A stretch of 64,000 bases of DNA from Mangrovibacillus cuniculi (lineage in GTDB: Bacteria; Bacillota; Bacilli; Bacillales; R1DC41): positions 1,012,501 through 1,076,500 of the forward strand of contig NZ_CP049742.1 in the NCBI RefSeq assembly GCF_015482585.1, written 5' to 3'. The position numbers and the translations under genes are program-made. This document shows, piece after piece, positions 1-64,000 of the stretch (position 1 is its first letter; every line of letters begins with the position of its first letter). The notes below the pieces were generated by a model that had not been told where the DNA came from, searched no databases, and was given only the letters and a program-made list of their open reading frames with translations.

Positions 1-151
1 GAAAATGCATTCGGGGGGAACCATCTTGATGCATCCAACAGAATCAACAGTAGAAGCACTTCCATTAATTATTCAGTTAGCTAAACAGAAAGATTTGCGT
101 ATTGGAACAATTTCTGATTTACTAGATGAAGAGCGATTGGTAAAAAAATGA
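1..151 (+). CDS. ylxY: Polysaccharide deacetylase, C-terminal end (YlxY-like), partial
   Basis: Only the last 49 codons are inside the window; the frame is open from base 2 to the TGA at 149-151. The visible peptide contains HSGGTILMHPT followed by EST and then a C-terminal stretch ending DLLDEERLVKK. The L-M-H-P-T pattern is the late conserved motif of NodB-type polysaccharide deacetylases, which remove acetyl groups from cell-wall or related glycans. Position directly before mlpA matches ylxY in Bacillus. The catalytic N-terminal part lies outside, so activity cannot be judged. Confidence 0.75.
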   Translation, partial: KMHSGGTILMHPTESTVEALPLIIQLAKQKDLRIGTISDLLDEERLVKK

Positions 152-209
152 GGGTTGACAAGTGTCAGTCCTCGTTTTTTAGAAACGCAACTAGACAGGG
201 GGTACACCG

Positions 210-1442
210 TTGATTAACACATTTACATGTAATAATGGTGTTCGAGTTGTATTGGAATCTATCCCTACTGTACGTTCAGTAGCTATAGGAGTATGGATTA
301 ATACAGGTTCTCGACATGAAACAAAGGAACTTAATGGAGTATCACATTTCTTAGAACATATGTTTTTTAAAGGAACAAAAACAAAAAATGCTAGAGAATT
401 AGCGGAAGCATTTGATTCTATTGGTGGACAAGTGAATGCTTTTACATCAAAAGAATACACATGTTACTATGCTAAAGTTCTGGATACATATTCTTCCTTT
501 GCATTAGAAACATTAGCGGACATGTTTTTTAACTCTACTTTTGATGAAGAAGAGCTTAAGAAAGAAAAAAATGTTGTATATGAAGAAATTAAGATGTATG
601 AAGATACACCTGATGATATTGTACACGATCTTTTAGGAAAAGCAGCCTACGGTGACCATTCTCTTGGCTATCCAATATTAGGTACGGAGGAAACACTATC
701 TACCTTTAATGGACAAACTTTAAGAGATTATATGCACCATTTATATACACCTGACAGAGTAGTTATCTCGATTGCAGGTAACGTAAATGAAGCATTTATT
801 AAAGAAGTAGAAAAACTTTTTGGTGGTTTCCAAGGTGGATCTCCACTAAAGGAAGAAATAAAGCCTTCTTTCTATCCGAAGCATGTAGCGAAGAAAAAAG
901 ATACAGAACAAGTACATTTAACAATGGGCTTTGAAGGTTTAGAAGTTGGGCATAAGGACGTTTACAGTTTAATTATTTTAAATAATGTCCTAGGGGGCAG
1001 TATGTCTTCTCGCTTGTTCCAAGACGTTCGTGAGTCTAGGGGTTTAGCATACTCTGTATTCTCTTATCACTCTTCTTTCCAAGATAATGGAATGGTTACT
1101 ATATACGGTGGTACTGGTGCGAATCAGCTTGATGATTTGTTTGAAACAATTCAGGGCACGCTTAGCGTACTAAAAGCCGATGGATTGTCGGATAAGGAAC
1201 TTAAAAACAGTAAAGAGCAACTGAAAGGTAGCTTAATGCTAAGTTTAGAAAGTACCAACAGTCGAATGAGCAGAAACGGTAAGAATGAGCTATTGTTAGG
1301 ACGTCACCGTTCATTAGATCAAATTGTGGAAGAGATTGATAAAGTATCTCTAGAGTCTGTGAACCGTCTAGCGCAGCAAATTTTCAAAGACGAGTTTGCA
1401 ATGGCGGTAATAGGTCCAAATGGACGTCTGCCAGGTGAATAA
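210..1442 (+). CDS. mlpA: M16-family zinc metalloprotease MlpA (YmxG)
   Basis: A 410-residue peptidase of the pitrilysin/mitochondrial processing peptidase family. The inverted zinc motif HFLEH is at residues 46-50, and the downstream acidic ligand lies in the EEIKMYEDTP segment near residue 125. The C-terminal half is the non-catalytic M16 repeat with the usual R/Y region (GLAYSVFSYHSSF). The start is TTG at 210, preceded by a GGGGG ribosome-binding site 8-9 bases upstream. Length agrees with B. subtilis MlpA (about 409). Its neighbours are the deacetylase upstream and dpaA downstream; ymxH, which separates the two in B. subtilis, is not seen. Confidence 0.9.
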   Translation: MINTFTCNNGVRVVLESIPTVRSVAIGVWINTGSRHETKELNGVSHFLEHMFFKGTKTKNARELAEAFDSIGGQVNAFTSKEYTCYYAKVLDTYSSFALETLADMFFNSTFDEEELKKEKNVVYEEIKMYEDTPDDIVHDLLGKAAYGDHSLGYPILGTEETLSTFNGQTLRDYMHHLYTPDRVVISIAGNVNEAFIKEVEKLFGGFQGGSPLKEEIKPSFYPKHVAKKKDTEQVHLTMGFEGLEVGHKDVYSLIILNNVLGGSMSSRLFQDVRESRGLAYSVFSYHSSFQDNGMVTIYGGTGANQLDDLFETIQGTLSVLKADGLSDKELKNSKEQLKGSLMLSLESTNSRMSRNGKNELLLGRHRSLDQIVEEIDKVSLESVNRLAQQIFKDEFAMAVIGPNGRLPGE

Positions 1443-1465
1443 GTAACTTAAAGTTAATAGATTAT

Positions 1466-1510
1466 ACAAACAGGTGCATTCCAAGATGAATGCGCCTGTT
1501 TGTATTCATT
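1466..1510 (+). terminator. Hairpin after mlpA, probable terminator
   Basis: A 16-bp stem (1466-1481 with 1488-1503, one G-T pair) closes a 6-base loop. The trailing T-tract is poor, so termination may be weak. The same hairpin position is kept in the related repeats after rnjB and cinA. Confidence 0.6.
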
Positions 1511-1529
1511 TAATAATGATAGTGGAGTA

Positions 1530-1606
1530 AAAAACATATTACTGCAGTTTTATTGCTTTCTTATGAATATATTTAGGGATTGGAGCGGAAATCCCTGTGC
1601 AGTCTT
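1530..1606 (+). repeat. Internally deleted copy of the ctgcag/GGAGCGGAA repeat
   Basis: Contains ATTACTGCAG, a TTATTGCTTT block, then GGGATTGGAGCGGAA running directly into the right-end sequence AATCC-TGTGCAGTC. In the long copy (8680-9033) these two ends are separated by about 300 bases. The deletion appears to join the two GGAGCGGAA/GCAGCGGAA direct repeats. Confidence 0.6.
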
Positions 1607-1635
1607 TTCGATGTTTTCCTAATCCGCTTTTCTTT

Positions 1636-1664
1636 CACCCATTCTAAGGGACACTCATAGACTA
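1636..1664 (+). promoter_or_regulatory. Candidate sigma-K promoter of dpaAB
   Basis: CACC at 1636-1639, 16 bases, then CATAGACTA at 1656-1664. This fits the mother-cell sigma-K consensus (mACm, 16-17 bases, CATAnnnTA). Dipicolinate synthase is known to be made in the mother cell under sigma-K, so the location is functionally sensible. Confidence 0.65.
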
Positions 1665-1703
1665 ATGACGTGCTAGGTTTGAACCCGAGAGGAAGGTGGT
1701 TAC

Positions 1704-2597
1704 ATGTTAACCGATGTTCAAATAGCCGTACTGGGTGGCGATGCTCGTCAGTTAGAAATTATTCGTAAACTAACAGAGTTAGATGCACGTTTATCATTAG
1801 TAGGCTTTGAGCAATTAGATCATGCATTTTCAGGTGCTGTGAAAGAGAAGTTAGAAGATGTTCAATGGGAAAGCTTAGATGCTGTTATTCTACCCGTCCC
1901 AGGAACAAATCCTGAAGGTAAGATTGACTCAATCTTTTCAAATGAAGTGATTTATTTACATGAAGAGCTAGTAAAAAGAACCCCTGAACACTGTATTTAT
2001 TTTTCAGGTATTAGTAATCCATATTTAGACAAAGTCATGACAGAAAGTAACAGAGAATTAATTCAATTATTTGATCGTGATGATGTTGCAATTTATAATT
2101 CTATCCCTACTGTAGAGGGAACTATTATGATGGCCATTCAGCACACAGACTTTACTATACATGGGTCTAATACAATCGTTTTAGGTCTTGGGAGAGTGGG
2201 TATGAGTGTCGCTCGGACATTTCATCACCTAGGTGGGAAAGTATCTGTAGGTACACGCAGCTCAGAGGATATTGCGCGAGCTGTGGAAATGGGCTTAAAT
2301 GGTTTTTCGTTGGAAGAACTTAAAGAGAGAGTAAAACACACAGACTTACTAATTAATACGATTCCAGCTCTAGTTGTTAGACCTGAAATAATCGCTCATT
2401 TACCTAGTCATGCCTTGATTATTGATTTAGCTTCTAAACCTGGTGGAACGGACTTCCGATATGCAGAAAAACGTGGCATAAAGGCGTTATTGGCACCAGG
2501 ATTACCAGGAATCGTTGCTCCGAAAACGGCTGGATTAATTTTGGCTAATGTATTAGCTCAACTATTAAAAGAAAAGCGAGAGGAGAAAAAATCATGA
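1704..2597 (+). CDS. dpaA: Dipicolinate synthase subunit A
   Basis: 297 residues, the usual length. It works with DpaB to oxidise dihydrodipicolinate to dipicolinate, the calcium chelator of the spore core, in the mother cell. A Rossmann motif GLGRVGMS lies near residue 160, followed by the TRSSEDIARA segment expected to bind NAD(P). The ATG at 1704 has GGAAGGTGG upstream. The stop overlaps the dpaB start by four bases (ATGA), implying translational coupling. A sigma-K-type promoter is seen about 45 bases upstream of the start codon. Also called spoVFA. Confidence 0.95.
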   Translation: MLTDVQIAVLGGDARQLEIIRKLTELDARLSLVGFEQLDHAFSGAVKEKLEDVQWESLDAVILPVPGTNPEGKIDSIFSNEVIYLHEELVKRTPEHCIYFSGISNPYLDKVMTESNRELIQLFDRDDVAIYNSIPTVEGTIMMAIQHTDFTIHGSNTIVLGLGRVGMSVARTFHHLGGKVSVGTRSSEDIARAVEMGLNGFSLEELKERVKHTDLLINTIPALVVRPEIIAHLPSHALIIDLASKPGGTDFRYAEKRGIKALLAPGLPGIVAPKTAGLILANVLAQLLKEKREEKKS

Positions 2598-3193
2598 CAT
2601 TAGAAGGTAAACGAATAGGATTCGGTTTAACAGGTTCTCATTGTACGTATGATGCAGTATTTCCAGAGATTCAAAAATTAGTAGCAGCAGGTGCGGATGT
2701 GATTCCTATCGTTACTCATACCGTAAAACAAACTACTACAAGATTCGGAGCTGGGGACGACTGGATTGCAAGAATAGAAGAAGCAACAGGGAATAAAGTA
2801 GTGGATAGTATCGTCGAAGCAGAACCACTTGGACCGAAAAAGCCACTTGCTTGTATGATTATTGCCCCATTAACAGGGAATTCCATGAGTAAGTTTGCAA
2901 ATGCGCTAACAGACTCACCTGTACTAATGGCAGCGAAAGCCACTTTACGTAATCACCGCCCAGTTGTTTTAGGTATCTCTACAAACGATGCACTAGGATT
3001 AAATGGTGTTAATTTGATGCGTTTAATGGCAACGAAGGACATCTATTTCATTCCTTACGGTCAAGATGCACCTCAAGCAAAGCCAAACTCAATGGTTGCT
3101 AGAATGACACAATTACTTCCCACTGTTGAGCATGCATTAAAAGGAGAACAACTGCAACCGGTAATTGTGGAGCGCTTTTTAGACGAAGAATAA
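2594..3193 (+). CDS. dpaB: Dipicolinate synthase subunit B (flavoprotein)
   Basis: 199 residues, of the HFCD flavoprotein family. The N-terminal GLTGSHCTY resembles the phosphate-binding loop of these flavoproteins, and PLTGNSMSKFANALTD is the conserved central motif near residue 95. Partner of DpaA in the last step of dipicolinate synthesis (spoVFB). It overlaps dpaA by four bases and is followed by a terminator hairpin at 3282, so asd downstream probably has its own promoter as well as any read-through. Confidence 0.95.
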   Translation: MTLEGKRIGFGLTGSHCTYDAVFPEIQKLVAAGADVIPIVTHTVKQTTTRFGAGDDWIARIEEATGNKVVDSIVEAEPLGPKKPLACMIIAPLTGNSMSKFANALTDSPVLMAAKATLRNHRPVVLGISTNDALGLNGVNLMRLMATKDIYFIPYGQDAPQAKPNSMVARMTQLLPTVEHALKGEQLQPVIVERFLDEE

Positions 3194-3281
3194 GTCTAAA
3201 GAACCGTTTCAATTTGTGAATGAAATTAATAGGAATAATGATGCCCCATATGATAAAATAACGTTTAATAGGTTAACGACC

Positions 3282-3312
3282 AAGAGGATTTCTATAAAGC
3301 AAATCCTCTTTA
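3282..3312 (+). terminator. Rho-independent terminator between dpaB and asd
   Basis: Perfect 10-bp stem AAGAGGATTT (3282-3291) with AAATCCTCTT (3301-3310), 9-base loop, short T-tract. It separates sporulation-specific dpaAB from the vegetatively needed asd-dapG-dapA. Confidence 0.7.
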
Positions 3313-3344
3313 TCATAGTGAAAGAGATAATGGGGGAATGAAAG

Positions 3345-4388
3345 ATGAGTCAAAACGGATACCATGTAGCAGTAGTAGGAGCAACAGGAGCAGTAGGTCA
3401 GCAAATGCTACGTACATTAGAAGAAAAAAATTTTCCTGTTAGTAAACTGAAAGTATTATCTTCTGCTAGATCTGCAGGTTCTAAAATTCAATTTAATGGT
3501 ACAGAGTATACTGTGGAAGAAGCAACACCAGAGTCATTTGAAGGTGTTCAAATTGCATTGTTCAGTGCAGGTGGTTCTGTTTCCAAAGCGCTAGCTCCTG
3601 AAGCGGTAAAAAGAGGAGCAATAGTAGTAGATAATACAAGCGCATTTAGAATGGATGAAACAGTTCCTTTAGTAGTCCCTGAAGTAAATGAAGAAGATTT
3701 AAAGAGCCATAATGGAATTATTGCTAACCCGAACTGCTCTACAATTCAGATGGTTGTAGCATTAGAGCCTATCCGTCAAGCTCTAGGTCTTACTAAAGTT
3801 GTTGTATCTACTTACCAAGCTGTATCTGGTGCAGGGCAAGCGGCAATTGAAGAGTTACACCGTCAAACAAAAGAAATTGCAGAAGGAAATACGGTAGAGC
3901 CTAGTATTCTTCCAGTTAAATCTGCAGAAAAGCATTATCAAATCGCTTACAATGCCATTCCACAAATAGATGTGTTTACAGAGAATGGTTTCACATACGA
4001 AGAAATGAAGATGATTAATGAAACGAAGAAAATCATGCATATGCCAGAATTACATGTTTCGGCAACATGTGTGAGACTTCCAGTGGTTACAGGCCATTCT
4101 GAGTCTGTCTATATTGAAGTAGAAGATACGTCTAAATCAGTTGACGATATTCGTGTATTGTTATCAGGGGCTCCTGGTGTAACATTGCAAGATAACCCAG
4201 CTGAACAACTTTACCCAATGCCGGCACTAGCGGAAGGAAAACCAGATGTATTCGTTGGTCGTATCCGACAAGATCTTGATGCACCTAATGGTTTCCATTT
4301 GTGGGTAGTATCCGATAACTTATTAAAAGGTGCAGCTTGGAATTCTGTGCAAATCGCCGAGAGTCTCGTCAAATTAAAATTAGTGTAA
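3345..4388 (+). CDS. asd: Aspartate-semialdehyde dehydrogenase
   Basis: 347 residues. Reduces aspartyl phosphate to aspartate semialdehyde with NADPH, the branch point toward lysine/diaminopimelate/dipicolinate and toward threonine and methionine. The nucleotide-binding GATGAVGQ is at residues 12-19 and the catalytic cysteine is in NPNCSTIQM near residue 130. The start ATG has GGGGGAATG spacing upstream. It is followed after 36 bases by dapG, so the two are probably cotranscribed. Confidence 0.96.
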
Positions 4389-4424
4389 AAATTTGTACGA
4401 ACAACTGACGATCGAGGTGGCAAC

Positions 4425-5644
4425 ATGAAAGTTATTATTCAAAAATTCGGGGCACTTCTGTCCGTGATGAAAGTGCACGTGAACAAGCTAGAGGTCATAT
4501 TACGGGTGCATTAAAAGAAGGATACAAAGTGGTGGTCGTTGTCTCTGCTATGGGACGTAAGGGTGAGCCATATGCAACAGATACATTGCTGTCATTAATA
4601 GGAAGCTCCAAAACGACTTTATCAAAGCGTGAACAGGACCTATTGTTATCCACTGGTGAGATTATTTCTAGCTTGGTATTTACAGAAGAGCTTCAACAAT
4701 CCGGTATAAAAGCCACTGCTTTAACAGGAGGGCAAGCTGGATTCTATACAAATAGTGAACATACTAATGCAAAAATTATGAACATGCGCTGTGAGCGCCT
4801 TTTAGAAGAGTTGGAAGCAGTAGATGTAGTTGTAGTAGCTGGTTTCCAAGGTGTAGCTAAGAATGGGGATATCACAACAATCGGTCGTGGTGGGTCTGAT
4901 ACGTCAGCTGCTGCTTTAGGAGCTGCGTTGCAAGCAGACTTTATTGATATCTTTACAGACGTAGAAGGAATCATGACTGCTGATCCTAGGATTGCAGAAA
5001 AAGCACGTCCATTAGGGGTAGTCACTTACACAGAAGTCTGTAATATGGCTTATCAAGGTGCAAAGGTAATACATCCAAGAGCTGTGGAAATTGCTATGCA
5101 AGCCAAGGTACCAATCCGCATACGCTCTACGTACAGCAAGGGTCTAGGTACGTTAGTTACAACAAACACTAAGCATGCCGGTACGGATTTACGTGAAAGA
5201 CCAGTTACAGGTATTGCTCATGTCTCTGATGTAACACAGATTAAAGTTCAAGCAAAAGAAGCTCAGTACGACTTGCACTCAGAAGTATTTCGTGCCATGG
5301 CCCAAGAAGAGATTTCTGTTGATTTTATCAACATCTCTCCAACGGGAGTAATTTATACTGTGACAAAAGAAATGACACCTAAAGCAATACTTACACTAAA
5401 GCAACTAGGGTATGAACCTAGTTTAGAAGAAGGCTGTGCAAAGGTATCAGTAGTTGGTGCTGGAATGACTGGTGTGCCTGGAATTACAGCTCTTATCGTT
5501 AATGCCTTAGCGGATAGAGGAATTCGTATCCTTCAATCAGCAGATAGTCATACCACGATTTGGGTTCTAGTGAAACAAGAAGAGTTAAAAGAAGCTATAA
5601 ATGCACTGCACGATGCATTCGAATTACATGAAGAACAATTATAA
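4425..5644 (+). pseudogene. dapG: Aspartokinase I, frame interrupted near the N-terminus
   Basis: The natural start is ATG 4425 (MKVIIQKF, with GAGGTGG upstream). The frame breaks in the G-run 4449-4452: one further G would give the invariant kinase motif KFGGTSV and join it to the rest of the protein. The repaired protein is 406 residues, against about 404 for B. subtilis DapG. As written, only a GTG-initiated frame from 4529 is open. Downstream features are intact: GRGGSDTSA, the ITADPRI-like MTADPRI segment and two ACT domains in the C-terminal 150 residues. The enzyme phosphorylates aspartate and in Bacillus is inhibited by diaminopimelate. A sequence error is more likely than true loss, because it lies between asd and dapA in an intact operon. 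Confidence 0.85.
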
Positions 5645-5674
5645 AGAGAGTAATGGTTAGGAAGGGGTTTAAAC

Positions 5675-6553
5675 ATGATATATTTTGGTAAAGTTTCCAC
5701 TGCAATGGTGACACCATTTGATGCAAAAGGGAACATAGATTTTCCTAAAATGACGACGTTAATTGATTATTTAATTGAAAATGGTACGGATTCTCTAGTT
5801 GTAGGTGGGACTACTGGTGAGTCCCCTACTTTAACTTCTGAGGAAAAAGTTGCTATTTTCCGTCATGCAGTAAAAGTTGTAAAAGGTAGAATTCCTGTCA
5901 TTGCTGGCACTGGTTCTAACAATACACATGCCTCCATTGAGTTAACGAAAAAAGCAGAAGATGCTGGCGTAGACGCAGTCATGGTCGTTGCCCCATATTA
6001 CAACAAACCAAACCAAGAAGGTTTGTATCAGCATTTTAAAGCTGTAGCAGAAGCGACAACACTACCTGTTATGCTATACAACGTGCCGGGTCGTTCTATT
6101 GTTTCCATATTACCTGAAACAGTCATAAAATTATCTGCCATTGATAATGTAGTGGCGGTCAAAGATGCTGGTGGAGACCTTGATAACATGGCAGCTTTAA
6201 TCTCTGGCACATCAGATGATTTTATGGTATATAGTGGAGATGACAATTTAACATTACCTGCTATCGCTGTTGGTGCGACTGGAATTGTTTCCGTAGCATC
6301 TCATGTAATCGGTAACCAGATGCAAGAAATGATTGAGCTTTACTCTAATGGTAAAGTGAAAGAAGCTGGGGACTTACATCGCAAACTTTTACCATTGATG
6401 CAAGGTATTTTTATGGCGCCAAGTCCAACACCTATCAAAACAGCACTACAAATGAGTGGTCTAGATGTTGGTCCCGTGAGACTGCCATTAGTACCTTTAA
6501 CAGAGTCGGAAAGATCCGCTTTACATTCACTCCTTTCTGTAACTGTTTCGTAA
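5675..6553 (+). CDS. dapA: 4-hydroxy-tetrahydrodipicolinate synthase
   Basis: 292 residues, a TIM-barrel lyase condensing pyruvate with aspartate semialdehyde. Family marks seen: GGTTGESPTL near residue 44, YNVPGRS near residue 134, and the Schiff-base lysine in VAVKDAGGD near residue 163. ATG 5675 has AGGAAGGGG upstream. It is last in asd-dapG-dapA and is closed by a terminator at 6581. It supplies both cell-wall diaminopimelate and the substrate of DpaAB. Confidence 0.96.
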   Translation: MIYFGKVSTAMVTPFDAKGNIDFPKMTTLIDYLIENGTDSLVVGGTTGESPTLTSEEKVAIFRHAVKVVKGRIPVIAGTGSNNTHASIELTKKAEDAGVDAVMVVAPYYNKPNQEGLYQHFKAVAEATTLPVMLYNVPGRSIVSILPETVIKLSAIDNVVAVKDAGGDLDNMAALISGTSDDFMVYSGDDNLTLPAIAVGATGIVSVASHVIGNQMQEMIELYSNGKVKEAGDLHRKLLPLMQGIFMAPSPTPIKTALQMSGLDVGPVRLPLVPLTESERSALHSLLSVTVS

Positions 6554-6580
6554 TTACTGGATAAATATGCTATAGTAGTA

Positions 6581-6611
6581 CTGACTGCTAAATAGTTAGC
6601 AGTCAGTTTTC
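6581..6611 (+). terminator. Terminator after dapA
   Basis: Perfect 11-bp stem CTGACTGCTAA (6581-6591) with TTAGCAGTCAG (6596-6606), 4-base loop, TTTT tail. Confidence 0.85.
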
Positions 6612-6855
6612 GTACATTTTCACGTATAATTTCCTCTCATGCTTTCGTTTTCAATTTTATAAACGAAAAAATGAAAGATATAGAAGGAAATAGAGATCAT
6701 ATAAAAGAATTATAGTATGATAAGAAAAATGATACAGATACTTAATTGCTTGTAAATCAACATTACATAAATAGAATGTAGACAAATGAAGTATGAAATG
6801 GTTTGAAATACCTAGGTTCATACTAAGCATGTGTACAGCTTGGGAGGAACAAATT

Positions 6856-8568
6856 GTGAGTAAAACGAAACATGAACACATTCAAATTATCCCTTTAGGT
6901 GGTTTAGGGGAAATTGGAAAAAACATGACCGTAATTGAAGTAGATGAGCAACTATTCATCATTGATGTCGGTCTTAAGTCACCAGAAACAGATATGTTAG
7001 GAATCGATATTGTTGTTCCGGATTTTCAATATGTCATGGAAAACCGTGATCGTGTTAGAGCGATCTTTTTAACACATGGACATGATGAGGCTATCGGTGG
7101 TTTATCTTATTTATTACGTCGAGTAAGAGTACCTGTTTACGGATCTGCCCTTACAACTGCTTTAGCGAAAGATCGTTTAAAAGAACAAGATTTTCGAGGA
7201 GAAGCGGATTTCAGAGCAGTACATTCTGATCAATTACTTACCTTTGATGGTGTAAAAGTAAGCTTCTTCCAAACTGCTCATACCATTCCAGGTTCTTTTG
7301 GTGTCGCTATTCATACATCAGAAGGTGCAATTGTTCATACGGGTGATTTTAAGTTTGATCAATCTGCTAAGGGTGCTTATGAAGCAGAAATGGGTAAAAT
7401 GGCTGTACTAGGACAAAAAGGAGTACTATGTTTACTATCTGATAGCTTAGATGCTGAACGTCCTGGACATGCTGTTTCAGAGGCAACTATTGCACAAGCA
7501 ATGGTGAAAGCATTTAGTAGAGCAGAGGGTAGAGTAATTGTATCTTCCTATGCATCTAATGTTGTTCGACTTCAACAGGTCTTAGAGTCGTCTATCAAAA
7601 CAAATCGTAAAGTAGCTATCGTAGGGCGTACATTATTACGACTTTATGAAACGCTTTGTAACTTAGGATATTTATCTGAAGAATTGCAAGAGCAAGTAAT
7701 TTCCTTAAACAGTGTGAATGAGTTCGCTCCTAAAGAAGTATGTTTAGTTGTAACAGGTCATTCTGGAGAACCTTTAGAGGCACTTCAACGTATGGCTCGT
7801 GGTCAGCATAAGTTAGGTCGAATTCAAACTGGTGATACGGTTGTCATGATGACACCACCTAACCCTGGAAATGAGTTAGTGATGATGAAAACAATCGATG
7901 CACTTGCTAGAGCTGGAGCAGAGATTGTTACAGGGGATAAGAAATTATACGCTACAGGACATGGTAGCCAAGAAGACTTAAAACTAATGATCAATCTCTT
8001 AAAACCAAAAATCTTTATCCCTGTTCAAGGTGAAGACAGACATTTACGTTCACATGCAAGAATTGCAGAAGGACTAGGTATTCCTTCACGAGATATCTAT
8101 GTATTAGAAAAAGGAGACCGTTTACTTTGGAAAGATGGTGTTTTCAGAACAGCTGGAAGAGTTCAAGCTGGAAACACATTAATCGATGGTAGCGGTGTTG
8201 GGGATATTGGAAATATCGTCCTTCGAGATAGAAGATTACTATCTCAAGACGGAATCTTCATTGTCGTTGTCACATTAGATCGCCGAAACAAAAAAATCAT
8301 TTCGGGACCTGAACTTATCTCAAGAGGCTTTGTTTACGTTCGCGAATCAGAACAACTGATGACGCAATCAGAAGAACTGGTAAAAACAATTGTGGAACAA
8401 AGCTTACAACAAGATGGAATGGACTGGTCGACTATGAAACAAAATGTCCGTGACCAACTGTATAACTTCCTATTCGAAAGAACAAAGCGTCGACCAATGA
8501 TACTACCAATCATCATGGAAGTATCAAAGGAAAACAGATCTGCGCAGCAGGTATCTGTAGAGAAATAA
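6856..8568 (+). CDS. rnjB: Ribonuclease J2
   Basis: 570 residues from GTG 6856, chosen because GGGAGG lies 8 bases upstream and the protein then begins MSKTKHEHIQIIPLGGLGEIGKN, which is typical of RNase J. It is a metallo-beta-lactamase/beta-CASP ribonuclease of the RNA-degradation machinery. The active-site signature HxHxDH appears here as HGHDEA, so both the D and the last H are replaced. This degeneration is typical of the J2 paralogue, which supports J1 in a J1/J2 complex and has little activity itself. The C-terminus (RRPMILPIIMEV) is complete. Alternative name ymfA. Confidence 0.92.
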   Translation: MSKTKHEHIQIIPLGGLGEIGKNMTVIEVDEQLFIIDVGLKSPETDMLGIDIVVPDFQYVMENRDRVRAIFLTHGHDEAIGGLSYLLRRVRVPVYGSALTTALAKDRLKEQDFRGEADFRAVHSDQLLTFDGVKVSFFQTAHTIPGSFGVAIHTSEGAIVHTGDFKFDQSAKGAYEAEMGKMAVLGQKGVLCLLSDSLDAERPGHAVSEATIAQAMVKAFSRAEGRVIVSSYASNVVRLQQVLESSIKTNRKVAIVGRTLLRLYETLCNLGYLSEELQEQVISLNSVNEFAPKEVCLVVTGHSGEPLEALQRMARGQHKLGRIQTGDTVVMMTPPNPGNELVMMKTIDALARAGAEIVTGDKKLYATGHGSQEDLKLMINLLKPKIFIPVQGEDRHLRSHARIAEGLGIPSRDIYVLEKGDRLLWKDGVFRTAGRVQAGNTLIDGSGVGDIGNIVLRDRRLLSQDGIFIVVVTLDRRNKKIISGPELISRGFVYVRESEQLMTQSEELVKTIVEQSLQQDGMDWSTMKQNVRDQLYNFLFERTKRRPMILPIIMEVSKENRSAQQVSVEK

Positions 8569-8623
8569 ATCACTTTTTTATAATAAAATTACGCTAAAAA
8601 AATGCTTAAACAACACTAAAAAG

Positions 8624-8654
8624 GCACATTCGAAGTAAACGAATGTGCTTTTTT
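8624..8654 (+). terminator. Terminator after rnjB
   Basis: GCACATTCG (8624-8632) pairs perfectly with CGAATGTGC (8640-8648), then TTTTTT. Confidence 0.9.
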
Positions 8655-8679
8655 ACATTGTATTTAAGTAAATATTACT

Positions 8680-9033
8680 GCAGAGTTATTGCTTTAACAG
8701 AATAAATGTTGGGATTGGAGCGGAAGGGGGCGACTCCTACGGGAAAGGTGGGTTTCTGAGACCCCACAGGAGCGTAAGCAAAGTGATGCCGTGTCCGGCT
8801 GCAGGTGCGCAACCGCTCGGAAAAGTCCAAAAGCCCTCCGGTGGCTGAAGAGCTGCCTCCTCAGTCCTCTGAACTTTTCTGCCGCGGCTGAACGCGCGCC
8901 TTTCGCTTTTGTTACGTGAACAGTAACAACTCAGTGTTGACGACGTGATGTCGTCCGTCTTTAACTGAGTATCCTTATCATACTAACGCCGCCCCGTGGA
9001 AAGCGTCCCCCTGCAGCGGAAATCCTAGTGCAG
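8680..9033 (+). repeat. Long GC-rich intergenic repeat (GGAGCGGAAGGGGGCGACTCC type), interrupted
   Basis: Starts with ACTGCAG-GTTATTGCTTT and GGGATTGGAGCGGAAGGG, contains a hairpin CTCCTACGGG/CCCCACAGGAG (about 8732-8772), and ends with CGTCCCCCTGCAGCGGAAATCC. Left and right ends carry near-direct repeats (GGAGCGGAA / GCAGCGGAA). I recall similar sequences between genes in many Bacillaceae, but cannot check. Positions 8911-8976 are a different repeat inserted within it. Two shorter relatives lie after mlpA and cinA. Confidence 0.65.
8911..8976 (+). repeat. Structured repeat, copy A
   Basis: Hairpin GTTAC/GTAAC (8911-8927), then outer stem ACTCAGT (8929-8935) with ACTGAGT (8964-8970) enclosing inner stem GACGAC/GTCGTC (8939-8955) with loop GTGAT. 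Ends ATCCTT. Relative to copies B and C both stems differ by compensating changes. Confidence 0.8.
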
Positions 9034-9126
9034 TCACTAAGGTTTTATATTCTCCTATTTTTCCGTATACATAAATTTCCTATATAGGTGCACAATAATA
9101 GTATCTATTGGAAAGGGGATCAGTTT

Positions 9127-9861
9127 ATGTCATTTTTTATGCAAGAGCCAGGTAAAGAAGGAGAACCAAAAGAAGAGGGAAAATCATCTTTAATGGAAAA
9201 AATCTCACAACTAGGACAAACAAATGTACCACAAATGTCTCAAGATTCTAATATTCACTGTATGACAATTGTGGGTCAAATTGAAGGACATATGCAACTA
9301 CCACCACAAAATAAAACGACTAAATATGAACATGTCATTCCGCAATTGGTTGCAATTGAACAAAATCCAAAAATTGAAGGATTGTTAGTTGTGCTAAATA
9401 CGGTAGGAGGAGATGTAGAAGCAGGTTTAGCAATCTCTGAGATGTTAGCGTCCCTATCTAAACCGACAGTTTCTATCGTTTTAGGAGGAGGGCATTCTAT
9501 TGGAGTACCAATTGCAGTAAGTTGTGACTATTCCTTCATTGCTGAAACAGCAACAATGACGATACATCCAATTCGTTTGACTGGATTAGTTATTGGTGTA
9601 CCTCAAACTTTTGAATACTTAGACAAAATGCAAGAGCGAGTAATTAAATTTGTAAAAAAACACTCCAACATTACCGAAGAAGACTTCAAAGAATTAATGT
9701 TCGCTAAAGGAAATTTAACAAGAGATATTGGAACGAACGTCGTTGGTCATGATGCTGTAGCAAGCGGTCTGATTGATGGTGTTGGTGGGTTAGGTCCTGC
9801 TATGCAAAAATTGAATGAATTAATTGAGCGAAGAAAAGAGACGGAGGGAAGAATACAGTGA
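9127..9861 (+). CDS. tepA: Translocation-enhancing protein TepA, ClpP-fold protease
   Basis: 244 residues from ATG 9127, which has GAAAGGGGATC upstream; an in-frame earlier start at 9088 lacks a ribosome-binding site. It belongs to the ClpP/crotonase fold like SppA. Conserved stretches are [13 protein letters not shown] near residue 95, GGGHSIG near residue 123 with the presumed nucleophile, and HPIRLTG near residue 150. The family is linked to protein secretion and signal-peptide handling and to spore outgrowth (YmfB). The stop overlaps ylzJ by four bases. Confidence 0.9.
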
Positions 9862-10070
9862 TCCTTTATACACACGTACCTTTAGAGCAAGTGTTTCCTG
9901 CAGATTATAGCTCTGCACAACAATCGCTGATTACGGTAAACGGTGTCCCATTATTAGTGGAAAAAGGACAAGAATCATTCCGTGTTGTACGTGTAATGAG
10001 CTGTAATCCTAGTGACTATTTGCGTGAGGACTTTACTCCTGGTAGTGAACTACCATTAACGTTGATGTAG
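9858..10070 (+). CDS. ylzJ: YlzJ-like small protein
   Basis: 70 residues, starting with GTG 9858 that overlaps the tepA stop (GTGA), with GGAGGGAAG upstream. Begins [14 protein letters not shown], characteristic of YlzJ, which sits between tepA and spoIIIE throughout Bacillus. No known domain, signal peptide or membrane segment; function unknown. Confidence 0.85.
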
Positions 10071-10120
10071 TAGAACATAGATTCCCTTGAATTCCCTCAT
10101 ATGGTATACTAGAAATAATC

Positions 10121-10151
10121 GAAAAGCAGCCCCTAGAAAAGGCTGCTTTTC
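10121..10151 (+). terminator. Terminator between ylzJ and spoIIIE
   Basis: GAAAAGCAGCC (10121-10131) pairs perfectly with GGCTGCTTTTC (10141-10151). It leaves only 30 bases before the spoIIIE start, so a spoIIIE promoter would have to overlap or precede the hairpin, or spoIIIE depends on read-through. Confidence 0.75.
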
Positions 10152-10181
10152 TTACATTTTAGTGATGTGATAGGTGATGAC

Positions 10182-12536
10182 ATGGCAAAAAGAAAAAAAA
10201 GATCGACACAAAACGATGTGAAACGAACCATACAATATGAAGTGATAGGTCTGGCCCTTATTGCTCTAAGTTTAATGGCCATTATAGAACTAGGAGCAGT
10301 TGGGAAGAGTGTTGTCTTTTTATTCCGATTTTTCCTTGGTGAATGGTATATTGTTGCTTGCTTGTCTCTAATTGGAGCAGCACTATATATGATGGTGAAA
10401 AGAACTCCACCACCAATGTTTACAAAAAGATTAGCTGGCTTGTACGCACTAACTGTTAGTTTTTTGCTATTAAGTCACGTCAAACTTTTTGAGTTGATGA
10501 GTAATAATGGTAGATTTGATAGTCCAAGTGTAATTGCGAACACGTGGCATATGTTCTGGAATGACCTAAGAGGGGATGTAACCACTTCAGACTTAGGAGG
10601 TGGGATGATTGGTGCTGTATTATTTGCAGTTTCTCACTTCTTATTTGATTCATTAGGAACATTTATCTTGTGCTTTATCTTAATCATAATCGGGGTCTTT
10701 CTTTTAACAGGTATTTCTTTCGGAGCTATAGCGGGAAAAATTGCTCAATCATTTTCAGAAATGATAAAAACACAGTGGGAAGCTTTTCAATCTGATTATC
10801 GTCAATGGAAAGAAGAGCAAGCAAATAAACGGGAGTTAAAGAAAGAAGAAAAAAGACTGGCTAAAGAAAGAAAAGAAGAAGAAAAACAAAATCCTCCAAC
10901 TATTATAAATGCTTCTTCTTCAAGTAAAAAAGAAGAGGTTGTCGAAAAACAAACTAGTGAAGCGAGAACTATTCCAAAAATTTCTATGTTCACAGATAAA
11001 ACGGAAGTAGAAGATGCAGGGAAAATTATCGAGAAAAAACCAGAAACAAAAAAAGAGGCGGATATTCCATCACCGCCTGTCGCAATGAATTTTGTCGAAG
11101 AAGAAAATCAATCCTATGAATTACCACCCATTAAGCTATTAAAAAGACCGAAACAAACAGATCAAAGTAATGAATATCAAATGATACATAAAAATGCTGC
11201 AAAACTTGAAGAAACATTTGAGAGTTTCGGAGTTAAAGCGAAAGTAACACAAGTTCACTTAGGACCAGCTGTGACGAAATACGAAGTACAACCGAATACT
11301 GGTGTAAAAGTAAGTAAGATTGTAAGTTTAAGTGACGATCTTGCGTTAGCATTAGCTGCCAAAGATATTCGAATAGAAGCACCTATCCCAGGAAAATCCG
11401 CTATAGGAATAGAAGTACCCAACTCAGAAGTAGCTATGGTGTCGTTAAGAGAAGTATTGGAATCAAAACAAAATAATAATCCAGCAGCTAAATTGAGAAT
11501 TGGTTTAGGTAGAGACATCACGGGGGAAGCGGTTTTAGCTGAGTTAAATAAAATGCCACATTTACTTGTAGCAGGAGCAACGGGTAGTGGAAAATCGGTT
11601 TGTATTAATGGTATTATTACATCTATTTTAATGAGAGCAAAGCCTCACGAAGTAAAATTAATGATGATTGATCCAAAAATGGTGGAATTGAATGTTTATA
11701 ATGGAGTTCCTCATTTATTGGCACCAGTAGTAACAGATCCAAAACGAGCTTCACAGGCTTTAAAGAAAGTCGTAAACGAAATGGAGAGAAGATACGAGTT
11801 ATTCTCTCATACAGGAACAAGAAATATTGAAGGATACAACGATCACGTAACGAGACATAATGAACAAACAGGTGAAAAACAACCTAAATTACCTTTTATT
11901 GTGGTGATTGTAGATGAGCTAGCGGACTTGATGATGGTTGCTAGCAATGAGGTGGAAGATGCCATCACTCGCTTAGCTCAAATGGCACGAGCTGCAGGAA
12001 TACACTTAATTATCGCTACACAACGACCTTCCGTGGATGTAATTACAGGGGTAATCAAAGCGAATATTCCTTCAAGGATTGCCTTTGCCGTTTCTTCTCA
12101 AATTGATTCTAGAACCATACTTGATATGGGTGGGGCAGAAAAGCTACTTGGTAGGGGAGATATGTTGTTCTTGCCAATTGGTGCATCTAAACCTATACGT
12201 GTACAAGGCGCCTTTTTATCAGATGATGAGGTAGAGGAAATAGTGGATTTCGTTATTGATCAACAGAAAGCGCAATATCAAGAGGAAATGATCCCAGATG
12301 AAACGGTAGAAGTAACAGAAGAAGTGGAAGATGAATTATATGACGAAGCAGTCCAGTTAATAGCCGAAATGCAAACAGCTTCCGTTTCTATGCTACAAAG
12401 ACGTTTTAGAGTAGGTTACACGAGAGCAGCTAGATTGATTGATGCAATGGAACAACGTGGTGTAGTTGGTCCATATGAAGGATCGAAGCCAAGAGCTGTT
12501 TTAATAGGAAAACCTTCAGAAGACCAAACAATGTAA
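10182..12536 (+). CDS. spoIIIE: DNA translocase SpoIIIE (FtsK family)
   Basis: 784 residues from ATG 10182 ([11 protein letters not shown]); the upstream in-frame GTG at 10167 is unlikely. Four N-terminal membrane segments within the first 190 residues are followed by a charged linker rich in K and E (about 200-320). The FtsK motor follows, with Walker A GATGSGKS near residue 465 and Walker [12 protein letters not shown] near residue 575. The C-terminal winged-helix gamma domain ([18 protein letters not shown]) recognises chromosome-orienting sequences. It pumps the chromosome into the forespore at the septum. Length matches B. subtilis SpoIIIE (787). Confidence 0.95.
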
Positions 12537-12581
12537 ACAAATGTTTATGTTATACACAATAGTTGATGAATCTAAAGAACT

Positions 12582-12623
12582 ACTCCTTATCAAGGTTTTA
12601 TCACCAGGATAGGGAGTTTTTTT
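12582..12623 (+). terminator. Terminator after spoIIIE
   Basis: CTCCTTATC (12583-12591) with GATAGGGAG (12608-12616, one G-T pair), followed by seven T. Confidence 0.8.
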
Positions 12624-12953
12624 GTATTCTAATATAATTTTTTAGATGATATTGACTAGACGTCTGACCTTTTTAATTATTATCAACAATTAGTATGACA
12701 TAATGAAACCGCCAACTGTAAATATATATGTAACGAACTAAATATAAAATATTTTAGTTAATGTTCGTTTTTGGAACAAAATTTATCTAGTGAAAACCGT
12801 AGGAAGCGATTTCAAACAGAACAATAGGATTTTTTGTCAATAAATCTTTACCTTTTTGTAATGAAATTGAATTATTTTCGACAAAAATAGATAAATAGTA
12901 TTTATTTTATAGAGAAATAGTGTTATAGTATTTTCGATTAGTAGGAAATATAT

Positions 12954-12971
12954 TCGTCAGATGTCTGATGA
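12954..12971 (+). promoter_or_regulatory. Candidate GntR-type operator before ymfC
   Basis: TCGTCAGATGTCTGATGA is a near-perfect 18-bp dyad just upstream of the ymfC ribosome-binding site. A related core AGACGTCT occurs at 12658-12665. Autoregulation by the adjacent GntR protein is an inference. Confidence 0.4.
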
Positions 12972-13002
12972 ACGGAGATGAACAGACGGAGGTATTACAT
13001 TT

Positions 13003-13727
13003 ATGAGCATTAAGACGGATGCAAGACATTTATATTTACAAGTGATTGATCGACTTAAAGAAGATATTGAGAATGGCGTCTATAAAGAAAAAGAAAGATT
13101 GCCTTCTGAATTCGATTTAGCCAAACAACTTGGTGTTAGTCGAGCAACACTTCGTGAAGCTCTTCGAATCTTAGAAGAAGATAACGTTATTGTTCGCCGT
13201 CACGGTGTAGGGACTTTCGTCAATGTAAAGCCTCTCGTAACATCAGGTATAGAACAACTAAACAGTGTAACGAATATGATTCGCCAAGCTGGAATGGAAC
13301 CAGGCACGATCTTTTTAAGTTCTACTACTCAAGGGCCACAGAAGATGATCTCCGAAGATTCCAATTGGAAGACGAGGAGTTACTAGTGGCAGTTGAGCGA
13401 GTAAGGACAGCTGATGGAGAACCGATTGTATATTGTGTGGATAAAATTCCTCTTTCCTATTTTCCAGAGGATTTTACTCATAAAGACGGTTCGATGTTTA
13501 CGGCATTAGAAAGAGAAGGAGATCACGTCATTACTCATGCAGTTGCTAACATTGAACCGATGGGTTATCACGAAAAAATCTCCCCAATCTTAGAGTGTGA
13601 TCCAGAAACATCTTTACTAGTTTTAAAACAATTACACTTTAATTCTCAAGAATTGCCTATTCTCTATTCAGTAAATTACTTTCGTGCAGATAAGTTTCAA
13701 TTCCAAGTTGTTCGAAAAAGAGTTTGA
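13003..13727 (+). pseudogene. ymfC: GntR-family regulator (YmfC-like), frame interrupted in the middle
   Basis: The first frame (ATG 13003, GGAGG upstream) encodes a winged helix-turn-helix DNA-binding domain in residues 8-75 ([22 protein letters not shown]). It runs out of frame after SSTTQG and stops at 13386. The continuing frame encodes the UTRA effector-binding domain to 13727. Adding one G in GGG at 13332-13334 joins the halves into 241 residues, exactly the YmfC length. It precedes the nucleoside-transporter genes and is the likely regulator of them or of itself. A consensus error is the simplest explanation for the break. Confidence 0.8.
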
Positions 13728-13772
13728 CGGAATACTTCTTTACTAACGATTTCCAATAGGGGGTTACAAGGA

Positions 13773-14861
13773 ATGAAAAAGCGTAAATTTGGTTTAGGTT
13801 TATCATTGGTACTTGCAGCAGGAACTATTTTAGGAGCTTGTGGAGCGAGTGAAAAGACTGGTGATAGCGGTAACAATGAGGACACGTTTTCAGTAGCAAT
13901 GGTAACAGATATTGGTGGAGTAGATGATAAGTCATTTAACCAATCTGCATGGGAAGGCTTACAAGCATTTGGTGCAGAGCATGGTTTAGAAAAAGGAATT
14001 GGTGGCTACGAGTACCTTCAATCACAAGGTGACCAAGATTACGCGCCAAATTTAAATAAACTTGCTCGTGAAAAGTTTGACGTAATCTACGGAATCGGTT
14101 TCTTAATGCAAGATGCGGTAAACGAGATTGCACAGCAACAACCTGAATCAAACTTTGCAATTGTTGATGCAGTTGTAGATCAACCAAACGTTGCTAGCAT
14201 CACGTTTAAAGAGCATGAAGGTTCATTCCTAGTTGGGGTAATCGCTGGATTAACAACTAAGACTAATAAAATTGGATTCGTTGGTGGAGTAGAGATTCCG
14301 TTAATTGAAAAGTTTGAAACTGGATTTGTAGCAGGTGTGAAAGCTGTTAATCCAAATGCAAACGTAGATGTACAGTATTCTGGTGCGTTTGATAAGCCTG
14401 AAGCAGGACAATCTATTGCAAATGGTATGTATAGTGCTGGAGTAGATATTATTTATCACGCTTCAGGAGCTACAGGTAACGGTGTATTTAAAGAAGCAAA
14501 AGATTTAAAAGTTCAAGATCCAGAGCGTGAACTTTACGTAATCGGAGTTGATAAAGACCAAGCTCCAGAAGGTGACGTAGAAATTAACGGTGAAATGAAG
14601 AATGTAACATTAACTTCAATGGTTAAGCGTGTTGATATTGCTGTTCAAGATTTAGCGAACAAAACGAAGAACGGTGAGTTCCCAGGTGGAGAGTTAATCG
14701 AGTACGGTCTTGATGCTAACGGTGTAAGTGTAGCAGAAACACAAGACAATGTATCCAAAGAAGCTCTAGATGCAGTAGCGGAGTGGACAGAAAAAATTAA
14801 ATCTGGTGAAATCACAGTTCCACAAACTCGTGATGAACTAGCAAGTTTCTCAGTAAACTAA
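13773..14861 (+). CDS. nupN: BMP-family nucleoside-binding lipoprotein of an ABC transporter
   Basis: 362 residues. A lipoprotein signal peptide with lipobox LGAC places the acylated cysteine near residue 23. The mature part is a Bmp/PnrA-type binding protein: [20 protein letters not shown] near residue 45, and the later [11 protein letters not shown] segment that lines the ligand cleft. PnrA relatives bind purine nucleosides. It is followed by a terminator-like hairpin and then the ATPase and two permease genes, so the binding protein is probably made in excess. The symbol is by similarity to B. subtilis NupN; the related Med is an alternative. Confidence 0.85.
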
Positions 14862-14874
14862 TTAGTAAGATTAG

Positions 14875-14914
14875 GAGATGAGCTCTCGCTGTTAGAGCGA
14901 GGCCATCTCTTTTT
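14875..14914 (+). terminator. Terminator/attenuator between binding protein and ATPase genes
   Basis: GAGATG (14875-14880) with CATCTC (14904-14909), and inner CTCGC with GCGAG, followed by a T-run. It lies inside a transporter operon, so it would favour synthesis of the binding protein over the membrane components. Confidence 0.75.
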
Positions 14915-14980
14915 GTTACGTGAACAGTAACAACTCATCGTTAGCCACGTGATGTGGCTTGCCCTTAGATGAGTATCCTT
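14915..14980 (+). repeat. Structured repeat, copy B
   Basis: GTTAC/GTAAC hairpin (14915-14931); outer stem ACTCATC (14933-14939) with GATGAGT (14968-14974); inner stem AGCCAC/GTGGCT with loop GTGAT (14943-14959); ends ATCCTT. It starts exactly at the T-run of the preceding terminator. Confidence 0.85.
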
Positions 14981-15126
14981 AATATCAGTCGTCTTACCTC
15001 CGACAACTGTAAAACTTTTACTGAAGCATAGAAACCATTACACCTTAGGTTTCTGCTCTTCATTGAGTGTTTTATGTAAATAAGGCAATTGCTCATATTA
15101 TTGTTTGATCAAAGGAGTGACACCGT

Positions 15127-16665
15127 TTGGAATACGTTATTGAAATGTTAGATATTCGAAAAGAATTTCCAGGTATTGTAGCAAATGATCAAATTAATCT
15201 CCAAGTAAAAAAGGGAGAAATTCATGCGCTTCTTGGAGAAAATGGTGCAGGTAAATCAACATTAATGAACGTGTTGTTTGGCCTTTACCAACCGGAAAAG
15301 GGAGAAATAAAAGTCAAAGGGAAAACAGTTAATATCTCAAACCCTAATGTTGCAAATGATTTAGGAATTGGTATGGTACATCAGCATTTTATGTTGGTGG
15401 AGACATTTACTGTTACTGAAAATATCGTTTTAGGTAGCGAACCAACAAAAGCTGGTGCTTTCGTAAATATGAAAGATGCCGAACAAAAAGTCGGTGAAAT
15501 TTCTCAAAAGTATGGTCTAGCTGTAGACCCTAAAGCAAAAATATCCGATATATCTGTTGGTATGCAACAAAGGGTAGAGATCTTAAAAACACTTTATCGT
15601 GGTGCAGAGATTTTGATTTTTGATGAACCAACAGCGGTGTTAACTCCTCAAGAGATTCAAGAACTAATACAAATTATGAAAAACTTAATAAATGAAGGAA
15701 AATCTATTATTCTGATCACCCATAAATTAAAAGAGATTATGGAAGTGTGTGATCGTGTTACCGTTATTCGTAAGGGTAAAGGAATAGGCACAGTTAATGT
15801 TAGTGATACAAACCCTAACGATTTAGCTAATTTAATGGTAGGAAGAGAAGTAGAATTTACTACGGAGAAAATTACTGCCTCTCCAAAAGAAGAAGTTTTA
15901 CAAATTAATCAATTAACCGTTGAGGACTCTAGGGGAATTGCTGCCGTAAACAATTTATCGCTTTCTGTTCGAGCTGGTGAAATTGTCGGAATTGCTGGAG
16001 TGGATGGAAACGGACAAACAGAACTAATTGAAGCGATTACAGGTCTTCGAAAATCTAAAAGTGGTTCTGTTCTAGTAAAGGGAAAAGAAGTCCAATCACT
16101 TTCTCCAAGAAAAATCACGGAAAGTGGCGTAGGACATATTCCGCAAGATCGACATAAACATGGACTTGTACTAGATTTCCCAATAGGAGAAAACATGGTT
16201 CTCCAAACATACTATCAAAAGCCGTTCTCTTCAAAAGGTGTACTTCAATTTAAAACTATTTATGATTATGCAACCAAATTAATTAAAGAGTTTGATGTGA
16301 GAACACCAAGTGAATATACGGAAGCTAGAGCTCTTTCTGGTGGTAACCAACAAAAAGCAATTATTGGCCGAGAGATTGATAGAGATCCAGATTTACTAAT
16401 AGCTGCACAGCCTACTCGTGGTCTAGATGTTGGTGCTATTGAGTTTATTCATCAGCGCCTGATTGATCAAAGAGATAGAGGAAAAGCAGTATTACTAGTG
16501 TCATTTGAATTAGAAGAAATTATGAACGTTGCAGATCGAATTGCTGTTATATATGAAGGTGAAATTGTTGCTGTGGTTGATCCGAAAGAAACGACTGAAC
16601 AAGAGCTTGGTTTATTAATGGCTGGTTCTAAGAGAAGTGAGAAAGGAGTTGGAGGTAATGTCTAA
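15127..16665 (+). CDS. nupO: Nucleoside ABC transporter, duplicated ATP-binding protein
   Basis: 512 residues with two ABC domains. First: Walker A GENGAGKST near residue 38, signature ISVGMQQR, Walker B LIFDEPTAVLT. Second: degenerate Walker A GVDGNGQTE and signature LSGGNQQK. This arrangement is that of sugar/nucleoside importers of the RbsA/YufO group. The start is TTG 15127 with AAAGGAGTG upstream. It overlaps the next permease gene by eight bases. Powers import with the two permeases that follow. Confidence 0.9.
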   Translation: MEYVIEMLDIRKEFPGIVANDQINLQVKKGEIHALLGENGAGKSTLMNVLFGLYQPEKGEIKVKGKTVNISNPNVANDLGIGMVHQHFMLVETFTVTENIVLGSEPTKAGAFVNMKDAEQKVGEISQKYGLAVDPKAKISDISVGMQQRVEILKTLYRGAEILIFDEPTAVLTPQEIQELIQIMKNLINEGKSIILITHKLKEIMEVCDRVTVIRKGKGIGTVNVSDTNPNDLANLMVGREVEFTTEKITASPKEEVLQINQLTVEDSRGIAAVNNLSLSVRAGEIVGIAGVDGNGQTELIEAITGLRKSKSGSVLVKGKEVQSLSPRKITESGVGHIPQDRHKHGLVLDFPIGENMVLQTYYQKPFSSKGVLQFKTIYDYATKLIKEFDVRTPSEYTEARALSGGNQQKAIIGREIDRDPDLLIAAQPTRGLDVGAIEFIHQRLIDQRDRGKAVLLVSFELEEIMNVADRIAVIYEGEIVAVVDPKETTEQELGLLMAGSKRSEKGVGGNV

Positions 16666-17701
16666 CCGACTCAAAAGCATACTAACTCCACTTATTGCTG
16701 TTCTGTTAGGGATGGTAGTTGGAGCGATAATTATGTTGATATCAGGGTATAATCCCATTGCTGGATTTTCTTCCCTTTTTGCTGGTGTTTTTGGAGATGT
16801 GTATTCATTTGGGGAATCAATCCGTCAGATGACTCCATATGTACTGGCTGGTTTAGCAGTCGCATTTGCCTTCCGTACAGGGTTGTTTAATATAGGCGTA
16901 GAAGGGCAGTTAATCGTTGGTTGGCTAGCTGCAGTATGGGTTGGAGTTGCTATCGATGCACCAAAAATCATTCATCTTCCGTTAGCTGTGATTGCAGCTG
17001 GTTTAGCAGGTGCACTTTGGGGCTTCATACCAGGAATTTTAAAAGCTAAGTTCCGTGTACATGAAGTAATTGTCACGATTATGATGAACTACATTGCGCT
17101 ACATGTCGCAAATGCAATTATACGTACTGTTTTATCAGAAAAAAGCGATAAAACAGACAAAATTGCTGAATCGGCTTCACTTGCTTCTCCGTTTTTAGCA
17201 CAGTTAACAGATTACTCTCGTCTGCATTGGGGATTTGTTATCTCCATTATCTGTGTAGTGGTAATGTGGTTTATTTTAGAAAAGACAACACTAGGATACG
17301 AATTACGTTCTGTAGGATTTAACCAACATGCTTCACAATATGCTGGTATGAACGTTAACCGAAACATTGTTTTATCTATGGTTATTTCTGGAGCTTTTGC
17401 AGGATTAGCTGGAGCAATGGAGGGGTTAGGAACCTTCCAATATGCCAATATCAAAGCTGGCTTTACAGGAGTAGGGTTCGACGGTATTGCTGTAGCATTA
17501 CTTGGAGGTAACACAGCAATTGGAGTAGTGTTAGCAGCATTTTTATTCGGTGCTCTAAAAGTAGGTGCGCTGAACATGCCACTACAATCAGGTGTTCCTA
17601 ATGAACTTGTTGAAATTATTATTGCTTTAATTATTTTCTTTGTAGCGGCAAGTTATGTTATTCGTTTATTCCTTGATCGCTTAAGTAGGAAGGAGGACTA
17701 A
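16658..17701 (+). CDS. nupP: Nucleoside ABC transporter permease 1
   Basis: 347 residues from ATG 16658, which has GGAGG immediately upstream; a longer in-frame start at 16637 would overlap the ATPase gene further. The protein has 8-10 hydrophobic segments and the conserved FRTGLFNIGVEGQ and FGFDGIAVALLGG-like (VGFDGIAVALLGG) motifs of BPD_transp_2 permeases. It forms the membrane pore with the next gene product, from which it is separated by two bases. Confidence 0.9.
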   Translation: MSNRLKSILTPLIAVLLGMVVGAIIMLISGYNPIAGFSSLFAGVFGDVYSFGESIRQMTPYVLAGLAVAFAFRTGLFNIGVEGQLIVGWLAAVWVGVAIDAPKIIHLPLAVIAAGLAGALWGFIPGILKAKFRVHEVIVTIMMNYIALHVANAIIRTVLSEKSDKTDKIAESASLASPFLAQLTDYSRLHWGFVISIICVVVMWFILEKTTLGYELRSVGFNQHASQYAGMNVNRNIVLSMVISGAFAGLAGAMEGLGTFQYANIKAGFTGVGFDGIAVALLGGNTAIGVVLAAFLFGALKVGALNMPLQSGVPNELVEIIIALIIFFVAASYVIRLFLDRLSRKED

Positions 17702-17703
17702 TC

Positions 17704-18663
17704 ATGAGTATAATTGATATTTTAATGATTATCGTCCCGTCTACGCTTCTTTGGGCAACACCACTTATTTTTACTGCACTGGGTGGAGCATTCTCAGAAC
17801 GTTCGGGTGTTGTAAATATTGGATTAGAAGGATTAATGGTTATTGGAGCGTTTAGCGCAATTGTCTTCAATTTATCCGCAGCAAGTACGCTTGGAGCTGC
17901 CACACCTTGGGTTGCGTTACTTGTAGCTATGATAGCAGGTGGAATTTTCGCTATTCTTCATGCGATTGCGACAATCTCTTTCCGTGCAGATCAAGTTGTT
18001 TCTGGGGTTGCCATCAATCTTCTTGCAATCGGGTTATGTTTATACTTAGTTAAACTGATTTACGGAAAAGGACAAACAGACATGATTCAAAAGAGTTTCG
18101 GAAAATGGAATGTTCCAGTGCTTAGCGATATTCCTGTAATAGGAGATATCTTCTTCCGTAACACGTATGCACCAGCTTTTTTAGCAATCGCTGTAGCAAT
18201 ACTTGTATATGTGATTATGTATAAAACACCATTTGGATTAAGGCTTCGATCAGTAGGAGAACATCCAATGGCTGCTGATACGATGGGGATTAATGTAACA
18301 AAAATGCGCTACATTGCTGTAGTTATTTCTGGTATGTTAGCTGGAGTTGGAGGAGCTGTATACGCTCAAGCTATTTCTTCTGATTTCGGACATGCAACCA
18401 TTAATGGTCAAGGTTTTATGGCGTTAGCAGCGTTAATTTTTGGTAAATGGCATCCGCTTGGTGCGATGGGAGCAGCTTTATTCTTCGGCTTAGCGCAATC
18501 GTTGAGTTTTGTAGGGAAAAATATTCCTTTAATCGCAGATGTTCCAAACGTGATACTACTAATTGCACCATATGTTTTAACGATCATCGCTCTTGCTGGA
18601 TTTATCGGTAAAGCAGATGCTCCTAAAGCATTAGGAACTCCTTATATTAAAGGGAAAAGATAA
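17704..18663 (+). CDS. nupQ: Nucleoside ABC transporter permease 2
   Basis: 319 residues, a polytopic BPD_transp_2 permease with FSERSGVVNIGLEG near residue 32 and GQGFMALAALIFGKWHP near residue 238. ATG 17704 follows AAGGAGG. It is the last gene of the transporter operon, closed by a terminator at 18676. Confidence 0.9.
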   Translation: MSIIDILMIIVPSTLLWATPLIFTALGGAFSERSGVVNIGLEGLMVIGAFSAIVFNLSAASTLGAATPWVALLVAMIAGGIFAILHAIATISFRADQVVSGVAINLLAIGLCLYLVKLIYGKGQTDMIQKSFGKWNVPVLSDIPVIGDIFFRNTYAPAFLAIAVAILVYVIMYKTPFGLRLRSVGEHPMAADTMGINVTKMRYIAVVISGMLAGVGGAVYAQAISSDFGHATINGQGFMALAALIFGKWHPLGAMGAALFFGLAQSLSFVGKNIPLIADVPNVILLIAPYVLTIIALAGFIGKADAPKALGTPYIKGKR

Positions 18664-18675
18664 TAAAGACATAGT

Positions 18676-18713
18676 AACAGCACAACCTTTTTAAAAGAGT
18701 GTGCTGTTTTTTT
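18676..18713 (+). terminator. Terminator after the nucleoside transporter operon
   Basis: AACAGCAC (18676-18683) with GTGCTGTT (18701-18708) and a run of seven T. Confidence 0.85.
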
Positions 18714-18884
18714 GTTATCCATACATACAATAGATATAATAGGAAATAGTTAGATAGAAATGAAAAAATATGAAAATAACAATAATATTATTATGTTAAC
18801 CTTTGTTATTCACGAAAATTCGTTTATAAATTAATGGAAAAGCAAATACTGAAAAATAGTCCAAATTTTTAAAGGGGGTTCATC

Positions 18885-20159
18885 ATGTATACAGAAAACA
18901 AAACACAACTAAATGGCTTAAATCTACATACCGTTAAATCAGAAAAATTTAAGACCAACACAATCGTTTTAAAATCCAGGGCACCACTTACAAAAGAAAC
19001 AGTTACTAAAAGAGCAATACTTCCTTATATCCTACAAAGTAGTACGAAGAAGTACCCTACTACGACATCTTTTAGATCCTACTTAGATGAGTTATATGGA
19101 GCAAGCTTTTATGTTGATGTAGCGAAAAAGGGAGAGGAGCACGTTCTTACATTCTCTATTGAAGTTGCGAATGAAAAATATTTAAAAGACTCTACTCCAT
19201 TGCTAGATAAAGCACTAGAATTTTTAGCAGAAGTAATTTTTCAACCAAATGCAGATGATGGATCATTCACATCAGATGTCATATCTCAAGAAAAGAAAAA
19301 TGCGAAGCAACGAATTCAGGCTGTTTATGATGACAAAATGAGATATGGAAACGCAAGATTGGTGGAAGAGATGTGCAAGGGGGAAGCCTATGCCCTCCAT
19401 GTGCACGGGGAAAAAGAAGATGTGGATCAGCTTACTGAGTCCTCCATGTATGAGTATTACCAAACTTTCCTTCAGACGGATCATGTGGATTTGTACGTTG
19501 TTGGAGATCTAGATGAAGAAGCTGTTAAACAATCAGTAGAAAAATTATTCCCTTATCAAAAGCGTGAAGCATATCGATTTGAAACGGAATATCAAAAGAA
19601 TGTTTCGGATGTACATGTAGTAAAAGAGCCTCAGCCAGTAAAGCAAGGTAAATTAAATATTGGTTTCCGTACGAACATATCCTATAAGGACAAAGAGTAC
19701 TATGCGCTCCAAGTCTATAACGGGATTCTTGGTGGATTCTCTCATTCAAAACTATTTATTAATGTCCGAGAAAAAGCAAGTTTAGCCTACTATGCTGCAA
19801 GTAGAGTGGAATCTCATAAAGGCTTATTAATGGTCATGTCAGGTATTGAATTTTCTAAATATGACCAAGCGGTAGATATTATTCAAAAGCAAGTAGACGC
19901 TATGAAAACTGGTGACTTTACTGATAAAGATCTAAGTCAAACAAAAGCAGTAATGAAAAATCAACTGCTTGAGACATTAGATACAGCTAGAGGATTGGTG
20001 GAAGTATATTACCAAATTGAAGTTGCTGCGATTGATGCTTCTGTAGATGATTGGTTTACTTCTGTAGAAGCAGTAACGAAAAAAGAAATTGAAGAAGTGG
20101 CGCAAAAAATCCAGTTAGACACTATCTACTTCCTAACAGGGGAGGAGGAAACGGCATGA
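18885..20159 (+). CDS. ymfF: M16-family protein YmfF without the zinc motif
   Basis: 424 residues with the two-domain M16 fold pattern (for example NVREKASLAYYAASRVESHKG near residue 295). No HxxEH zinc motif is found in the N-terminal half, where IEVANEKY and SYLDELYGASF occupy that region. It is therefore probably the non-catalytic partner of the following YmfH. AAAGGGGG precedes ATG 18885. The stop overlaps ymfH by four bases, consistent with an obligate heterodimer. Confidence 0.85.
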   Translation: MYTENKTQLNGLNLHTVKSEKFKTNTIVLKSRAPLTKETVTKRAILPYILQSSTKKYPTTTSFRSYLDELYGASFYVDVAKKGEEHVLTFSIEVANEKYLKDSTPLLDKALEFLAEVIFQPNADDGSFTSDVISQEKKNAKQRIQAVYDDKMRYGNARLVEEMCKGEAYALHVHGEKEDVDQLTESSMYEYYQTFLQTDHVDLYVVGDLDEEAVKQSVEKLFPYQKREAYRFETEYQKNVSDVHVVKEPQPVKQGKLNIGFRTNISYKDKEYYALQVYNGILGGFSHSKLFINVREKASLAYYAASRVESHKGLLMVMSGIEFSKYDQAVDIIQKQVDAMKTGDFTDKDLSQTKAVMKNQLLETLDTARGLVEVYYQIEVAAIDASVDDWFTSVEAVTKKEIEEVAQKIQLDTIYFLTGEEETA

Positions 20160-21445
20160 AACAAATGAAATTTGAGCAAATAAATGAGACACTTTATCAC
20201 GAAAAGCTAGATAATGGTTTAGATGTCTATATTTTACCAAAAGAAGGTTTTCAAAAAACGTATGCAACGTTTACAACGAAGTATGGTTCAATTGATAACC
20301 ATTTCACGCCACTAGGTGAAACAGAACCGCTAAAAGTACCGGATGGAATCGCACATTTTTTGGAGCATAAATTGTTTGAAAAAGAAGATGGAGATGTCTT
20401 CCAACAATTTAGCGTTCAAGGTGCTTCAGCAAATGCTTTTACTACGTTTAACAGGACAGCATATTTATTTTCAAGTACGTCAAATGTCGAACAAAATATG
20501 GAGACGCTTCTTGATTTTGTGCAAGAACCTTATTTTACAGAGAAAACGGTAGAAAAAGAAAAAGGGATTATTGGGCAAGAGATTACGATGTATGATGATA
20601 ATCCAGATTGGCGTTTGTACTTTGGCATGATTGATAATATGTATCATCATCACCCAGTAGGAATTGATATTGCGGGTACAGTAGAATCTATTTCTAAGGT
20701 AACCGATAAATTGCTTTATACTTGCTATAACACCTTCTACCACCCAAGTAATATGTTGTTCTTTGTGGTGGGAGCTGTTGATCCAGAGTCGATGATGACA
20801 TTCATTAAAGAAAATCAAAATAAAAAAACATTTGCAGAACCAGAAAAAATTCAACGCTTCTTTGAAGAAGAACCAGATGCAGTTGCTGAGGCGAAGAAAG
20901 TGTTGAAAATGAATGTTCAAACACCTAAGGGACTAACTGGGGTAAAAGCTAATAAGCCGGTTGAAAACGGAGAAGCGTTGTTGAAGAGGGAGATCTCTAC
21001 AAACATTTACCTAGACGTACTGTTTGGGAAGAGTGCCAAAGCATATTTTGATTTGTATAACGAAGGGCTAATTGATGACACATTCTCTTATGATTATTCA
21101 CAAGAGGAAGGGTATGGATTTGCTACGATTGGTGGGGACACAGACAATCCAGACCAGCTTCATGAGAAAATCACTACCGTCCTAAAATCCGCTGTTAAAG
21201 GGGAGGGTTTATCTGAGGAAGCGGTAGAACGATCCAAGAAGAAGAAAATCGGTGGTTTCTTACGGTCGTTAAATTCTCCTGAGTATATCGCAAACCAATT
21301 CACACGATACGCATTTAATGAGATGGATTTGTTCAAAGTGCTAGAAACTTTAGAGTCTGTTTCCTTAAAAGATATTGAAGAAGTTGCAAATTCATTTTAT
21401 GAAGAAAACCGCGTGACTAACTGTCAAGTTGTTCCGTTAGATTAA
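20156..21445 (+). CDS. ymfH: M16-family zinc protease YmfH
   Basis: 429 residues. The zinc site is intact: HFLEH near residues 66-70, and the distal glutamate in GIIGQEITMYDDNPDWRLYF near residue 145. Paired with the motif-less YmfF just upstream, with which it overlaps by four bases. Relatives act as processing peptidases on secreted or modified peptides; the substrate here is unknown. A terminator follows at 21452. Confidence 0.88.
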   Translation: MKQMKFEQINETLYHEKLDNGLDVYILPKEGFQKTYATFTTKYGSIDNHFTPLGETEPLKVPDGIAHFLEHKLFEKEDGDVFQQFSVQGASANAFTTFNRTAYLFSSTSNVEQNMETLLDFVQEPYFTEKTVEKEKGIIGQEITMYDDNPDWRLYFGMIDNMYHHHPVGIDIAGTVESISKVTDKLLYTCYNTFYHPSNMLFFVVGAVDPESMMTFIKENQNKKTFAEPEKIQRFFEEEPDAVAEAKKVLKMNVQTPKGLTGVKANKPVENGEALLKREISTNIYLDVLFGKSAKAYFDLYNEGLIDDTFSYDYSQEEGYGFATIGGDTDNPDQLHEKITTVLKSAVKGEGLSEEAVERSKKKKIGGFLRSLNSPEYIANQFTRYAFNEMDLFKVLETLESVSLKDIEEVANSFYEENRVTNCQVVPLD

Positions 21446-21451
21446 GTTATG

Positions 21452-21503
21452 AAAGCTTATAGAGAGAAGGAGTGCTCCTTCTTTTACTATAAGCTTTTTT
21501 TTA
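21452..21503 (+). terminator. Terminator after ymfH
   Basis: AAAGCTTATAG (21452-21462) with CTATAAGCTTT (21487-21497), an inner GAAGGA/TCCTTC stem, then a T-run. Confidence 0.85.
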
Positions 21504-21580
21504 ATATAAATCCGTTTTTTATTTTGAGTTTGATTAAGAAAGACGTTTTCCTATAAGATGTTTTGGAAGAGGTGATATTT

Positions 21581-22300
21581 TTGGAGAAAGTGGCATTGGT
21601 AACTGGAGTTAGTGGTGGGATAGGAAAAGCTATTGCTGAGAGGCTTTTAAAAGATGGCTTTTACGTTTATGGACAATTTCGATCCAATGAAGCTGATTTA
21701 ATCAAGTGGAAAGATCAAGTAAATAATGGAGAGAATATTTATTTTATTAAAGCGAATTTAATGGAGGAAGAAGATATAAAAAAACTTACTCACAACCTAC
21801 CTCCATTAACTGCATTTGTTCATTGTGCAGGACAGTCGTTATATGGATTTCTAGAAGATTATACTGTAGAGGAGATAAATAATCTTTGGCAAGTTCATGT
21901 AGTTGCTCCAGCTTTAATCATGAAAAATTTATCAAGTAACTTTAGAACGAAGAAAAATAGCTCTATCATCATTGTAAGTTCTATTTGGGGAGATGTAGGA
22001 GCTGCGTTAGAAAGTATTTATGCATCTGTCAAAGCTGCACAAATTACATTTGTCAAAAGTATGGCGAAAGAATGGGCTTCTTCAGGTGTGCGTATAAATA
22101 GTGTCTTACCAGGATTAATACATACCAAAATGAATGAAACGTTTTCTGAAGAAGAATTAGAAGAGATTATTTCGGATATTCCATTAGGCAGGATGGGAGT
22201 AGCGGATGATGTTGCAGGAGTAGTAAGTTTTTTAATCTCCTCAAGCTCTGCTTATATAACAGGTCAGCAACTAAAGATAAATGGTGGCTGGGAAGGATGA
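21581..22300 (+). CDS. ymfI: Short-chain dehydrogenase/reductase YmfI
   Basis: 239 residues from TTG 21581, with GAGGTGAT correctly spaced; an upstream TTG in frame (21563) overlaps no ribosome-binding site. Cofactor motif TGVSGGIG at residues 8-15; catalytic Ser (VSSIWG) near residue 138 and YxxxK (YASVK) near residue 153. Resembles FabG-type 3-oxoacyl-ACP reductases but the substrate is unknown. Part of the conserved ymfF-ymfH-ymfI-ymfJ-ymfK-rodZ-pgsA-cinA-recA block. Confidence 0.87.
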   Translation: MEKVALVTGVSGGIGKAIAERLLKDGFYVYGQFRSNEADLIKWKDQVNNGENIYFIKANLMEEEDIKKLTHNLPPLTAFVHCAGQSLYGFLEDYTVEEINNLWQVHVVAPALIMKNLSSNFRTKKNSSIIIVSSIWGDVGAALESIYASVKAAQITFVKSMAKEWASSGVRINSVLPGLIHTKMNETFSEEELEEIISDIPLGRMGVADDVAGVVSFLISSSSAYITGQQLKINGGWEG

Positions 22301-22370
22301 TTAATGCATAAGGTTGCATCTTCCAATCCATACTATTCATGTACCATTAATGAAAAAGGAGGCAATACTT

Positions 22371-22631
22371 ATGTCTGTATTAGATAACTGGGGCGATTGG
22401 AAGAACTTCTTAGGTGACCGTTTACATCATGCGCAAAATGAAGGTATGAACGACAACACTATTAACGATTTAGCATTTGAAATTGGTGATTACCTAGCGA
22501 AACAAGTTGATGCGAAAAACGATCAAGAAAAAGTACTAGCTGATCTTTGGTCTGTAGCTTCTAAAGAAGAGCAACATGCCATTGCAAATATGATGGTTAA
22601 ACTAGTACAAAACGACGGTACACACCGTTAA
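22371..22631 (+). CDS. ymfJ: DUF3243 protein YmfJ
   Basis: 86 residues from ATG 22371 (AAAGGAGG upstream), beginning MSVLDNWGDWKNFLGDRL. Predicted soluble, mainly helical and acidic, with no membrane segment. DUF3243 members occupy this position in Bacillus and have no assigned function. A terminator follows. Confidence 0.85.
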   Translation: MSVLDNWGDWKNFLGDRLHHAQNEGMNDNTINDLAFEIGDYLAKQVDAKNDQEKVLADLWSVASKEEQHAIANMMVKLVQNDGTHR

Positions 22632-22635
22632 TGTA

Positions 22636-22663
22636 AGGGCTCCCTATAGTGGGGGCTTTTTTT
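22636..22663 (+). terminator. Terminator after ymfJ
   Basis: GCTCCC (22639-22644) with GGGGGC (22651-22656, one G-T pair) and a run of T. Confidence 0.7.
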
Positions 22664-22804
22664 ATTGCTAGTTATGTAATTCGATTCAAATTTCGTTATT
22701 TCTCCACATTGTTCCACGTTTTACTTTCATCTTCATATGAAATGTTTTATTATTAACCTAGGTGTTTTATTGAAATGGTAATATTTCTTAAGGAGGAGCC
22801 GATA

Positions 22805-23596
22805 ATGAATCCTACTGAATGGTATTTAGAATATGAAATTCAACGAAACCGACCTGGTTTATTAGGAGACATTTCTTCTCTTCTAGGGATGCTTGCCATT
22901 AACATCATTACAATTAATGGTGTGGATGAAGGGCGACGAGGTATGTTACTATTGGCTCAGTCTAACGAATCTATTGATAGGCTGGAATCTATTTTATATA
23001 CAATGGACACGATAAACGTAACAAAGCTGCGAAAGCCTAAGCTAAGAGATCGTCTTGCTGTTAGACACGGACGATATATCCAGCGAGATGCAGATGATAA
23101 AAAGACATTTCGTTTCGTTCGAGATGAACTAGGTTTACTGGTGGACTTTTTAGCAGAACTTTTTAAACAAGAAGGACACAAGCTAGTTGGAATTAGAGGT
23201 ATGCCAAGAGTAGGGAAAACAGAATCGATTGTCGCATCAAGTGTATGTGCGAATAAAAGGTGGTTATTTGTGTCTTCCACTCTTTTAAAACAAACAGTGC
23301 GTAATCAACTAATTGAGTCAGAGTACTCTGAACAAAATATTTTTATTTTAGACGGAATTGTTTCTACAAGAAGAGCTAGTGAAAAACACTGGCAACTAGT
23401 TCGTGAAGTAATGCGTATGCCAGCAGTTAAAGTGATTGAGCATCCGGATATATTTGTCCAAAATACAGAATATACACTAGATGAATTCGACTATATTATA
23501 GAACTTAGAAATGATGCAGATGAAGAAATTACATACGAAGATATGCCTAAAAATCAACTATTTTCAGCAACTGATTTTGGAGGCTTCGATTTTTAA
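22805..23596 (+). CDS. ymfK: DUF3388 protein YmfK with ACT-like N-terminus
   Basis: 263 residues from ATG 22805, with AAGGAGGAG upstream. The first 80 residues (WYLEYEIQRNRPGLLGDISSLLGML) look like an ACT-type regulatory fold. Residues near 135 contain GMPRVGKTES, a P-loop-like sequence, so nucleotide binding is possible. Function unknown. It lies just ahead of rodZ, separated by 18 bases. Confidence 0.8.
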   Translation: MNPTEWYLEYEIQRNRPGLLGDISSLLGMLAINIITINGVDEGRRGMLLLAQSNESIDRLESILYTMDTINVTKLRKPKLRDRLAVRHGRYIQRDADDKKTFRFVRDELGLLVDFLAELFKQEGHKLVGIRGMPRVGKTESIVASSVCANKRWLFVSSTLLKQTVRNQLIESEYSEQNIFILDGIVSTRRASEKHWQLVREVMRMPAVKVIEHPDIFVQNTEYTLDEFDYIIELRNDADEEITYEDMPKNQLFSATDFGGFDF

Positions 23597-23614
23597 AAGT
23601 GGAAGGTGTTACGG

Positions 23615-24502
23615 GTGACAGAATTAGGAAATCGCTTAAAAGAAGCGAGAGAATCAAAAGGTTTTTCTTTGGATGATTTGCAAAGTATGACGAAAATCCA
23701 AAAAAGGTATTTAATCGGCATTGAAGAAGGTAATTATGAAATGATGCCAGGTAAGTTTTACGTTCGGGCATTCATTAAGCAATATGCTGAAGCAGTTGGT
23801 CTTTCTTCAGAAGAAATATTTGAAGAATTTAAACAAGATATCCCAACAGCACATGAAGACGATTTGCCAGAAAAGATATCACGTGTACAAACACGAAAGA
23901 CGCAAGTGAATAGTTCTTCTTCAAAAGTAATGGATTTCTTACCAAGAACGCTTGCTATTGTGGCTATTGTCGCAGTTGTTTTTATTGTTTGGTTAATTTT
24001 CTCTTCATTAAATGAAAATTCACAACCTTTAACGGATGAATCGGAACAAACGGAATCTACAAATTTTGGTGATAATGAAGAAATTGCTGCAACTCCAGAT
24101 GAAGAAGAGGTAGAAGAGGATACAACAGAGGAAGAACCAGTGGAAGAAGAGGTAGAGGAAACTGTTACTCAGGCAGTAGAGGCTATAAATGTTTCTGGTG
24201 GTACTGCAACGTTACAGGTAACTGGTGCTACTGAGAGAAACATTACACTAACAACAACTGGTGAAACGTGGTTGACAGTGGAAGAAAACTCCGAAAGACT
24301 TTATTATGGAGCGTTAGCTGCACAAGGAGAGCAACCGGGAGAGTTTACTGCAGAATTAAAAAGTGATTCTGTTTACCTAAATATTGGTCGTACTCTTGAT
24401 GCAGAGCTTTATATTAATGGTGAGAAAGTAGATTTCCCTTCAAATCCTTCTGATCAAGTGCAACAAAAAATTACTATAGAATTTGTACCAGAGGAACAAT
24501 AA
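23615..24502 (+). CDS. rodZ: Cell-shape protein RodZ (YmfM)
   Basis: 295 residues from GTG 23615, which has GGAAGG eight bases upstream. A cytoplasmic helix-turn-helix of the HTH_25 type fills residues 1-70, one membrane helix is at about 112-130 (LAIVAIVAVVFIVWLIFSS), then a long acidic E-rich linker (about 135-185), then an extracytoplasmic DUF4115 beta-domain. This is the RodZ architecture; RodZ links MreB filaments to the wall-synthesis complex. Located before pgsA as in most Bacillota. Confidence 0.88.
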   Translation: MTELGNRLKEARESKGFSLDDLQSMTKIQKRYLIGIEEGNYEMMPGKFYVRAFIKQYAEAVGLSSEEIFEEFKQDIPTAHEDDLPEKISRVQTRKTQVNSSSSKVMDFLPRTLAIVAIVAVVFIVWLIFSSLNENSQPLTDESEQTESTNFGDNEEIAATPDEEEVEEDTTEEEPVEEEVEETVTQAVEAINVSGGTATLQVTGATERNITLTTTGETWLTVEENSERLYYGALAAQGEQPGEFTAELKSDSVYLNIGRTLDAELYINGEKVDFPSNPSDQVQQKITIEFVPEEQ

Positions 24503-24533
24503 GCAAAGTATTAGGATGAAAGTTGGTTTCTAA

Positions 24534-25121
24534 ATGAATTTACCAAATAAAATAACTGTTTCTAGAATTTTATTAATTCCGGTATTCTTATTAATTATGT
24601 TAGTGCCGTCTCCTTGGCAAGAAACAACCATTTCACTTTTAGGTGCACAAATGCCGGTAAGTCACTTGATCGGAGGCTTGCTATTTATTATAGCTTCTAC
24701 AACAGATTGGGTGGATGGCTATTATGCTAGAAAGCTTAATTTAGTGACAAATTTAGGGAAGTTTCTAGATCCACTTGCAGACAAGCTACTTGTATCTGCA
24801 GCATTAATCGTATTAGTAGAATTAGGCTTAGCACCATCTTGGATTGTTATAGTGATTATTTCAAGAGAATTCGCTGTTACAGGCCTACGACTTATTTTAG
24901 CCGGATCTGGTGAAGTTGTTGCGGCTAATATGTTAGGGAAAATCAAAACATGGACGCAAATTATAGCAATATCTGCTTTGTTACTTCATAACGTCATTTT
25001 TGCCTATGTGGGTATTCCATTTGATGTAATTTCTTTATGGGTGGCGTTAATTTTCACTGTTTGGTCTGGATGGGACTATTTTGTGAAGAACAAGGCGGTA
25101 TTTTCTCAAACAGATATGTAA
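24534..25121 (+). CDS. pgsA: CDP-diacylglycerol-glycerol-3-phosphate phosphatidyltransferase
   Basis: 195 residues, membrane-embedded. The CDP-alcohol phosphotransferase signature D-x2-D-G-x2-A-R-x8-G-x3-D-x3-D is complete (from TDWVDGYYAR to GKFLDPLADK, residues about 61-85). It makes phosphatidylglycerol phosphate, the first committed step to phosphatidylglycerol and cardiolipin. Five to six hydrophobic segments are visible. ATG 24534 is 31 bases after rodZ. Confidence 0.95.
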   Translation: MNLPNKITVSRILLIPVFLLIMLVPSPWQETTISLLGAQMPVSHLIGGLLFIIASTTDWVDGYYARKLNLVTNLGKFLDPLADKLLVSAALIVLVELGLAPSWIVIVIISREFAVTGLRLILAGSGEVVAANMLGKIKTWTQIIAISALLLHNVIFAYVGIPFDVISLWVALIFTVWSGWDYFVKNKAVFSQTDM

Positions 25122-25136
25122 AAGGAGTTGGACGAA

Positions 25137-26381
25137 ATGAAGGCCGAGATTATTGCAATCGGTACAGAACTTTTGTTAGGGCAAATTACAAACTCCAACG
25201 CTACGTATATTTCCTCGCAGAGTGCTTCTGCGGGGATTTTTGTCTATCATCATACAGCGGTTGGAGATAATAAAGATCGTTTGGAAAAGGTCATACAAAT
25301 AGCTGAGGATCGTTCTGATCTACTAATTTTCACTGGTGGTTTAGGGCCAACCAAAGATGATCTTACGAAAGAAACGATTGCAAAACATTTGGGTACTCCA
25401 CTTGTTTTAGATAAAATGGCGCTAGAGAATATCAAAGATTGGTTTACCAAAATGAATAGAGAAATGACACCTAATAATGAAAAGCAGGCGTTAATCTTAG
25501 AAGGTTCCTATGTCTTAAAGAATGATTATGGTATGGCTCCCGGTATGGTGTATGAGAAAGCTGGGAAAACATATGTACTCTTACCTGGTCCGCCTAATGA
25601 GATGAAACCTATGGTTGATAATTACTTAATTCCTTATCTTTTATCAAAAAGATCAGATGGTAGTGTGCTTACATCTCGAGTATTAAAGTTTTATGGCATT
25701 GGAGAGGCTGATTTAGAGCATCAACTTCAAGATATTATTGATGAACAATCAAATCCTACTGTTGCTCCACTAGCTGGAGATGGGGAAGTAACACTGCGTC
25801 TAACCGCATTTGGTGAAAATAGCAGCGTTAATAAGAAATTATTAGATGAAATGGAAAGTACCATCGCTAAAAGAGTCGGTGCATTTATCTATGGATATGA
25901 TCAAGAAACGTTATGGTCTTCATTACTTAACAAGTTACGACACAAAAACTTGACCCTTGCAGTTGCTGAAAGTTTCACAGCTGGGTTATTTCAATCTACT
26001 TTTGCAGCAGAGGCTGGTGCAAGTAGTGTTTTAAAAGGAGGGGTAGTTTGTTACGACAAGTCAGTAAAGACCAAACTCTTAAAACTAGATGAAGAAACAC
26101 TTGAGTCAAATGGCGTATATAGCGAATGGTGTGCAAGGGAGTTAGCGTTATCTGTCAGACGATTGCTCAATACTTCTATTGGTATAAGTTTTACTGGAGT
26201 TGCTGGTCCAGGAGCACATGCAAATGTTGATCCAGGGACGATTTTTATGGGAATTGCTTGGGGTGAAGAAGAAGTAGAGACAGTTAAACTATCTTTAGTA
26301 GGTAGCCGTGAAGCAATACGGAATCGAGCAGTAAAGTGGATGGCAGACCATTTAAGAAAAAAGGTAGAACAACTTAAATAA
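25137..26381 (+). CDS. cinA: CinA, competence/damage-inducible protein with NMN deamidase domain
   Basis: 414 residues from ATG 25137 with AAAGGAGTTG upstream. N-terminal MoCF-like domain (IAIGTELLLGQITNSN, FTGGLGPTKDD) has ADP-ribose pyrophosphatase relatives; the C-terminal domain (AVAESFTAGL near residue 280, GVAGPGAHANVDPGT) is the nicotinamide-nucleotide amidase. It recycles pyridine nucleotides and is commonly found before recA, as here. A repeat-containing 410-base gap separates the two genes. Confidence 0.93.
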   Translation: MKAEIIAIGTELLLGQITNSNATYISSQSASAGIFVYHHTAVGDNKDRLEKVIQIAEDRSDLLIFTGGLGPTKDDLTKETIAKHLGTPLVLDKMALENIKDWFTKMNREMTPNNEKQALILEGSYVLKNDYGMAPGMVYEKAGKTYVLLPGPPNEMKPMVDNYLIPYLLSKRSDGSVLTSRVLKFYGIGEADLEHQLQDIIDEQSNPTVAPLAGDGEVTLRLTAFGENSSVNKKLLDEMESTIAKRVGAFIYGYDQETLWSSLLNKLRHKNLTLAVAESFTAGLFQSTFAAEAGASSVLKGGVVCYDKSVKTKLLKLDEETLESNGVYSEWCARELALSVRRLLNTSIGISFTGVAGPGAHANVDPGTIFMGIAWGEEEVETVKLSLVGSREAIRNRAVKWMADHLRKKVEQLK

Positions 26382-26388
26382 GTGTGAT

Positions 26389-26533
26389 GAGGCTGGGACA
26401 AAACTAGAAAAGGTACACTCCGAATAAACGAATGTACCTTTTTTGCGTTGTATTTGAGTTAATAAAACTGCAGAATTAGTGCTTTTACAGAATAAATTCA
26501 AGAGCAGTCACTTTTTGGTTTTGTCCCAGCCTC
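26389..26533 (+). repeat. Inverted-repeat-bounded element after cinA
   Basis: GAGGCTGGGACAAAAC (26389-26404) is exactly complementary to GTTTTGTCCCAGCCTC (26518-26533), enclosing 113 bases. Inside lies a terminator-like hairpin GGTACA.../...TGTACC with TTTTTT and a relative of the repeat seen after mlpA and rnjB (ACTGCAG, TTAGTGCTTTTACAGAATAAA). Similar GGCTGGGAC inverted repeats are, from memory, common behind genes in Bacillota. Confidence 0.7.
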
Positions 26534-26681
26534 TAAAAATGTGCCATACAATCTTTTTGTTCCAAAAGAATTAAAAGATTTTTGGCTTATTTTTTGTTTT
26601 TCCTTATATTACTTTTATGATTTTGATGTAATTCCTATGGTATTTTATCGTTTTGTGATAGAGTAGACACAAGAAAAAAAG

Positions 26682-26695
26682 CGAATGAATGTTCG
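26682..26695 (+). promoter_or_regulatory. LexA (SOS) box of recA
   Basis: CGAATGAATGTTCG differs by one base from the Bacillus SOS consensus CGAAC-N4-GTTCG. It lies 9 bases upstream of the recA -35 element, where LexA would block transcription. Confidence 0.85.
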
Positions 26696-26704
26696 ATTTT
26701 TTGC

Positions 26705-26733
26705 TTGGCAAATGACAGAAAAGAAGGTATAGT
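26705..26733 (+). promoter_or_regulatory. Sigma-A promoter of recA
   Basis: TTGGCA (26705-26710), 17-base spacer, TATAGT (26728-26733). Start of the mRNA is expected near 26740, about 50 bases ahead of the GTG start. Confidence 0.8.
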
Positions 26734-26791
26734 AAAGATAGACTAAGAGAAACAAACACTTTATGTGATTCGTATAGAGGAGGAACAAACA

Positions 26792-27838
26792 GTGAGCGAT
26801 CGTCAAGCCGCATTAGAAATGGCATTAAAGCAGATTGAGAAGCAATTCGGAAAAGGATCTGTCATGAAATTAGGGGAACAAACAGAACGAAGAATCTCAA
26901 CGAGTCCTAGTGGCTCTCTAGCATTAGACGTTGCACTTGGCGTAGGTGGATATCCAAGAGGACGTGTGGTAGAAATATATGGCCCAGAAAGCTCTGGTAA
27001 AACAACAGTTGCACTACACGCTATTGCTGAAGTTCAAGCGAAAGGTGGACAAGCAGCATTTATTGATGCGGAACATGCTTTAGACCCTGTGTATGCACAA
27101 AAATTAGGTGTAAATATCGATGAGCTATTATTATCGCAACCTGATACTGGTGAACAAGCATTAGAAATTGCTGAAGCATTAGTTCGCTCTGGTGCTATTG
27201 ATATTATCGTAGTTGACTCAGTTGCTGCGTTAGTTCCTAAAGCGGAAATTGAAGGTGAGATGGGTGATTCTCATGTAGGGTTACAAGCTCGTCTGATGTC
27301 TCAAGCGTTAAGAAAGCTTTCCGGTGCTATTAATAAATCAAATACTATTGCTATCTTCATTAACCAAATTCGTGAAAAAGTAGGCGTAATGTTCGGGAAT
27401 CCAGAGACTACTCCTGGAGGAAGAGCTTTAAAATTCTATTCATCCGTTCGCTTAGAAGTACGCCGTGCAGAAACGCTTAAACAAGGTAACGATATGGTAG
27501 GTAATAGAACAAAAGTAAAAGTAGTAAAAAATAAAGTCGCACCACCATTCCGTGTTGCAGAAGTAGACATCATGTACGGAGAAGGGATTTCTCGTGAAGG
27601 AGAAATTATCGATATCGGTTCCGAGTTGGATATTGTTCAAAAAAGTGGTTCTTGGTATTCCTATAATGAGGAGCGTCTAGGGCAAGGTAGAGAGAACGCT
27701 AAGCAATATCTAAAAGAACATAAAGAACTTCGTGACTCCATCATGTATAAGATTCGTGAACATTATCAATTAGATAAACCGAAAGAAGATCCTGGTGATC
27801 AAGAAGAAATGCTAAACAGTTTATTAGATGAAGAATAA
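26792..27838 (+). CDS. recA: Recombinase RecA
   Basis: 348 residues from GTG 26792 (GAGGAGG upstream), the exact length of B. subtilis RecA. Walker A GPESSGKT at residues 64-71, Walker B-region [10 protein letters not shown] near residue 140, and the DNA-binding loop [21 protein letters not shown] near residue 192. It forms filaments on single-stranded DNA for homologous recombination and triggers LexA self-cleavage. The SOS box upstream and the lexA gene at the window end form the same circuit. Confidence 0.97.
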
Positions 27839-27848
27839 GTCATTACAG

Positions 27849-27899
27849 GAGAGAGTTGTCCATAAAGTTTCGGCTTTATCGTGACAGCTCTCTTCTTTT
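27849..27899 (+). terminator. Terminator after recA
   Basis: GAGAGTTGTC (27851-27860) with GACAGCTCTC (27883-27892), with an inner ATAAAG/CTTTAT stem, then TTCTTTTA. Confidence 0.85.
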
Positions 27900-27957
27900 A
27901 TTCAAATGTAAAAGCGTAATACATTCTGAAATTTCTAATTGTTGTAAGTAGAGCCCC

Positions 27958-27986
27958 TTGACAATGATTAATTCGAGAATTAAAAT
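27958..27986 (+). promoter_or_regulatory. Sigma-A promoter of rny
   Basis: TTGACA (27958-27963), 17 bases, TAAAAT (27981-27986). The spacer contains the dyad TTAATTCGAGAATTAA (27969-27984). The 5' leader before rny would be about 130 bases. Confidence 0.75.
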
Positions 27987-28120
27987 AAAACATGTATATT
28001 TTGGATTTCTTTTTCTTACAAAATTGAAAGCCTAGTGCTGTATGTTGACAAACGTAACACAATGTACAAGCCGACATGTTGAAAGCATGGCATATTTGAA
28101 TAGCAAGAGGAGGTGAACAG

Positions 28121-29686
28121 ATGGACGACATTACCTACATCATCATCTTCATTTTGCTTGGCCTTATCGTCGGTGTAGTTGTTGGCTATTTCATTTTTAA
28201 AACTCAATCAGATGCTAAAGTTACTGGCGCAAAGCATGTTGCTAATCAACTTGTAGAAGATGCAAAAAGAGAAGCGGATGCATTGAAAAAAGAAGCGCTG
28301 TTAGAAGCGAAAGATGAAAACTTTCGCCTTCGTACTGAGACGGAACAAGAGCTAAAGGAGCGACGAAATGAGCTTCAGAAGCAAGAGAACCGCTTATTAC
28401 AGAAGGAAGAAAACCTTGATCGTAAAGATGAGTCAGTAAATAAAAAAGAACTCATGTTAGAACGACGCGAGGATGCATTAGCCGAAAGACAACAACATAT
28501 TGAAGAGATGGAAAGCAAAGTGGACGAGATGGTACGTATGCAAAAGACCGAACTCGAACGCATCTCGAACTTGACGCGCGAGGAAGCACGAGGAATTATC
28601 TTGGAGCGAGTAGAAAATGAACTTGCTACCGATATCGCCTATATGGTGAAGGATTCTGAAAATCGCGCTAAAGAAGAAGCGGATAAGAAAGCAAAAGACA
28701 TCTTATCACTTGCGCTTCAGCGTTGTGCAGCAGACCATGTAGCAGAGACCACTGTTTCCGTTGTTAACTTACCTAATGATGAGATGAAAGGTCGAATTAT
28801 TGGACGAGAAGGACGTAATATTCGAACATTGGAAACACTTACAGGAATCGATTTAATTATTGATGATACACCTGAGGCAGTCATTCTATCTGGTTTCGAT
28901 CCTATTCGTAGAGAAACTGCTCGTTTAGCATTAGAGAAACTGGTACAAGACGGTCGTATCCATCCTGCTCGCATTGAAGAAATGGTGGATAAAGCGAGAC
29001 GTGAAGTGGACGAGCATATCCGTGAAATAGGTGAACAAACAACTTTTGAAGTTGGTGTTCACGGTCTCCATCCTGATTTAATTAAAATTTTAGGTCGATT
29101 AAAATTCCGTACAAGTTACGGTCAAAATGTATTAAAGCATTCCATGGAAGTAGCTCACCTTTCTGGCTTACTAGCTGCTGAATTGGGTGAAGACGAAACA
29201 TTGGCACGTCGTGCAGGTCTACTTCACGATATCGGTAAAGCGGTCGATCATGAAGTAGAAGGTAGCCATGTAGAAATTGGAGTAGAGTTGGCAACCAAGT
29301 ATAAAGAACACCCAGTTGTTATCAACTCGATTGCTTCTCACCATGGTGATACAGAACCAACATCTATCATTGCTGTTCTTGTAGCAGCTGCCGATGCATT
29401 GTCCGCAGCAAGACCAGGAGCTAGAAGTGAGACATTAGAAAACTACATTCGTCGTTTAGAGAAACTGGAAGAAATTTCGGAATCGTATGATGGAGTGGAA
29501 AAATCCTTTGCTATCCAAGCTGGACGTGAAGTTCGTATTATGGTTAAACCTGATCAAATCGATGATCTACAAGCTCACCGATTGGCAAGAGATATTCGTA
29601 AGAAGATTGAAAGTGAACTTGATTATCCTGGCCATATAAAGGTAACAGTCATTCGAGAAACTCGTGCAGTAGAGTATGCGAAGTAA
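28121..29686 (+). CDS. rny: Ribonuclease Y
   Basis: 521 residues. One N-terminal membrane helix (about residues 4-25) is followed by a long coiled coil (30-205), a KH RNA-binding domain ([15 protein letters not shown] near 224) and an HD hydrolase domain ([12 protein letters not shown] near 367). It initiates mRNA decay at the membrane. ATG 28121 has GAGGAGGTG upstream. Its cofactor RicA is encoded 7 kb downstream. Confidence 0.96.
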
Positions 29687-29694
29687 TAGGTAAG

Positions 29695-29740
29695 AATAAC
29701 CCGGATTAACTTATTATTTAGTTAATCCGGGTTATTTATT
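29695..29740 (+). terminator. Terminator after rny
   Basis: Perfect 16-bp stem AATAACCCGGATTAAC (29695-29710) with GTTAATCCGGGTTATT (29721-29736). Confidence 0.9.
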
Positions 29741-29861
29741 TGTCATAATAAAAGCGATTAGTGCTACAGGTTGTGATAGCTTGAGTATCATTCTGATATA
29801 AGGGAAAAATAATGAAAGAATAAACAAGATTTTATAAATGAAAGAGCATGAAAATTTTATA

Positions 29862-29870
29862 TGCTATAAT
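29862..29870 (+). promoter_or_regulatory. Extended -10 promoter of ymdB
   Basis: TGCTATAAT is a complete extended -10 element about 35 bases before the ymdB start; no good -35 is seen. Confidence 0.5.
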
Positions 29871-29904
29871 AAAATTCGCAAGTTGAACTAGAAAGGATTT
29901 TTAC

Positions 29905-30708
29905 ATGAAGTTATTATTTGTAGGAGACGTAGTCGGTTCTCCAGGTAGAGATATGGTTAGTGAATATGTACCAATGCTTAAGAAAAAATATCAGCCAGCG
30001 ATGACAATTATTAATGGTGAAAATGCGGCATCTGGAAGAGGGATTACAGAAAAGATTTATAAGCAATTCCTACACGCAGGTGCTGATATGGTGACATTAG
30101 GAAATCATTCTTGGGATAACCGGGAGATTTTTCAGTTCATTGATGATGCGAAAGCACTTGTTCGTCCGGCAAATTATCCAGAAGGTACCCCAGGGGTAGG
30201 AATACAATTCCATACGGTAATGCAGAAAACCATTGCTGTAATTAATCTTCAAGGTACTACTTTTTTACCTCCATTAGACGATCCATTTAGAAAAGCAGAT
30301 GAGTTAATTGAAATGGCTAAGAAAAAAACATCCATCATTTTCGTTGATTTTCATGCGGAAGCAACAAGTGAAAAATTAGCAATGGGCTGGTACCTAGACG
30401 GAAGAGTTACTGCAGTCGTTGGTACACACACACATGTGCAAACAGCTGATCAACGTGTATTACCAAACGGAACGGCTTATTTAACGGACGTAGGAATGAC
30501 TGGTCCATATAATGAAATATTAGGAATGTCCAAGGAAGCTGTTATTAAAAGATTTTTAACACAGTTACCAGTTCGTTTTGAAGTACCAAAAGATGGCCCT
30601 ACTCAGTTAAGCGCTTGTTTAATCACAATTGATCCTAAATCAGGAAAAGCTACAAAAATTGAGAGAATCTTAATTAATCAAGATAATCCTTTTACTCCTG
30701 AAACGTAA
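29905..30708 (+). CDS. ymdB: YmdB metallophosphoesterase
   Basis: 267 residues. Metal-binding motifs of the calcineurin-like family are present: GDVVGSPGR at residues 7-15, NGENAASGRG near 37, GNHSWDN near 68, and GTHTHVQTAD near 173. The family hydrolyses 2',3'-cyclic nucleotides and controls biofilm/motility choice and sporulation-related stress in Bacillus. GAAAGGA precedes the ATG. Monocistronic by appearance. Confidence 0.93.
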   Translation: MKLLFVGDVVGSPGRDMVSEYVPMLKKKYQPAMTIINGENAASGRGITEKIYKQFLHAGADMVTLGNHSWDNREIFQFIDDAKALVRPANYPEGTPGVGIQFHTVMQKTIAVINLQGTTFLPPLDDPFRKADELIEMAKKKTSIIFVDFHAEATSEKLAMGWYLDGRVTAVVGTHTHVQTADQRVLPNGTAYLTDVGMTGPYNEILGMSKEAVIKRFLTQLPVRFEVPKDGPTQLSACLITIDPKSGKATKIERILINQDNPFTPET

Positions 30709-30842
30709 GGTAAACTGTGACGATAACTTAGGAAAGTACTCGTATACATGACATAGTTTGTCTGTTCCTTGAATAGTATGACAGTGGAATCATTTTTCCG
30801 CCATGCTTACATTGCCCTTTAAGGACAAGGAGGAACATGCAA

Positions 30843-31106
30843 ATGGATATATTAAAAGTTTCAGCTAAATCAAACCCAAATTCAGTAGCAGGAGCATTGG
30901 CTGGTGTTTTACGTGAACGTAAAGAAGCCGAAATTCAGGCTATCGGAGCTGGGGCATTAAATCAAGCGGTAAAAGCAGTTGCTATTGCAAGAGGGTTTGT
31001 AGCTCCTACAGGAGTAGACTTAGTGTGTATCCCAGCATTTACGGACATCCAAATAGAGGGAGAAGAGCGGACAGCCATTAAATTAATTGTCCAACCTCGA
31101 TCGTAA
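30843..31106 (+). CDS. spoVS: Stage V sporulation protein S
   Basis: 87 residues from ATG 30843, chosen over the ATG at 30837 because AAGGAGG then has normal spacing of nine bases. The sequence MDILKVSAKSNPNSVAG is close to invariant in the family, as is AIARGFVAP. It is an Alba-like small protein needed for septation and coat assembly during sporulation. It is followed by a terminator and a structured repeat. Confidence 0.95.
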   Translation: MDILKVSAKSNPNSVAGALAGVLRERKEAEIQAIGAGALNQAVKAVAIARGFVAPTGVDLVCIPAFTDIQIEGEERTAIKLIVQPRS

Positions 31107-31109
31107 CAA

Positions 31110-31144
31110 AGGACACCTTGTTCATATGGACAAGGTGTTCTTTT
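31110..31144 (+). terminator. Terminator after spoVS
   Basis: GGACACCTTGT (31111-31121) with ACAAGGTGTTC (31130-31140), then TTTT. Confidence 0.85.
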
Positions 31145-31210
31145 GTTACGTGAACAGTAACAACTCATCGTTAGCCACGTGATGTGGCCCGTTCTTAGAT
31201 GAGTCTCCTT
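31145..31210 (+). repeat. Structured repeat, copy C
   Basis: GTTAC/GTAAC hairpin (31145-31161); outer stem ACTCATC (31163-31169) with GATGAGT (31198-31204); inner stem GCCAC/GTGGC with loop GTGAT (31174-31188); ends CTCCTT. Begins at the end of the spoVS terminator T-run. Confidence 0.85.
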
Positions 31211-31309
31211 GAAATAAGTAAGAGACTACCAATGGTGTAACACTTATCATTCGCAAAAAGTCAAACACCTAAATAAACACAATCATCTGATACTAAGGAG
31301 ATGACAAAA

Positions 31310-32236
31310 ATGAAGAAAATCATTGACGCACACTGTGATGTCCTTTGGAAGTTATATGAAGATCCAACCAGATCGTTTACAAATAGTCCAGACCTCCATC
31401 TCACATACAACCAACTAGTAAGCGAAGGAGCAAAAATGCAAGCATTCGCCCTTTTTGTCGATCCAATTGTTCCTACTCACTTGCAATATGAAGCAGTTCT
31501 AGAGATGCTCCAACTTTATGAAAAAGAAGTCTTAGGAAAACATGCAGGAATGAAACCCATTCTATCAAAAAAAGATCTCCAACAATTATCAGCTAATCAA
31601 ATAGGAGCGATGCTTACGGTTGAAGGGTGTGATTGGATTGATGAGAATTTAGATCGCTTAACTTTTTTGATAAGAAAAGGTGTTAAAGCTGTTGGGCTTA
31701 CATGGAATCATGTAAACAAACTAGCGGACGGAGCCATGGAACCAAGAGGTGCAGGTCTAACTTCTTTAGGTTTTAAAGTGATAGAGCATTTAAATAAACA
31801 TCTTATCTTAACGGATGTAAGTCACTTATCAGAGCGTGCATTTTGGGATGTATTGACAGTGGCGGAATACCCTATTGCCTCTCACTCAAATGTTGCAACG
31901 CTTTGTCCGCATCCAAGAAATTTAAAAGACGATCAAATAAAAGCAATGATTGATGTAGATGGTTGGATGGGAATTACTTTTGTCCCTTTCTTTTTGACGA
32001 AGAATGAAAAAGCGACTATTCAGGATGTACTTCGTCATGTAGAATATGTCTGTTCTCTAGGTGGAGAGAATAATCTTGGTTTCGGATCAGATTTTGATGG
32101 TATAAAAGAAACGGTGGTAGGACTCTCTTCTTATAAAGACTATTCAAACTTAATAAATGAGCTTCAAAAACACTATTCTGAACGTTTAGTAAGAGGGTTT
32201 TTAGGAGAAAACTTTTTAAAAAGACTACCTAGTTAA
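31310..32236 (+). CDS. Membrane-dipeptidase family (M19) peptidase
   Basis: 308 residues from ATG 31310, placed seven bases after AAGGAG; the ATG at 31301 is too close to it. Zinc-site motifs of the renal dipeptidase family: IDAHCDVLW at residues 4-12 (HxD), TVEGCDW near 107, TDVSHLSERAFWDV near 171, ASHSN near 192, and GFGSDFDG near 262. Cleaves dipeptides, possibly including D-amino acid forms. In the B. cereus group, as I recall it, a gene of this type sits between spoVS and the korAB pair, as here. Confidence 0.88.
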   Translation: MKKIIDAHCDVLWKLYEDPTRSFTNSPDLHLTYNQLVSEGAKMQAFALFVDPIVPTHLQYEAVLEMLQLYEKEVLGKHAGMKPILSKKDLQQLSANQIGAMLTVEGCDWIDENLDRLTFLIRKGVKAVGLTWNHVNKLADGAMEPRGAGLTSLGFKVIEHLNKHLILTDVSHLSERAFWDVLTVAEYPIASHSNVATLCPHPRNLKDDQIKAMIDVDGWMGITFVPFFLTKNEKATIQDVLRHVEYVCSLGGENNLGFGSDFDGIKETVVGLSSYKDYSNLINELQKHYSERLVRGFLGENFLKRLPS

Positions 32237-32378
32237 GTAGATAGGTCTCTACTCCTTAAGAATGATTTTCAGTTGAATATGGAATAGTGTCTTTCCGACG
32301 GTAGTGATTTCGTGCGAAAAATGCTACACTTAGGAAAGACAGATGTCGAACGTTGGATTAGAAGGGGTGTACATACGA

Positions 32379-34121
32379 ATGAAAGAACAACTTTCCTGGA
32401 AAGTGGGAGGCCAGCAAGGAGAAGGTATTGAAAGTACTGGAGAAATCTTTGCTATCGCTCTAAACCGCTTAGGGTATTACTTATATGGATATCGTCACTT
32501 TTCTTCCCGTATTAAGGGTGGACATACAAATAATAAAATCCGTGTAAGTGTTAGAGAAACACGTGCTGTTGCGGATGACTTAGATATTCTAATTGCATTT
32601 GATCAAGAAACGTTGGATGTAAATGCACACGAACTAAATGAACAAGGTGTAATGATTGCTGACGCAAAGTTTAATCCAGAACAACCTGAAAATTCAAAAG
32701 GTGTTTTATATTCCGTTCCATTTACAGAGATTGCACAAGAATTAGGGACATCTTTAATGAAAAACATGGTTGCTATTGGTGCTACATGTGCAGTATTGAA
32801 CTTAGACCCTTCTCAGTTCCGAGATGTCGTAGAAGAGATTTTCGGTAGAAAAGGGGAAGCTGTTGTAGATAAAAACATGGAAGCGATTCAACAGGGTTAT
32901 TCAAAAATGCTTGAACTTCTTGGTGACTATGCGGGATCACAACAATTAGCTCCAGCAGATGGAAAACAACGTATGTTCATGATTGGAAATGATGCTATTG
33001 CAATGGGAGCTTTAGCTGCAGGAGTTCGACTAATGGCTGCTTATCCAATTACACCAGCATCTGAGATAATGGAGTATTTAATTAAGAAGCTACCGAAATT
33101 CGGTGGTACTGTCATTCAGACGGAGGATGAGATTGCAGCTGCAACGATGGCAATTGGCTCTAACTACGCTGGAGTTCGTTCTTTTACAGCCTCGGCTGGT
33201 CCTGGTTTATCTTTAATGATGGAAGCAATTGGACTATCTGGGATGACAGAACAACCTTTAGTAGTTGTGGACACACAACGTGGTGGCCCATCTACTGGTT
33301 TACCAACGAAACAAGAACAGTCTGATTTAATGGCGATGATTTATGGAACGCATGGAGAAATTCCAAAGATTGTTCTTGCTCCAAGTACGGTAGAAGAAGC
33401 CTTCTTTGATACCATCCAAGCTTTTAATTTAGCGGATCAGTATCAATGTCCTGTTATCATTCTATCTGATCTACAATTATCTCTTGGAAAACAAACAGTA
33501 GAACCTTTAGATTATAATAAAATTACTATAAATCGTGGTAAGCTTGCGTCTTACAACGAAGAGCTTCCAGAATTAGAAGCAAAAGAATACTTTAAACGTT
33601 ATCAGGTTACGGAAGACGGTGTTTCTCCTCGTGTTGTACCTGGAATGAAGCACGGGATTCATCACGTAACTGGAGTAGAACATGATGAGACCGGGAAGCC
33701 ATCAGAATCTACCTCTAACCGCCAAGCGCAAATGGATAAGCGTATGCGTAAGACTAACTCTATTCAATTTGACCGTCCACTGCATGTAAACGCAATTCAT
33801 GAAGAAGCAGACATTTTATTTGTTGGATTCAACTCTACAAGAGGTGTCATTGAAGAGACAATGGAGCGTTTGACGAAAGAAGGACTGAAAGTGAACCACG
33901 CTCATGTTCGACTTCTTCATCCTTTCCCGAAAGAAGAATTAGCTCCGTTAATGACTGCGAGTAAGCAAGTGGTGGTAGTAGAGCATAACGCTACTGGACA
34001 ATTAGCTAGTTTAATTAAGATGAACGTAGGGCAAGCAGATAAAATTACAAACTACTTACGATATGATGGTAATCCAATTTTACCGCATGAGTTACAGGCG
34101 TTTAGTAAGGAGCTGGGATAA
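32379..34121 (+). CDS. korA: 2-oxoacid:ferredoxin oxidoreductase, alpha (fused gamma-alpha) subunit
   Basis: 580 residues from ATG 32379 (MKEQLSWKVGGQQGEGIESTG). The first 190 residues are the gamma domain (GGQQGEGI, SSRIKGGHTN), followed by the alpha domain with MAAYPITPASEIME near residue 220 and the FTASAGPGLSLM motif. With the beta subunit it oxidatively decarboxylates a 2-oxoacid, probably 2-oxoglutarate, to acyl-CoA with ferredoxin as acceptor. It overlaps korB by one base (TAATG). Confidence 0.9.
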   Translation: MKEQLSWKVGGQQGEGIESTGEIFAIALNRLGYYLYGYRHFSSRIKGGHTNNKIRVSVRETRAVADDLDILIAFDQETLDVNAHELNEQGVMIADAKFNPEQPENSKGVLYSVPFTEIAQELGTSLMKNMVAIGATCAVLNLDPSQFRDVVEEIFGRKGEAVVDKNMEAIQQGYSKMLELLGDYAGSQQLAPADGKQRMFMIGNDAIAMGALAAGVRLMAAYPITPASEIMEYLIKKLPKFGGTVIQTEDEIAAATMAIGSNYAGVRSFTASAGPGLSLMMEAIGLSGMTEQPLVVVDTQRGGPSTGLPTKQEQSDLMAMIYGTHGEIPKIVLAPSTVEEAFFDTIQAFNLADQYQCPVIILSDLQLSLGKQTVEPLDYNKITINRGKLASYNEELPELEAKEYFKRYQVTEDGVSPRVVPGMKHGIHHVTGVEHDETGKPSESTSNRQAQMDKRMRKTNSIQFDRPLHVNAIHEEADILFVGFNSTRGVIEETMERLTKEGLKVNHAHVRLLHPFPKEELAPLMTASKQVVVVEHNATGQLASLIKMNVGQADKITNYLRYDGNPILPHELQAFSKELG

Positions 34122-34987
34122 TGGCGACATTTAAAGACTTTCGAAATAATGTAAAACCAAACTGGTGTCCAGGTTGTGGTGATTTCTCTGTACAAGCAGC
34201 GATTCAGCGTGCTTCGGCAAATGTTGGATTAGAACCAGAACAAGTAGCGGTTGTTTCTGGTATTGGTTGTTCTGGTAGAATTTCCGGATACATTAATTCC
34301 TATGGCTTACATGGTATCCATGGACGCGCATTGCCAATTGCACAAGGTGTAAAAATGGCTAATCGTGACTTAACCGTTATTGCTTCTGGTGGTGATGGTG
34401 ATGGATTTGCCATTGGTCTCGGACACACCATTCATGCAATTCGTCGAAACATTGACATTACGTATATTGTAATGGATAACCAAATTTATGGATTAACAAA
34501 GGGGCAAACGTCCCCTCGATCTGCTGCAGGATTTAAGACTAAGTCGACTCCAGAAGGCGCAATTGAACCAGCACTATCTCCAATGGAAACAGCTCTTACA
34601 TCAGGCGCTACATTTGTGGCACAAAGCTTCTCTACTGATTTAAAAGAACTAACGGCCATTATCGAAGCTGGTTTAAATCACAAAGGATTCTCCCTAATTA
34701 ACGTGTTTAGTCCATGTGTTACGTATAACAAAATCAACACATATGACTGGTTTAAAGAGAACTTAACGAAGCTATCAGACATCGAAGGCTATGATCCTTC
34801 TAATCGTGCTAAAGCAATGGCTACATTGATGGAACATGATAGCTTAGTAACAGGGATTATCTATCAAAATACAGAGCAACCTTCTTACCAAGAGTTAGTG
34901 CCTGGTTATGATAAAGATTCTCTAGTGAAGCAAGATCTGACCCTAGAAGAAGGTCAATTCCAAGCATTAATGAAAGAATTTATGTAA
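34121..34987 (+). CDS. korB: 2-oxoacid:ferredoxin oxidoreductase, beta subunit
   Basis: 288 residues. The N-terminal WCPGCGDF supplies Fe-S cysteines, and GGDGDGFAIG (about residue 87) is the thiamine diphosphate/Mg2+ motif; the second half has MDNQIYGLTKGQ. No ferredoxin domain is fused, so an external ferredoxin must accept electrons. Start codon overlaps the korA stop; a terminator follows at 35013. Confidence 0.92.
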   Translation: MATFKDFRNNVKPNWCPGCGDFSVQAAIQRASANVGLEPEQVAVVSGIGCSGRISGYINSYGLHGIHGRALPIAQGVKMANRDLTVIASGGDGDGFAIGLGHTIHAIRRNIDITYIVMDNQIYGLTKGQTSPRSAAGFKTKSTPEGAIEPALSPMETALTSGATFVAQSFSTDLKELTAIIEAGLNHKGFSLINVFSPCVTYNKINTYDWFKENLTKLSDIEGYDPSNRAKAMATLMEHDSLVTGIIYQNTEQPSYQELVPGYDKDSLVKQDLTLEEGQFQALMKEFM

Positions 34988-35012
34988 GCTAAATCGAATA
35001 AAATTCTAGATT

Positions 35013-35071
35013 ACCTGTACCCACTACAAGTAAAAGCAACTTGCTGAAGCTTGTAATGGGTACAGGTTTTT
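35013..35071 (+). terminator. Terminator after korAB
   Basis: ACCTGTACCCA (35013-35023) with TGGGTACAGGT (35057-35067), inner ACAAG/CTTGT, then TTTT. Confidence 0.8.
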
Positions 35072-35153
35072 ATACAGGTATAATGAAAGTAAAGTAATTG
35101 TCAACAAACCAACTGAATCTCTTGTTTATTCCTAAATTATTGAAAGCGATTCC

Positions 35154-35182
35154 TTGTCAACTCTAGTAATATTCATTATAAT
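35154..35182 (+). promoter_or_regulatory. Sigma-A promoter of miaB
   Basis: TTGTCA (35154-35159), 17 bases, consensus TATAAT (35177-35182). It shows that miaB starts at 35232, not at an upstream TTG, which is part of the -35 box. Confidence 0.85.
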
Positions 35183-35231
35183 GATAGAATGTAAAACTCA
35201 TCGTTTTAGCGGTGCGAAAGGGGTTACATTC

Positions 35232-36797
35232 ATGAATGAAGAACAGCGTAAGCATCAAACAGAGAATGTAAAATCAGATGCTTCTTCTACTAAAACAGAA
35301 AAAGACTATAGTAAATATTTTCAATCAGTCTATATTCCACCATCCTTAAAAGATGCTAAAAAACGTGGAAAAGAAAAGATTGCTTATCATAATGACTTTG
35401 GTATTGAAGAACGCTTTCGTGGTTTAGGAGAAGGACGTAAGTTTTATATCCGTACATACGGCTGTCAGATGAATGAGCATGACACAGAAGTAATGGCTGG
35501 GATCTTTATGGCACTTGGATATACTGCTACCAATTCTACAGAAGATGCTGATGTGATTTTACTAAACACCTGTGCAATTCGTGAAAACGCAGAGAACAAA
35601 GTATTTGGTGAATTAGGACATTTGAAATCTTTAAAACGTGAAAGACCAGATTTATTAATTGGCGTTTGTGGATGTATGTCACAGGAAGAATCAGTAGTAA
35701 ACAAGATTCTTAAAACGCATCAACATGTAGATATGATCTTTGGTACGCATAATATCCACCGTTTACCAAACATCTTGCATGATGCTTACATGTCTAAAGC
35801 TATGGTAGTGGAAGTGTGGTCTAAAGAAGGGGATATTATTGAAAACCTTCCTAGAGTTCGTCGTGGTGAAATTAAAGGTTGGGTTAACATTATGTACGGC
35901 TGTGATAAGTTTTGTACGTATTGTATCGTTCCTTACACACGTGGAAAAGAACGAAGTCGTAGACCGGAAGAAATTATCCATGAAGTAAGGCAGCTAGCTG
36001 CACAAGGATATAAAGAGATTACTCTACTTGGTCAAAACGTTAATGCTTACGGAAAAGACTTCGATGACGTAACGTATGGTTTAGGAGATTTAATGGATGA
36101 ATTAAGAAAAATCGATATTCCTAGAATACGATTTACAACATCTCATCCAAGAGACTTCGATGACCACTTAATTGAAGTATTAGCCAAAGGTGGGAACTTG
36201 GTTGAACATATCCACCTCCCAGTTCAATTTGGTTCAACGGATATTTTAAAAATCATGGCGAGGAAGTATTCTCGTGAACACTTCCTAGAACTTGTTGGTA
36301 AGATCAAAAAAGCGATGCCAAATGTAGCATTAACAACAGATATTATTGTGGGATTCCCAAATGAAACAGAAGAGCAATTTGAAGAAACGTTAAGTCTTGT
36401 TCGTGAAGTTGGTTTCGAAGCGGCATACACATTCATTTATTCTCCTCGTGAAGGTACACCTGCTGCTAAAATGACTGATAATGTGCCAATGGAAGTGAAA
36501 AAAGACCGTCTTCAACGTCTAAATGCTTTAATTGGAGAGTATGCCAAGGAAGCAATGAAGCGTTATGAAGGTCAAATTGTAGAAGTGTTAATCGAAGGGG
36601 AAAGCAAAAATAATCCAGATATTTTAGCGGGATATACTCGTAGAAGTAAATTGGTAAACGTGAAAGCACCAAAAGAAGTTATTGGTAAAATCGTGAAAGT
36701 GAAAATTACAGACGCTCGATCCTTCTCACTAAACGGGGAATTTATAGAAGAAGGAGTAATCGGGTCTGAATTCCTTGAAGGGGTAGAGGTGGAGTAA
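35232..36797 (+). CDS. miaB: tRNA methylthiotransferase MiaB
   Basis: 521 residues from ATG 35232 (AAAGGGG upstream). An N-terminal extension of about 70 residues precedes the UPF0004 domain with cysteines in [18 protein letters not shown] and GVCGCM. The radical-SAM motif CDKFCTYC (CxxxCxxC) is near residue 220 and a TRAM domain ends the protein. It adds methylthio groups to i6A37 of tRNAs made by MiaA, which is encoded downstream at 53255. ricA follows after two bases. Confidence 0.95.
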
Positions 36798-36799
36798 CT

Positions 36800-37231
36800 A
36801 TGGTAAAGTATACAAAGGACGATATTATTGCTCGTGCAGAAGAGCTTGCGAATATGATTTCTCAAATGGATGAGGTAGATTACTTTAAACGTGCGGAGGC
36901 ACAAATTCATGAGAATAAAAAAATTCGCGAAAAAATAGCGAGCATCAAGAGCTTACAAAAGCAAGCTGTCAACTTCCAACATTACGGTAAAGCAGAAGCA
37001 CTACGTATGGTAGAAGAAAAGATTGATAAGCTTCAAGCAGAACTGGATGATATTCCAGTAGTGCAAGAGTTTAAGCAGTCGCAACTAGATGTTAATGATC
37101 TATTGCAAATCGTAGCTAACACTATTTCCAACACAGTAACTGATAATATTATTAAAGAAACAGAAGGGGATTTATTACGTGGTGAAACAGGTTCACACGT
37201 GAAGAATAGCCCTGCAGGTAGCTGTTCTTAA
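36800..37231 (+). CDS. ricA: RicA (YmcA), YlbF/YmcA family
   Basis: 143 residues, the usual length, largely helical (YlbF-like). RicA with RicF and RicT binds RNase Y and directs mRNA maturation; loss blocks biofilm, competence and sporulation. A cysteine near the C-terminus (PAGSCS) may take part in the iron-sulfur ligation known for the complex. It is cotranscribed with miaB, two bases apart, and followed by a strong terminator. Confidence 0.92.
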   Translation: MVKYTKDDIIARAEELANMISQMDEVDYFKRAEAQIHENKKIREKIASIKSLQKQAVNFQHYGKAEALRMVEEKIDKLQAELDDIPVVQEFKQSQLDVNDLLQIVANTISNTVTDNIIKETEGDLLRGETGSHVKNSPAGSCS

Positions 37232-37236
37232 TAGTA

Positions 37237-37278
37237 AAAAGGCAGAGGAACAATTCATTTGTTCTCTCTGCCTTTTTT
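37237..37278 (+). terminator. Terminator after ricA
   Basis: GGCAGAG with CTCTGCC plus inner AACAA/TTGTT, then TTTTTT. Confidence 0.88.
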
Positions 37279-37342
37279 GTTACGAGAAGATTAACATCTC
37301 ATCGGTAGCCACGTGATGTGACATATACTTAGATGAGTCTCT
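37279..37342 (+). repeat. Structured repeat, copy D (diverged)
   Basis: GTTA/TAAC hairpin with changed loop; CTCATC (37298-37303) with GATGAG (37333-37338); inner GCCAC/GTGAC with one mismatch and loop GTGAT. Placed at the ricA terminator T-run like the other copies. Confidence 0.7.
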
Positions 37343-37617
37343 TTTGGAAAAGAACATTATGTCCTTTTGCGAGCTCACTAAGGTCTGTAGCGGAGACTAG
37401 GGTTCCTTTGTGAAAGAAAACACAATGTATATGCAGGAGTATTATTTTATCAAGAGGAATTAATAATCCTGTTTTATCTGACATACGGTGAGTTCGAAAG
37501 ACGTAGAATGTATGGACAACATTATTCATATAAATAGGTCAAACACCCTTATAAGAAGCCCGCATAGTATGGAGTATCGCTCGTTCCTATATGCCTATAT
37601 ATTTTAGAAAAGTTTGA

Positions 37618-37646
37618 CACCAAGAACTAGTCAAACGCATAGGATG
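37618..37646 (+). promoter_or_regulatory. Candidate sigma-K promoter of cotE
   Basis: CACC (37618-37621), 16 bases, CATAGGATG (37638-37646); same layout as the one before dpaA, with one mismatch to CATAnnnTA. A second, similar site is AACA (37542-37545), 17 bases, CATAGTATG (37563-37571). CotE is known to be made in the mother cell. Confidence 0.4.
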
Positions 37647-37677
37647 AAGTGAAAAAGAATGAGGAGGTTACGCTCGC

Positions 37678-38223
37678 ATGTCAGATTATAGAGAGATTAT
37701 TACGAAAGCGGTCGTGGCGAAAGGACGCAAATTTACACAGTCTACGCACATTATCTGCCCACCTTATAAACCAACAAGTATCTTAGGTTGCTGGATTATT
37801 AACCACACCTTTGAAGCTAAAAAAGTTGGAAAGAAAGTTGAAGTTAGCGGATGTTATGACATCAATGTATGGTATTCCCACTCGGGTAACAAGAAAACTA
37901 GTGTAGTAACAGAAACAGTTCACTATACAGATGTAATCAAGTTAAAACACCGTGATCCAGATGCACTACATGATGATGAAGTAGTAGCAAGAGTATTGCA
38001 AAACCCTAACTGTACAGAAGCAGTAATATCTCCATGTGGTGAAAAGATTATTGTACACGTGGAAAGAGAATTCCTTGTAGAAGTTATCGGAGAAACAAAA
38101 GTATGCGTACTAGTAAATCCGCATGCTTGTGAGGACTGCGATGATGACGATTGGGAAGAAGAATTAGATGAAGAATTAGAAGACTTGGATCCTGATTTCT
38201 TAATTGGTGGAGAAGAAGAGTAA
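37678..38223 (+). CDS. cotE: Outer spore coat morphogenetic protein CotE
   Basis: 181 residues, the length of B. subtilis CotE. Begins [20 protein letters not shown] and has the conserved [17 protein letters not shown] segment. The tail is very acidic ([19 protein letters not shown]), as in the family. CotE guides assembly of the outer spore coat on the mother-cell side. GAGGAGG precedes ATG 37678. A terminator and a large repeat cluster follow. Confidence 0.96.
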
Positions 38224-38250
38224 CTAGGAGAGGACATCTCCTAGTTTTTT
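38222..38250 (+). terminator. Terminator after cotE
   Basis: AACTAGGAGA (38222-38231) with TCTCCTAGTT (38237-38246), then T-run. Confidence 0.85.
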
Positions 38251-38640
38251 GTTGCCCACGTGACGTGGGTACTCGTCGTTAGCCACGTGATGTGGCTAGC
38301 TCTTAGACGAGTCTCCTTACCATAACTCAAAAATTCGCAACAACTTGGCGTTGGTCGCGTGACGCGACCACTTGGCGTTAGCGACGTGAAGTCGCTTGAA
38401 ATTAGCGAAGTATCCGTGATGTGGCCGGTACTTAGCGAAGTATCCTTATTATTGTTTCAAAAATAGTGACGTGGGTACTCGTCGTTGGTCGCGTGATGCG
38501 ACCACTTGGCGTTAGCGACGTGAAGTCGCTGGAACCTAGCGAAGTATCTGTTATGTGGCTAGCTCTTAGACGAGTCTCCTTACCATAACTCAAAATTTCG
38601 CAACAACTTGGCGTTAGCGAAGTCTCGCTTCTATAATAAA
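38251..38640 (+). repeat. Cluster of nested and tandem structured repeats (copy E and relatives)
   Basis: Copy E (38251-38318): CCCAC/GTGGG hairpin, outer ACTCGTC (38271-38277)/GACGAGT (38306-38312), inner AGCCAC/GTGGCT. Next are hairpins GGTCGC/GCGACC (38353-38369) and AGCGAC/GTCGCT (38380-38396). A second full unit has ACTCGTC (38477-38483) pairing with GACGAGT (38569-38575) and encloses GGTCGC/GCGACC and a nested unit with AGCGAC/GTCGCT (38514-38530). Segment 38306-38352 recurs at 38569-38615 (offset 263). All inner loops are GTGAN. Confidence 0.8.
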
Positions 38641-38793
38641 CTTAAATGGACAAGTAGTCTCTGCTTTAAATTCTTAAACTCTCCTCTCGCATCAAAACTC
38701 CATCCCAAAAGAGAATATAAACAATAAACTTCGCAATATAGTAAACATGTAAAAAATATTTCCAAATGTATCCGTTTACACTTTTTATTTCGG

Positions 38794-38822
38794 TTGTGCA
38801 TTCACTCAATAAAGATTATAAT
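38794..38822 (+). promoter_or_regulatory. Sigma-A promoter of hom-thrC-thrB
   Basis: TTGTGC (38794-38799), 17 bases, consensus TATAAT (38817-38822). The leader is about 45 bases, too short for a riboswitch or T-box. Confidence 0.75.
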
Positions 38823-38874
38823 GTCCATTATAAACAAACAAATGTACATTATAAAAATACACAGGAGTGATGAC

Positions 38875-40175
38875 ATGAACCTAGAAAATAAAGAAATCAA
38901 AATCGGATTGTTAGGATTAGGGACTGTAGGTACTGGTGTTGTCACCCTGATTGATCGCCAACAAGAACAATTTCACCACTTGATAGGATGTCCAGTAAAG
39001 ATTACGAAAATATTAGTACAGGACTTAGAAAAAGAGAGAAATATAGAGTTTGAGCATAAAACATTAACATTAGATCCTTATGATATCGTTAATGATTCAG
39101 AGATAGATATAGTGATAGAGGTAATGGGGGAATGGATTATACCTATCAAATAATAGAGAAGGCGTTGCGAAATGGAAAGCATGTCGTAACGGCAAATAAA
39201 GACTTGATGGCAGAAAGAGGACCCGAATTATTACAACTTGCAGTAGATCACCATTGTGATTTGTTTTATGAAGCAAGTGTGGCAGGTGGAATACCTATCC
39301 TCCGCAGTGTTGTTGAAGGATTAGCATCAGATCGAATTCAAAAAATGATGGGAATAGTAAATGGTACAACTAATTACATGCTGACAAAAATGACAACACA
39401 AGGAAGAACATACGAAGAGGCATTAGTAGAAGCACAACATTTAGGCTTTGCAGAAGCAGATCCAACATCAGATGTAGAGGGGTTAGACGCAGCTAGAAAA
39501 ATGGCGATTCTCTCCACATTAGGATTTTCTATGCAGATTGCTCTTCAAAACGTGCAAGTCAAAGGAATCTCTTCCATTTCTAAAGAAGACATACAATACG
39601 CAGACCAATTAGGATATGTAATGAAACTTATTGGGCATGCAGTGCGATTGGATGACGAAGTTTCTATCTCAGTAGAACCGACTATGCTACCTAAACAACA
39701 TCCACTTGCTAATGTACACAACGAGTATAATGCCGTATATGTGTATGGAGAAGCTGTTGGTGAAACAATGTTTTATGGTCCAGGTGCAGGAAGCTTACCA
39801 ACGGCTACAGCTGTGGTGTCAGATCTAGTTGGTGTCATGAAAAATATGCGCTTAGGTGTAAACGGAAAAAGCGTGGTTCATCCACGTTATAGAAAGCAAA
39901 TAGCGCCTTTATCCAAGCAGTATTGTTCTATGTTTTTACGAGTGTTTGTGAAAGATGAAGTAGGAGTTTTAGCCAAAGTTACAAAGCTTTTTGCTGATCG
40001 AGAAGTAAGTTTTCAACGAATAGGGCAAACAATCCTACCAGAAAAATTATGTGATGTCGTCATTGTCACACACCAAGCCAATAAAGAATCGCTTCAACAA
40101 GTCTTACAAGATTTATCTAATGCCGACTATGTAGATCGTGTAGTCTCGTACTATAGAGTAGAAGGGGGAGAATAA
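38875..40175 (+). pseudogene. hom: Homoserine dehydrogenase, frame interrupted after residue 83
   Basis: ATG 38875 (CAGGAGTG upstream) encodes the NAD(P)-binding start with LGLGTVGTGVV. The frame breaks in the G-run 39126-39130; one more G gives EVMGGMDYTYQ and joins the rest. The repaired protein is 433 residues, exactly as in B. subtilis. The downstream frame is intact: VTANKDLMA, GIVNGTTNYM, EADPTSDVEGLDAARKM and a C-terminal ACT domain. It reduces aspartate semialdehyde to homoserine. It lies two bases before thrC in an intact operon, so a sequence error is likelier than a lost gene. Confidence 0.85.
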
Positions 40176-40176
40176 A

Positions 40177-41229
40177 ATGAAAAGTGGTTTATTAGAAGCT
40201 TACACCTCTTACCTACCACTGACAGATAAAACTCCACACATTTCACTAGGAGAAGGGAGTACCCCTTTAGTTTATCTACCTACCATTTCTAGAAACTTAT
40301 CCATCCAACTCTATGTAAAGTTAGAAGGTGCTAACCCAACAGGATCATTTAAAGATCGAGGTATGGTAATGGCTGTGGCAAAAGCAATGGAAAATGGAAG
40401 TAACAAGATTATCTGTGCGTCTACTGGTAATACTTCCGCTTCCGCTGCTGCTTATGCTGCACATGCAGATTTAGAATGTATCGTGTTGATCCCAAGGGGG
40501 AAAATTGCTAAAGGTAAGTTAGCACAAGCCATGATGTATGGAGCTAAGATTGTTCAGGTCGATGGAAACTTTGACGATGCTCTTCGCATCGTACAAGATT
40601 TAGCTAAAGAGTATCCCATTACTTTAGTGAATTCTGTAAATCCTTACCGAATTGAAGGACAAAAAACAGCTGCGTTTGAAATTATCGACGTCTTAGGAAA
40701 AGCACCTGATTACGTTTCACTTCCTGTAGGTAATGCAGGAAATATAACAGCTTACTGGAAAGGATTTACAGAATATAATAATATCTTTCAGACTGGTTTG
40801 CCAAAACTAGCAGGGTATCAAGCAGAAGGAGCAGCAGCAATTGTTCAAGACAAAGTAATACTGCAACCAGAAACCATTGCAACCGCTATACGTATTGGTA
40901 ACCCTGCTTCGCGTAAACAAGCTATGGTAGCTAGGGATCATTCAAATGGCTGGATTAAGTCAGTCACAGATCATCAAATTATAGAAGCGTACCAACTTCT
41001 CGCTAAGAAGGAAGGTATCTTGGCAGAACCATCCTCGTGTAGCAGTGTAGCAGGTGTCATCCAACAAGTCGAAAATGGTGAAATACCAAAAGGAAGTCAA
41101 GTAGTTGCCATATTAACTGGCAATGGTTTAAAAGACACGGAAGCGGCTATCGACTATTCATTAAGTAAGACCTTTACAGTCGAGGGGACGAAAGAAGCTG
41201 TGAAAGCTTGGTTGGAGGCAAGCACATGA
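40177..41229 (+). CDS. thrC: Threonine synthase
   Basis: 350 residues, a PLP enzyme of fold type II. The Schiff-base lysine is in [10 protein letters not shown] near residue 58; the phosphate-binding loop is VGNAGN near residue 188. Converts O-phosphohomoserine to threonine. ATG 40177 follows AGGGGGAG. Overlaps thrB by four bases (ATGA). Confidence 0.95.
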
Positions 41230-42116
41230 AAAAGAAACTAACCATTCAAGTGCCTGCAAGCTCTGCAAATTTGGGCCCTGGCTTTGATTCAGTCGGTATA
41301 GCGTTAGGGAAATACCTAACGCTTGAAGTACAAAAATATAGTCGCTGGCATGTTGTTGCGGAATCTCCGCATTTAGCACACTTACCGAACGATGAAGAAC
41401 ATTTTATTGTCCAAACAGCTTTGAAAATTGCAGAAAGATATGAAGTCGAGCTTCCACCATGTAGAATCTCCATACGATCTGACATTCCTTTAGCCAAAGG
41501 GTTAGGAACTAGTTCTTCAGCCTTACTAGCAGGATTGGAATTAGCAAATCAAATGTGCCAATTAAATTTAACATTGGAGGAAAAAATTCAGATTTCAAGT
41601 GAATTAGAAGGTCATCCTGATAATGTGGGACCTGCACTGACGGGTGGACTTTTTATAGGTGCATTTGTTCAAGGAAAGGTGAATTATACAAGATTAGATC
41701 CACCAAACATAGATTTTGTTGTTGCCATTCCACCATTTGAATTATTAACCGATGACTCTAGAAACGCTTTACCATCTCACTTTCCATTTGTAACTAGTAT
41801 TGAAGGAAGTGCGTTAGCGAACGTATTGGTGGCAGCTTTAGCAACAAATAATTTACCAGCTCTTCAATCTGTTTTCTCTAGTGATGTTTTTCATGAACCT
41901 TTTCGACAGTCTTTTATCCCTCATTGGTTAGACTTAAAGCACAGTTTTCTATCTAATGGAGCGCTCGGTGTCGCTTTATCTGGTGGAGGACCAAGTATAC
42001 TTGTCATTACAGAAAAAGGGCAAGGTGAAAGCATAGCAACAACTGTACAAAAATATTTCCCATTATACGAAATTCGTTGTTTGCCCGTTGACATACAAGG
42101 TGTAGTGATAAAGTAA
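41226..42116 (+). CDS. thrB: Homoserine kinase
   Basis: 296 residues from ATG 41226, overlapping the thrC stop; TTGGAGG lies upstream. GHMP kinase family: N-terminal [17 protein letters not shown]-loop [12 protein letters not shown] near residue 90, and C-terminal ALSGGGPS near residue 252. Phosphorylates homoserine for ThrC. Its terminator hairpin contains the ribosome-binding site of the next gene. Confidence 0.95.
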
Positions 42117-42124
42117 AAAAGAAT

Positions 42125-42174
42125 AAAAACCTCCGTTCTAGCCATTTTATTAATAGTAGGACGGAGGTTTTTTT
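42125..42174 (+). terminator. Terminator of hom-thrCB that contains the next gene's ribosome-binding site
   Basis: A roughly 15-16-bp stem, AAAACCTCCGTTCTA with TAGGACGGAGGTTTT (one G-T pair), followed by T's that run straight into the GTG start at 42175. GGAGG at 42163-42167 in the 3' arm is seven bases from that start. Confidence 0.85.
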
Positions 42175-43098
42175 GTGCAAATTATCGTGAATGCGACAAC
42201 GATAGAAGATGCCAATGAGTGGTTATGGTTTGTTTTTACATATATAAAAGAATTTGATTCATCTGCAACGTTTTACTATAATCCTAAAAAACTTGGAAGC
42301 ATAAGAAGAATTCAATTAGGGAGTTTACGTATAGAAGATAGACTCTATCATGCAGAACTTCAGTATGAGAAATTAGGAACAATCCACTTTATAGAATGGT
42401 TTTCCGAAAAAGGAGAAACGTTAAAATCTTCGCACCCTTTAATACAGTGGATGATGGATAAAACGAGAGTATGGGAGTCGAAAAACAGTGATAATTGGAA
42501 GATACCTATTGGAGATACAACCATCTCTTTGCGAGCAAGATGGGAAAGCTATGCCCAATATCAATCCCTTCCTATAAGCAATGCTTTTAGACAGTTAATA
42601 GAAATTGCTGATGAAATGGACGAAGTAACTCTTGGATTTAATATAAATTTATTATGTAAACCTACTATTCAACATGCTCTAACACTATTTCAAAAAGGGA
42701 AAAAGCAACTTATCGAAAAGGGTGATATAGAGCTTGGAGTGACTCTGCTTATTTCATCCATAGAAATTATTTGTTTGCAAACGGAAAGTAACTTGAAACG
42801 CTGCTCAACATGTGGCCAAATAGAGTATTCAATAGGTGATCGTGTAGTTGATTTTTATAAAACTCATACTAGCTTATCAAAGAAAGAAGCCGAGGAGTGG
42901 TATTCTCAGCGATCTAAGTTTATTCATACGGGTAACTTTATGACAAATGATGTACAAGTGCCAAGATTAGATCCAGAAGATGTAAGCGGATGTGTTAGGA
43001 TACAAGAAGGAAATATAGAAGTTTTTTTACAGGAAACTACTAAAGGTTTTATCAACTTTTTATTTACACTATCAATAGATGAAAAGCGAGATGCTTGA
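42175..43098 (+). CDS. Unrecognised protein with HEPN/Apea-like C-terminus
   Basis: 307 residues from GTG 42175. I do not recognise the family as a whole. N-terminal 130 residues are mixed alpha/beta without a known motif. The C-terminal half is helical, carries C210-S-T-C213 and then RSKFIH at residues 246-251, which matches the R-x4-H pattern of Apea-type HEPN domains (often RNA-cleaving or toxin/defence proteins). No signal peptide or membrane helix. Its start codon follows the thrB terminator directly, so its Shine-Dalgarno site is inside a stable hairpin. Function unknown. Confidence 0.6.
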   Translation: MQIIVNATTIEDANEWLWFVFTYIKEFDSSATFYYNPKKLGSIRRIQLGSLRIEDRLYHAELQYEKLGTIHFIEWFSEKGETLKSSHPLIQWMMDKTRVWESKNSDNWKIPIGDTTISLRARWESYAQYQSLPISNAFRQLIEIADEMDEVTLGFNINLLCKPTIQHALTLFQKGKKQLIEKGDIELGVTLLISSIEIICLQTESNLKRCSTCGQIEYSIGDRVVDFYKTHTSLSKKEAEEWYSQRSKFIHTGNFMTNDVQVPRLDPEDVSGCVRIQEGNIEVFLQETTKGFINFLFTLSIDEKRDA

Positions 43099-43146
43099 GG
43101 ACTAAATGATCCTCAAGCTGTTCTTGTTTAAAAAATGTTTCTTAAA

Positions 43147-43202
43147 GTTAAGACTTTCTTCATAAATTCCTTCAACAATTGTTAAGATTTGGCTTGTATA
43201 AT
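43147..43202 (+). promoter_or_regulatory. Promoter region of the two-component operon
   Basis: TATAAT at 43197-43202 lies 27 bases before the response-regulator start. Direct repeats GTTAAGACTTT (43147) and GTTAAGATTTG (43181) are 34 bases apart, about three helical turns; they could be response-regulator sites. No good -35 is seen, which would suit an activated promoter. Confidence 0.4.
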
Positions 43203-43228
43203 GAGGAATGTAGAGAGGAGAGCGGTAT

Positions 43229-43927
43229 ATGAGCACGTACAACATATTAGTTGTAGATGATGATCAAGATATTAGAGACGGCATTGAGATTTATCTTAAA
43301 AATGAAGGGTTTCAAGTTTCTAAAGCGTCCAATGGAAAGGAAGCACTTCAAATTGTCCAATCAGATTCTATTCAATTAATTATTCTGGATGTGATGATGC
43401 CTGAAATGGACGGAATTGCGGCAACATTTAAAATACGTGAAGACAAGAATATTCCTATCATTATGTTAAGCGCAAAGGTAGAGGATAGCGATAAGATATT
43501 GGGATTATCTGTTGGAGCGGATGATTACATGACTAAACCGTTTCATCCAATGGAGCTAGTAGCAAGGGTTAAATCCCATTTAAGACGTTTTACCCAGCTA
43601 GGATCTTATCAAGTAGCTACGAATGAGTTGAAAAATGGTGATCTTACTTTAGACTCAGAAGCTAAAACATGTATGAAACAAGACCAAGCTGTTCACCTAA
43701 CCCCGATAGAATACAAGATTACCGAGCTGTTAATGAAGAATAAAGGAAGAGTGTTTTCTATTTCAGAAATTTATGAACGTGTATGGGGAGAAAATGCCCT
43801 GAATGCTGAAAACATCGTGGCAGTACATATAAGAAAAATCAGAGAAAAAATCGAATGTGATCCGAAAAATCCTGAATTCATCAAAGTTGTTTGGGGTGTG
43901 GGATATAAGATGGAAAAACGAAGTTAA
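43229..43927 (+). CDS. OmpR/VanR-type response regulator
   Basis: 232 residues. Receiver domain: acidic pocket D10/D11, phosphorylation site D54 in LDVMMPEMDG, and lysine in MTKPFHP near residue 105. C-terminal OmpR winged helix with VHLTPIEYKITELL and VAVHIRKIREKI, closest in style to VanR/WalR-like regulators. AGAGAGGAG precedes ATG 43229. The kinase gene follows after 12 bases. Confidence 0.88.
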   Translation: MSTYNILVVDDDQDIRDGIEIYLKNEGFQVSKASNGKEALQIVQSDSIQLIILDVMMPEMDGIAATFKIREDKNIPIIMLSAKVEDSDKILGLSVGADDYMTKPFHPMELVARVKSHLRRFTQLGSYQVATNELKNGDLTLDSEAKTCMKQDQAVHLTPIEYKITELLMKNKGRVFSISEIYERVWGENALNAENIVAVHIRKIREKIECDPKNPEFIKVVWGVGYKMEKRS

Positions 43928-43939
43928 TAAGGAGGACCT

Positions 43940-46105
43940 ATGAAAAAACTAGTTGCACCTATACTTTTTTCACTATTAATTAGCATAATCACCATTTCCA
44001 CCGTGACACTTTGGGAAAATATTTCACTAGTTTGGAAGAATGACTACAGCGAGAGCGATGTATTTCAAGAAAACGTTAACCATTTTATAGATGAACTAAT
44101 ATCTTCCACTTTAACAATCCCTGACAAAGACTTACTAGTAGAGAACTTTTCACCATCGCAAGAGCAAATTAGGGAGTACCGATATCGCTATGGAGATTTG
44201 AATGCACAATTAGCTAATGTGAAAGAACAATATGAAAACCAGATTGCTATTGCAACAGAGGAAAAGGAAGAAGATACGAAACAGCTGCTAGTCGAGGAAC
44301 GAGATAAGAAGTTAAAAGCTATAAAAGAAAACTTTTCAAGTGATGATGTCGTCATCGAAAAAATGAAAAATGAATTAAGTTTAGAGATAGATAAAATAAC
44401 GAAAGAAAAAGAATATAGAAGGAAAGATTTACTTAATCAATACCCGTACTTCATCTATGAGTTTAAGGAAATTGACACTGGCAGAGTGTTTTCTAATGGA
44501 ACTAAATCTGGAGAGCTCTATTATCAAAAACTATATGGAAGTACCAAAAATACTACCTATCCATTGTTATTGGTAAATCCAAATGATTATTATTGGATGG
44601 AATGGGCTCAAAATGAAAACGATTATTATAATCTAGAGAATACAAGAAAATTTGAAGGCAGTATTTCTATTTCTCATTCCATGATGAAGGATAATTTATT
44701 ACCTTACTATGAAGAATTTAGACAATCAAAAACATATTTTATACTTCTGAGTATTACCTTATTTACCAGTATCATTGCTCTGCTAATATTAGTAAAGAAA
44801 TTTGGAAGACATGAGTTGCTATACCCTATAAAAACGAGTGGAGTTTTCAATAAACTAGATGTTAAATTCTTAATTTTTTGGTTGTTTGCATACTTGTTTT
44901 TCTTTAACGCTTTTTATCCACTTGAATTGCTATGGTTAACACCTAGATCGATAAGTGAAAAAGTACTTTATTCATCATTAGGGCTCTTCTTTGCCTTACC
45001 GATCTTCCGCAATATTGTAGAAGATACGAAGCACAATTTCGATAGAAAAGTGAAAGACACATATGTATATACCCTTTTCTATAGCTTAAGATCATTACCA
45101 TTATGGTCACTAGTAGAAATAAAAGTATTTATTGTACTCTTTGTTTTTACATGCTGGGGCTTTGGAACTGCTTTGTTGTTAGCACAAAGTTATGGGGGCG
45201 AAGCTTTTGTCGTATATCTTTTGTGTATGGCTTTTATCCTGCTACCTACAACTATTTGGGTTCTATATCAATTAGGAGTTCTACGAAAACTAACGAAACA
45301 AACGGGTGTAATTATTCAACAAGGTGTGAAAGATCCAATCCCACTAAAAGGAACCAAACTCATAAAAGAATTAACACGTAACATAAATGAGCTTCAAAAC
45401 GGAATCCAAACTTCTAAAGCCAATGAACAAAAAAGTGAACGACTAAAGACAGAATTAATCTCTAACGTCAGTCATGATTTACGTACGCCGTTAACTGCAA
45501 TCATCACGTATACAGATTTGTTGAAAAAAGGCGAAGGAACGGAAGAAGAGAAAGCGAATTATATTTCTATTTTAGATAGGAAGTCTTTAAGATTAAAGAA
45601 ACTGTTAGATGATTTATTTGAAGTAACGAAGATGTCTAGTGGAAATGTAGAATTACAACGAGAAAGAGTAGATCTTAAGCAATTGATTCAACAGGCTGTT
45701 GCTGAACAAGAACACGCAATAAAAGATGCTAATTTAGAATTACGTGTTTCCTTACCACTAGCGGAAACATTTGCATATGTTGATGGACAGAAGATTTGGA
45801 GATTAGTAGATAATTTGTTAATCAATGCAACAAAATATGCATTAGGCAATACTAGAGTGTATGTAAAAGCAACTGTGGAGCGACAGGAGTTTATTTTAAC
45901 AATGAAGAATGTTTCAAGCCATGAGCTTGGAGAAAATATTGATGAATTAGTTCAACGTTTCAAACGAGGGGACACTTCTAGACACACCGAAGGTTCTGGA
46001 CTAGGGTTAGCGATTGCACAATCTATCGCAGAATTACATGATGGTTCATTGGATGTAACGTTAGATGGTGATTTATTTACAGTAACCGTTCGTTTGCCAT
46101 TGTAG
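43940..46105 (+). CDS. Sensor histidine kinase with large membrane sensor region
   Basis: 721 residues. One N-terminal membrane helix (4-25), an extracytoplasmic region of about 235 residues that includes a charged coiled coil (65-150), then roughly five more membrane helices (about 262-440). HisKA domain with phosphorylated His512 (NVSHDLRTPLTA), N-box DNLLINATKYA, and G-box GSGLGLAIAQS near the end. The catalytic half resembles VanS-type kinases; the sensor half is larger than in VanS. No van resistance genes are adjacent, so the signal is not glycopeptide by any evidence here. Confidence 0.85.
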   Translation: MKKLVAPILFSLLISIITISTVTLWENISLVWKNDYSESDVFQENVNHFIDELISSTLTIPDKDLLVENFSPSQEQIREYRYRYGDLNAQLANVKEQYENQIAIATEEKEEDTKQLLVEERDKKLKAIKENFSSDDVVIEKMKNELSLEIDKITKEKEYRRKDLLNQYPYFIYEFKEIDTGRVFSNGTKSGELYYQKLYGSTKNTTYPLLLVNPNDYYWMEWAQNENDYYNLENTRKFEGSISISHSMMKDNLLPYYEEFRQSKTYFILLSITLFTSIIALLILVKKFGRHELLYPIKTSGVFNKLDVKFLIFWLFAYLFFFNAFYPLELLWLTPRSISEKVLYSSLGLFFALPIFRNIVEDTKHNFDRKVKDTYVYTLFYSLRSLPLWSLVEIKVFIVLFVFTCWGFGTALLLAQSYGGEAFVVYLLCMAFILLPTTIWVLYQLGVLRKLTKQTGVIIQQGVKDPIPLKGTKLIKELTRNINELQNGIQTSKANEQKSERLKTELISNVSHDLRTPLTAIITYTDLLKKGEGTEEEKANYISILDRKSLRLKKLLDDLFEVTKMSSGNVELQRERVDLKQLIQQAVAEQEHAIKDANLELRVSLPLAETFAYVDGQKIWRLVDNLLINATKYALGNTRVYVKATVERQEFILTMKNVSSHELGENIDELVQRFKRGDTSRHTEGSGLGLAIAQSIAELHDGSLDVTLDGDLFTVTVRLPL

Positions 46106-46118
46106 GTAAAAGACAACG

Positions 46119-46162
46119 ACCTCTCCATGTTGTAATCCCTTGTGGTACAATACGGGAGAGGT
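46119..46162 (+). promoter_or_regulatory. Hairpin that covers the ribosome-binding site of the next gene
   Basis: ACCTCTCC (46119-46126) pairs with GGAGAGGT (46155-46162), with an inner TTGTA/TACAA stem (46130-46150). GGAGAGG is the Shine-Dalgarno sequence for ATG 46169. No T-tract follows, so it is less likely a terminator. Confidence 0.5.
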
Positions 46163-46168
46163 GAGTAT

Positions 46169-46558
46169 ATGATACGTACATACTACAAAATTGCGCAATC
46201 CTATGTATTTTTTTTCTTTTTCTGTTTTGTTGTCTTGCAATATTTTCCTACTTTGATGCAGCAAATATTTTCTAATACGTTGTCGACTATAGGACTAATG
46301 CTGTTTCCGGTAGCAATGTTTGGATCTTTCTTTATTGAAAATAAGTTAAAAAATAATGATCCCAATTTTAATGTGTGGCCAAGTTCGAAAATAACGTTCT
46401 TAATCGTAGGAGTATTATTGGCGCTAAGTATTATCCTTCATTATGTAACGGGGAATGCGCCAAGTGATATTCTGTACCCAGGTAAATTGTTTAACTTAGT
46501 TTTATTGTTATATATTGGTGGGGTTGGATACTCCGTATTCTTTAATAAAAAGAAATAA
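46169..46558 (+). CDS. Small membrane protein of unknown function
   Basis: 129 residues from ATG 46169, seven bases after GGAGAGG. Four hydrophobic segments (about 8-30, 35-55, 72-92, 104-124), with a short charged loop (ENKLKNNDPNFN) between the second and third. No recognised motif. Located after the kinase gene, possibly in the same transcript, but its ribosome-binding site can be hidden in a hairpin. Confidence 0.65.
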   Translation: MIRTYYKIAQSYVFFFFFCFVVLQYFPTLMQQIFSNTLSTIGLMLFPVAMFGSFFIENKLKNNDPNFNVWPSSKITFLIVGVLLALSIILHYVTGNAPSDILYPGKLFNLVLLLYIGGVGYSVFFNKKK

Positions 46559-46562
46559 TGCT

Positions 46563-46603
46563 AGCTACCAAGCCCTTTCGTCGAAGGTTTTGGTAGCTTT
46601 TTT
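46563..46603 (+). terminator. Terminator after the small membrane protein gene
   Basis: AGCTACCA (46563-46570) with TGGTAGCT (46591-46598), inner CCTT/AAGG, and TTTTTT. Confidence 0.85.
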
Positions 46604-46688
46604 GTTTTGTTAGGGGGAGACATGCCTGTTTTTCGTTCGTAGTAGCATACATAAGGAATAAGACTTTCTTTAGGAAGAAGGTGTACCA

Positions 46689-48158
46689 TTGAAAGATACT
46701 ACAAGCGTATATGAACAAATAGCTAATCAAATCATTGGTCGAGAGGCGGAATTCGTTAGTCCATATGGGAAGAAAAAAATTCTATATGCTGATTGGACGG
46801 CAAGTGGAAGATTATATGAACCAATCGAGGAGAGAATCTCTTATTTGTTCGGCGCATATATGGGAAATACTCACACGGAAACAAGTATCACTGGAACCAT
46901 CATGACGGAAGCATATAAAGAAGCAAGACAAATCATTAAGTCACATGTAGGTGCAGCGGATAAGGACGTATTACTATTCACTGGAACAGGCATGACTGGC
47001 GCAATTTGTAAATTACAACGAATATTAGGACTCTGTATTCACGAAAAGTATCAATCTTTTGTTCCACTATCGGAAAACGATCGACCAATAGTTTTTATCA
47101 CACATATGGAACACCATTCCAATCATACCAGTTGGTTAGAGACAATATGTGAAGTGGTGGTTATCCCTGCTACGAAGAATGGTGATGTATGTCTAACTTC
47201 CCTGGAACAGTCCTTAGAAAAATACCAGAACAGAAAAGTAAAAATAGGTTCTTTTACCGCTTGTTCTAATGTAACAGGAATTCAAACGAATTATCACGAT
47301 TTGGCCAGGTTGATGCATCAATATGGTGGTGTATGTTTTGTCGATTTTTCTGCATCGGCACCATATGTGCCAATAACTATGCATCCAGCTGTCGAAGAGG
47401 AGAAGCTGGATGCTATCTTCTTTTCTCCTCACAAATTTTTAGGAGGGCCTGGAGCTTCTGGTGTAGTTGTTTTCTCCAGTGATTTATATAAAAATACTAC
47501 CCCTGACCAACCAGGAGGAGGAACGGTTGAATGGACTAATCCATGGGGAGAAAAATCATACGTAAAAGATATTGAAGCGAGAGAAGACGGAGGAACGCCT
47601 GGCATTTTACAAGCCATTCGCGCAGCACTCGCTGTAAAACTAAAAGAACAAATGGATCCTACATTCATTAAAAGAAGAGAGGAAGAATTAGTACATCTAC
47701 TCTTTCATCATTTAAAGCAAATAGATTCTTTGGTTATATTAGAATCTACTAGAAAAGATCGTTTGCCAATTGTCTCTGTCTTTACTCCAAATTGCCACTA
47801 TAACTTGTTGGTGAAACTATTAAATGATGTTTTTGGTGTTCAAGTGCGCGGAGGATGTGCCTGTGCAGGAACTTATGGTCATTATTTATTCTCGATATCT
47901 AAAGAAATGTCACACTATATCACGTCAGAAATTGACCATGGTAATAAGCGGCCTAAGCCAGGTTGGGTAAGAATTTCTCTTCATCCAACTATGACAAATG
48001 AAGAAGTGAAATATATAAGTAATGCAATTAAATATATACTTTATCATTTAGAAGACTTAGAGAACGATTATCTTTATTGTAATAAAACGAATGAATACAT
48101 CCATCGAAACGAAGAAAAAATCAATACGAAATCATGGTTTGAGTTAACAACTATGTAA
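46689..48158 (+). CDS. Class V aminotransferase, SufS-like PLP enzyme
   Basis: 489 residues, starting with TTG 46689 (GAAGAAGG upstream). Fold type I PLP enzyme: the Schiff-base lysine is K249 in FFSPHKFLGGPGASG, the aspartate is in FVDFSASAPY near 219, and the cofactor-facing HMEHHSN is near residue 140. A cysteine loop RGGCACAGTYGHYLF lies near residue 393, placed as in cysteine desulfurases. It is longer than SufS (about 406), with a C-terminal tail of about 60 residues. No suf or isc genes nearby, so I cannot say whether it is a desulfurase or lyase. Confidence 0.75.
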   Translation: MKDTTSVYEQIANQIIGREAEFVSPYGKKKILYADWTASGRLYEPIEERISYLFGAYMGNTHTETSITGTIMTEAYKEARQIIKSHVGAADKDVLLFTGTGMTGAICKLQRILGLCIHEKYQSFVPLSENDRPIVFITHMEHHSNHTSWLETICEVVVIPATKNGDVCLTSLEQSLEKYQNRKVKIGSFTACSNVTGIQTNYHDLARLMHQYGGVCFVDFSASAPYVPITMHPAVEEEKLDAIFFSPHKFLGGPGASGVVVFSSDLYKNTTPDQPGGGTVEWTNPWGEKSYVKDIEAREDGGTPGILQAIRAALAVKLKEQMDPTFIKRREEELVHLLFHHLKQIDSLVILESTRKDRLPIVSVFTPNCHYNLLVKLLNDVFGVQVRGGCACAGTYGHYLFSISKEMSHYITSEIDHGNKRPKPGWVRISLHPTMTNEEVKYISNAIKYILYHLEDLENDYLYCNKTNEYIHRNEEKINTKSWFELTTM

Positions 48159-48200
48159 TAAGTAGAGGAAATCTTTCGCAGCCCAAAATAGTGCTCACTA

Positions 48201-48209
48201 TGCTATAAT
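48201..48209 (+). promoter_or_regulatory. Extended -10 promoter of mutS
   Basis: TGCTATAAT, the same extended -10 sequence as before ymdB, about 40 bases before the mutS start; no -35 consensus. Confidence 0.5.
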
Positions 48210-48248
48210 TGACATTTGAGAAGTGAGAACGGAAAGGGTTGTAATCAT

Positions 48249-50831
48249 ATGACACAGCAGTATACACCGATGATTCAACAATATTTATCAATAAAAGCAG
48301 ATTACCAAGACGCGTTTTTATTTTTCCGCCTTGGTGATTTTTATGAGATGTTTTTTCAAGATGCTATCGATGCATCTCAATTACTAGAAATAACACTAAC
48401 TAGCCGAGATGGTGGTGGAAAAGAAAGAATTCCTATGTGTGGAGTGCCATATCATTCAGCTAGAAACTATATTGAAAGACTCCTAGACAAAGGGTGTAAA
48501 GTTGCTATCTGTGAACAAGTAGAGGACCCTAAACATACAAAGGGTGTTGTTAAACGTGAAGTGGTACAGCTTATAACACCTGGTACGATTATGGAAGGAT
48601 CTGGGCTTCATGATAAAGAAAATCACTTTATGGGAGCGGTTCAAAAGGGTGATGGCAGCACATTTGGTGTAGCAATTTCTGACTTAACTACAGGAGAGAA
48701 TCGTTTGCTTTCATTGGAAGGTACACAGGAAGTCTTACTGCAAGAACTCCTTTTGTTGGAAATAAAAGAAGTAGTACTTTCTACTGATTTGGAAAGTTTA
48801 GCAAAGATTATACAAGAGAGAACCTCTATCATTGTTTCCTTTGAAGATGATTTAGTAGAATCCTCTCTCGTACATTCAACTTTCCAAGTAACTGCTAAAG
48901 AAGCTGCAAAGCGTCTCTTATCTTATCTATATCGAACGCAAAAAAGATCACTAGATCATTTGCAACCATTTGAACAAGTTATTTCTAAGCAATTCGTGAA
49001 GATTGATTATTTCTCTAAGAAAAATTTGGAGTTAACGGAGACAATCCGTGAAAAAGGAAGAAAAGGTTCCCTTCTATGGCTAATGGATGAAACTAAAACA
49101 GCAATGGGAGGTCGTCTTTTAAAACAATGGATGGATCGACCGTTGTTAGCGAAGGATGCGATTGAGTATCGTCTTCAACTAGTTGAGTTGTGGAAAGAAC
49201 GCTTTTTTGAAAGAGAAGATTTGCGTGAACAATTGAAAGAAGTGTATGACTTAGAACGACTTGCTGGAAGAGTGGCATTTGGAAATGTAAATGCTAGAGA
49301 CCTTGTCCAACTTCGTAAATCACTCCAACAAATCCCAGTGATTACCTCCATTATTCATTCATTGAATAGTGATGTAGCGGATGAGTTGGTTTCTTCCATC
49401 GATCCTTGTGAAGACTTAACGGACCTGTTAGAAAGAGCAATTGTGGAGCAACCTCCTCTCTCAATTAAAGAAGGTGGGTATATTCGAGAAGGCTTCAACG
49501 ATGAACTGGATCAATATAAAGATGCTAGTACAAATGGTAAAACTTGGTTAGCGGAGCTAGAGAAAACAGAGCGCGAACGAACTGGTATAAAGAATTTGAA
49601 AATAGGATACAATCGAATTTTTGGGTACTTTATTGAAATTACGAAAGCAAATATTTCTTTATTAAACGATGATCGTTATGAGCGAAAGCAGACGCTTGCA
49701 AATGCAGAAAGATACATTACCCCTGAATTAAAAGAAAAAGAGTCCGTCATTCTTTCCGCTCAAGAAAAAAGTATTGATCTAGAGTACCATTTATTTGTAG
49801 AAATCAGAGAACAAGTAAAAGAGTTTATTCCAAGGCTTCAACAATTAGCGAAAACAGTTTCTACTTTAGATGTCTTACAGTGTTTTGCTACGGTAGCGGA
49901 GAAATATCATTATGTGAAACCTACGTTTACGAGTGATGGCAGTCTTATGATTAAAGAAGGACGTCATCCAGTTGTAGAGAAAGTAATGAATTCTCAAAAC
50001 TATGTTCCTAACGACTGTAAACTTCATGATGGACGCTCCATGTACTTGATCACTGGGCCAAATATGTCTGGTAAATCGACTTATATGAGACAAATAGCGT
50101 TGATCTCCATCTTAGCTCAAATGGGTTCCTATGTCCCTGCGCAAGAAGCCCAGCTACCAATTTTTGATCAAGTTTTTACTAGAATTGGTGCGGCGGATGA
50201 TTTAGTATCAGGGCAAAGTACATTTATGGTCGAAATGTTAGAAGCGAGAAATGCCATTGTTCATGCAACAAAAGATTCCTTAATTCTGTTTGACGAAATT
50301 GGTCGAGGAACTTCCACATATGATGGAATGGCGCTGGCTCAAGCAATGATGGAGCATATTCATGAGCATATTGGTTCCAAGACATTATTCTCCACTCATT
50401 ACCATGAATTAACTGCTTTAGAGAACGAGTTGCATGGTCTAAAAAATGTGCACGTACGCGCTACAGAGCATGAAGGAAAAGTCGTCTTCTTACACAGTGT
50501 TCGAGATGGTGCAGCGGATAAAAGTTACGGTATTCATGTCGCTGAATTAGCAGAATTACCGAAATCTCTCATTAAACGGGCAGAAGAAATACTCCACTCT
50601 TTGGAAACTGGCAAAGAACATTACGCCCAAAAAGAAATCGCAGTGACAAAAGAAGAAAAACCATCACAACTTTCTCTATTCATAGAAGAAGAATCGAAAT
50701 CTTTAGAAAAAAAACCTTCTAGTAAAGAAAATGCAATTATGAAGGAGTTAACTGCATTAAACGTAATGGAAATGACACCATTAGATGCAATGAATGCATT
50801 ATACGCTTTACAGAAAAAAGCTAGGAAATGA
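48249..50831 (+). CDS. mutS: DNA mismatch repair protein MutS
   Basis: 860 residues from ATG 48249 (GGAAAGGG upstream). The mismatch-reading motif [11 protein letters not shown] is near residue 32; the ATPase has Walker [10 protein letters not shown] at residues 603-611, [16 protein letters not shown] (Walker B) near 680 and [10 protein letters not shown] near 715. Recognises mispairs and recruits MutL, encoded 16 bases downstream. Confidence 0.97.
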
Positions 50832-50847
50832 AAAGGAGGGGACTTCT

Positions 50848-52674
50848 ATGGGAGTTATTCGACAGCTTGATGACGCCTTAGCAAATAAGATAGCAGCTGG
50901 AGAGGTGGTAGAACGTCCCGCTTCTGTAGTGAAAGAACTCGTGGAAAACTCTATTGATGCGGGAGCAACGGTCATAGAAGTAGACTTGGTGGAAGCGGGA
51001 TTAGAAAGCATTAGAATTATTGATAATGGATCTGGGATACAAGAAGATGACGTCTTAACTGCTTTTTCTAGACATGCTACAAGTAAAATCGTTGATGAAC
51101 GTGACTTGTTTCGTATTAAATCCTTAGGTTTTAGAGGAGAAGCATTACCTAGTATTGCATCCGTTTCGCATCTTACCATTCGAACAAGCACTGGTGATGC
51201 AGCTGGTACATTACTGAAGCTTGAAGGTGGAATTGTAAAACAACATGATAAAACCACAAGTCGTAGAGGAACGGACATCCATGTAGAGAACTTATTCTTT
51301 AATACACCTGCACGTTTGAAATATGTGAAAACCATTCATACAGAATTAGGTACAATTACAGATGTAATGAATCGTTTAGCTCTTTCTCACCCGGAGATAT
51401 CCTTTCGAGTTCGTCACGGGGAACGGACATTATTACAGACGAATGGACAAGGGGATGTTAGACATGTACTAGCATCTATTTATGGGCTAAACGTTGCAAA
51501 AATGATGAGATATGTTGAAGGTTCATCTTTGGACTTTCAAGTCAAAGGATTTGTAGCTTTACCTGAAATTTGTAGGGCATCACGTAATTATGTATCCACT
51601 ATTGTAAATGGGAGATACGTGAAAAATAGCATGATTAACCGAGCTATACAAGATGGATTTCATACCCTTCTGCCAATAGGAAGATATCCCATAGCTCATC
51701 TACACATTGAGATGGATCCAAGTCTTGTAGATGTAAACGTGCATCCATCTAAAATGGAAGTTCGCCTTAGTAAAGAGCAAGAACTATTTGCGATAATTTC
51801 TCAATCAGTCAAAGACGTTTTTCGACAAGAAACATTAATTCCATCTGCTACTGCTCCTCATGTAAAGCGGACGAGAGAACAACCAAAAACAGAACAACCT
51901 AGTTTTGAATTGGATCATAAACAAATAGAAGGTCAAAAGACAGAGCCTATTGAAGTTGAAAAAGTAGAAATAACGCCGAAAAAGGATATTATTTCTGAAT
52001 CACAAGATGTATATCAACCAGAAGAAAAACCAGTTCTAGAAGATGTACTAGTTGTTCAGGAAATGGAAATGCAACCGGATAATCATAAAGAAAGAATTCC
52101 GCCTCTATATCCTATTGGGCAAATGCATGGCACCTATATCATTGCTCAAAATGAAACAGGTTTGTATTTAGTTGATCAACATGCAGCTCAGGAGAGAATT
52201 AAATACGAATTTTATCGAGATAAAATTGGCCAAGTAGACCATGAAGTGCAAGAATTACTGGTCCCCCTAACGTTTGATGTATCTGGAAGTGAAGCGATGG
52301 CTTTGGAAGAGCACAGAGAAATCTTAAAAAAGTTCGGCCTTCATCTAGAAGACTTTGGTCATAATAGCTATTGTTTACGAGCACATCCTACATGGTTTCC
52401 TAAGGGAGAAGAAGTGGATATGGTCGAAGGAATTTTAGAACAAGTGAAGCAAACGAAAAAAGTTGATATAGCAAAGCTACGGGAAGAAACAGCCATTATG
52501 ATGAGTTGTAAAGCCTCTATAAAAGCCAATCATCATTTACGAAATGATGAAATTCAACAACTTTTAGATACATTACGAGATTCTCAGGATCCATTCACAT
52601 GCCCGCACGGAAGACCAATTATTATATCTTTCTCCGTGTATGAGTTAGAAAAAATGTTTAAACGAGTTATATAG
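50848..52674 (+). CDS. mutL: DNA mismatch repair protein MutL
   Basis: 608 residues from ATG 50848 with AAAGGAGGGG upstream. N-terminal GHKL ATPase ([28 protein letters not shown]). A variable charged linker covers about 335-430. The C-terminal endonuclease motif [12 protein letters not shown] fits DQHA-x2-E-x4-E, and CPHGRP is present, so this is a nicking-type MutL as expected without MutH. Confidence 0.97.
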
Positions 52675-52686
52675 GAGGAAAAAAAT

Positions 52687-52941
52687 ATGAGTGTACACCA
52701 AGAAATTTCTGCTCATTCAGCAAAGCAGCATGAAAGAATTCAACAATTTGCGTTTTTAGATTCGCAACGAGAAAAAGCAATTGACGAAGCGATAGCACAA
52801 TGTAAGGCTGGTAATCCTATAAATGTGGATGCCATAAATGTTTGGACAGAAAAAATTAATGAACTAGCTAAGCAAGGAATTGTGCCACAAAGATTGGTTG
52901 TAACGGAAAAAATGGTCCGTGATTACGTGGAGAAGAAATAA
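52687..52941 (+). CDS. DUF2533 protein, YpbS-like
   Basis: 84 residues; ATG 52687 follows AGGAGG by eight bases. Helical and charged, starting MSVHQEISAHSAKQHERIQQF, which resembles DUF2533 (YpbS) of Bacillus. No function is known. It is separated from mutL by 12 bases and probably cotranscribed; a terminator follows immediately. Confidence 0.65.
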   Translation: MSVHQEISAHSAKQHERIQQFAFLDSQREKAIDEAIAQCKAGNPINVDAINVWTEKINELAKQGIVPQRLVVTEKMVRDYVEKK

Positions 52942-52971
52942 ACACTCGAGATTTTCTCGGGTGTTTTTTTT
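52941..52971 (+). terminator. Terminator after the DUF2533 gene
   Basis: AACACTCGAGA (52941-52951) with TCTCGGGTGTT (52955-52965) and T-run. Confidence 0.85.
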
Positions 52972-53254
52972 GCGTGATCCATTACAACTCAATCCTAGTT
53001 ACGCGATGTCGTCTATATTTAGGTGATTATTCACATTAAAAAACGGGATGCACGAAAAATATTATTGAAAAAAAGTAACAACTAAAAACTATTCGAAAAA
53101 TTAGTTTTTTCAGAATAATTTATATAATAAAAATGATTTATTTTACTATCTTTATAATTACATATTAAAATAAAAAACATCTTACAAAGAATTCGTTTTT
53201 ATCACTAAATGTGATAGCATAATAACCATTAATGAATTGGAAAGCAGTGAAAAA
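52942..53254. other. 313-base region before miaA
   Basis: Terminator, a decayed structured repeat, then very AT-rich sequence with a TATCAC-TAAAT-GTGATA dyad (53200-53216) just upstream of miaA. No gene seen. Confidence 0.55.
52972..53032 (+). repeat. Structured repeat, copy G (decayed)
   Basis: Keeps ATTACAACTCA, GCGATGTCGTC and the terminal AGGTGATTATTC in the order of the other copies, again right behind a terminator T-run, but the stems are largely broken. Confidence 0.5.
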
Positions 53255-54193
53255 ATGAAGAAAGAAATTGACTTTGGAATTATAATTGGTCCTACAGCTG
53301 TAGGGAAAACTAGTATGAGTATAAAATTAGCAAAAGCTCTTAATGCAGAAATTATTAGTGGAGATTCTATGCAAATTTACAAACAGCTAGATATTGGGAC
53401 TGCGAAAATTAGTTCAGATGAAATGGAAGGAGTGCCTCACCATTTAATTGATTTTCTAGACCCTTCTGCGTCATATTCTGTTGCGGACTTTCAAAGAGAT
53501 GTTAGAGAAAAAATCTCAGAGATCAAAAGTAGAAATAAGTTCCCGTTAATTGTTGGTGGGACAGGCTTATACATACAAGCTGTTTTATATGACTATCAAT
53601 TTGTAGAAGAGAAAACAGATGACACGATTAGAAGAAAATTGGAAGAAAAACGTGAGCAAGAAGGGATAGAAAAACTTTACGAAGAGCTACTTGGAATTGA
53701 TCCTTCCGCAAAAGATGCGATTCATCCTAACAACCACCGTAGAGTCATTCGAGCGCTAGAAATCTTTTATCAAACAGGCAAGACGCTTAGTGAACAACAA
53801 CAAAATCAAGTTAGTGCTCCTCTTTATCATGCACCGATTGTCGGACTTACCATGGATAGAGAACTTTTGTACAGAAGAATTAATCAACGTGTAGATATAA
53901 TGATGGCAAAAGGGCTGTTACAAGAAGTGGAATCATTAAAGAAGGCTGGTGTGGATGAGGTTCAATCCGTTCAAGCTATTGGATATAAAGAGTTGTATGA
54001 TTATCTAGAAGGGAAATATACACTAGAGGAAGCAATTGAACTGATTAAACAACAGTCCAGAAGGTATGCCAAAAGACAATTGACTTGGTTTAGAAATAAG
54101 ATGGATGTTCAATGGTTTGATCTGACAAATGAAAAAGCCCACGGAGAAATTTATGAAGAAATTTTGCATATTTTTAAAGGAGAATCAAAATAG
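53255..54193 (+). CDS. miaA: tRNA dimethylallyltransferase MiaA
   Basis: 312 residues from ATG 53255. P-loop GPTAVGKTS at residues 12-20, the SGDSMQIYKQLDIGTAK motif near 38, and GGTGLYIQA near 100. Adds the isopentenyl-type group to A37 of tRNAs; MiaB then methylthiolates it. The ribosome-binding site is weak (GGAAAGCAG). hfq follows after 44 bases. Confidence 0.95.
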   Translation: MKKEIDFGIIIGPTAVGKTSMSIKLAKALNAEIISGDSMQIYKQLDIGTAKISSDEMEGVPHHLIDFLDPSASYSVADFQRDVREKISEIKSRNKFPLIVGGTGLYIQAVLYDYQFVEEKTDDTIRRKLEEKREQEGIEKLYEELLGIDPSAKDAIHPNNHRRVIRALEIFYQTGKTLSEQQQNQVSAPLYHAPIVGLTMDRELLYRRINQRVDIMMAKGLLQEVESLKKAGVDEVQSVQAIGYKELYDYLEGKYTLEEAIELIKQQSRRYAKRQLTWFRNKMDVQWFDLTNEKAHGEIYEEILHIFKGESK

Positions 54194-54237
54194 ATAGAGA
54201 ATAAGTAAAGGGTAGAGAGAGATTAGGAGGCGTTCGC

Positions 54238-54474
54238 ATGAAACAAAGCGTTAATATTCAAGATCAATTCTTAAATCAATTACGTAAAGAAGGAACACCG
54301 GTAACTGTTTTTCTTTTAAATGGGTTTCAAATCCGTGGGTTAATTAAAGGATTCGATAACTTTACTGTTTTATTTGAGTCTGAAGGTAAACAACAACTAG
54401 TGTTTAAGCATGCTATCTCAACTTTTGCACCTTCTCGAAACGTTTCTATCCAATACGAAGATACTTCATCTTAA
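54238..54474 (+). CDS. hfq: RNA chaperone Hfq
   Basis: 78 residues. Sm1 ([31 protein letters not shown]) and Sm2 (FKHAIST) motifs are complete; the C-terminal tail is short, as in Bacillus. It forms a ring hexamer that binds small RNAs and mRNAs. GGAGGCG precedes ATG 54238. Downstream of miaA as in many bacteria. Confidence 0.96.
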
Positions 54475-54918
54475 TAAGATGTTCTTTTGTAAAAATGTCA
54501 TGCTACTTTTGAAATTTTTGCAAAGACTTATGAATAGAAGCAAAAAAACCGTGATTAATTTCACGGTTTTTTTGTTTTTTAATTTATTGGTAAAAATTCT
54601 TCTTCCAACTCTTACAGGGATCCATACATTGTGACTCCACCTTGCCTAACATGTATTTTTATTATGTAAGTAACTAGACCAGTGTGAAATTTGTTTTTAT
54701 TTTGAGATCCCTTAATGTTCACTGATATTCTTGCTACCATACTTCAGATGTAATGAAATTCTGATGGCTTGAATAAAATAAGACAAAGTGGCTATCTTTC
54801 ACTATTTCTCGGGAAAGCGCAAGAACAGACAAAGAAAGGTGAGATTTGTCACACCGAGTCGACGCTAAAGGATTCAATCCTTCAAATACTATCCAGATTA
54901 AAGGTGTGAGGTGGAAAG
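54475..54918. other. 444-base hfq-spoVK intergenic region
   Basis: Contains the hfq terminator (54543-54572). The rest has no convincing gene, repeat or promoter; I could not identify a sigma-E-type site for spoVK with confidence. Confidence 0.5.
54543..54572 (+). terminator. Terminator after hfq
   Basis: AAAAAACCGTGA with TCACGGTTTTTT around a 6-base loop. Confidence 0.9.
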
Positions 54919-55881
54919 ATGGAACAACCGTTTCGTATGAAAAATAATGGACAAATAAGTATTGTTTTGGGGTCTGAAAAAAGAAATAAAGTAAAAGAAC
55001 TCCCAAAACATTCAGATGAAGTTGTTAAACAACACGCAGTGCAACACGCTGCTTTAAAAGAAATAGAAGATGAGCTGTCTACATTAGTAGGAATGGAAGA
55101 AATGAAGAAGTTAATTAAAGAAGTGTATGCTTGGATACATGTAAATAAAGTAAGGGAATCTGCTGGACTTCGTTCTGGTAAACAAGCTCTTCACATGATG
55201 TTTAAAGGAAATCCTGGTACAGGAAAAACTACAGTAGCTAGGTTAATTGGTAAATTGTTTGCAAAGATGAATGTTCTATCTAAAGGGCATGTTGTAGAAG
55301 TGGAAAGAGCAGATATTGTTGGAGAATATATCGGACACACTGCTCAAAAAACTCGGCAAGTAATAAAAAATGCAATGGGTGGGATACTTTTTATAGACGA
55401 AGCGTATTCCTTGAGTCGTGGTGGCGAGAAAGATTTTGGGAAAGAAGCAATAGATACTTTAGTGAAACACATGGAAGATAAACAGCATGAATTTATTTTA
55501 ATTTTAGCTGGATATTCTCGTGAGATGGATTACTTCTTAAGTTTAAATCCTGGTTTGCAATCAAGGTTTCCGGTAGTTTTTCAGTTTCCAGATTATACGA
55601 TTGATCAGTTAATGGAGATAAGTAGTAGAATGCTTGAGGATAAAGAATATAGATTGAGTGAGGATGCGGAGAAAAAACTGAAAGAACATCTTTACTACAC
55701 CAAAAGCGCTACTGGACCTACGGGCTTCTCTAATGGAAGATATGTGAGAAACGTGATTGAAAAGGCAATTAGAGCACAGTCTATGAGATTACTAGTAGAA
55801 AATCGTTTTGATCGCCATGAATTAATGACGTTAAGGAGTAGAGATTTTAATTTGGTAACAGAAGAAAAAAGAGATTTGTAG
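54919..55881 (+). CDS. spoVK: Stage V sporulation protein K, AAA+ ATPase
   Basis: 320 residues, CbbX/SpoVK family. Walker A GNPGTGKTT near residue 96, Walker B ILFIDEAYSL near 155, and sensor/arginine-finger region PGLQSRFP near 215. Needed for spore maturation after engulfment. GAGGTGG precedes ATG 54919. Its terminator is at 55982; hflX, the usual next neighbour, lies 3 kb further on, with three other genes in between. Confidence 0.92.
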   Translation: MEQPFRMKNNGQISIVLGSEKRNKVKELPKHSDEVVKQHAVQHAALKEIEDELSTLVGMEEMKKLIKEVYAWIHVNKVRESAGLRSGKQALHMMFKGNPGTGKTTVARLIGKLFAKMNVLSKGHVVEVERADIVGEYIGHTAQKTRQVIKNAMGGILFIDEAYSLSRGGEKDFGKEAIDTLVKHMEDKQHEFILILAGYSREMDYFLSLNPGLQSRFPVVFQFPDYTIDQLMEISSRMLEDKEYRLSEDAEKKLKEHLYYTKSATGPTGFSNGRYVRNVIEKAIRAQSMRLLVENRFDRHELMTLRSRDFNLVTEEKRDL

Positions 55882-55981
55882 TATAAATTTCCTAAATTGT
55901 TATAGATTAACCTATACAAATAGATGAATCTCCTTTATGATGAGTTATCAAGAATTGCATTATAAAATTTAACTATTATCC

Positions 55982-56012
55982 AAAAGACAGATCTGTGACC
56001 TGTCTTTTTTTA
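55982..56012 (+). terminator. Terminator after spoVK
   Basis: AAAAGACAG (55982-55990) with CTGTCTTTT (56000-56008) and T-run. Confidence 0.85.
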
Positions 56013-56106
56013 TTTTTTTTAAAAGCTTAAGTAAAGGAAGTTTGAACTAAATCTAATTAGTTACTATTACCAAATGCATTAATTTTTAGAAAAGTGCCAA
56101 TTTGTC

Positions 56107-56135
56107 TAGACAGGTGTTCCGTGACTATGTATAAT
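56107..56135 (+). promoter_or_regulatory. Sigma-A promoter of the AGCS symporter gene
   Basis: TAGACA (56107-56112), 17 bases, TATAAT (56130-56135). The dyad ATGTAT-AATGCG-ATACAT (56127-56144) overlaps the -10 element and could be an operator. Confidence 0.65.
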
Positions 56136-56195
56136 GCGATACATGACAGCGAATATGCGTTACAGCACGAAAGTCATCTAAAAGGGCGTGTGAAT

Positions 56196-57557
56196 ATGAC
56201 ACAATGGATTGTAGAAATTAATGGTTTTTTAATGTCGAAGTGGTTAGTTATTCTCCTGATTGGAGCTGGATTGTTTTTTACGATCCGTGTAAGAGGGTTT
56301 CAATTACGATTATTTAAAGATATTCGGAAATTATTTTCAGAAGATTCCGCTATAGATAGAGGTAAGGGAGAAATTTCTAGCTTCCAATCTTTTTGTATAG
56401 GAGCAGCTACTAGAATTGGAACAGGAAACATGGCAGGTGTTGCGATGGCTCTTACGATTGGTGGACCTGGAGCAATTATTTGGATGTGGCTTGTAGCAAT
56501 TCTTGGTGGTGCAACTAGTTTTGTAGAATCCACTTTGGCTCAAATATATAAAGTGAGAGATGGACAAGGGTTCAAAGGTGGACCTGCTTACTACATGGAA
56601 CGAGCACTAGGTAAGCGTTGGTTAGGAATATTATTTGGAGTATTTGTAGCAATTACCTTTGGATTAATTTTTAATTCTGTTCAGTCCAATACGATTGCGC
56701 TGGCATTTGATCAGTCATTCTCTGTTAGCCCAGTTGTAAGTTCCGTTATTTTAACGGTAGCAACAGCATTAGTAATCTTTGGAGGAACACAACGAATTGC
56801 TAAATTATCTGCAACAATTGTACCCGTGATGGCGGTTGTTTATTTACTGGTATCCATTGTAGTATTGGTTCTTAATGTAACAGAAATACCTGCCGTTCTT
56901 ATGACGATGTTCAAGCAAGCTTTTGGGATAGAGCAGGTTGTAGGCGGTGGAATTGGTGTAGCTGTCATGCAGGGTGTAATGAGAGGTCTTTTCTCAAATG
57001 AAGCAGGAATGGGTTCTGCGCCTCACGCAGCAGCAACAGCAACAGTATCGCATCCAGCAAAACAAGGTATTATTCAAACGTTAGGTGTGTATGTAGATAC
57101 ATTATTAATTTGTACTTCTACTGCTGTCATTATTTTAATGGCGGATGCTTTTGGACAAACAGATGCTACAGGAATTGAATTACTTCAGTTAGCACTTACT
57201 GAACATTTAGGTGGTTGGGCTGGACAATTTGTAGCGATTTGTATTTTATTATTCGCGTTTACAACGATTATCGGATCTTATTTCTATGGTGAAACAAACA
57301 TTACTAATATAAATAATAGAAAAGAAGTGTTAACTGCATATCGTGTAGTAGTTCTAGGAATGGTTGCATATGGCGCTTTAGCCCCATTAGCAACAGTTTG
57401 GACATTAGCAGAATTGTTTATGGCCATTATTGCTTCCATAAACTTAGTATCCATTCTGTTTATCTCTCCAATAGCTATTAAAGCATTAAAAGATTATCAA
57501 GAACAAAGAAAAAAAGGGTTATACCTCAATTTTATAAAGATTCTATTCCTGGTTTAA
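56196..57557 (+). CDS. Sodium:amino-acid symporter, AGCS (alanine/glycine) family; C-terminus altered by frameshift
   Basis: 453 residues as written, from ATG 56196. About ten membrane helices and the family motifs GIGTGNMAGVA-like (RIGTGNMAGVAMAL), GGPGAIIWMW and FSNEAGMGSAPHAAA. Imports alanine, glycine or glutamine with Na+. The last 12 residues look wrong: one extra C in CC at 57524-57525 changes LNFIKILFLV to PQFYKDSIPGLKGVESWG and extends the protein to a stop at 57622 (475 residues), the tail typical of this family. The true gene is therefore probably 56196-57622. Confidence 0.85.
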   Translation: MTQWIVEINGFLMSKWLVILLIGAGLFFTIRVRGFQLRLFKDIRKLFSEDSAIDRGKGEISSFQSFCIGAATRIGTGNMAGVAMALTIGGPGAIIWMWLVAILGGATSFVESTLAQIYKVRDGQGFKGGPAYYMERALGKRWLGILFGVFVAITFGLIFNSVQSNTIALAFDQSFSVSPVVSSVILTVATALVIFGGTQRIAKLSATIVPVMAVVYLLVSIVVLVLNVTEIPAVLMTMFKQAFGIEQVVGGGIGVAVMQGVMRGLFSNEAGMGSAPHAAATATVSHPAKQGIIQTLGVYVDTLLICTSTAVIILMADAFGQTDATGIELLQLALTEHLGGWAGQFVAICILLFAFTTIIGSYFYGETNITNINNRKEVLTAYRVVVLGMVAYGALAPLATVWTLAELFMAIIASINLVSILFISPIAIKALKDYQEQRKKGLYLNFIKILFLV

Positions 57558-57621
57558 AGGGTGTAGAAAGTTGGGGAGATAGACCTTTAGAAGAAAAACA
57601 ATCAGAAAGACACATCGGATA

Positions 57622-57667
57622 AAAAAGGGCTGGAACGGAGAATGCGAATTCGTTCCAGCCTTTTTGT
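57622..57667. terminator. Bidirectional terminator between the symporter and DCC genes
   Basis: GGCTGGAACG (57628-57637) with CGTTCCAGCC (57651-57660), flanked by an A-run on the left and T-run on the right, so it can serve the + strand symporter and the minus-strand DCC gene. Confidence 0.85.
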
Positions 57668-57687
57668 TTGTACTTAGACAATATCTT

Positions 57688-58080
57688 TTACTCTAAAAAC
57701 CTAGCACGCTCTTTGGCTGTAGGTAATCTACAAAGATCTTTCTTGCCAAACCATTTTAACCTATTTTTTGCAACATAACGGTAAACGAAATCTCTAATAA
57801 ATCCAGGAATAATGAATGCACAACTAGTGATTGGCCATAAGCCATCTAATTCTCTGGCGATTAATAATACAGCGGTGGATCGAGTGAAGGCCTTATTATT
57901 TTTTATATACACCATCGAATTTAAATCCATGCTTAACTTGTGGTTACGTAAAAGTTCTTTCCCTTTTTCGCTTTGTAAAGAAGTAAATAGAAATTTTGCT
58001 TGTGAGTCTCTCTTGATAATAAACTGTACAGCAGAATTACACATGTTACATTCGCCATCAAACAAAACAACTCTGTTCAT
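57688..58080 (-). CDS. Thiol-disulfide oxidoreductase, DCC family (YuxK-like)
   Basis: 130 residues (DUF393). The family-defining DxxCxxC appears as FDGECNMCNSAV near residues 7-18. Also has the TRSTAVLLIARELDG segment near 87. Probably redox-active; partner unknown. On the minus strand, 12 bases downstream of the TRIC-family gene with GGAGAATC before its start, so the two likely form an operon. Confidence 0.85.
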   Translation of the reverse strand: MNRVVLFDGECNMCNSAVQFIIKRDSQAKFLFTSLQSEKGKELLRNHKLSMDLNSMVYIKNNKAFTRSTAVLLIARELDGLWPITSCAFIIPGFIRDFVYRYVAKNRLKWFGKKDLCRLPTAKERARFLE

Positions 58081-58092
58081 AAAGATTCTCCT

Positions 58093-58713
58093 TTAAGAGG
58101 GATTTGTATGTGCAGCTCGTAGACTCCTATTCGGTAATCTCCAGTTAAATGTGTAAGATAGAATTCTCATTGCAGTTACAAAACCGAATAATAAATATAA
58201 TTCAAAGGGGGAAGAAGCCAAACCTGTTCCAATAAATAAACCAGCTAAAATTGCCCACACTGCATATATTTCAGAACGCAAAACGATTGGTTTTCTTCCA
58301 GCTAGTAAATCTCTCACAATTCCTCCACCGCTACCTGTTAAAACTGCGGCTACAATTACAGCGCTTAGTGGGTGCTCCATATTATCTGCATAAAGTGCGC
58401 CTTGAATTGCAAAAGCAGAGAGTCCGATAGCGTCAAAGAAATTACCCCACCTTCTCCAATGCTTTAGTAAGTTATTAGGAAATAAAAAGACAGCCGTTGT
58501 AGAAAGTAATGCAATTTGAAAATAGATACCTTGCTCCCATAATGCTGAAACAGGTACACCAATTAACAAGTTGCGAATAGCTCCACCACCAAATGCCGTT
58601 ACAATACCTAATATATATACTCCTAAAATATCATATTCTTCCTCCATAGCTATGATTGCACCAGATACAGCAAAAGCAATGGTTCCTAAAATACTAAATA
58701 CTTCCCAAGTCAC
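58093..58713 (-). CDS. TRIC-family (UPF0126) membrane protein, YvgT-like
   Basis: 206 residues with about seven membrane helices and two halves, each with the repeated glycine-rich pattern (TAFGGGAIRNLLIG near residue 40, LTGSGGGIVRDLLAG near 125). This is the trimeric intracellular cation-channel fold; prokaryotic members conduct monovalent cations. GGAGGTC lies before the start. Divergent from hflX, with 183 bases between. Confidence 0.85.
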   Translation of the reverse strand: MTWEVFSILGTIAFAVSGAIIAMEEEYDILGVYILGIVTAFGGGAIRNLLIGVPVSALWEQGIYFQIALLSTTAVFLFPNNLLKHWRRWGNFFDAIGLSAFAIQGALYADNMEHPLSAVIVAAVLTGSGGGIVRDLLAGRKPIVLRSEIYAVWAILAGLFIGTGLASSPFELYLLFGFVTAMRILSYTFNWRLPNRSLRAAHTNPS

Positions 58714-58896
58714 GATGAGACCTCCTTGGACACTACACCAACTGGAGGGATGTCTCCTGATGTTAGTTACATGATAAGATAATTCCTAAAGTTTATTTTA
58801 TCATGGATACGATACGTTTAACTAGAAAACATGGAGCTTTATTAATAATTTTGGTATGATGGTGAAATAGTCTGGAAAGAGAAAGAAGGGAACGCA

Positions 58897-60171
58897 TTGG
58901 TTGATGCGACGTTAGAGAAAGCGATTCTTGTAGGTTGTCAAGTAAATGACAATGACGAACGCTTTGGTTATTCAATGGAAGAGCTGGCTCGACTAACAGA
59001 GACGGCAAATGGTGAAGTGATTACGACGTTTATCCAAAAACGAGATAGAGTTCACCCTGCTACGTATATAGGGAAAGGGAAATTAGAAGAACTAAGAGCT
59101 GCGGTAGAAGAGCTGGAAGTTGATATTGTCATTTTCAATGATGAACTTTCTCCTTCTCAAATTAGAAATTTGTCTAAAGAGTTGGAAGTTCGAGTTATTG
59201 ATCGAACACAGTTAATATTAGATATTTTTGCTCAACGTGCACAATCTCGTGAAGGGAAAATGCAAGTCGAGTTAGCGCAATTAAAGTACTCGCTTCCTAG
59301 ACTGGCTGGTCAGGGGACGTCATTGTCTCGTTTAGGTGGAGGGATTGGAACGAGAGGTCCTGGAGAAACAAAATTGGAAACGGACCGAAGACACATAAGA
59401 AAGAAGATTGATGAAATTAATAGACAATTACAGGTGGTAGTGAGTCATAGAGATAGATATCGCGATAGAAGAAAGCGAAACAATACTTACCAAATAGCAA
59501 TTGTTGGGTATACAAACGCTGGAAAATCAACATTATTTAATAGGTTATCGGAAGGGAACGTTTATGAAGAAAACCAATTATTCGCGACCTTAGATCCTAC
59601 GACCAAAAAGTTAGTATTACCAAGTGGTTATACAACGCTTATTACAGATACAGTTGGTTTTATTCAAGATCTACCTACTTCTTTAGTGGCAGCGTTTCGC
59701 TCTACATTAGAAGAAGTAAAAGAAGCTGATTTAATTCTTCACGTCGTAGATAGCTCTAATGCAGATTACGTACAACATGAAAAAACAGTAGAAGAATTAT
59801 TAGAGGAATTAGGTGTAGAGCAGTCTCTTCAATTAACGGTTTATAATAAAAGAGATGTACAGTTGTCTTCCTTCATACCTTCAGAAGGAATAGACTCTAT
59901 ACAGATTTCTGCTTTTAATGAAGAAGACCGAGAAATGTTAAAGAAAAGAATAGAAAAATCTGTTGTTTCTTCCATGAAAGCTTACCGATTTTATCTTCCT
60001 GATTCAGAAGGTAGGGTAAATGCTCTTTTAAAGCAAGAAACCATTTTAACTAGTAGACATTATGATGAAGAGAAAAGAAGTTATCATTGTCAAGGGTTCG
60101 CACTAGAAAATCATCCTATCTGGGGTGAGATTGCAAGGATAGAAAAGGAGTATCAACATGATGTGGAATGA
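58897..60171 (+). CDS. hflX: GTPase HflX
   Basis: 424 residues from TTG 58897 (AGAAGGGAA upstream). N-terminal HflX domain with the [15 protein letters not shown] linker near residue 147, then GTPase motifs GYTNAGKST (G1) near 205, DTVGF (G3) near 250 and NKRD (G4) near 325. It splits stalled or heat-damaged ribosomes. Its 3' end overlaps ynbB by 14 bases. Confidence 0.94.
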
Positions 60172-61429
60172 TTGGGGCTATGGTCAGCAACTAGAAGGTA
60201 TTAGTAATCAAGTAGAAGAAAAAATTCAATCTGTCCATAAGCAGATCGACAAGCAAGTAGAAAGAAATCAATATCGTGTATTAAAAAGTTTTCAAGAACA
60301 TAAAGTTAGTGATGGTCATTTCATTCCAACAACAGGTTATGGATATGACGACCATGGAAGAGATACCTTAGAAAAAATATATGCAAACGTTTTTGGAGCT
60401 GAAGCTGGATTGGTGAGACCCCAGATTATTTCTGGAACGCATGCAATTTCCATTGCGCTCTTTGGGGTTCTTAGACCTGGGGATGAATTACTTTATATAA
60501 CAGGCAAGCCATACGATACATTAGAAGAGATAGTTGGCATTAGAGGTAGCGGGGTAGGTTCCTTGCAGGATTTTAATATCTCCTACAACGCAGTTTCCCT
60601 ACAACCAACAGGAGAGCCTGACTGGAGTGCGATTGAAAGATCTATTGGACCAAACACGAAAATGATTGGTATTCAACGCTCGAAAGGATATGCAACGAGA
60701 CCAAGTTTTACAATAGATCAAATTAAGGAAATGATTCAGTTTGTAAAAGAAATAAAACAAGATGTAATTGTTTTTGTAGATAATTGCTACGGAGAATTTG
60801 TAGAAGATGAAGAACCTTGCCATGTTGGCGCAGATTTGATGGCGGGTTCTTTAATTAAAAACCCTGGTGGTGGAATAGCTAAAACTGGTGGTTACATCGT
60901 TGGTAAAGAGAGTTTAGTTGAAGCTTGTTCGTTCAGAATGACGTCACCTGGTATTGGCGCAGAAGCGGGAGCGTCTTTATATAGTTTACTAGAAATGTAT
61001 CAAGGATTTTTCTTGGCACCACATGTTGTGGGTCAAGCATTAAAAGGTGCTGTGTTTACTTCAGCGTTTTTAGAATCAGTAGGCTTGCATACATATCCAA
61101 AGTGGGACGCAAAAAGAACGGACCTAATTCAATCTGTTCAGTTTGATGACAGAGATCGAATGATTGCCTTTTGCCAAGCAGTCCAGTTTGCTTCACCGGT
61201 TAACTCGCATGTTACGCCATATGGTGCTTACATGCCTGGCTATGAAGATGATGTCATTATGGCTGCCGGAACTTTCATCCAAGGAGCTTCTATAGAGCTA
61301 TCAGCGGATGGCCCACTTAGACCACCTTATTTTGCATACGTACAAGGTGGATTAACGTATGAGCATGTAAAATTGGCTGTTATGCATGCAGTAAATAGAT
61401 TAGCGGAAACAAAATTAATTGAACTTTAA
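60158..61429 (+). CDS. ynbB: PLP-dependent gamma-lyase family protein YnbB
   Basis: 423 residues from ATG 60158, overlapping hflX. Cys/Met-metabolism-type fold I PLP enzyme, sometimes named aluminium-resistance protein. Motifs: [12 protein letters not shown] near 90, [10 protein letters not shown] near 210, and the probable Schiff-base lysine in [13 protein letters not shown] near 248. Substrate unproven; relatives are called methionine gamma-lyase or cystathionine beta-lyase-like. Always found before glnR in Bacillus, as here. Confidence 0.88.
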
Positions 61430-61473
61430 ATCTCTTTAAGTAATAAAATCAGTTAAGATAAAAGTTAAAACTA

Positions 61474-61516
61474 TACAAGAAAGGTGCATTTATTAAATGC
61501 ACCTTTCTTGTATTTT
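61474..61516 (+). terminator. Terminator after ynbB
   Basis: Perfect 18-bp stem, TACAAGAAAGGTGCATTT (61474-61491) with its complement (61495-61512), 3-base loop, T-rich tail. It could also act in the opposite direction. Confidence 0.88.
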
Positions 61517-61579
61517 TAAATAGTCTATAGGGTCTTTGTCTATAAAGATAAGATTGAAATAGTTGTAAATAAATTGTCA

Positions 61580-61619
61580 TGTTATATTTTCTAACATGAA
61601 GTTGACATAATTTATTACA
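61580..61619 (+). promoter_or_regulatory. Two GlnR operators of glnRA
   Basis: Operator 1 TGTTATATTTTCTAACA (61580-61596) fits TGTnA-N7-TnACA fully. Operator 2 TGACATAATTTATTACA (61603-61619) has one mismatch and overlaps the -35 box. The two start 23 bases apart, the same arrangement known for B. subtilis glnRA, where GlnR represses its own operon in nitrogen excess. Confidence 0.85.
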
Positions 61620-61630
61620 TATCATATACT
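61602..61630 (+). promoter_or_regulatory. Sigma-A promoter of glnRA
   Basis: Consensus TTGACA (61602-61607), 17 bases, TATACT (61625-61630). Confidence 0.88.
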
Positions 61631-61664
61631 AACACTATCGTCATAGCGAAGGAGGGATGTAGTA

Positions 61665-62060
61665 GTGAGAAGTAGTCAGCTGAGACGTACAATGGCCATT
61701 TTTTCCATGGGATCTGTTATGAAGTTAACAGATTTAACTGCACGTCAGATTCGCTACTATGAAGAGCATGAACTAATTACTCCTGAGCGAACAGACGGTA
61801 ACAGACGATTATTCTCCTTAAACGACATTGACCGTTTATTGGAGATAAAAGATTTAATTGACCAAGGAATTAATATGGCTGGTATAAAGCGTATACTTAT
61901 TCCTGGCAATACAGAACCTGTAATTGTAAATTCTGAAAGTAAGCAAAAGGAATTATCTGATAAAGAACTTCGTAAGCTATTACGAAAGGAAATGTATCAG
62001 CCTGGAAAGTATCCCCGAGATTCCATTAGACAAGGAGAACTTTCACGCTTCTTTCATTAA
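61665..62060 (+). CDS. glnR: Nitrogen-metabolism repressor GlnR
   Basis: 131 residues from GTG 61665 with AAGGAGGG upstream. MerR-type winged helix in residues 20-85 (LTARQIRYYEEHELITPERT). The flexible C-terminal tail, which senses feedback-inhibited glutamine synthetase, ends GELSRFFH. Represses glnRA and related genes when glutamine is abundant; the operators lie just upstream. glnA follows after 32 bases. Confidence 0.95.
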   Translation: MRSSQLRRTMAIFSMGSVMKLTDLTARQIRYYEEHELITPERTDGNRRLFSLNDIDRLLEIKDLIDQGINMAGIKRILIPGNTEPVIVNSESKQKELSDKELRKLLRKEMYQPGKYPRDSIRQGELSRFFH

Positions 62061-62092
62061 AATTAAACAGATATTAGAGGAGGAACCACCAA

Positions 62093-63427
62093 ATGGCAAA
62101 GTATACTCGTGAAGACATTAGACGCTTCGCTGAAGAACAAAACGTAAAATATATTCGTTTACAGTTTACGGATATTTTAGGAACAATTAAAAATGTAGAA
62201 ATCCCTGTTAGTCAGTTAGAAAAAGCGTTAGATAACAAAATGATGTTTGACGGTTCTTCTATTGAAGGATTTGTTCGTATTGAAGAATCTGATATGTTAC
62301 TATACCCAGATTTGGATACATGGGTTGTATTCCCTTGGACTGCAGAAAAAGGAAAAGTTGCTCGTTTAATCTGTGATATTTATAATCCAGACGGAACGCC
62401 ATTTGATGGAGATCCTCGTAATAATTTACGCCGAGTGTTAAAAGAAATGGAAGAGTTAGGATTTACTGATTTCAATCTTGGACCAGAGCCTGAGTTTTTC
62501 TTATTCAAACTAGATGAAAAAGGCGAACCTACTCTAGAACTAAATGACAACGGTGGTTATTTCGACTTAGCACCTACAGATTTAGGAGAAAACTGCCGTC
62601 GTGATATCGTTCTTGAGCTAGAAGAAATGGGATTTGAAATTGAAGCATCTCACCATGAAGTAGCTCCAGGTCAACACGAAATTGACTTTAAATATGCAGA
62701 TGCTTTAAAAGCATGTGACGATATTCAAACGTTTAAATTAGTTGTTAAAACAATTGCTCGTAAGCATGGTTTACATGCTACATTCATGCCAAAACCACTA
62801 TTTGGTGTTAACGGTTCTGGAATGCATGCTAACTTATCTCTATTTAAAGGTAAAGAAAATGCATTCTACGATACAACTGGTAAACTTGAACTAAGTGAGA
62901 CAGCTTACCAATTTATCGCGGGTATTATTAAGAATGCAACTGCCTTCACAGCAGTTACAAACCCAACGGTAAACTCTTATAAGCGTTTAGTACCAGGTTA
63001 CGAAGCTCCATGTTATGTTGCTTGGTCTGCACGTAACCGTAGTCCATTAATTCGTATTCCATCTTCACGTGGTCTTTCTACTCGTGTAGAAGTACGTTCT
63101 GTAGATCCAGCTGCTAACCCATATTTAGCAATGGCAGTTCTGTTAGCTGCAGGTCTTGATGGAATTAAGAACAAATTATCGGCTCCAGCTCCAGTTGATC
63201 GTAATATTTATGTTATGAACAAACAAGAGCGTGAAGAAGCAGGAATTGTAGATCTACCAGGTTCCCTTGCATTAGCGTTAGATGAGTTGAAAGCTAATGA
63301 AACAATGACTGCAGCACTTGGTGAGCATATCTTTGAACACTTTATTGAAGCAAAAGAAATTGAGTGGGATATGTTCCGTACAGCAGTTCACCCTTGGGAA
63401 CGCGACCAATATATGAAGCAATATTAA
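62093..63427 (+). CDS. glnA: Glutamine synthetase, type I
   Basis: 444 residues, the Bacillus length. Motifs: [11 protein letters not shown] near residue 48, EPEFFLF near 132, [10 protein letters not shown] near 240, [13 protein letters not shown] near 293, and NRSPLIRIP near 315. No adenylylation-site insertion, in keeping with the GSI-alpha type controlled by feedback and GlnR binding. GAGGAGG precedes ATG 62093. Confidence 0.97.
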
Positions 63428-63435
63428 TAAATAGT

Positions 63436-63475
63436 AGAAAGCCTCTCTGTAGTTTACAGAGAGGCTTTCTCTTTT
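63436..63475 (+). terminator. Terminator after glnRA
   Basis: Perfect 16-bp stem AGAAAGCCTCTCTGTA (63436-63451) with TACAGAGAGGCTTTCT (63455-63470), then CTTTT. Confidence 0.9.
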
Positions 63476-63481
63476 GTAGGT

Positions 63482-63515
63482 AAAAGAAAAAGCACTGTTC
63501 AAAAGAACAATGCCT
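63482..63515 (-). terminator. Terminator of lexA (minus strand)
   Basis: Read on the minus strand: GCATTGTTC, TTTT loop, GAACAGTGC (one G-T pair), followed by a T-rich stretch at 63482-63490. Confidence 0.7.
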
Positions 63516-63536
63516 CGCTATGAATAACCTTATACA

Positions 63537-64000
63537 TTAATATATCTCTCTGTAAACTCCGATGACTTTTCCTAAGATCGTTACTTGGCGTAAGAATAGT
63601 GGCTCCATAGAAGAGTTTTCTGGTTGAAGACGGAATAAGTCTTTTTCCTTAAAGAACCTTTTAACGGTAGCTTCATCATCTTCTGTCATGGCAACTACAA
63701 TATCGCCATTATTTGCTGTATGCTGTTGACGAACAATGACAAAATCACCATCTAAAATTCCGGCTTCAATCATACTCTCTCCCATAATTTCAAGCATAAA
63801 GATATTTTCGTCTGCAGGTGCTAATCGTTCAGGTAACGGAAAATACTCTTCTACATTTTCAATTGCAGTAATAGGAGAACCTGCAGTGACTTTACCCACT
63901 AATGGGACGCTTGTAACTCTAGGAACTGGAATTAATTCTTCTTCCAAATTAATTACTTCGATTGCTCTTGGTTTTGTGGGGTCTCTTCTAATTAGGCCTT
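63537..64000 (-). CDS. lexA: SOS repressor LexA, C-terminal part (partial)
   Basis: The frame runs off the window end; 154 residues are visible, starting at [14 protein letters not shown], the end of the DNA-binding domain. The self-cleavage site is Ala-Gly in VGKVTAGSP; the catalytic serine is in MGESM and the lysine in ATVKRFF. RecA filaments trigger cleavage, lifting repression of genes such as recA in this window. An internal TTG at 63947 is not a start. Confidence 0.95.

What the first reader, a model, noticed from the sequence alone, without database searches (positions are those of the whole stretch)
38251..38640. Nested and duplicated repeat cluster after cotE
Several units of the structured repeat are packed together. 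One unit (outer stem 38477-38483 with 38569-38575) encloses another (about 38504-38548), as if one copy had inserted into the loop of another, and 38306-38352 is repeated at 38569-38615. The cluster also contains the most divergent stems (GGTCGC, AGCGAC), each with an exact complement. This looks like repeated self-insertion or slippage of an active element.
Basis: seen in the sequence. Interest (0 to 1): 0.65.

Follow-up and report, generated by a model that had tools for sequence, protein, structure and literature searches.

The report
Repeat cluster inserted behind cotE's terminator
The cluster is a stack of copies of a small hairpin-forming repeat catalogued as a possible small RNA, and in this genome nearly every copy sits exactly behind a transcription stop signal, which suggests a small mobile DNA element with a very precise landing site rather than an RNA gene.

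Summary
The repeat is Rfam RF01690 (Bacillaceae-1 RNA), minus strand. A model of this genome's own copies finds at least 148. Leaving out 10 copies inside a longer repeat and 8 inner or second cluster units, 111 of 130 follow a called hairpin plus T-run and 11 the T-run end of a longer palindromic repeat, in one orientation. A strict terminator test gives 98 of 148 upstream, 2 of 148 on the mirror side and 105 of 20,000 at random places. Behind cotE, 50 of 56 relatives' loci have a called terminator; R1 finds no element in 69. The helices covary, yet G-U and A-C mispairs are about equal (80:71), against 94:7 in adjoining terminator stems. That fits a DNA palindrome better than an RNA gene. The nested unit occurs twice behind cotE and twice at a second locus with the same junctions, so it was probably formed once and copied. 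The mobilising enzyme is unknown: no RVT_1 protein, no association with Y1 transposases. Verdict: a terminator-linked variant of a known repeat family, probably a non-autonomous mobile element.

The parts
37678..38223 (+). cotE, outer spore coat protein E
   Evidence: Pfam CotE PF10628, E 2.3e-81
38224..38250 (+). intrinsic terminator of cotE (CTAGGAGA / TCTCCTAG stem, then TTTTTT)
   Evidence: sequence; hairpin scan; a terminator is called within 110 nt of the cotE stop in 50 of 56 relatives' loci against 35 of 1,000 random 110-nt stretches of the same loci
38251..38322 (-). unit U1, complete Bacillaceae-1 unit (in + orientation: hp2, P1', hp1, P1) abutting the terminator T-run
   Evidence: RF01690 49.2 bits at 38255-38322; R1 81.2 bits at 38253-38322
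38336..38445 (-). nested unit N1: half hp2, outer P1' 38343-38349, inner unit 38353-38414, half hp1 38415-38426, outer P1 38435-38441
   Evidence: R1 74.5 bits at 38352-38421; RF01690 34.1 bits, just under the 35-bit cut-off; coordinates
38466..38579 (-). nested unit N2: half hp2 38466-38475, outer P1' 38477-38483, inner unit 38487-38548, half hp1 38549-38563, outer P1 38569-38575; outer parts like U1, inner part like N1
   Evidence: R1 68.3 bits at 38486-38555; direct repeats; coordinates
38599..38626 (-). remnant unit: half hp2, P1' 38606-38612, P1 38617-38623, hairpin 1 missing
   Evidence: sequence and coordinates; the R1 match at 38593-38633 is only 10.5 bits
37277..37348 (-). degenerate copy directly behind a hairpin plus T-run that follows the YlbF/YmcA-family gene (36800-37231)
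   Evidence: R1 54.6 bits; hairpin and T-run visible; gene: PF06133
8909..8980 (-). further copy of the element
   Evidence: R1 86.6 bits
14913..14984 (-). further copy of the element
   Evidence: R1 93 bits
31143..31214 (-). further copy of the element
   Evidence: R1 89.5 bits

Best explanation
The cluster is made of copies of a small non-autonomous mobile palindrome of about 72-75 bp, a lineage-specific form of Rfam Bacillaceae-1. SHOWN: in this genome most copies sit immediately 3' of intrinsic-terminator T-runs, in one orientation, with sharp edges and no excess of target duplications, and they range from near-consensus to strongly decayed. INFERRED: new copies are inserted at the terminator edge by a factor supplied in trans that recognises hairpin plus T-tract DNA or the terminating transcription complex. 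The three hairpins are kept because the mobilising step reads them as folded DNA, not because a small RNA is needed. For the cluster: U1 landed behind the cotE terminator; a nested composite (one unit inside the first hairpin of another, one arm lost) and U1 were then tandemly duplicated and partly homogenised, giving N1 and N2. Half-hairpins at the unit starts suggest that breakage at hairpin loops, followed by repair or strand switching, drove the duplications (inferred).
For: RF01690 match on the minus strand; 148 copies by own model. Terminator test 98/148 against 2/148 mirror side and 105/20,000 random; looser test 117/148, 3/148 and 100/5,000; categories. T at 99, 86 and 77% of the three positions before the R1 match, no such run after it (the 95 copies that carry the anchor motif). 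Four copies follow T-box leaders, so the rule is 'after a terminator', not 'after a gene'. A co-directional frame of 80 or more codons ends 15-250 nt upstream in 93 of 144 copies (median 47 nt), a convergent one in 36 of 144. Relatives: terminator behind cotE in 50 of 56 loci (random 35 of 1,000), R1 element in 0 of 69 (one chance-level match, 16.4 bits, E 0.32), and no R1 match at E<=0.01 in the Bacillus coahuilensis genome, G199 (150 of 516 candidates scored). Helices covary: 14 of 18 pairs changed on both sides, 0 of 500 shuffles as high. G-U:A-C 80:71 in elements, 94:7 in adjoining terminator stems. Nested unit twice at each of two loci, 73-89% identical, no internal gaps.
Against: No mobilising enzyme identified: no RVT_1 protein in a 98%-complete genome, and Y1 transposases do not track the repeat. 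No second strain of this species was available, so no insertion polymorphism was seen; the empty-site relatives are at most 77-78% identical in full or most of CotE. In 30 high-scoring copies from 30 other genomes the strict terminator test finds 0 and the loose one 5, so the targeting may be lineage-specific. Hairpin 2 alone shows a G-U excess (31:15). One of the five covariation measures, further pair types, was reached by 12 of 500 shuffles, and paralogues of one genome inflate covariation.
Confidence: 0.7

Rival explanations
1. It is what Rfam calls it: a structured small RNA gene in many copies, read from the minus strand.
For: RF01690 match above cut-off; conserved unpaired positions and strong covariation; some copies elsewhere lie just upstream of 16S genes (by eye).
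Against: G-U:A-C 80:71 against 94:7 in RNA stems beside it; read as Rfam draws it, the RNA is antisense to the adjoining terminator; many decayed copies (94.5 down to 30.2 bits); copy number from none to at least 24 within one genus, for example g7 and g38.
Confidence: 0.12
2. It is a functional accessory of terminators (insulator or back-up stop) kept by selection at gene ends.
For: Adjacency to the T-run and fixed orientation at about 110 terminators.
Against: It lies behind the U-tract, so terminated transcripts would lack it (inferred); decayed copies persist at terminators; this type is absent behind cotE in relatives that have a terminator there; no RNA-strand signature in its stems.
Confidence: 0.12
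3. It is a REP-type palindrome moved by a Y1 (RAYT) transposase.
For: One RAYT-like gene in the genome, 60.8 bits to NF047646, under its 80-bit cut-off; hairpin DNA and no target duplication would fit single-strand transposition (recalled).
Against: Across 199 genomes Y1 and RF01690 are not associated (82 both, 19 RF01690 only, 77 Y1 only, 21 neither; odds ratio 1.18, p 0.72), and 5 of 29 genomes at the copy-scoring cap have no Y1 hit; the RAYT-like gene lies beside a different 85-bp repeat array. Y1 is a broad domain, so a narrower subgroup was not tested.
Confidence: 0.15
4. It is a retroelement homing to terminators in the manner of group IIC introns.
For: Same landing rule: bacterial-C group II introns insert just after rho-independent terminators (PMC8919778, passages).
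Against: No RVT_1 domain found in the genome at E<=0.001; 72 nt with no group II intron match at Rfam's cut-offs in the window.
Confidence: 0.05
5. The nested part is an assembly error.
For: Repeats of this kind are assembly-prone; no reads were available.
Against: The same nested architecture occurs at a second locus with different stems and flanks; the assembly has only 2 contigs.
Confidence: 0.07

Closest known systems
Rfam RF01690, Bacillaceae-1 RNA
   Same: Same three-helix architecture and conserved unpaired positions; scores above the gathering cut-off
   Different: Hairpin loops RUCAC instead of the RUCCU of the model's consensus; hp2 often 2 nt longer; copies fixed to terminator edges; stems show no RNA-strand signature
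Bacterial-C (group IIC) introns
   Same: Insert immediately after rho-independent terminators (PMC8919778 passages)
   Different: No reverse transcriptase found; a 72-nt palindrome, no intron match in Rfam
REP / RAYT palindromes
   Same: Short dispersed palindromes in many copies (PMC3733652 abstract start)
   Different: No association with Y1 transposases here; three hairpins rather than one small palindrome
Pneumococcal SPRITE, BOX, RUP repeats
   Same: Small interspersed repeats; SPRITE is enriched close to 3' ends of genes and resembles a terminator (PMC3049150 passages)
   Different: SPRITE itself forms the terminator-like hairpin; here the element follows a separate, pre-existing terminator
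bcr1 of the Bacillus cereus group
   Same: Small dispersed repeat with mobile-element characteristics in Bacillus (named in PMC3733652 passages)
   Different: No sequence comparison was made here

Membership tests
RF01690 Bacillaceae-1 | covariance-model score at or above 35 bits | tested here: met
   49.2 bits at 38255-38322; 24 of 43 own-genome matches (E<=10) over the cut-off; the second cluster unit scores 34.1, just below, and the third is not listed
RF01690 Bacillaceae-1 | P1 helix enclosing hairpin 1, followed by hairpin 2 | tested here: met
   94.1% of cells paired in 34 copies
RF01690 Bacillaceae-1 | loop RUCCU in both hairpins (consensus line) | tested here: not met
   loops are RUCAC or close variants in this genome; RUCCU or RUCGU in other genomes
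RF01690 Bacillaceae-1 | transcribed as an RNA | not testable with these tools
   no expression data; G-U against A-C argues against RNA constraint
group IIC intron | inserts directly behind intrinsic terminators | tested here: met
group IIC intron | reverse transcriptase in the element or genome | tested here: not met
   0 RVT_1 hits at E<=0.001
REP/RAYT | presence tracks a Y1 (RAYT) transposase | tested here: not met
   odds ratio 1.18, p 0.72 over 199 genomes
REP/RAYT | the transposase gene is flanked by the repeat | tested here: not met
   L072 (C1:2434935-2438222) carries a different 85-bp tandem repeat and no R1 place lies in it
MITE | target-site duplication | tested here: not met
   crude test on 138 copies: 5-mers 8 observed, 7.7 expected; 6-mers 1 against 1.8; 7-mers 1 against 1.2
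MITE | terminal inverted repeats | not tested
   edges mapped but ends not compared for inverted repeats

The most novel reading that the evidence does not exclude
A family catalogued as a small RNA is in fact a terminator-homing DNA element without reverse transcriptase: a palindrome copied to the exact 3' edge of intrinsic terminators, possibly coupled to transcription termination, and able to nest in its own hairpins. It would be a second, unrelated solution to the 'safe site behind a terminator' strategy of group IIC introns.
Probability: 0.35. Interest if true: 0.8.

Novelty: new variant of a known kind. Interest (0 to 1): 0.58.

Why it matters
RF01690 is annotated as an sRNA. If this lineage's copies are terminator-targeted mobile palindromes, automatic sRNA calls for the family need revision, and there is an unidentified activity that inserts DNA with near single-base precision behind terminators. 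With at least 148 copies in one genome, target choice is directly open to analysis.

Tried and rejected
Reverse transcriptase in trans: no RVT_1 hit (other RT-linked families not searched). RAYT/Y1 as the mover: no association over 199 genomes and a different repeat beside the gene. Hairpin loops as the general landing site in other genomes: flank complementarity of 30 copies averages -9.1 against -8.0 (sd 0.6) kcal/mol for mismatched flanks, one of 40 shuffles reaching it, weak. A larger autonomous element with the same ends: end patterns (the list is cut short of its 105 places) were read for isolated ends; five left-end matches lie outside the 148 (912986, 1477410, 2148741, 2200116, 2697817), none pursued, and no distance test between unpaired ends was run. 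Same-species strains: none in the sets reached; R1 at E<=1e-11 matches only this genome among 397, with 12 candidates scored per genome. The upstream hairpin as part of the element: rejected, because its sequence differs from site to site (whose printout was cut in the middle) and a like hairpin stands behind cotE in relatives that lack the element.

Limits. One search scored 150 of 819 candidates, so 148 is a floor. The categories use looser rules than and a motif rule for the long repeat, so a few copies beside that repeat may be counted among the 111; the loose rule applied to all 148 gives 117. RF01690 itself, as opposed to R1, was sought in 33 of the 69 relatives' cotE loci: one copy, in L120 at 3795-3861, upstream of cotE and not behind it. 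The tandem 75/76-bp arrays were not pursued.

Full report
WHAT IS THERE. The outer stem, the enclosed unit, the 46-of-47 duplication and the exact complements of GGTCGC and AGCGAC are all present. Rfam names the repeat: RF01690, Bacillaceae-1 RNA, minus strand, 49.2 bits at 38255-38322 and 34.1 bits (cut-off 35) at 38354-38421. A covariance model, R1, was built from 34 of this genome's 43 Rfam matches (nine were left out of alignment A2: seven near-identical or duplicate copies, the second unit at C1:142 and the weakest match at C1:285636). It gives seven strong matches in the window (54.6 to 93 bits), all on the minus strand; the next best is 18.9 bits.

ANATOMY. In + orientation a unit reads: hairpin 2, P1', hairpin 1, P1, then an A+T-rich end. 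Behind cotE come U1 (38251-38322), nested unit N1 (38336-38445), nested unit N2 (38466-38579) and a remnant (38599-38626). In N1 and N2 a complete inner unit sits where hairpin 1 of the outer unit should be; only the loop and downstream arm of that hairpin remain. N2's outer parts match U1 and its inner part matches N1, as expected from tandem duplication with exchange. Every unit after U1 lacks the upstream arm of its first hairpin (by eye). The same is seen by eye in the second units at C1:1353, C1:1818, C1:1 and C1:382 kb, while at C1:843 and C1:1914 kb tandem copies of 75 and 76 bp begin at the downstream arm of hairpin 1.

THE NESTED UNIT IS NOT UNIQUE. At C1:1353.4-1353.6 kb there are two nested units with the same junctions. 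The four align over 110-114 positions without internal gaps at 73-89% identity. Shared junctions in different stem sequences point to one composite that was copied rather than repeated self-insertion; two independent events are not excluded. At the second locus the outer P1 arms do not match each other well (by eye), so the outer stem is not kept everywhere.

THE GENOME-WIDE RULE. R1 finds 148 copies in the 3.15-Mb genome (a floor: 150 of 819 candidates were scored). Sorted by what lies just upstream in the + orientation of the element: 111 behind a called hairpin plus T-run, 11 behind the T-run end of a longer palindromic repeat, 5 behind a T-run without a called hairpin, 8 inner or second cluster units, 10 in the centre of the longer repeat, 3 other. 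The strict detector gives 98 of 148 upstream, 2 of 148 on the mirror side, 105 of 20,000 random places and 1,031 of 19,220 random T-rich places. The looser detector gives 117 of 148, 3 of 148 and 100 of 5,000. T is at 99% of the last base before the R1 match, with no T-run behind it (95 copies with the anchor motif). There is no excess of target duplications. Four copies follow T-box leaders, so the landmark is the terminator itself. The strand of the copies changes with chromosome region, as gene orientation would predict (inferred).

RELATIVES. Of 56 cotE loci (L103-L158 of the 69 fetched), 50 have a called terminator within 110 nt of the stop, several with the same CTAGGA...TCCTAG core; random 110-nt stretches of the same loci give 35 of 1,000. 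R1 finds no element in the 69 loci; its one match, 16.4 bits with E 0.32, is at chance level. RF01690 itself was sought in 33 of the 69: one copy, in L120, upstream of cotE. Bacillus coahuilensis (L115, genome G199) has a terminator at the same place and no R1 match at E<=0.01 (150 of 516 candidates scored). At E<=1e-11 R1 matches only this genome among 397 (12 candidates scored each). RF01690 is in 101 of 199 genomes of the order at E<=0.001, with 1 to at least 24 copies (24 is the scoring cap). In 30 high-scoring copies from 30 of those genomes the strict terminator test finds 0 and the loose one 5: the terminator link is a feature of this lineage as far as tested.

RNA OR DNA? The helices covary: 14 of 18 pairs have changes on both sides, 0 of 500 shuffles as high, though 'further pair types' was reached by 12 of 500, and paralogues within one genome inflate such scores. 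If an RNA strand were selected, G-U should exceed A-C mispairs on that strand. Over 148 copies the counts are 80 G-U and 71 A-C (P1 21:27, hairpin 1 28:29, hairpin 2 31:15). In the stems of the adjoining terminators, which act as RNA, they are 94 and 7 (103 stems, T-run removed). This argues for a palindrome read as DNA, with hairpin 2 the least clear. 29 high-scoring copies from other genomes have too few mispairs to tell (2 G-U, 5 A-C).

WHO MOVES IT. Unknown. There is no RVT_1 protein. The one Y1 gene (L072, RAYT-like, below the NCBIfam cut-off) lies beside another repeat, and Y1 presence does not track RF01690 over 199 genomes (82 both, 19 RF01690 only, 77 Y1 only, 21 neither).

COMPARISON WITH WHAT IS KNOWN. 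Bacterial-C group II introns have the same landing rule (PMC8919778, passages) but are retroelements, and no RVT_1 protein was found here. Weinberg et al. 2010 list Bacillaceae-1 as an RNA, not cis-regulatory (PMC2864571, passage; author name recalled). BSGatlas reports 8 such structures absent from earlier Bacillus subtilis annotation resources (PMC8208703, passage), and a review lists it among sRNA families (PMC9029176, passages). Searches (13 of 13 papers listed; 15 of 270,411; 8 of 18; 12 of 582; 15 of 57; 10 of 397) list no title or abstract start on terminator-linked Bacillaceae-1 copies; of the 13 papers, passages of three were read and the rest were seen as listings, so this is weak evidence of absence.

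VERDICT. Real, not chance, and more interesting than the cluster alone: a terminator-linked, lineage-specific form of a known repeat family, most likely a non-autonomous mobile palindrome. Shown: identity, adjacency, orientation, copy number, relatives without it, strand-neutral mispairs. Inferred: mobility, the trans-acting factor and the duplication mechanism.

Noticed in passing
L280 and L284 (Bacillus sp. M6-12), 1501-1840: Two and three RF01690 copies lie between stretches that read like pieces of a 5S rRNA gene (by eye; cmscan called no 5S there, only a below-cut-off one at L284 1969-2030).
   Followed up: partly
L102, L281, L285, L288, L290, L295: RF01690-like copies lie just upstream of 16S rRNA genes in a few genomes (16S start recognised by eye).
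   Followed up: no
L072 1920-2488 (C1 about 2436.9-2437.4 kb): An 85-bp tandem array, 6.7 copies, beside the only Y1/RAYT-like gene found in the genome; possibly that enzyme's own repeat.
   Followed up: no
C1:577325, 1557464, 880194 and seven more: A second subfamily of the element sits in the centre of a longer palindromic repeat (gtctagctccagg...cgcgcgcctt); other copies lie at the T-run end of that repeat.
   Followed up: partly
C1:843.2-843.4 kb, C1:1914.8-1915.1 kb and C1:696.8 kb: At the first two places tandem copies of 75 and 76 bp (100% over 60 nt) start at the downstream arm of hairpin 1 and share a related linker; a similar linker is visible at the third.
   Followed up: partly
window 38794-40175: The homoserine dehydrogenase gene behind the cluster appears split into two overlapping frames (ORFs 38794-39153 and 39132-40175; the second matches the profile from position 85; the first was not searched): a frameshift or a sequencing error.
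   Followed up: no
C1:58-205 and C1:381979-382125: Two near-identical two-unit clusters with the same flanks, one at the very start of the contig: a genuine duplication or an assembly edge effect.
   Followed up: no
L120 (Lederbergia sp. NSJ-179) 3795-3861: An RF01690 copy (67.7 bits) just upstream of cotE in a relative, at a different place from the cluster studied here.
   Followed up: no
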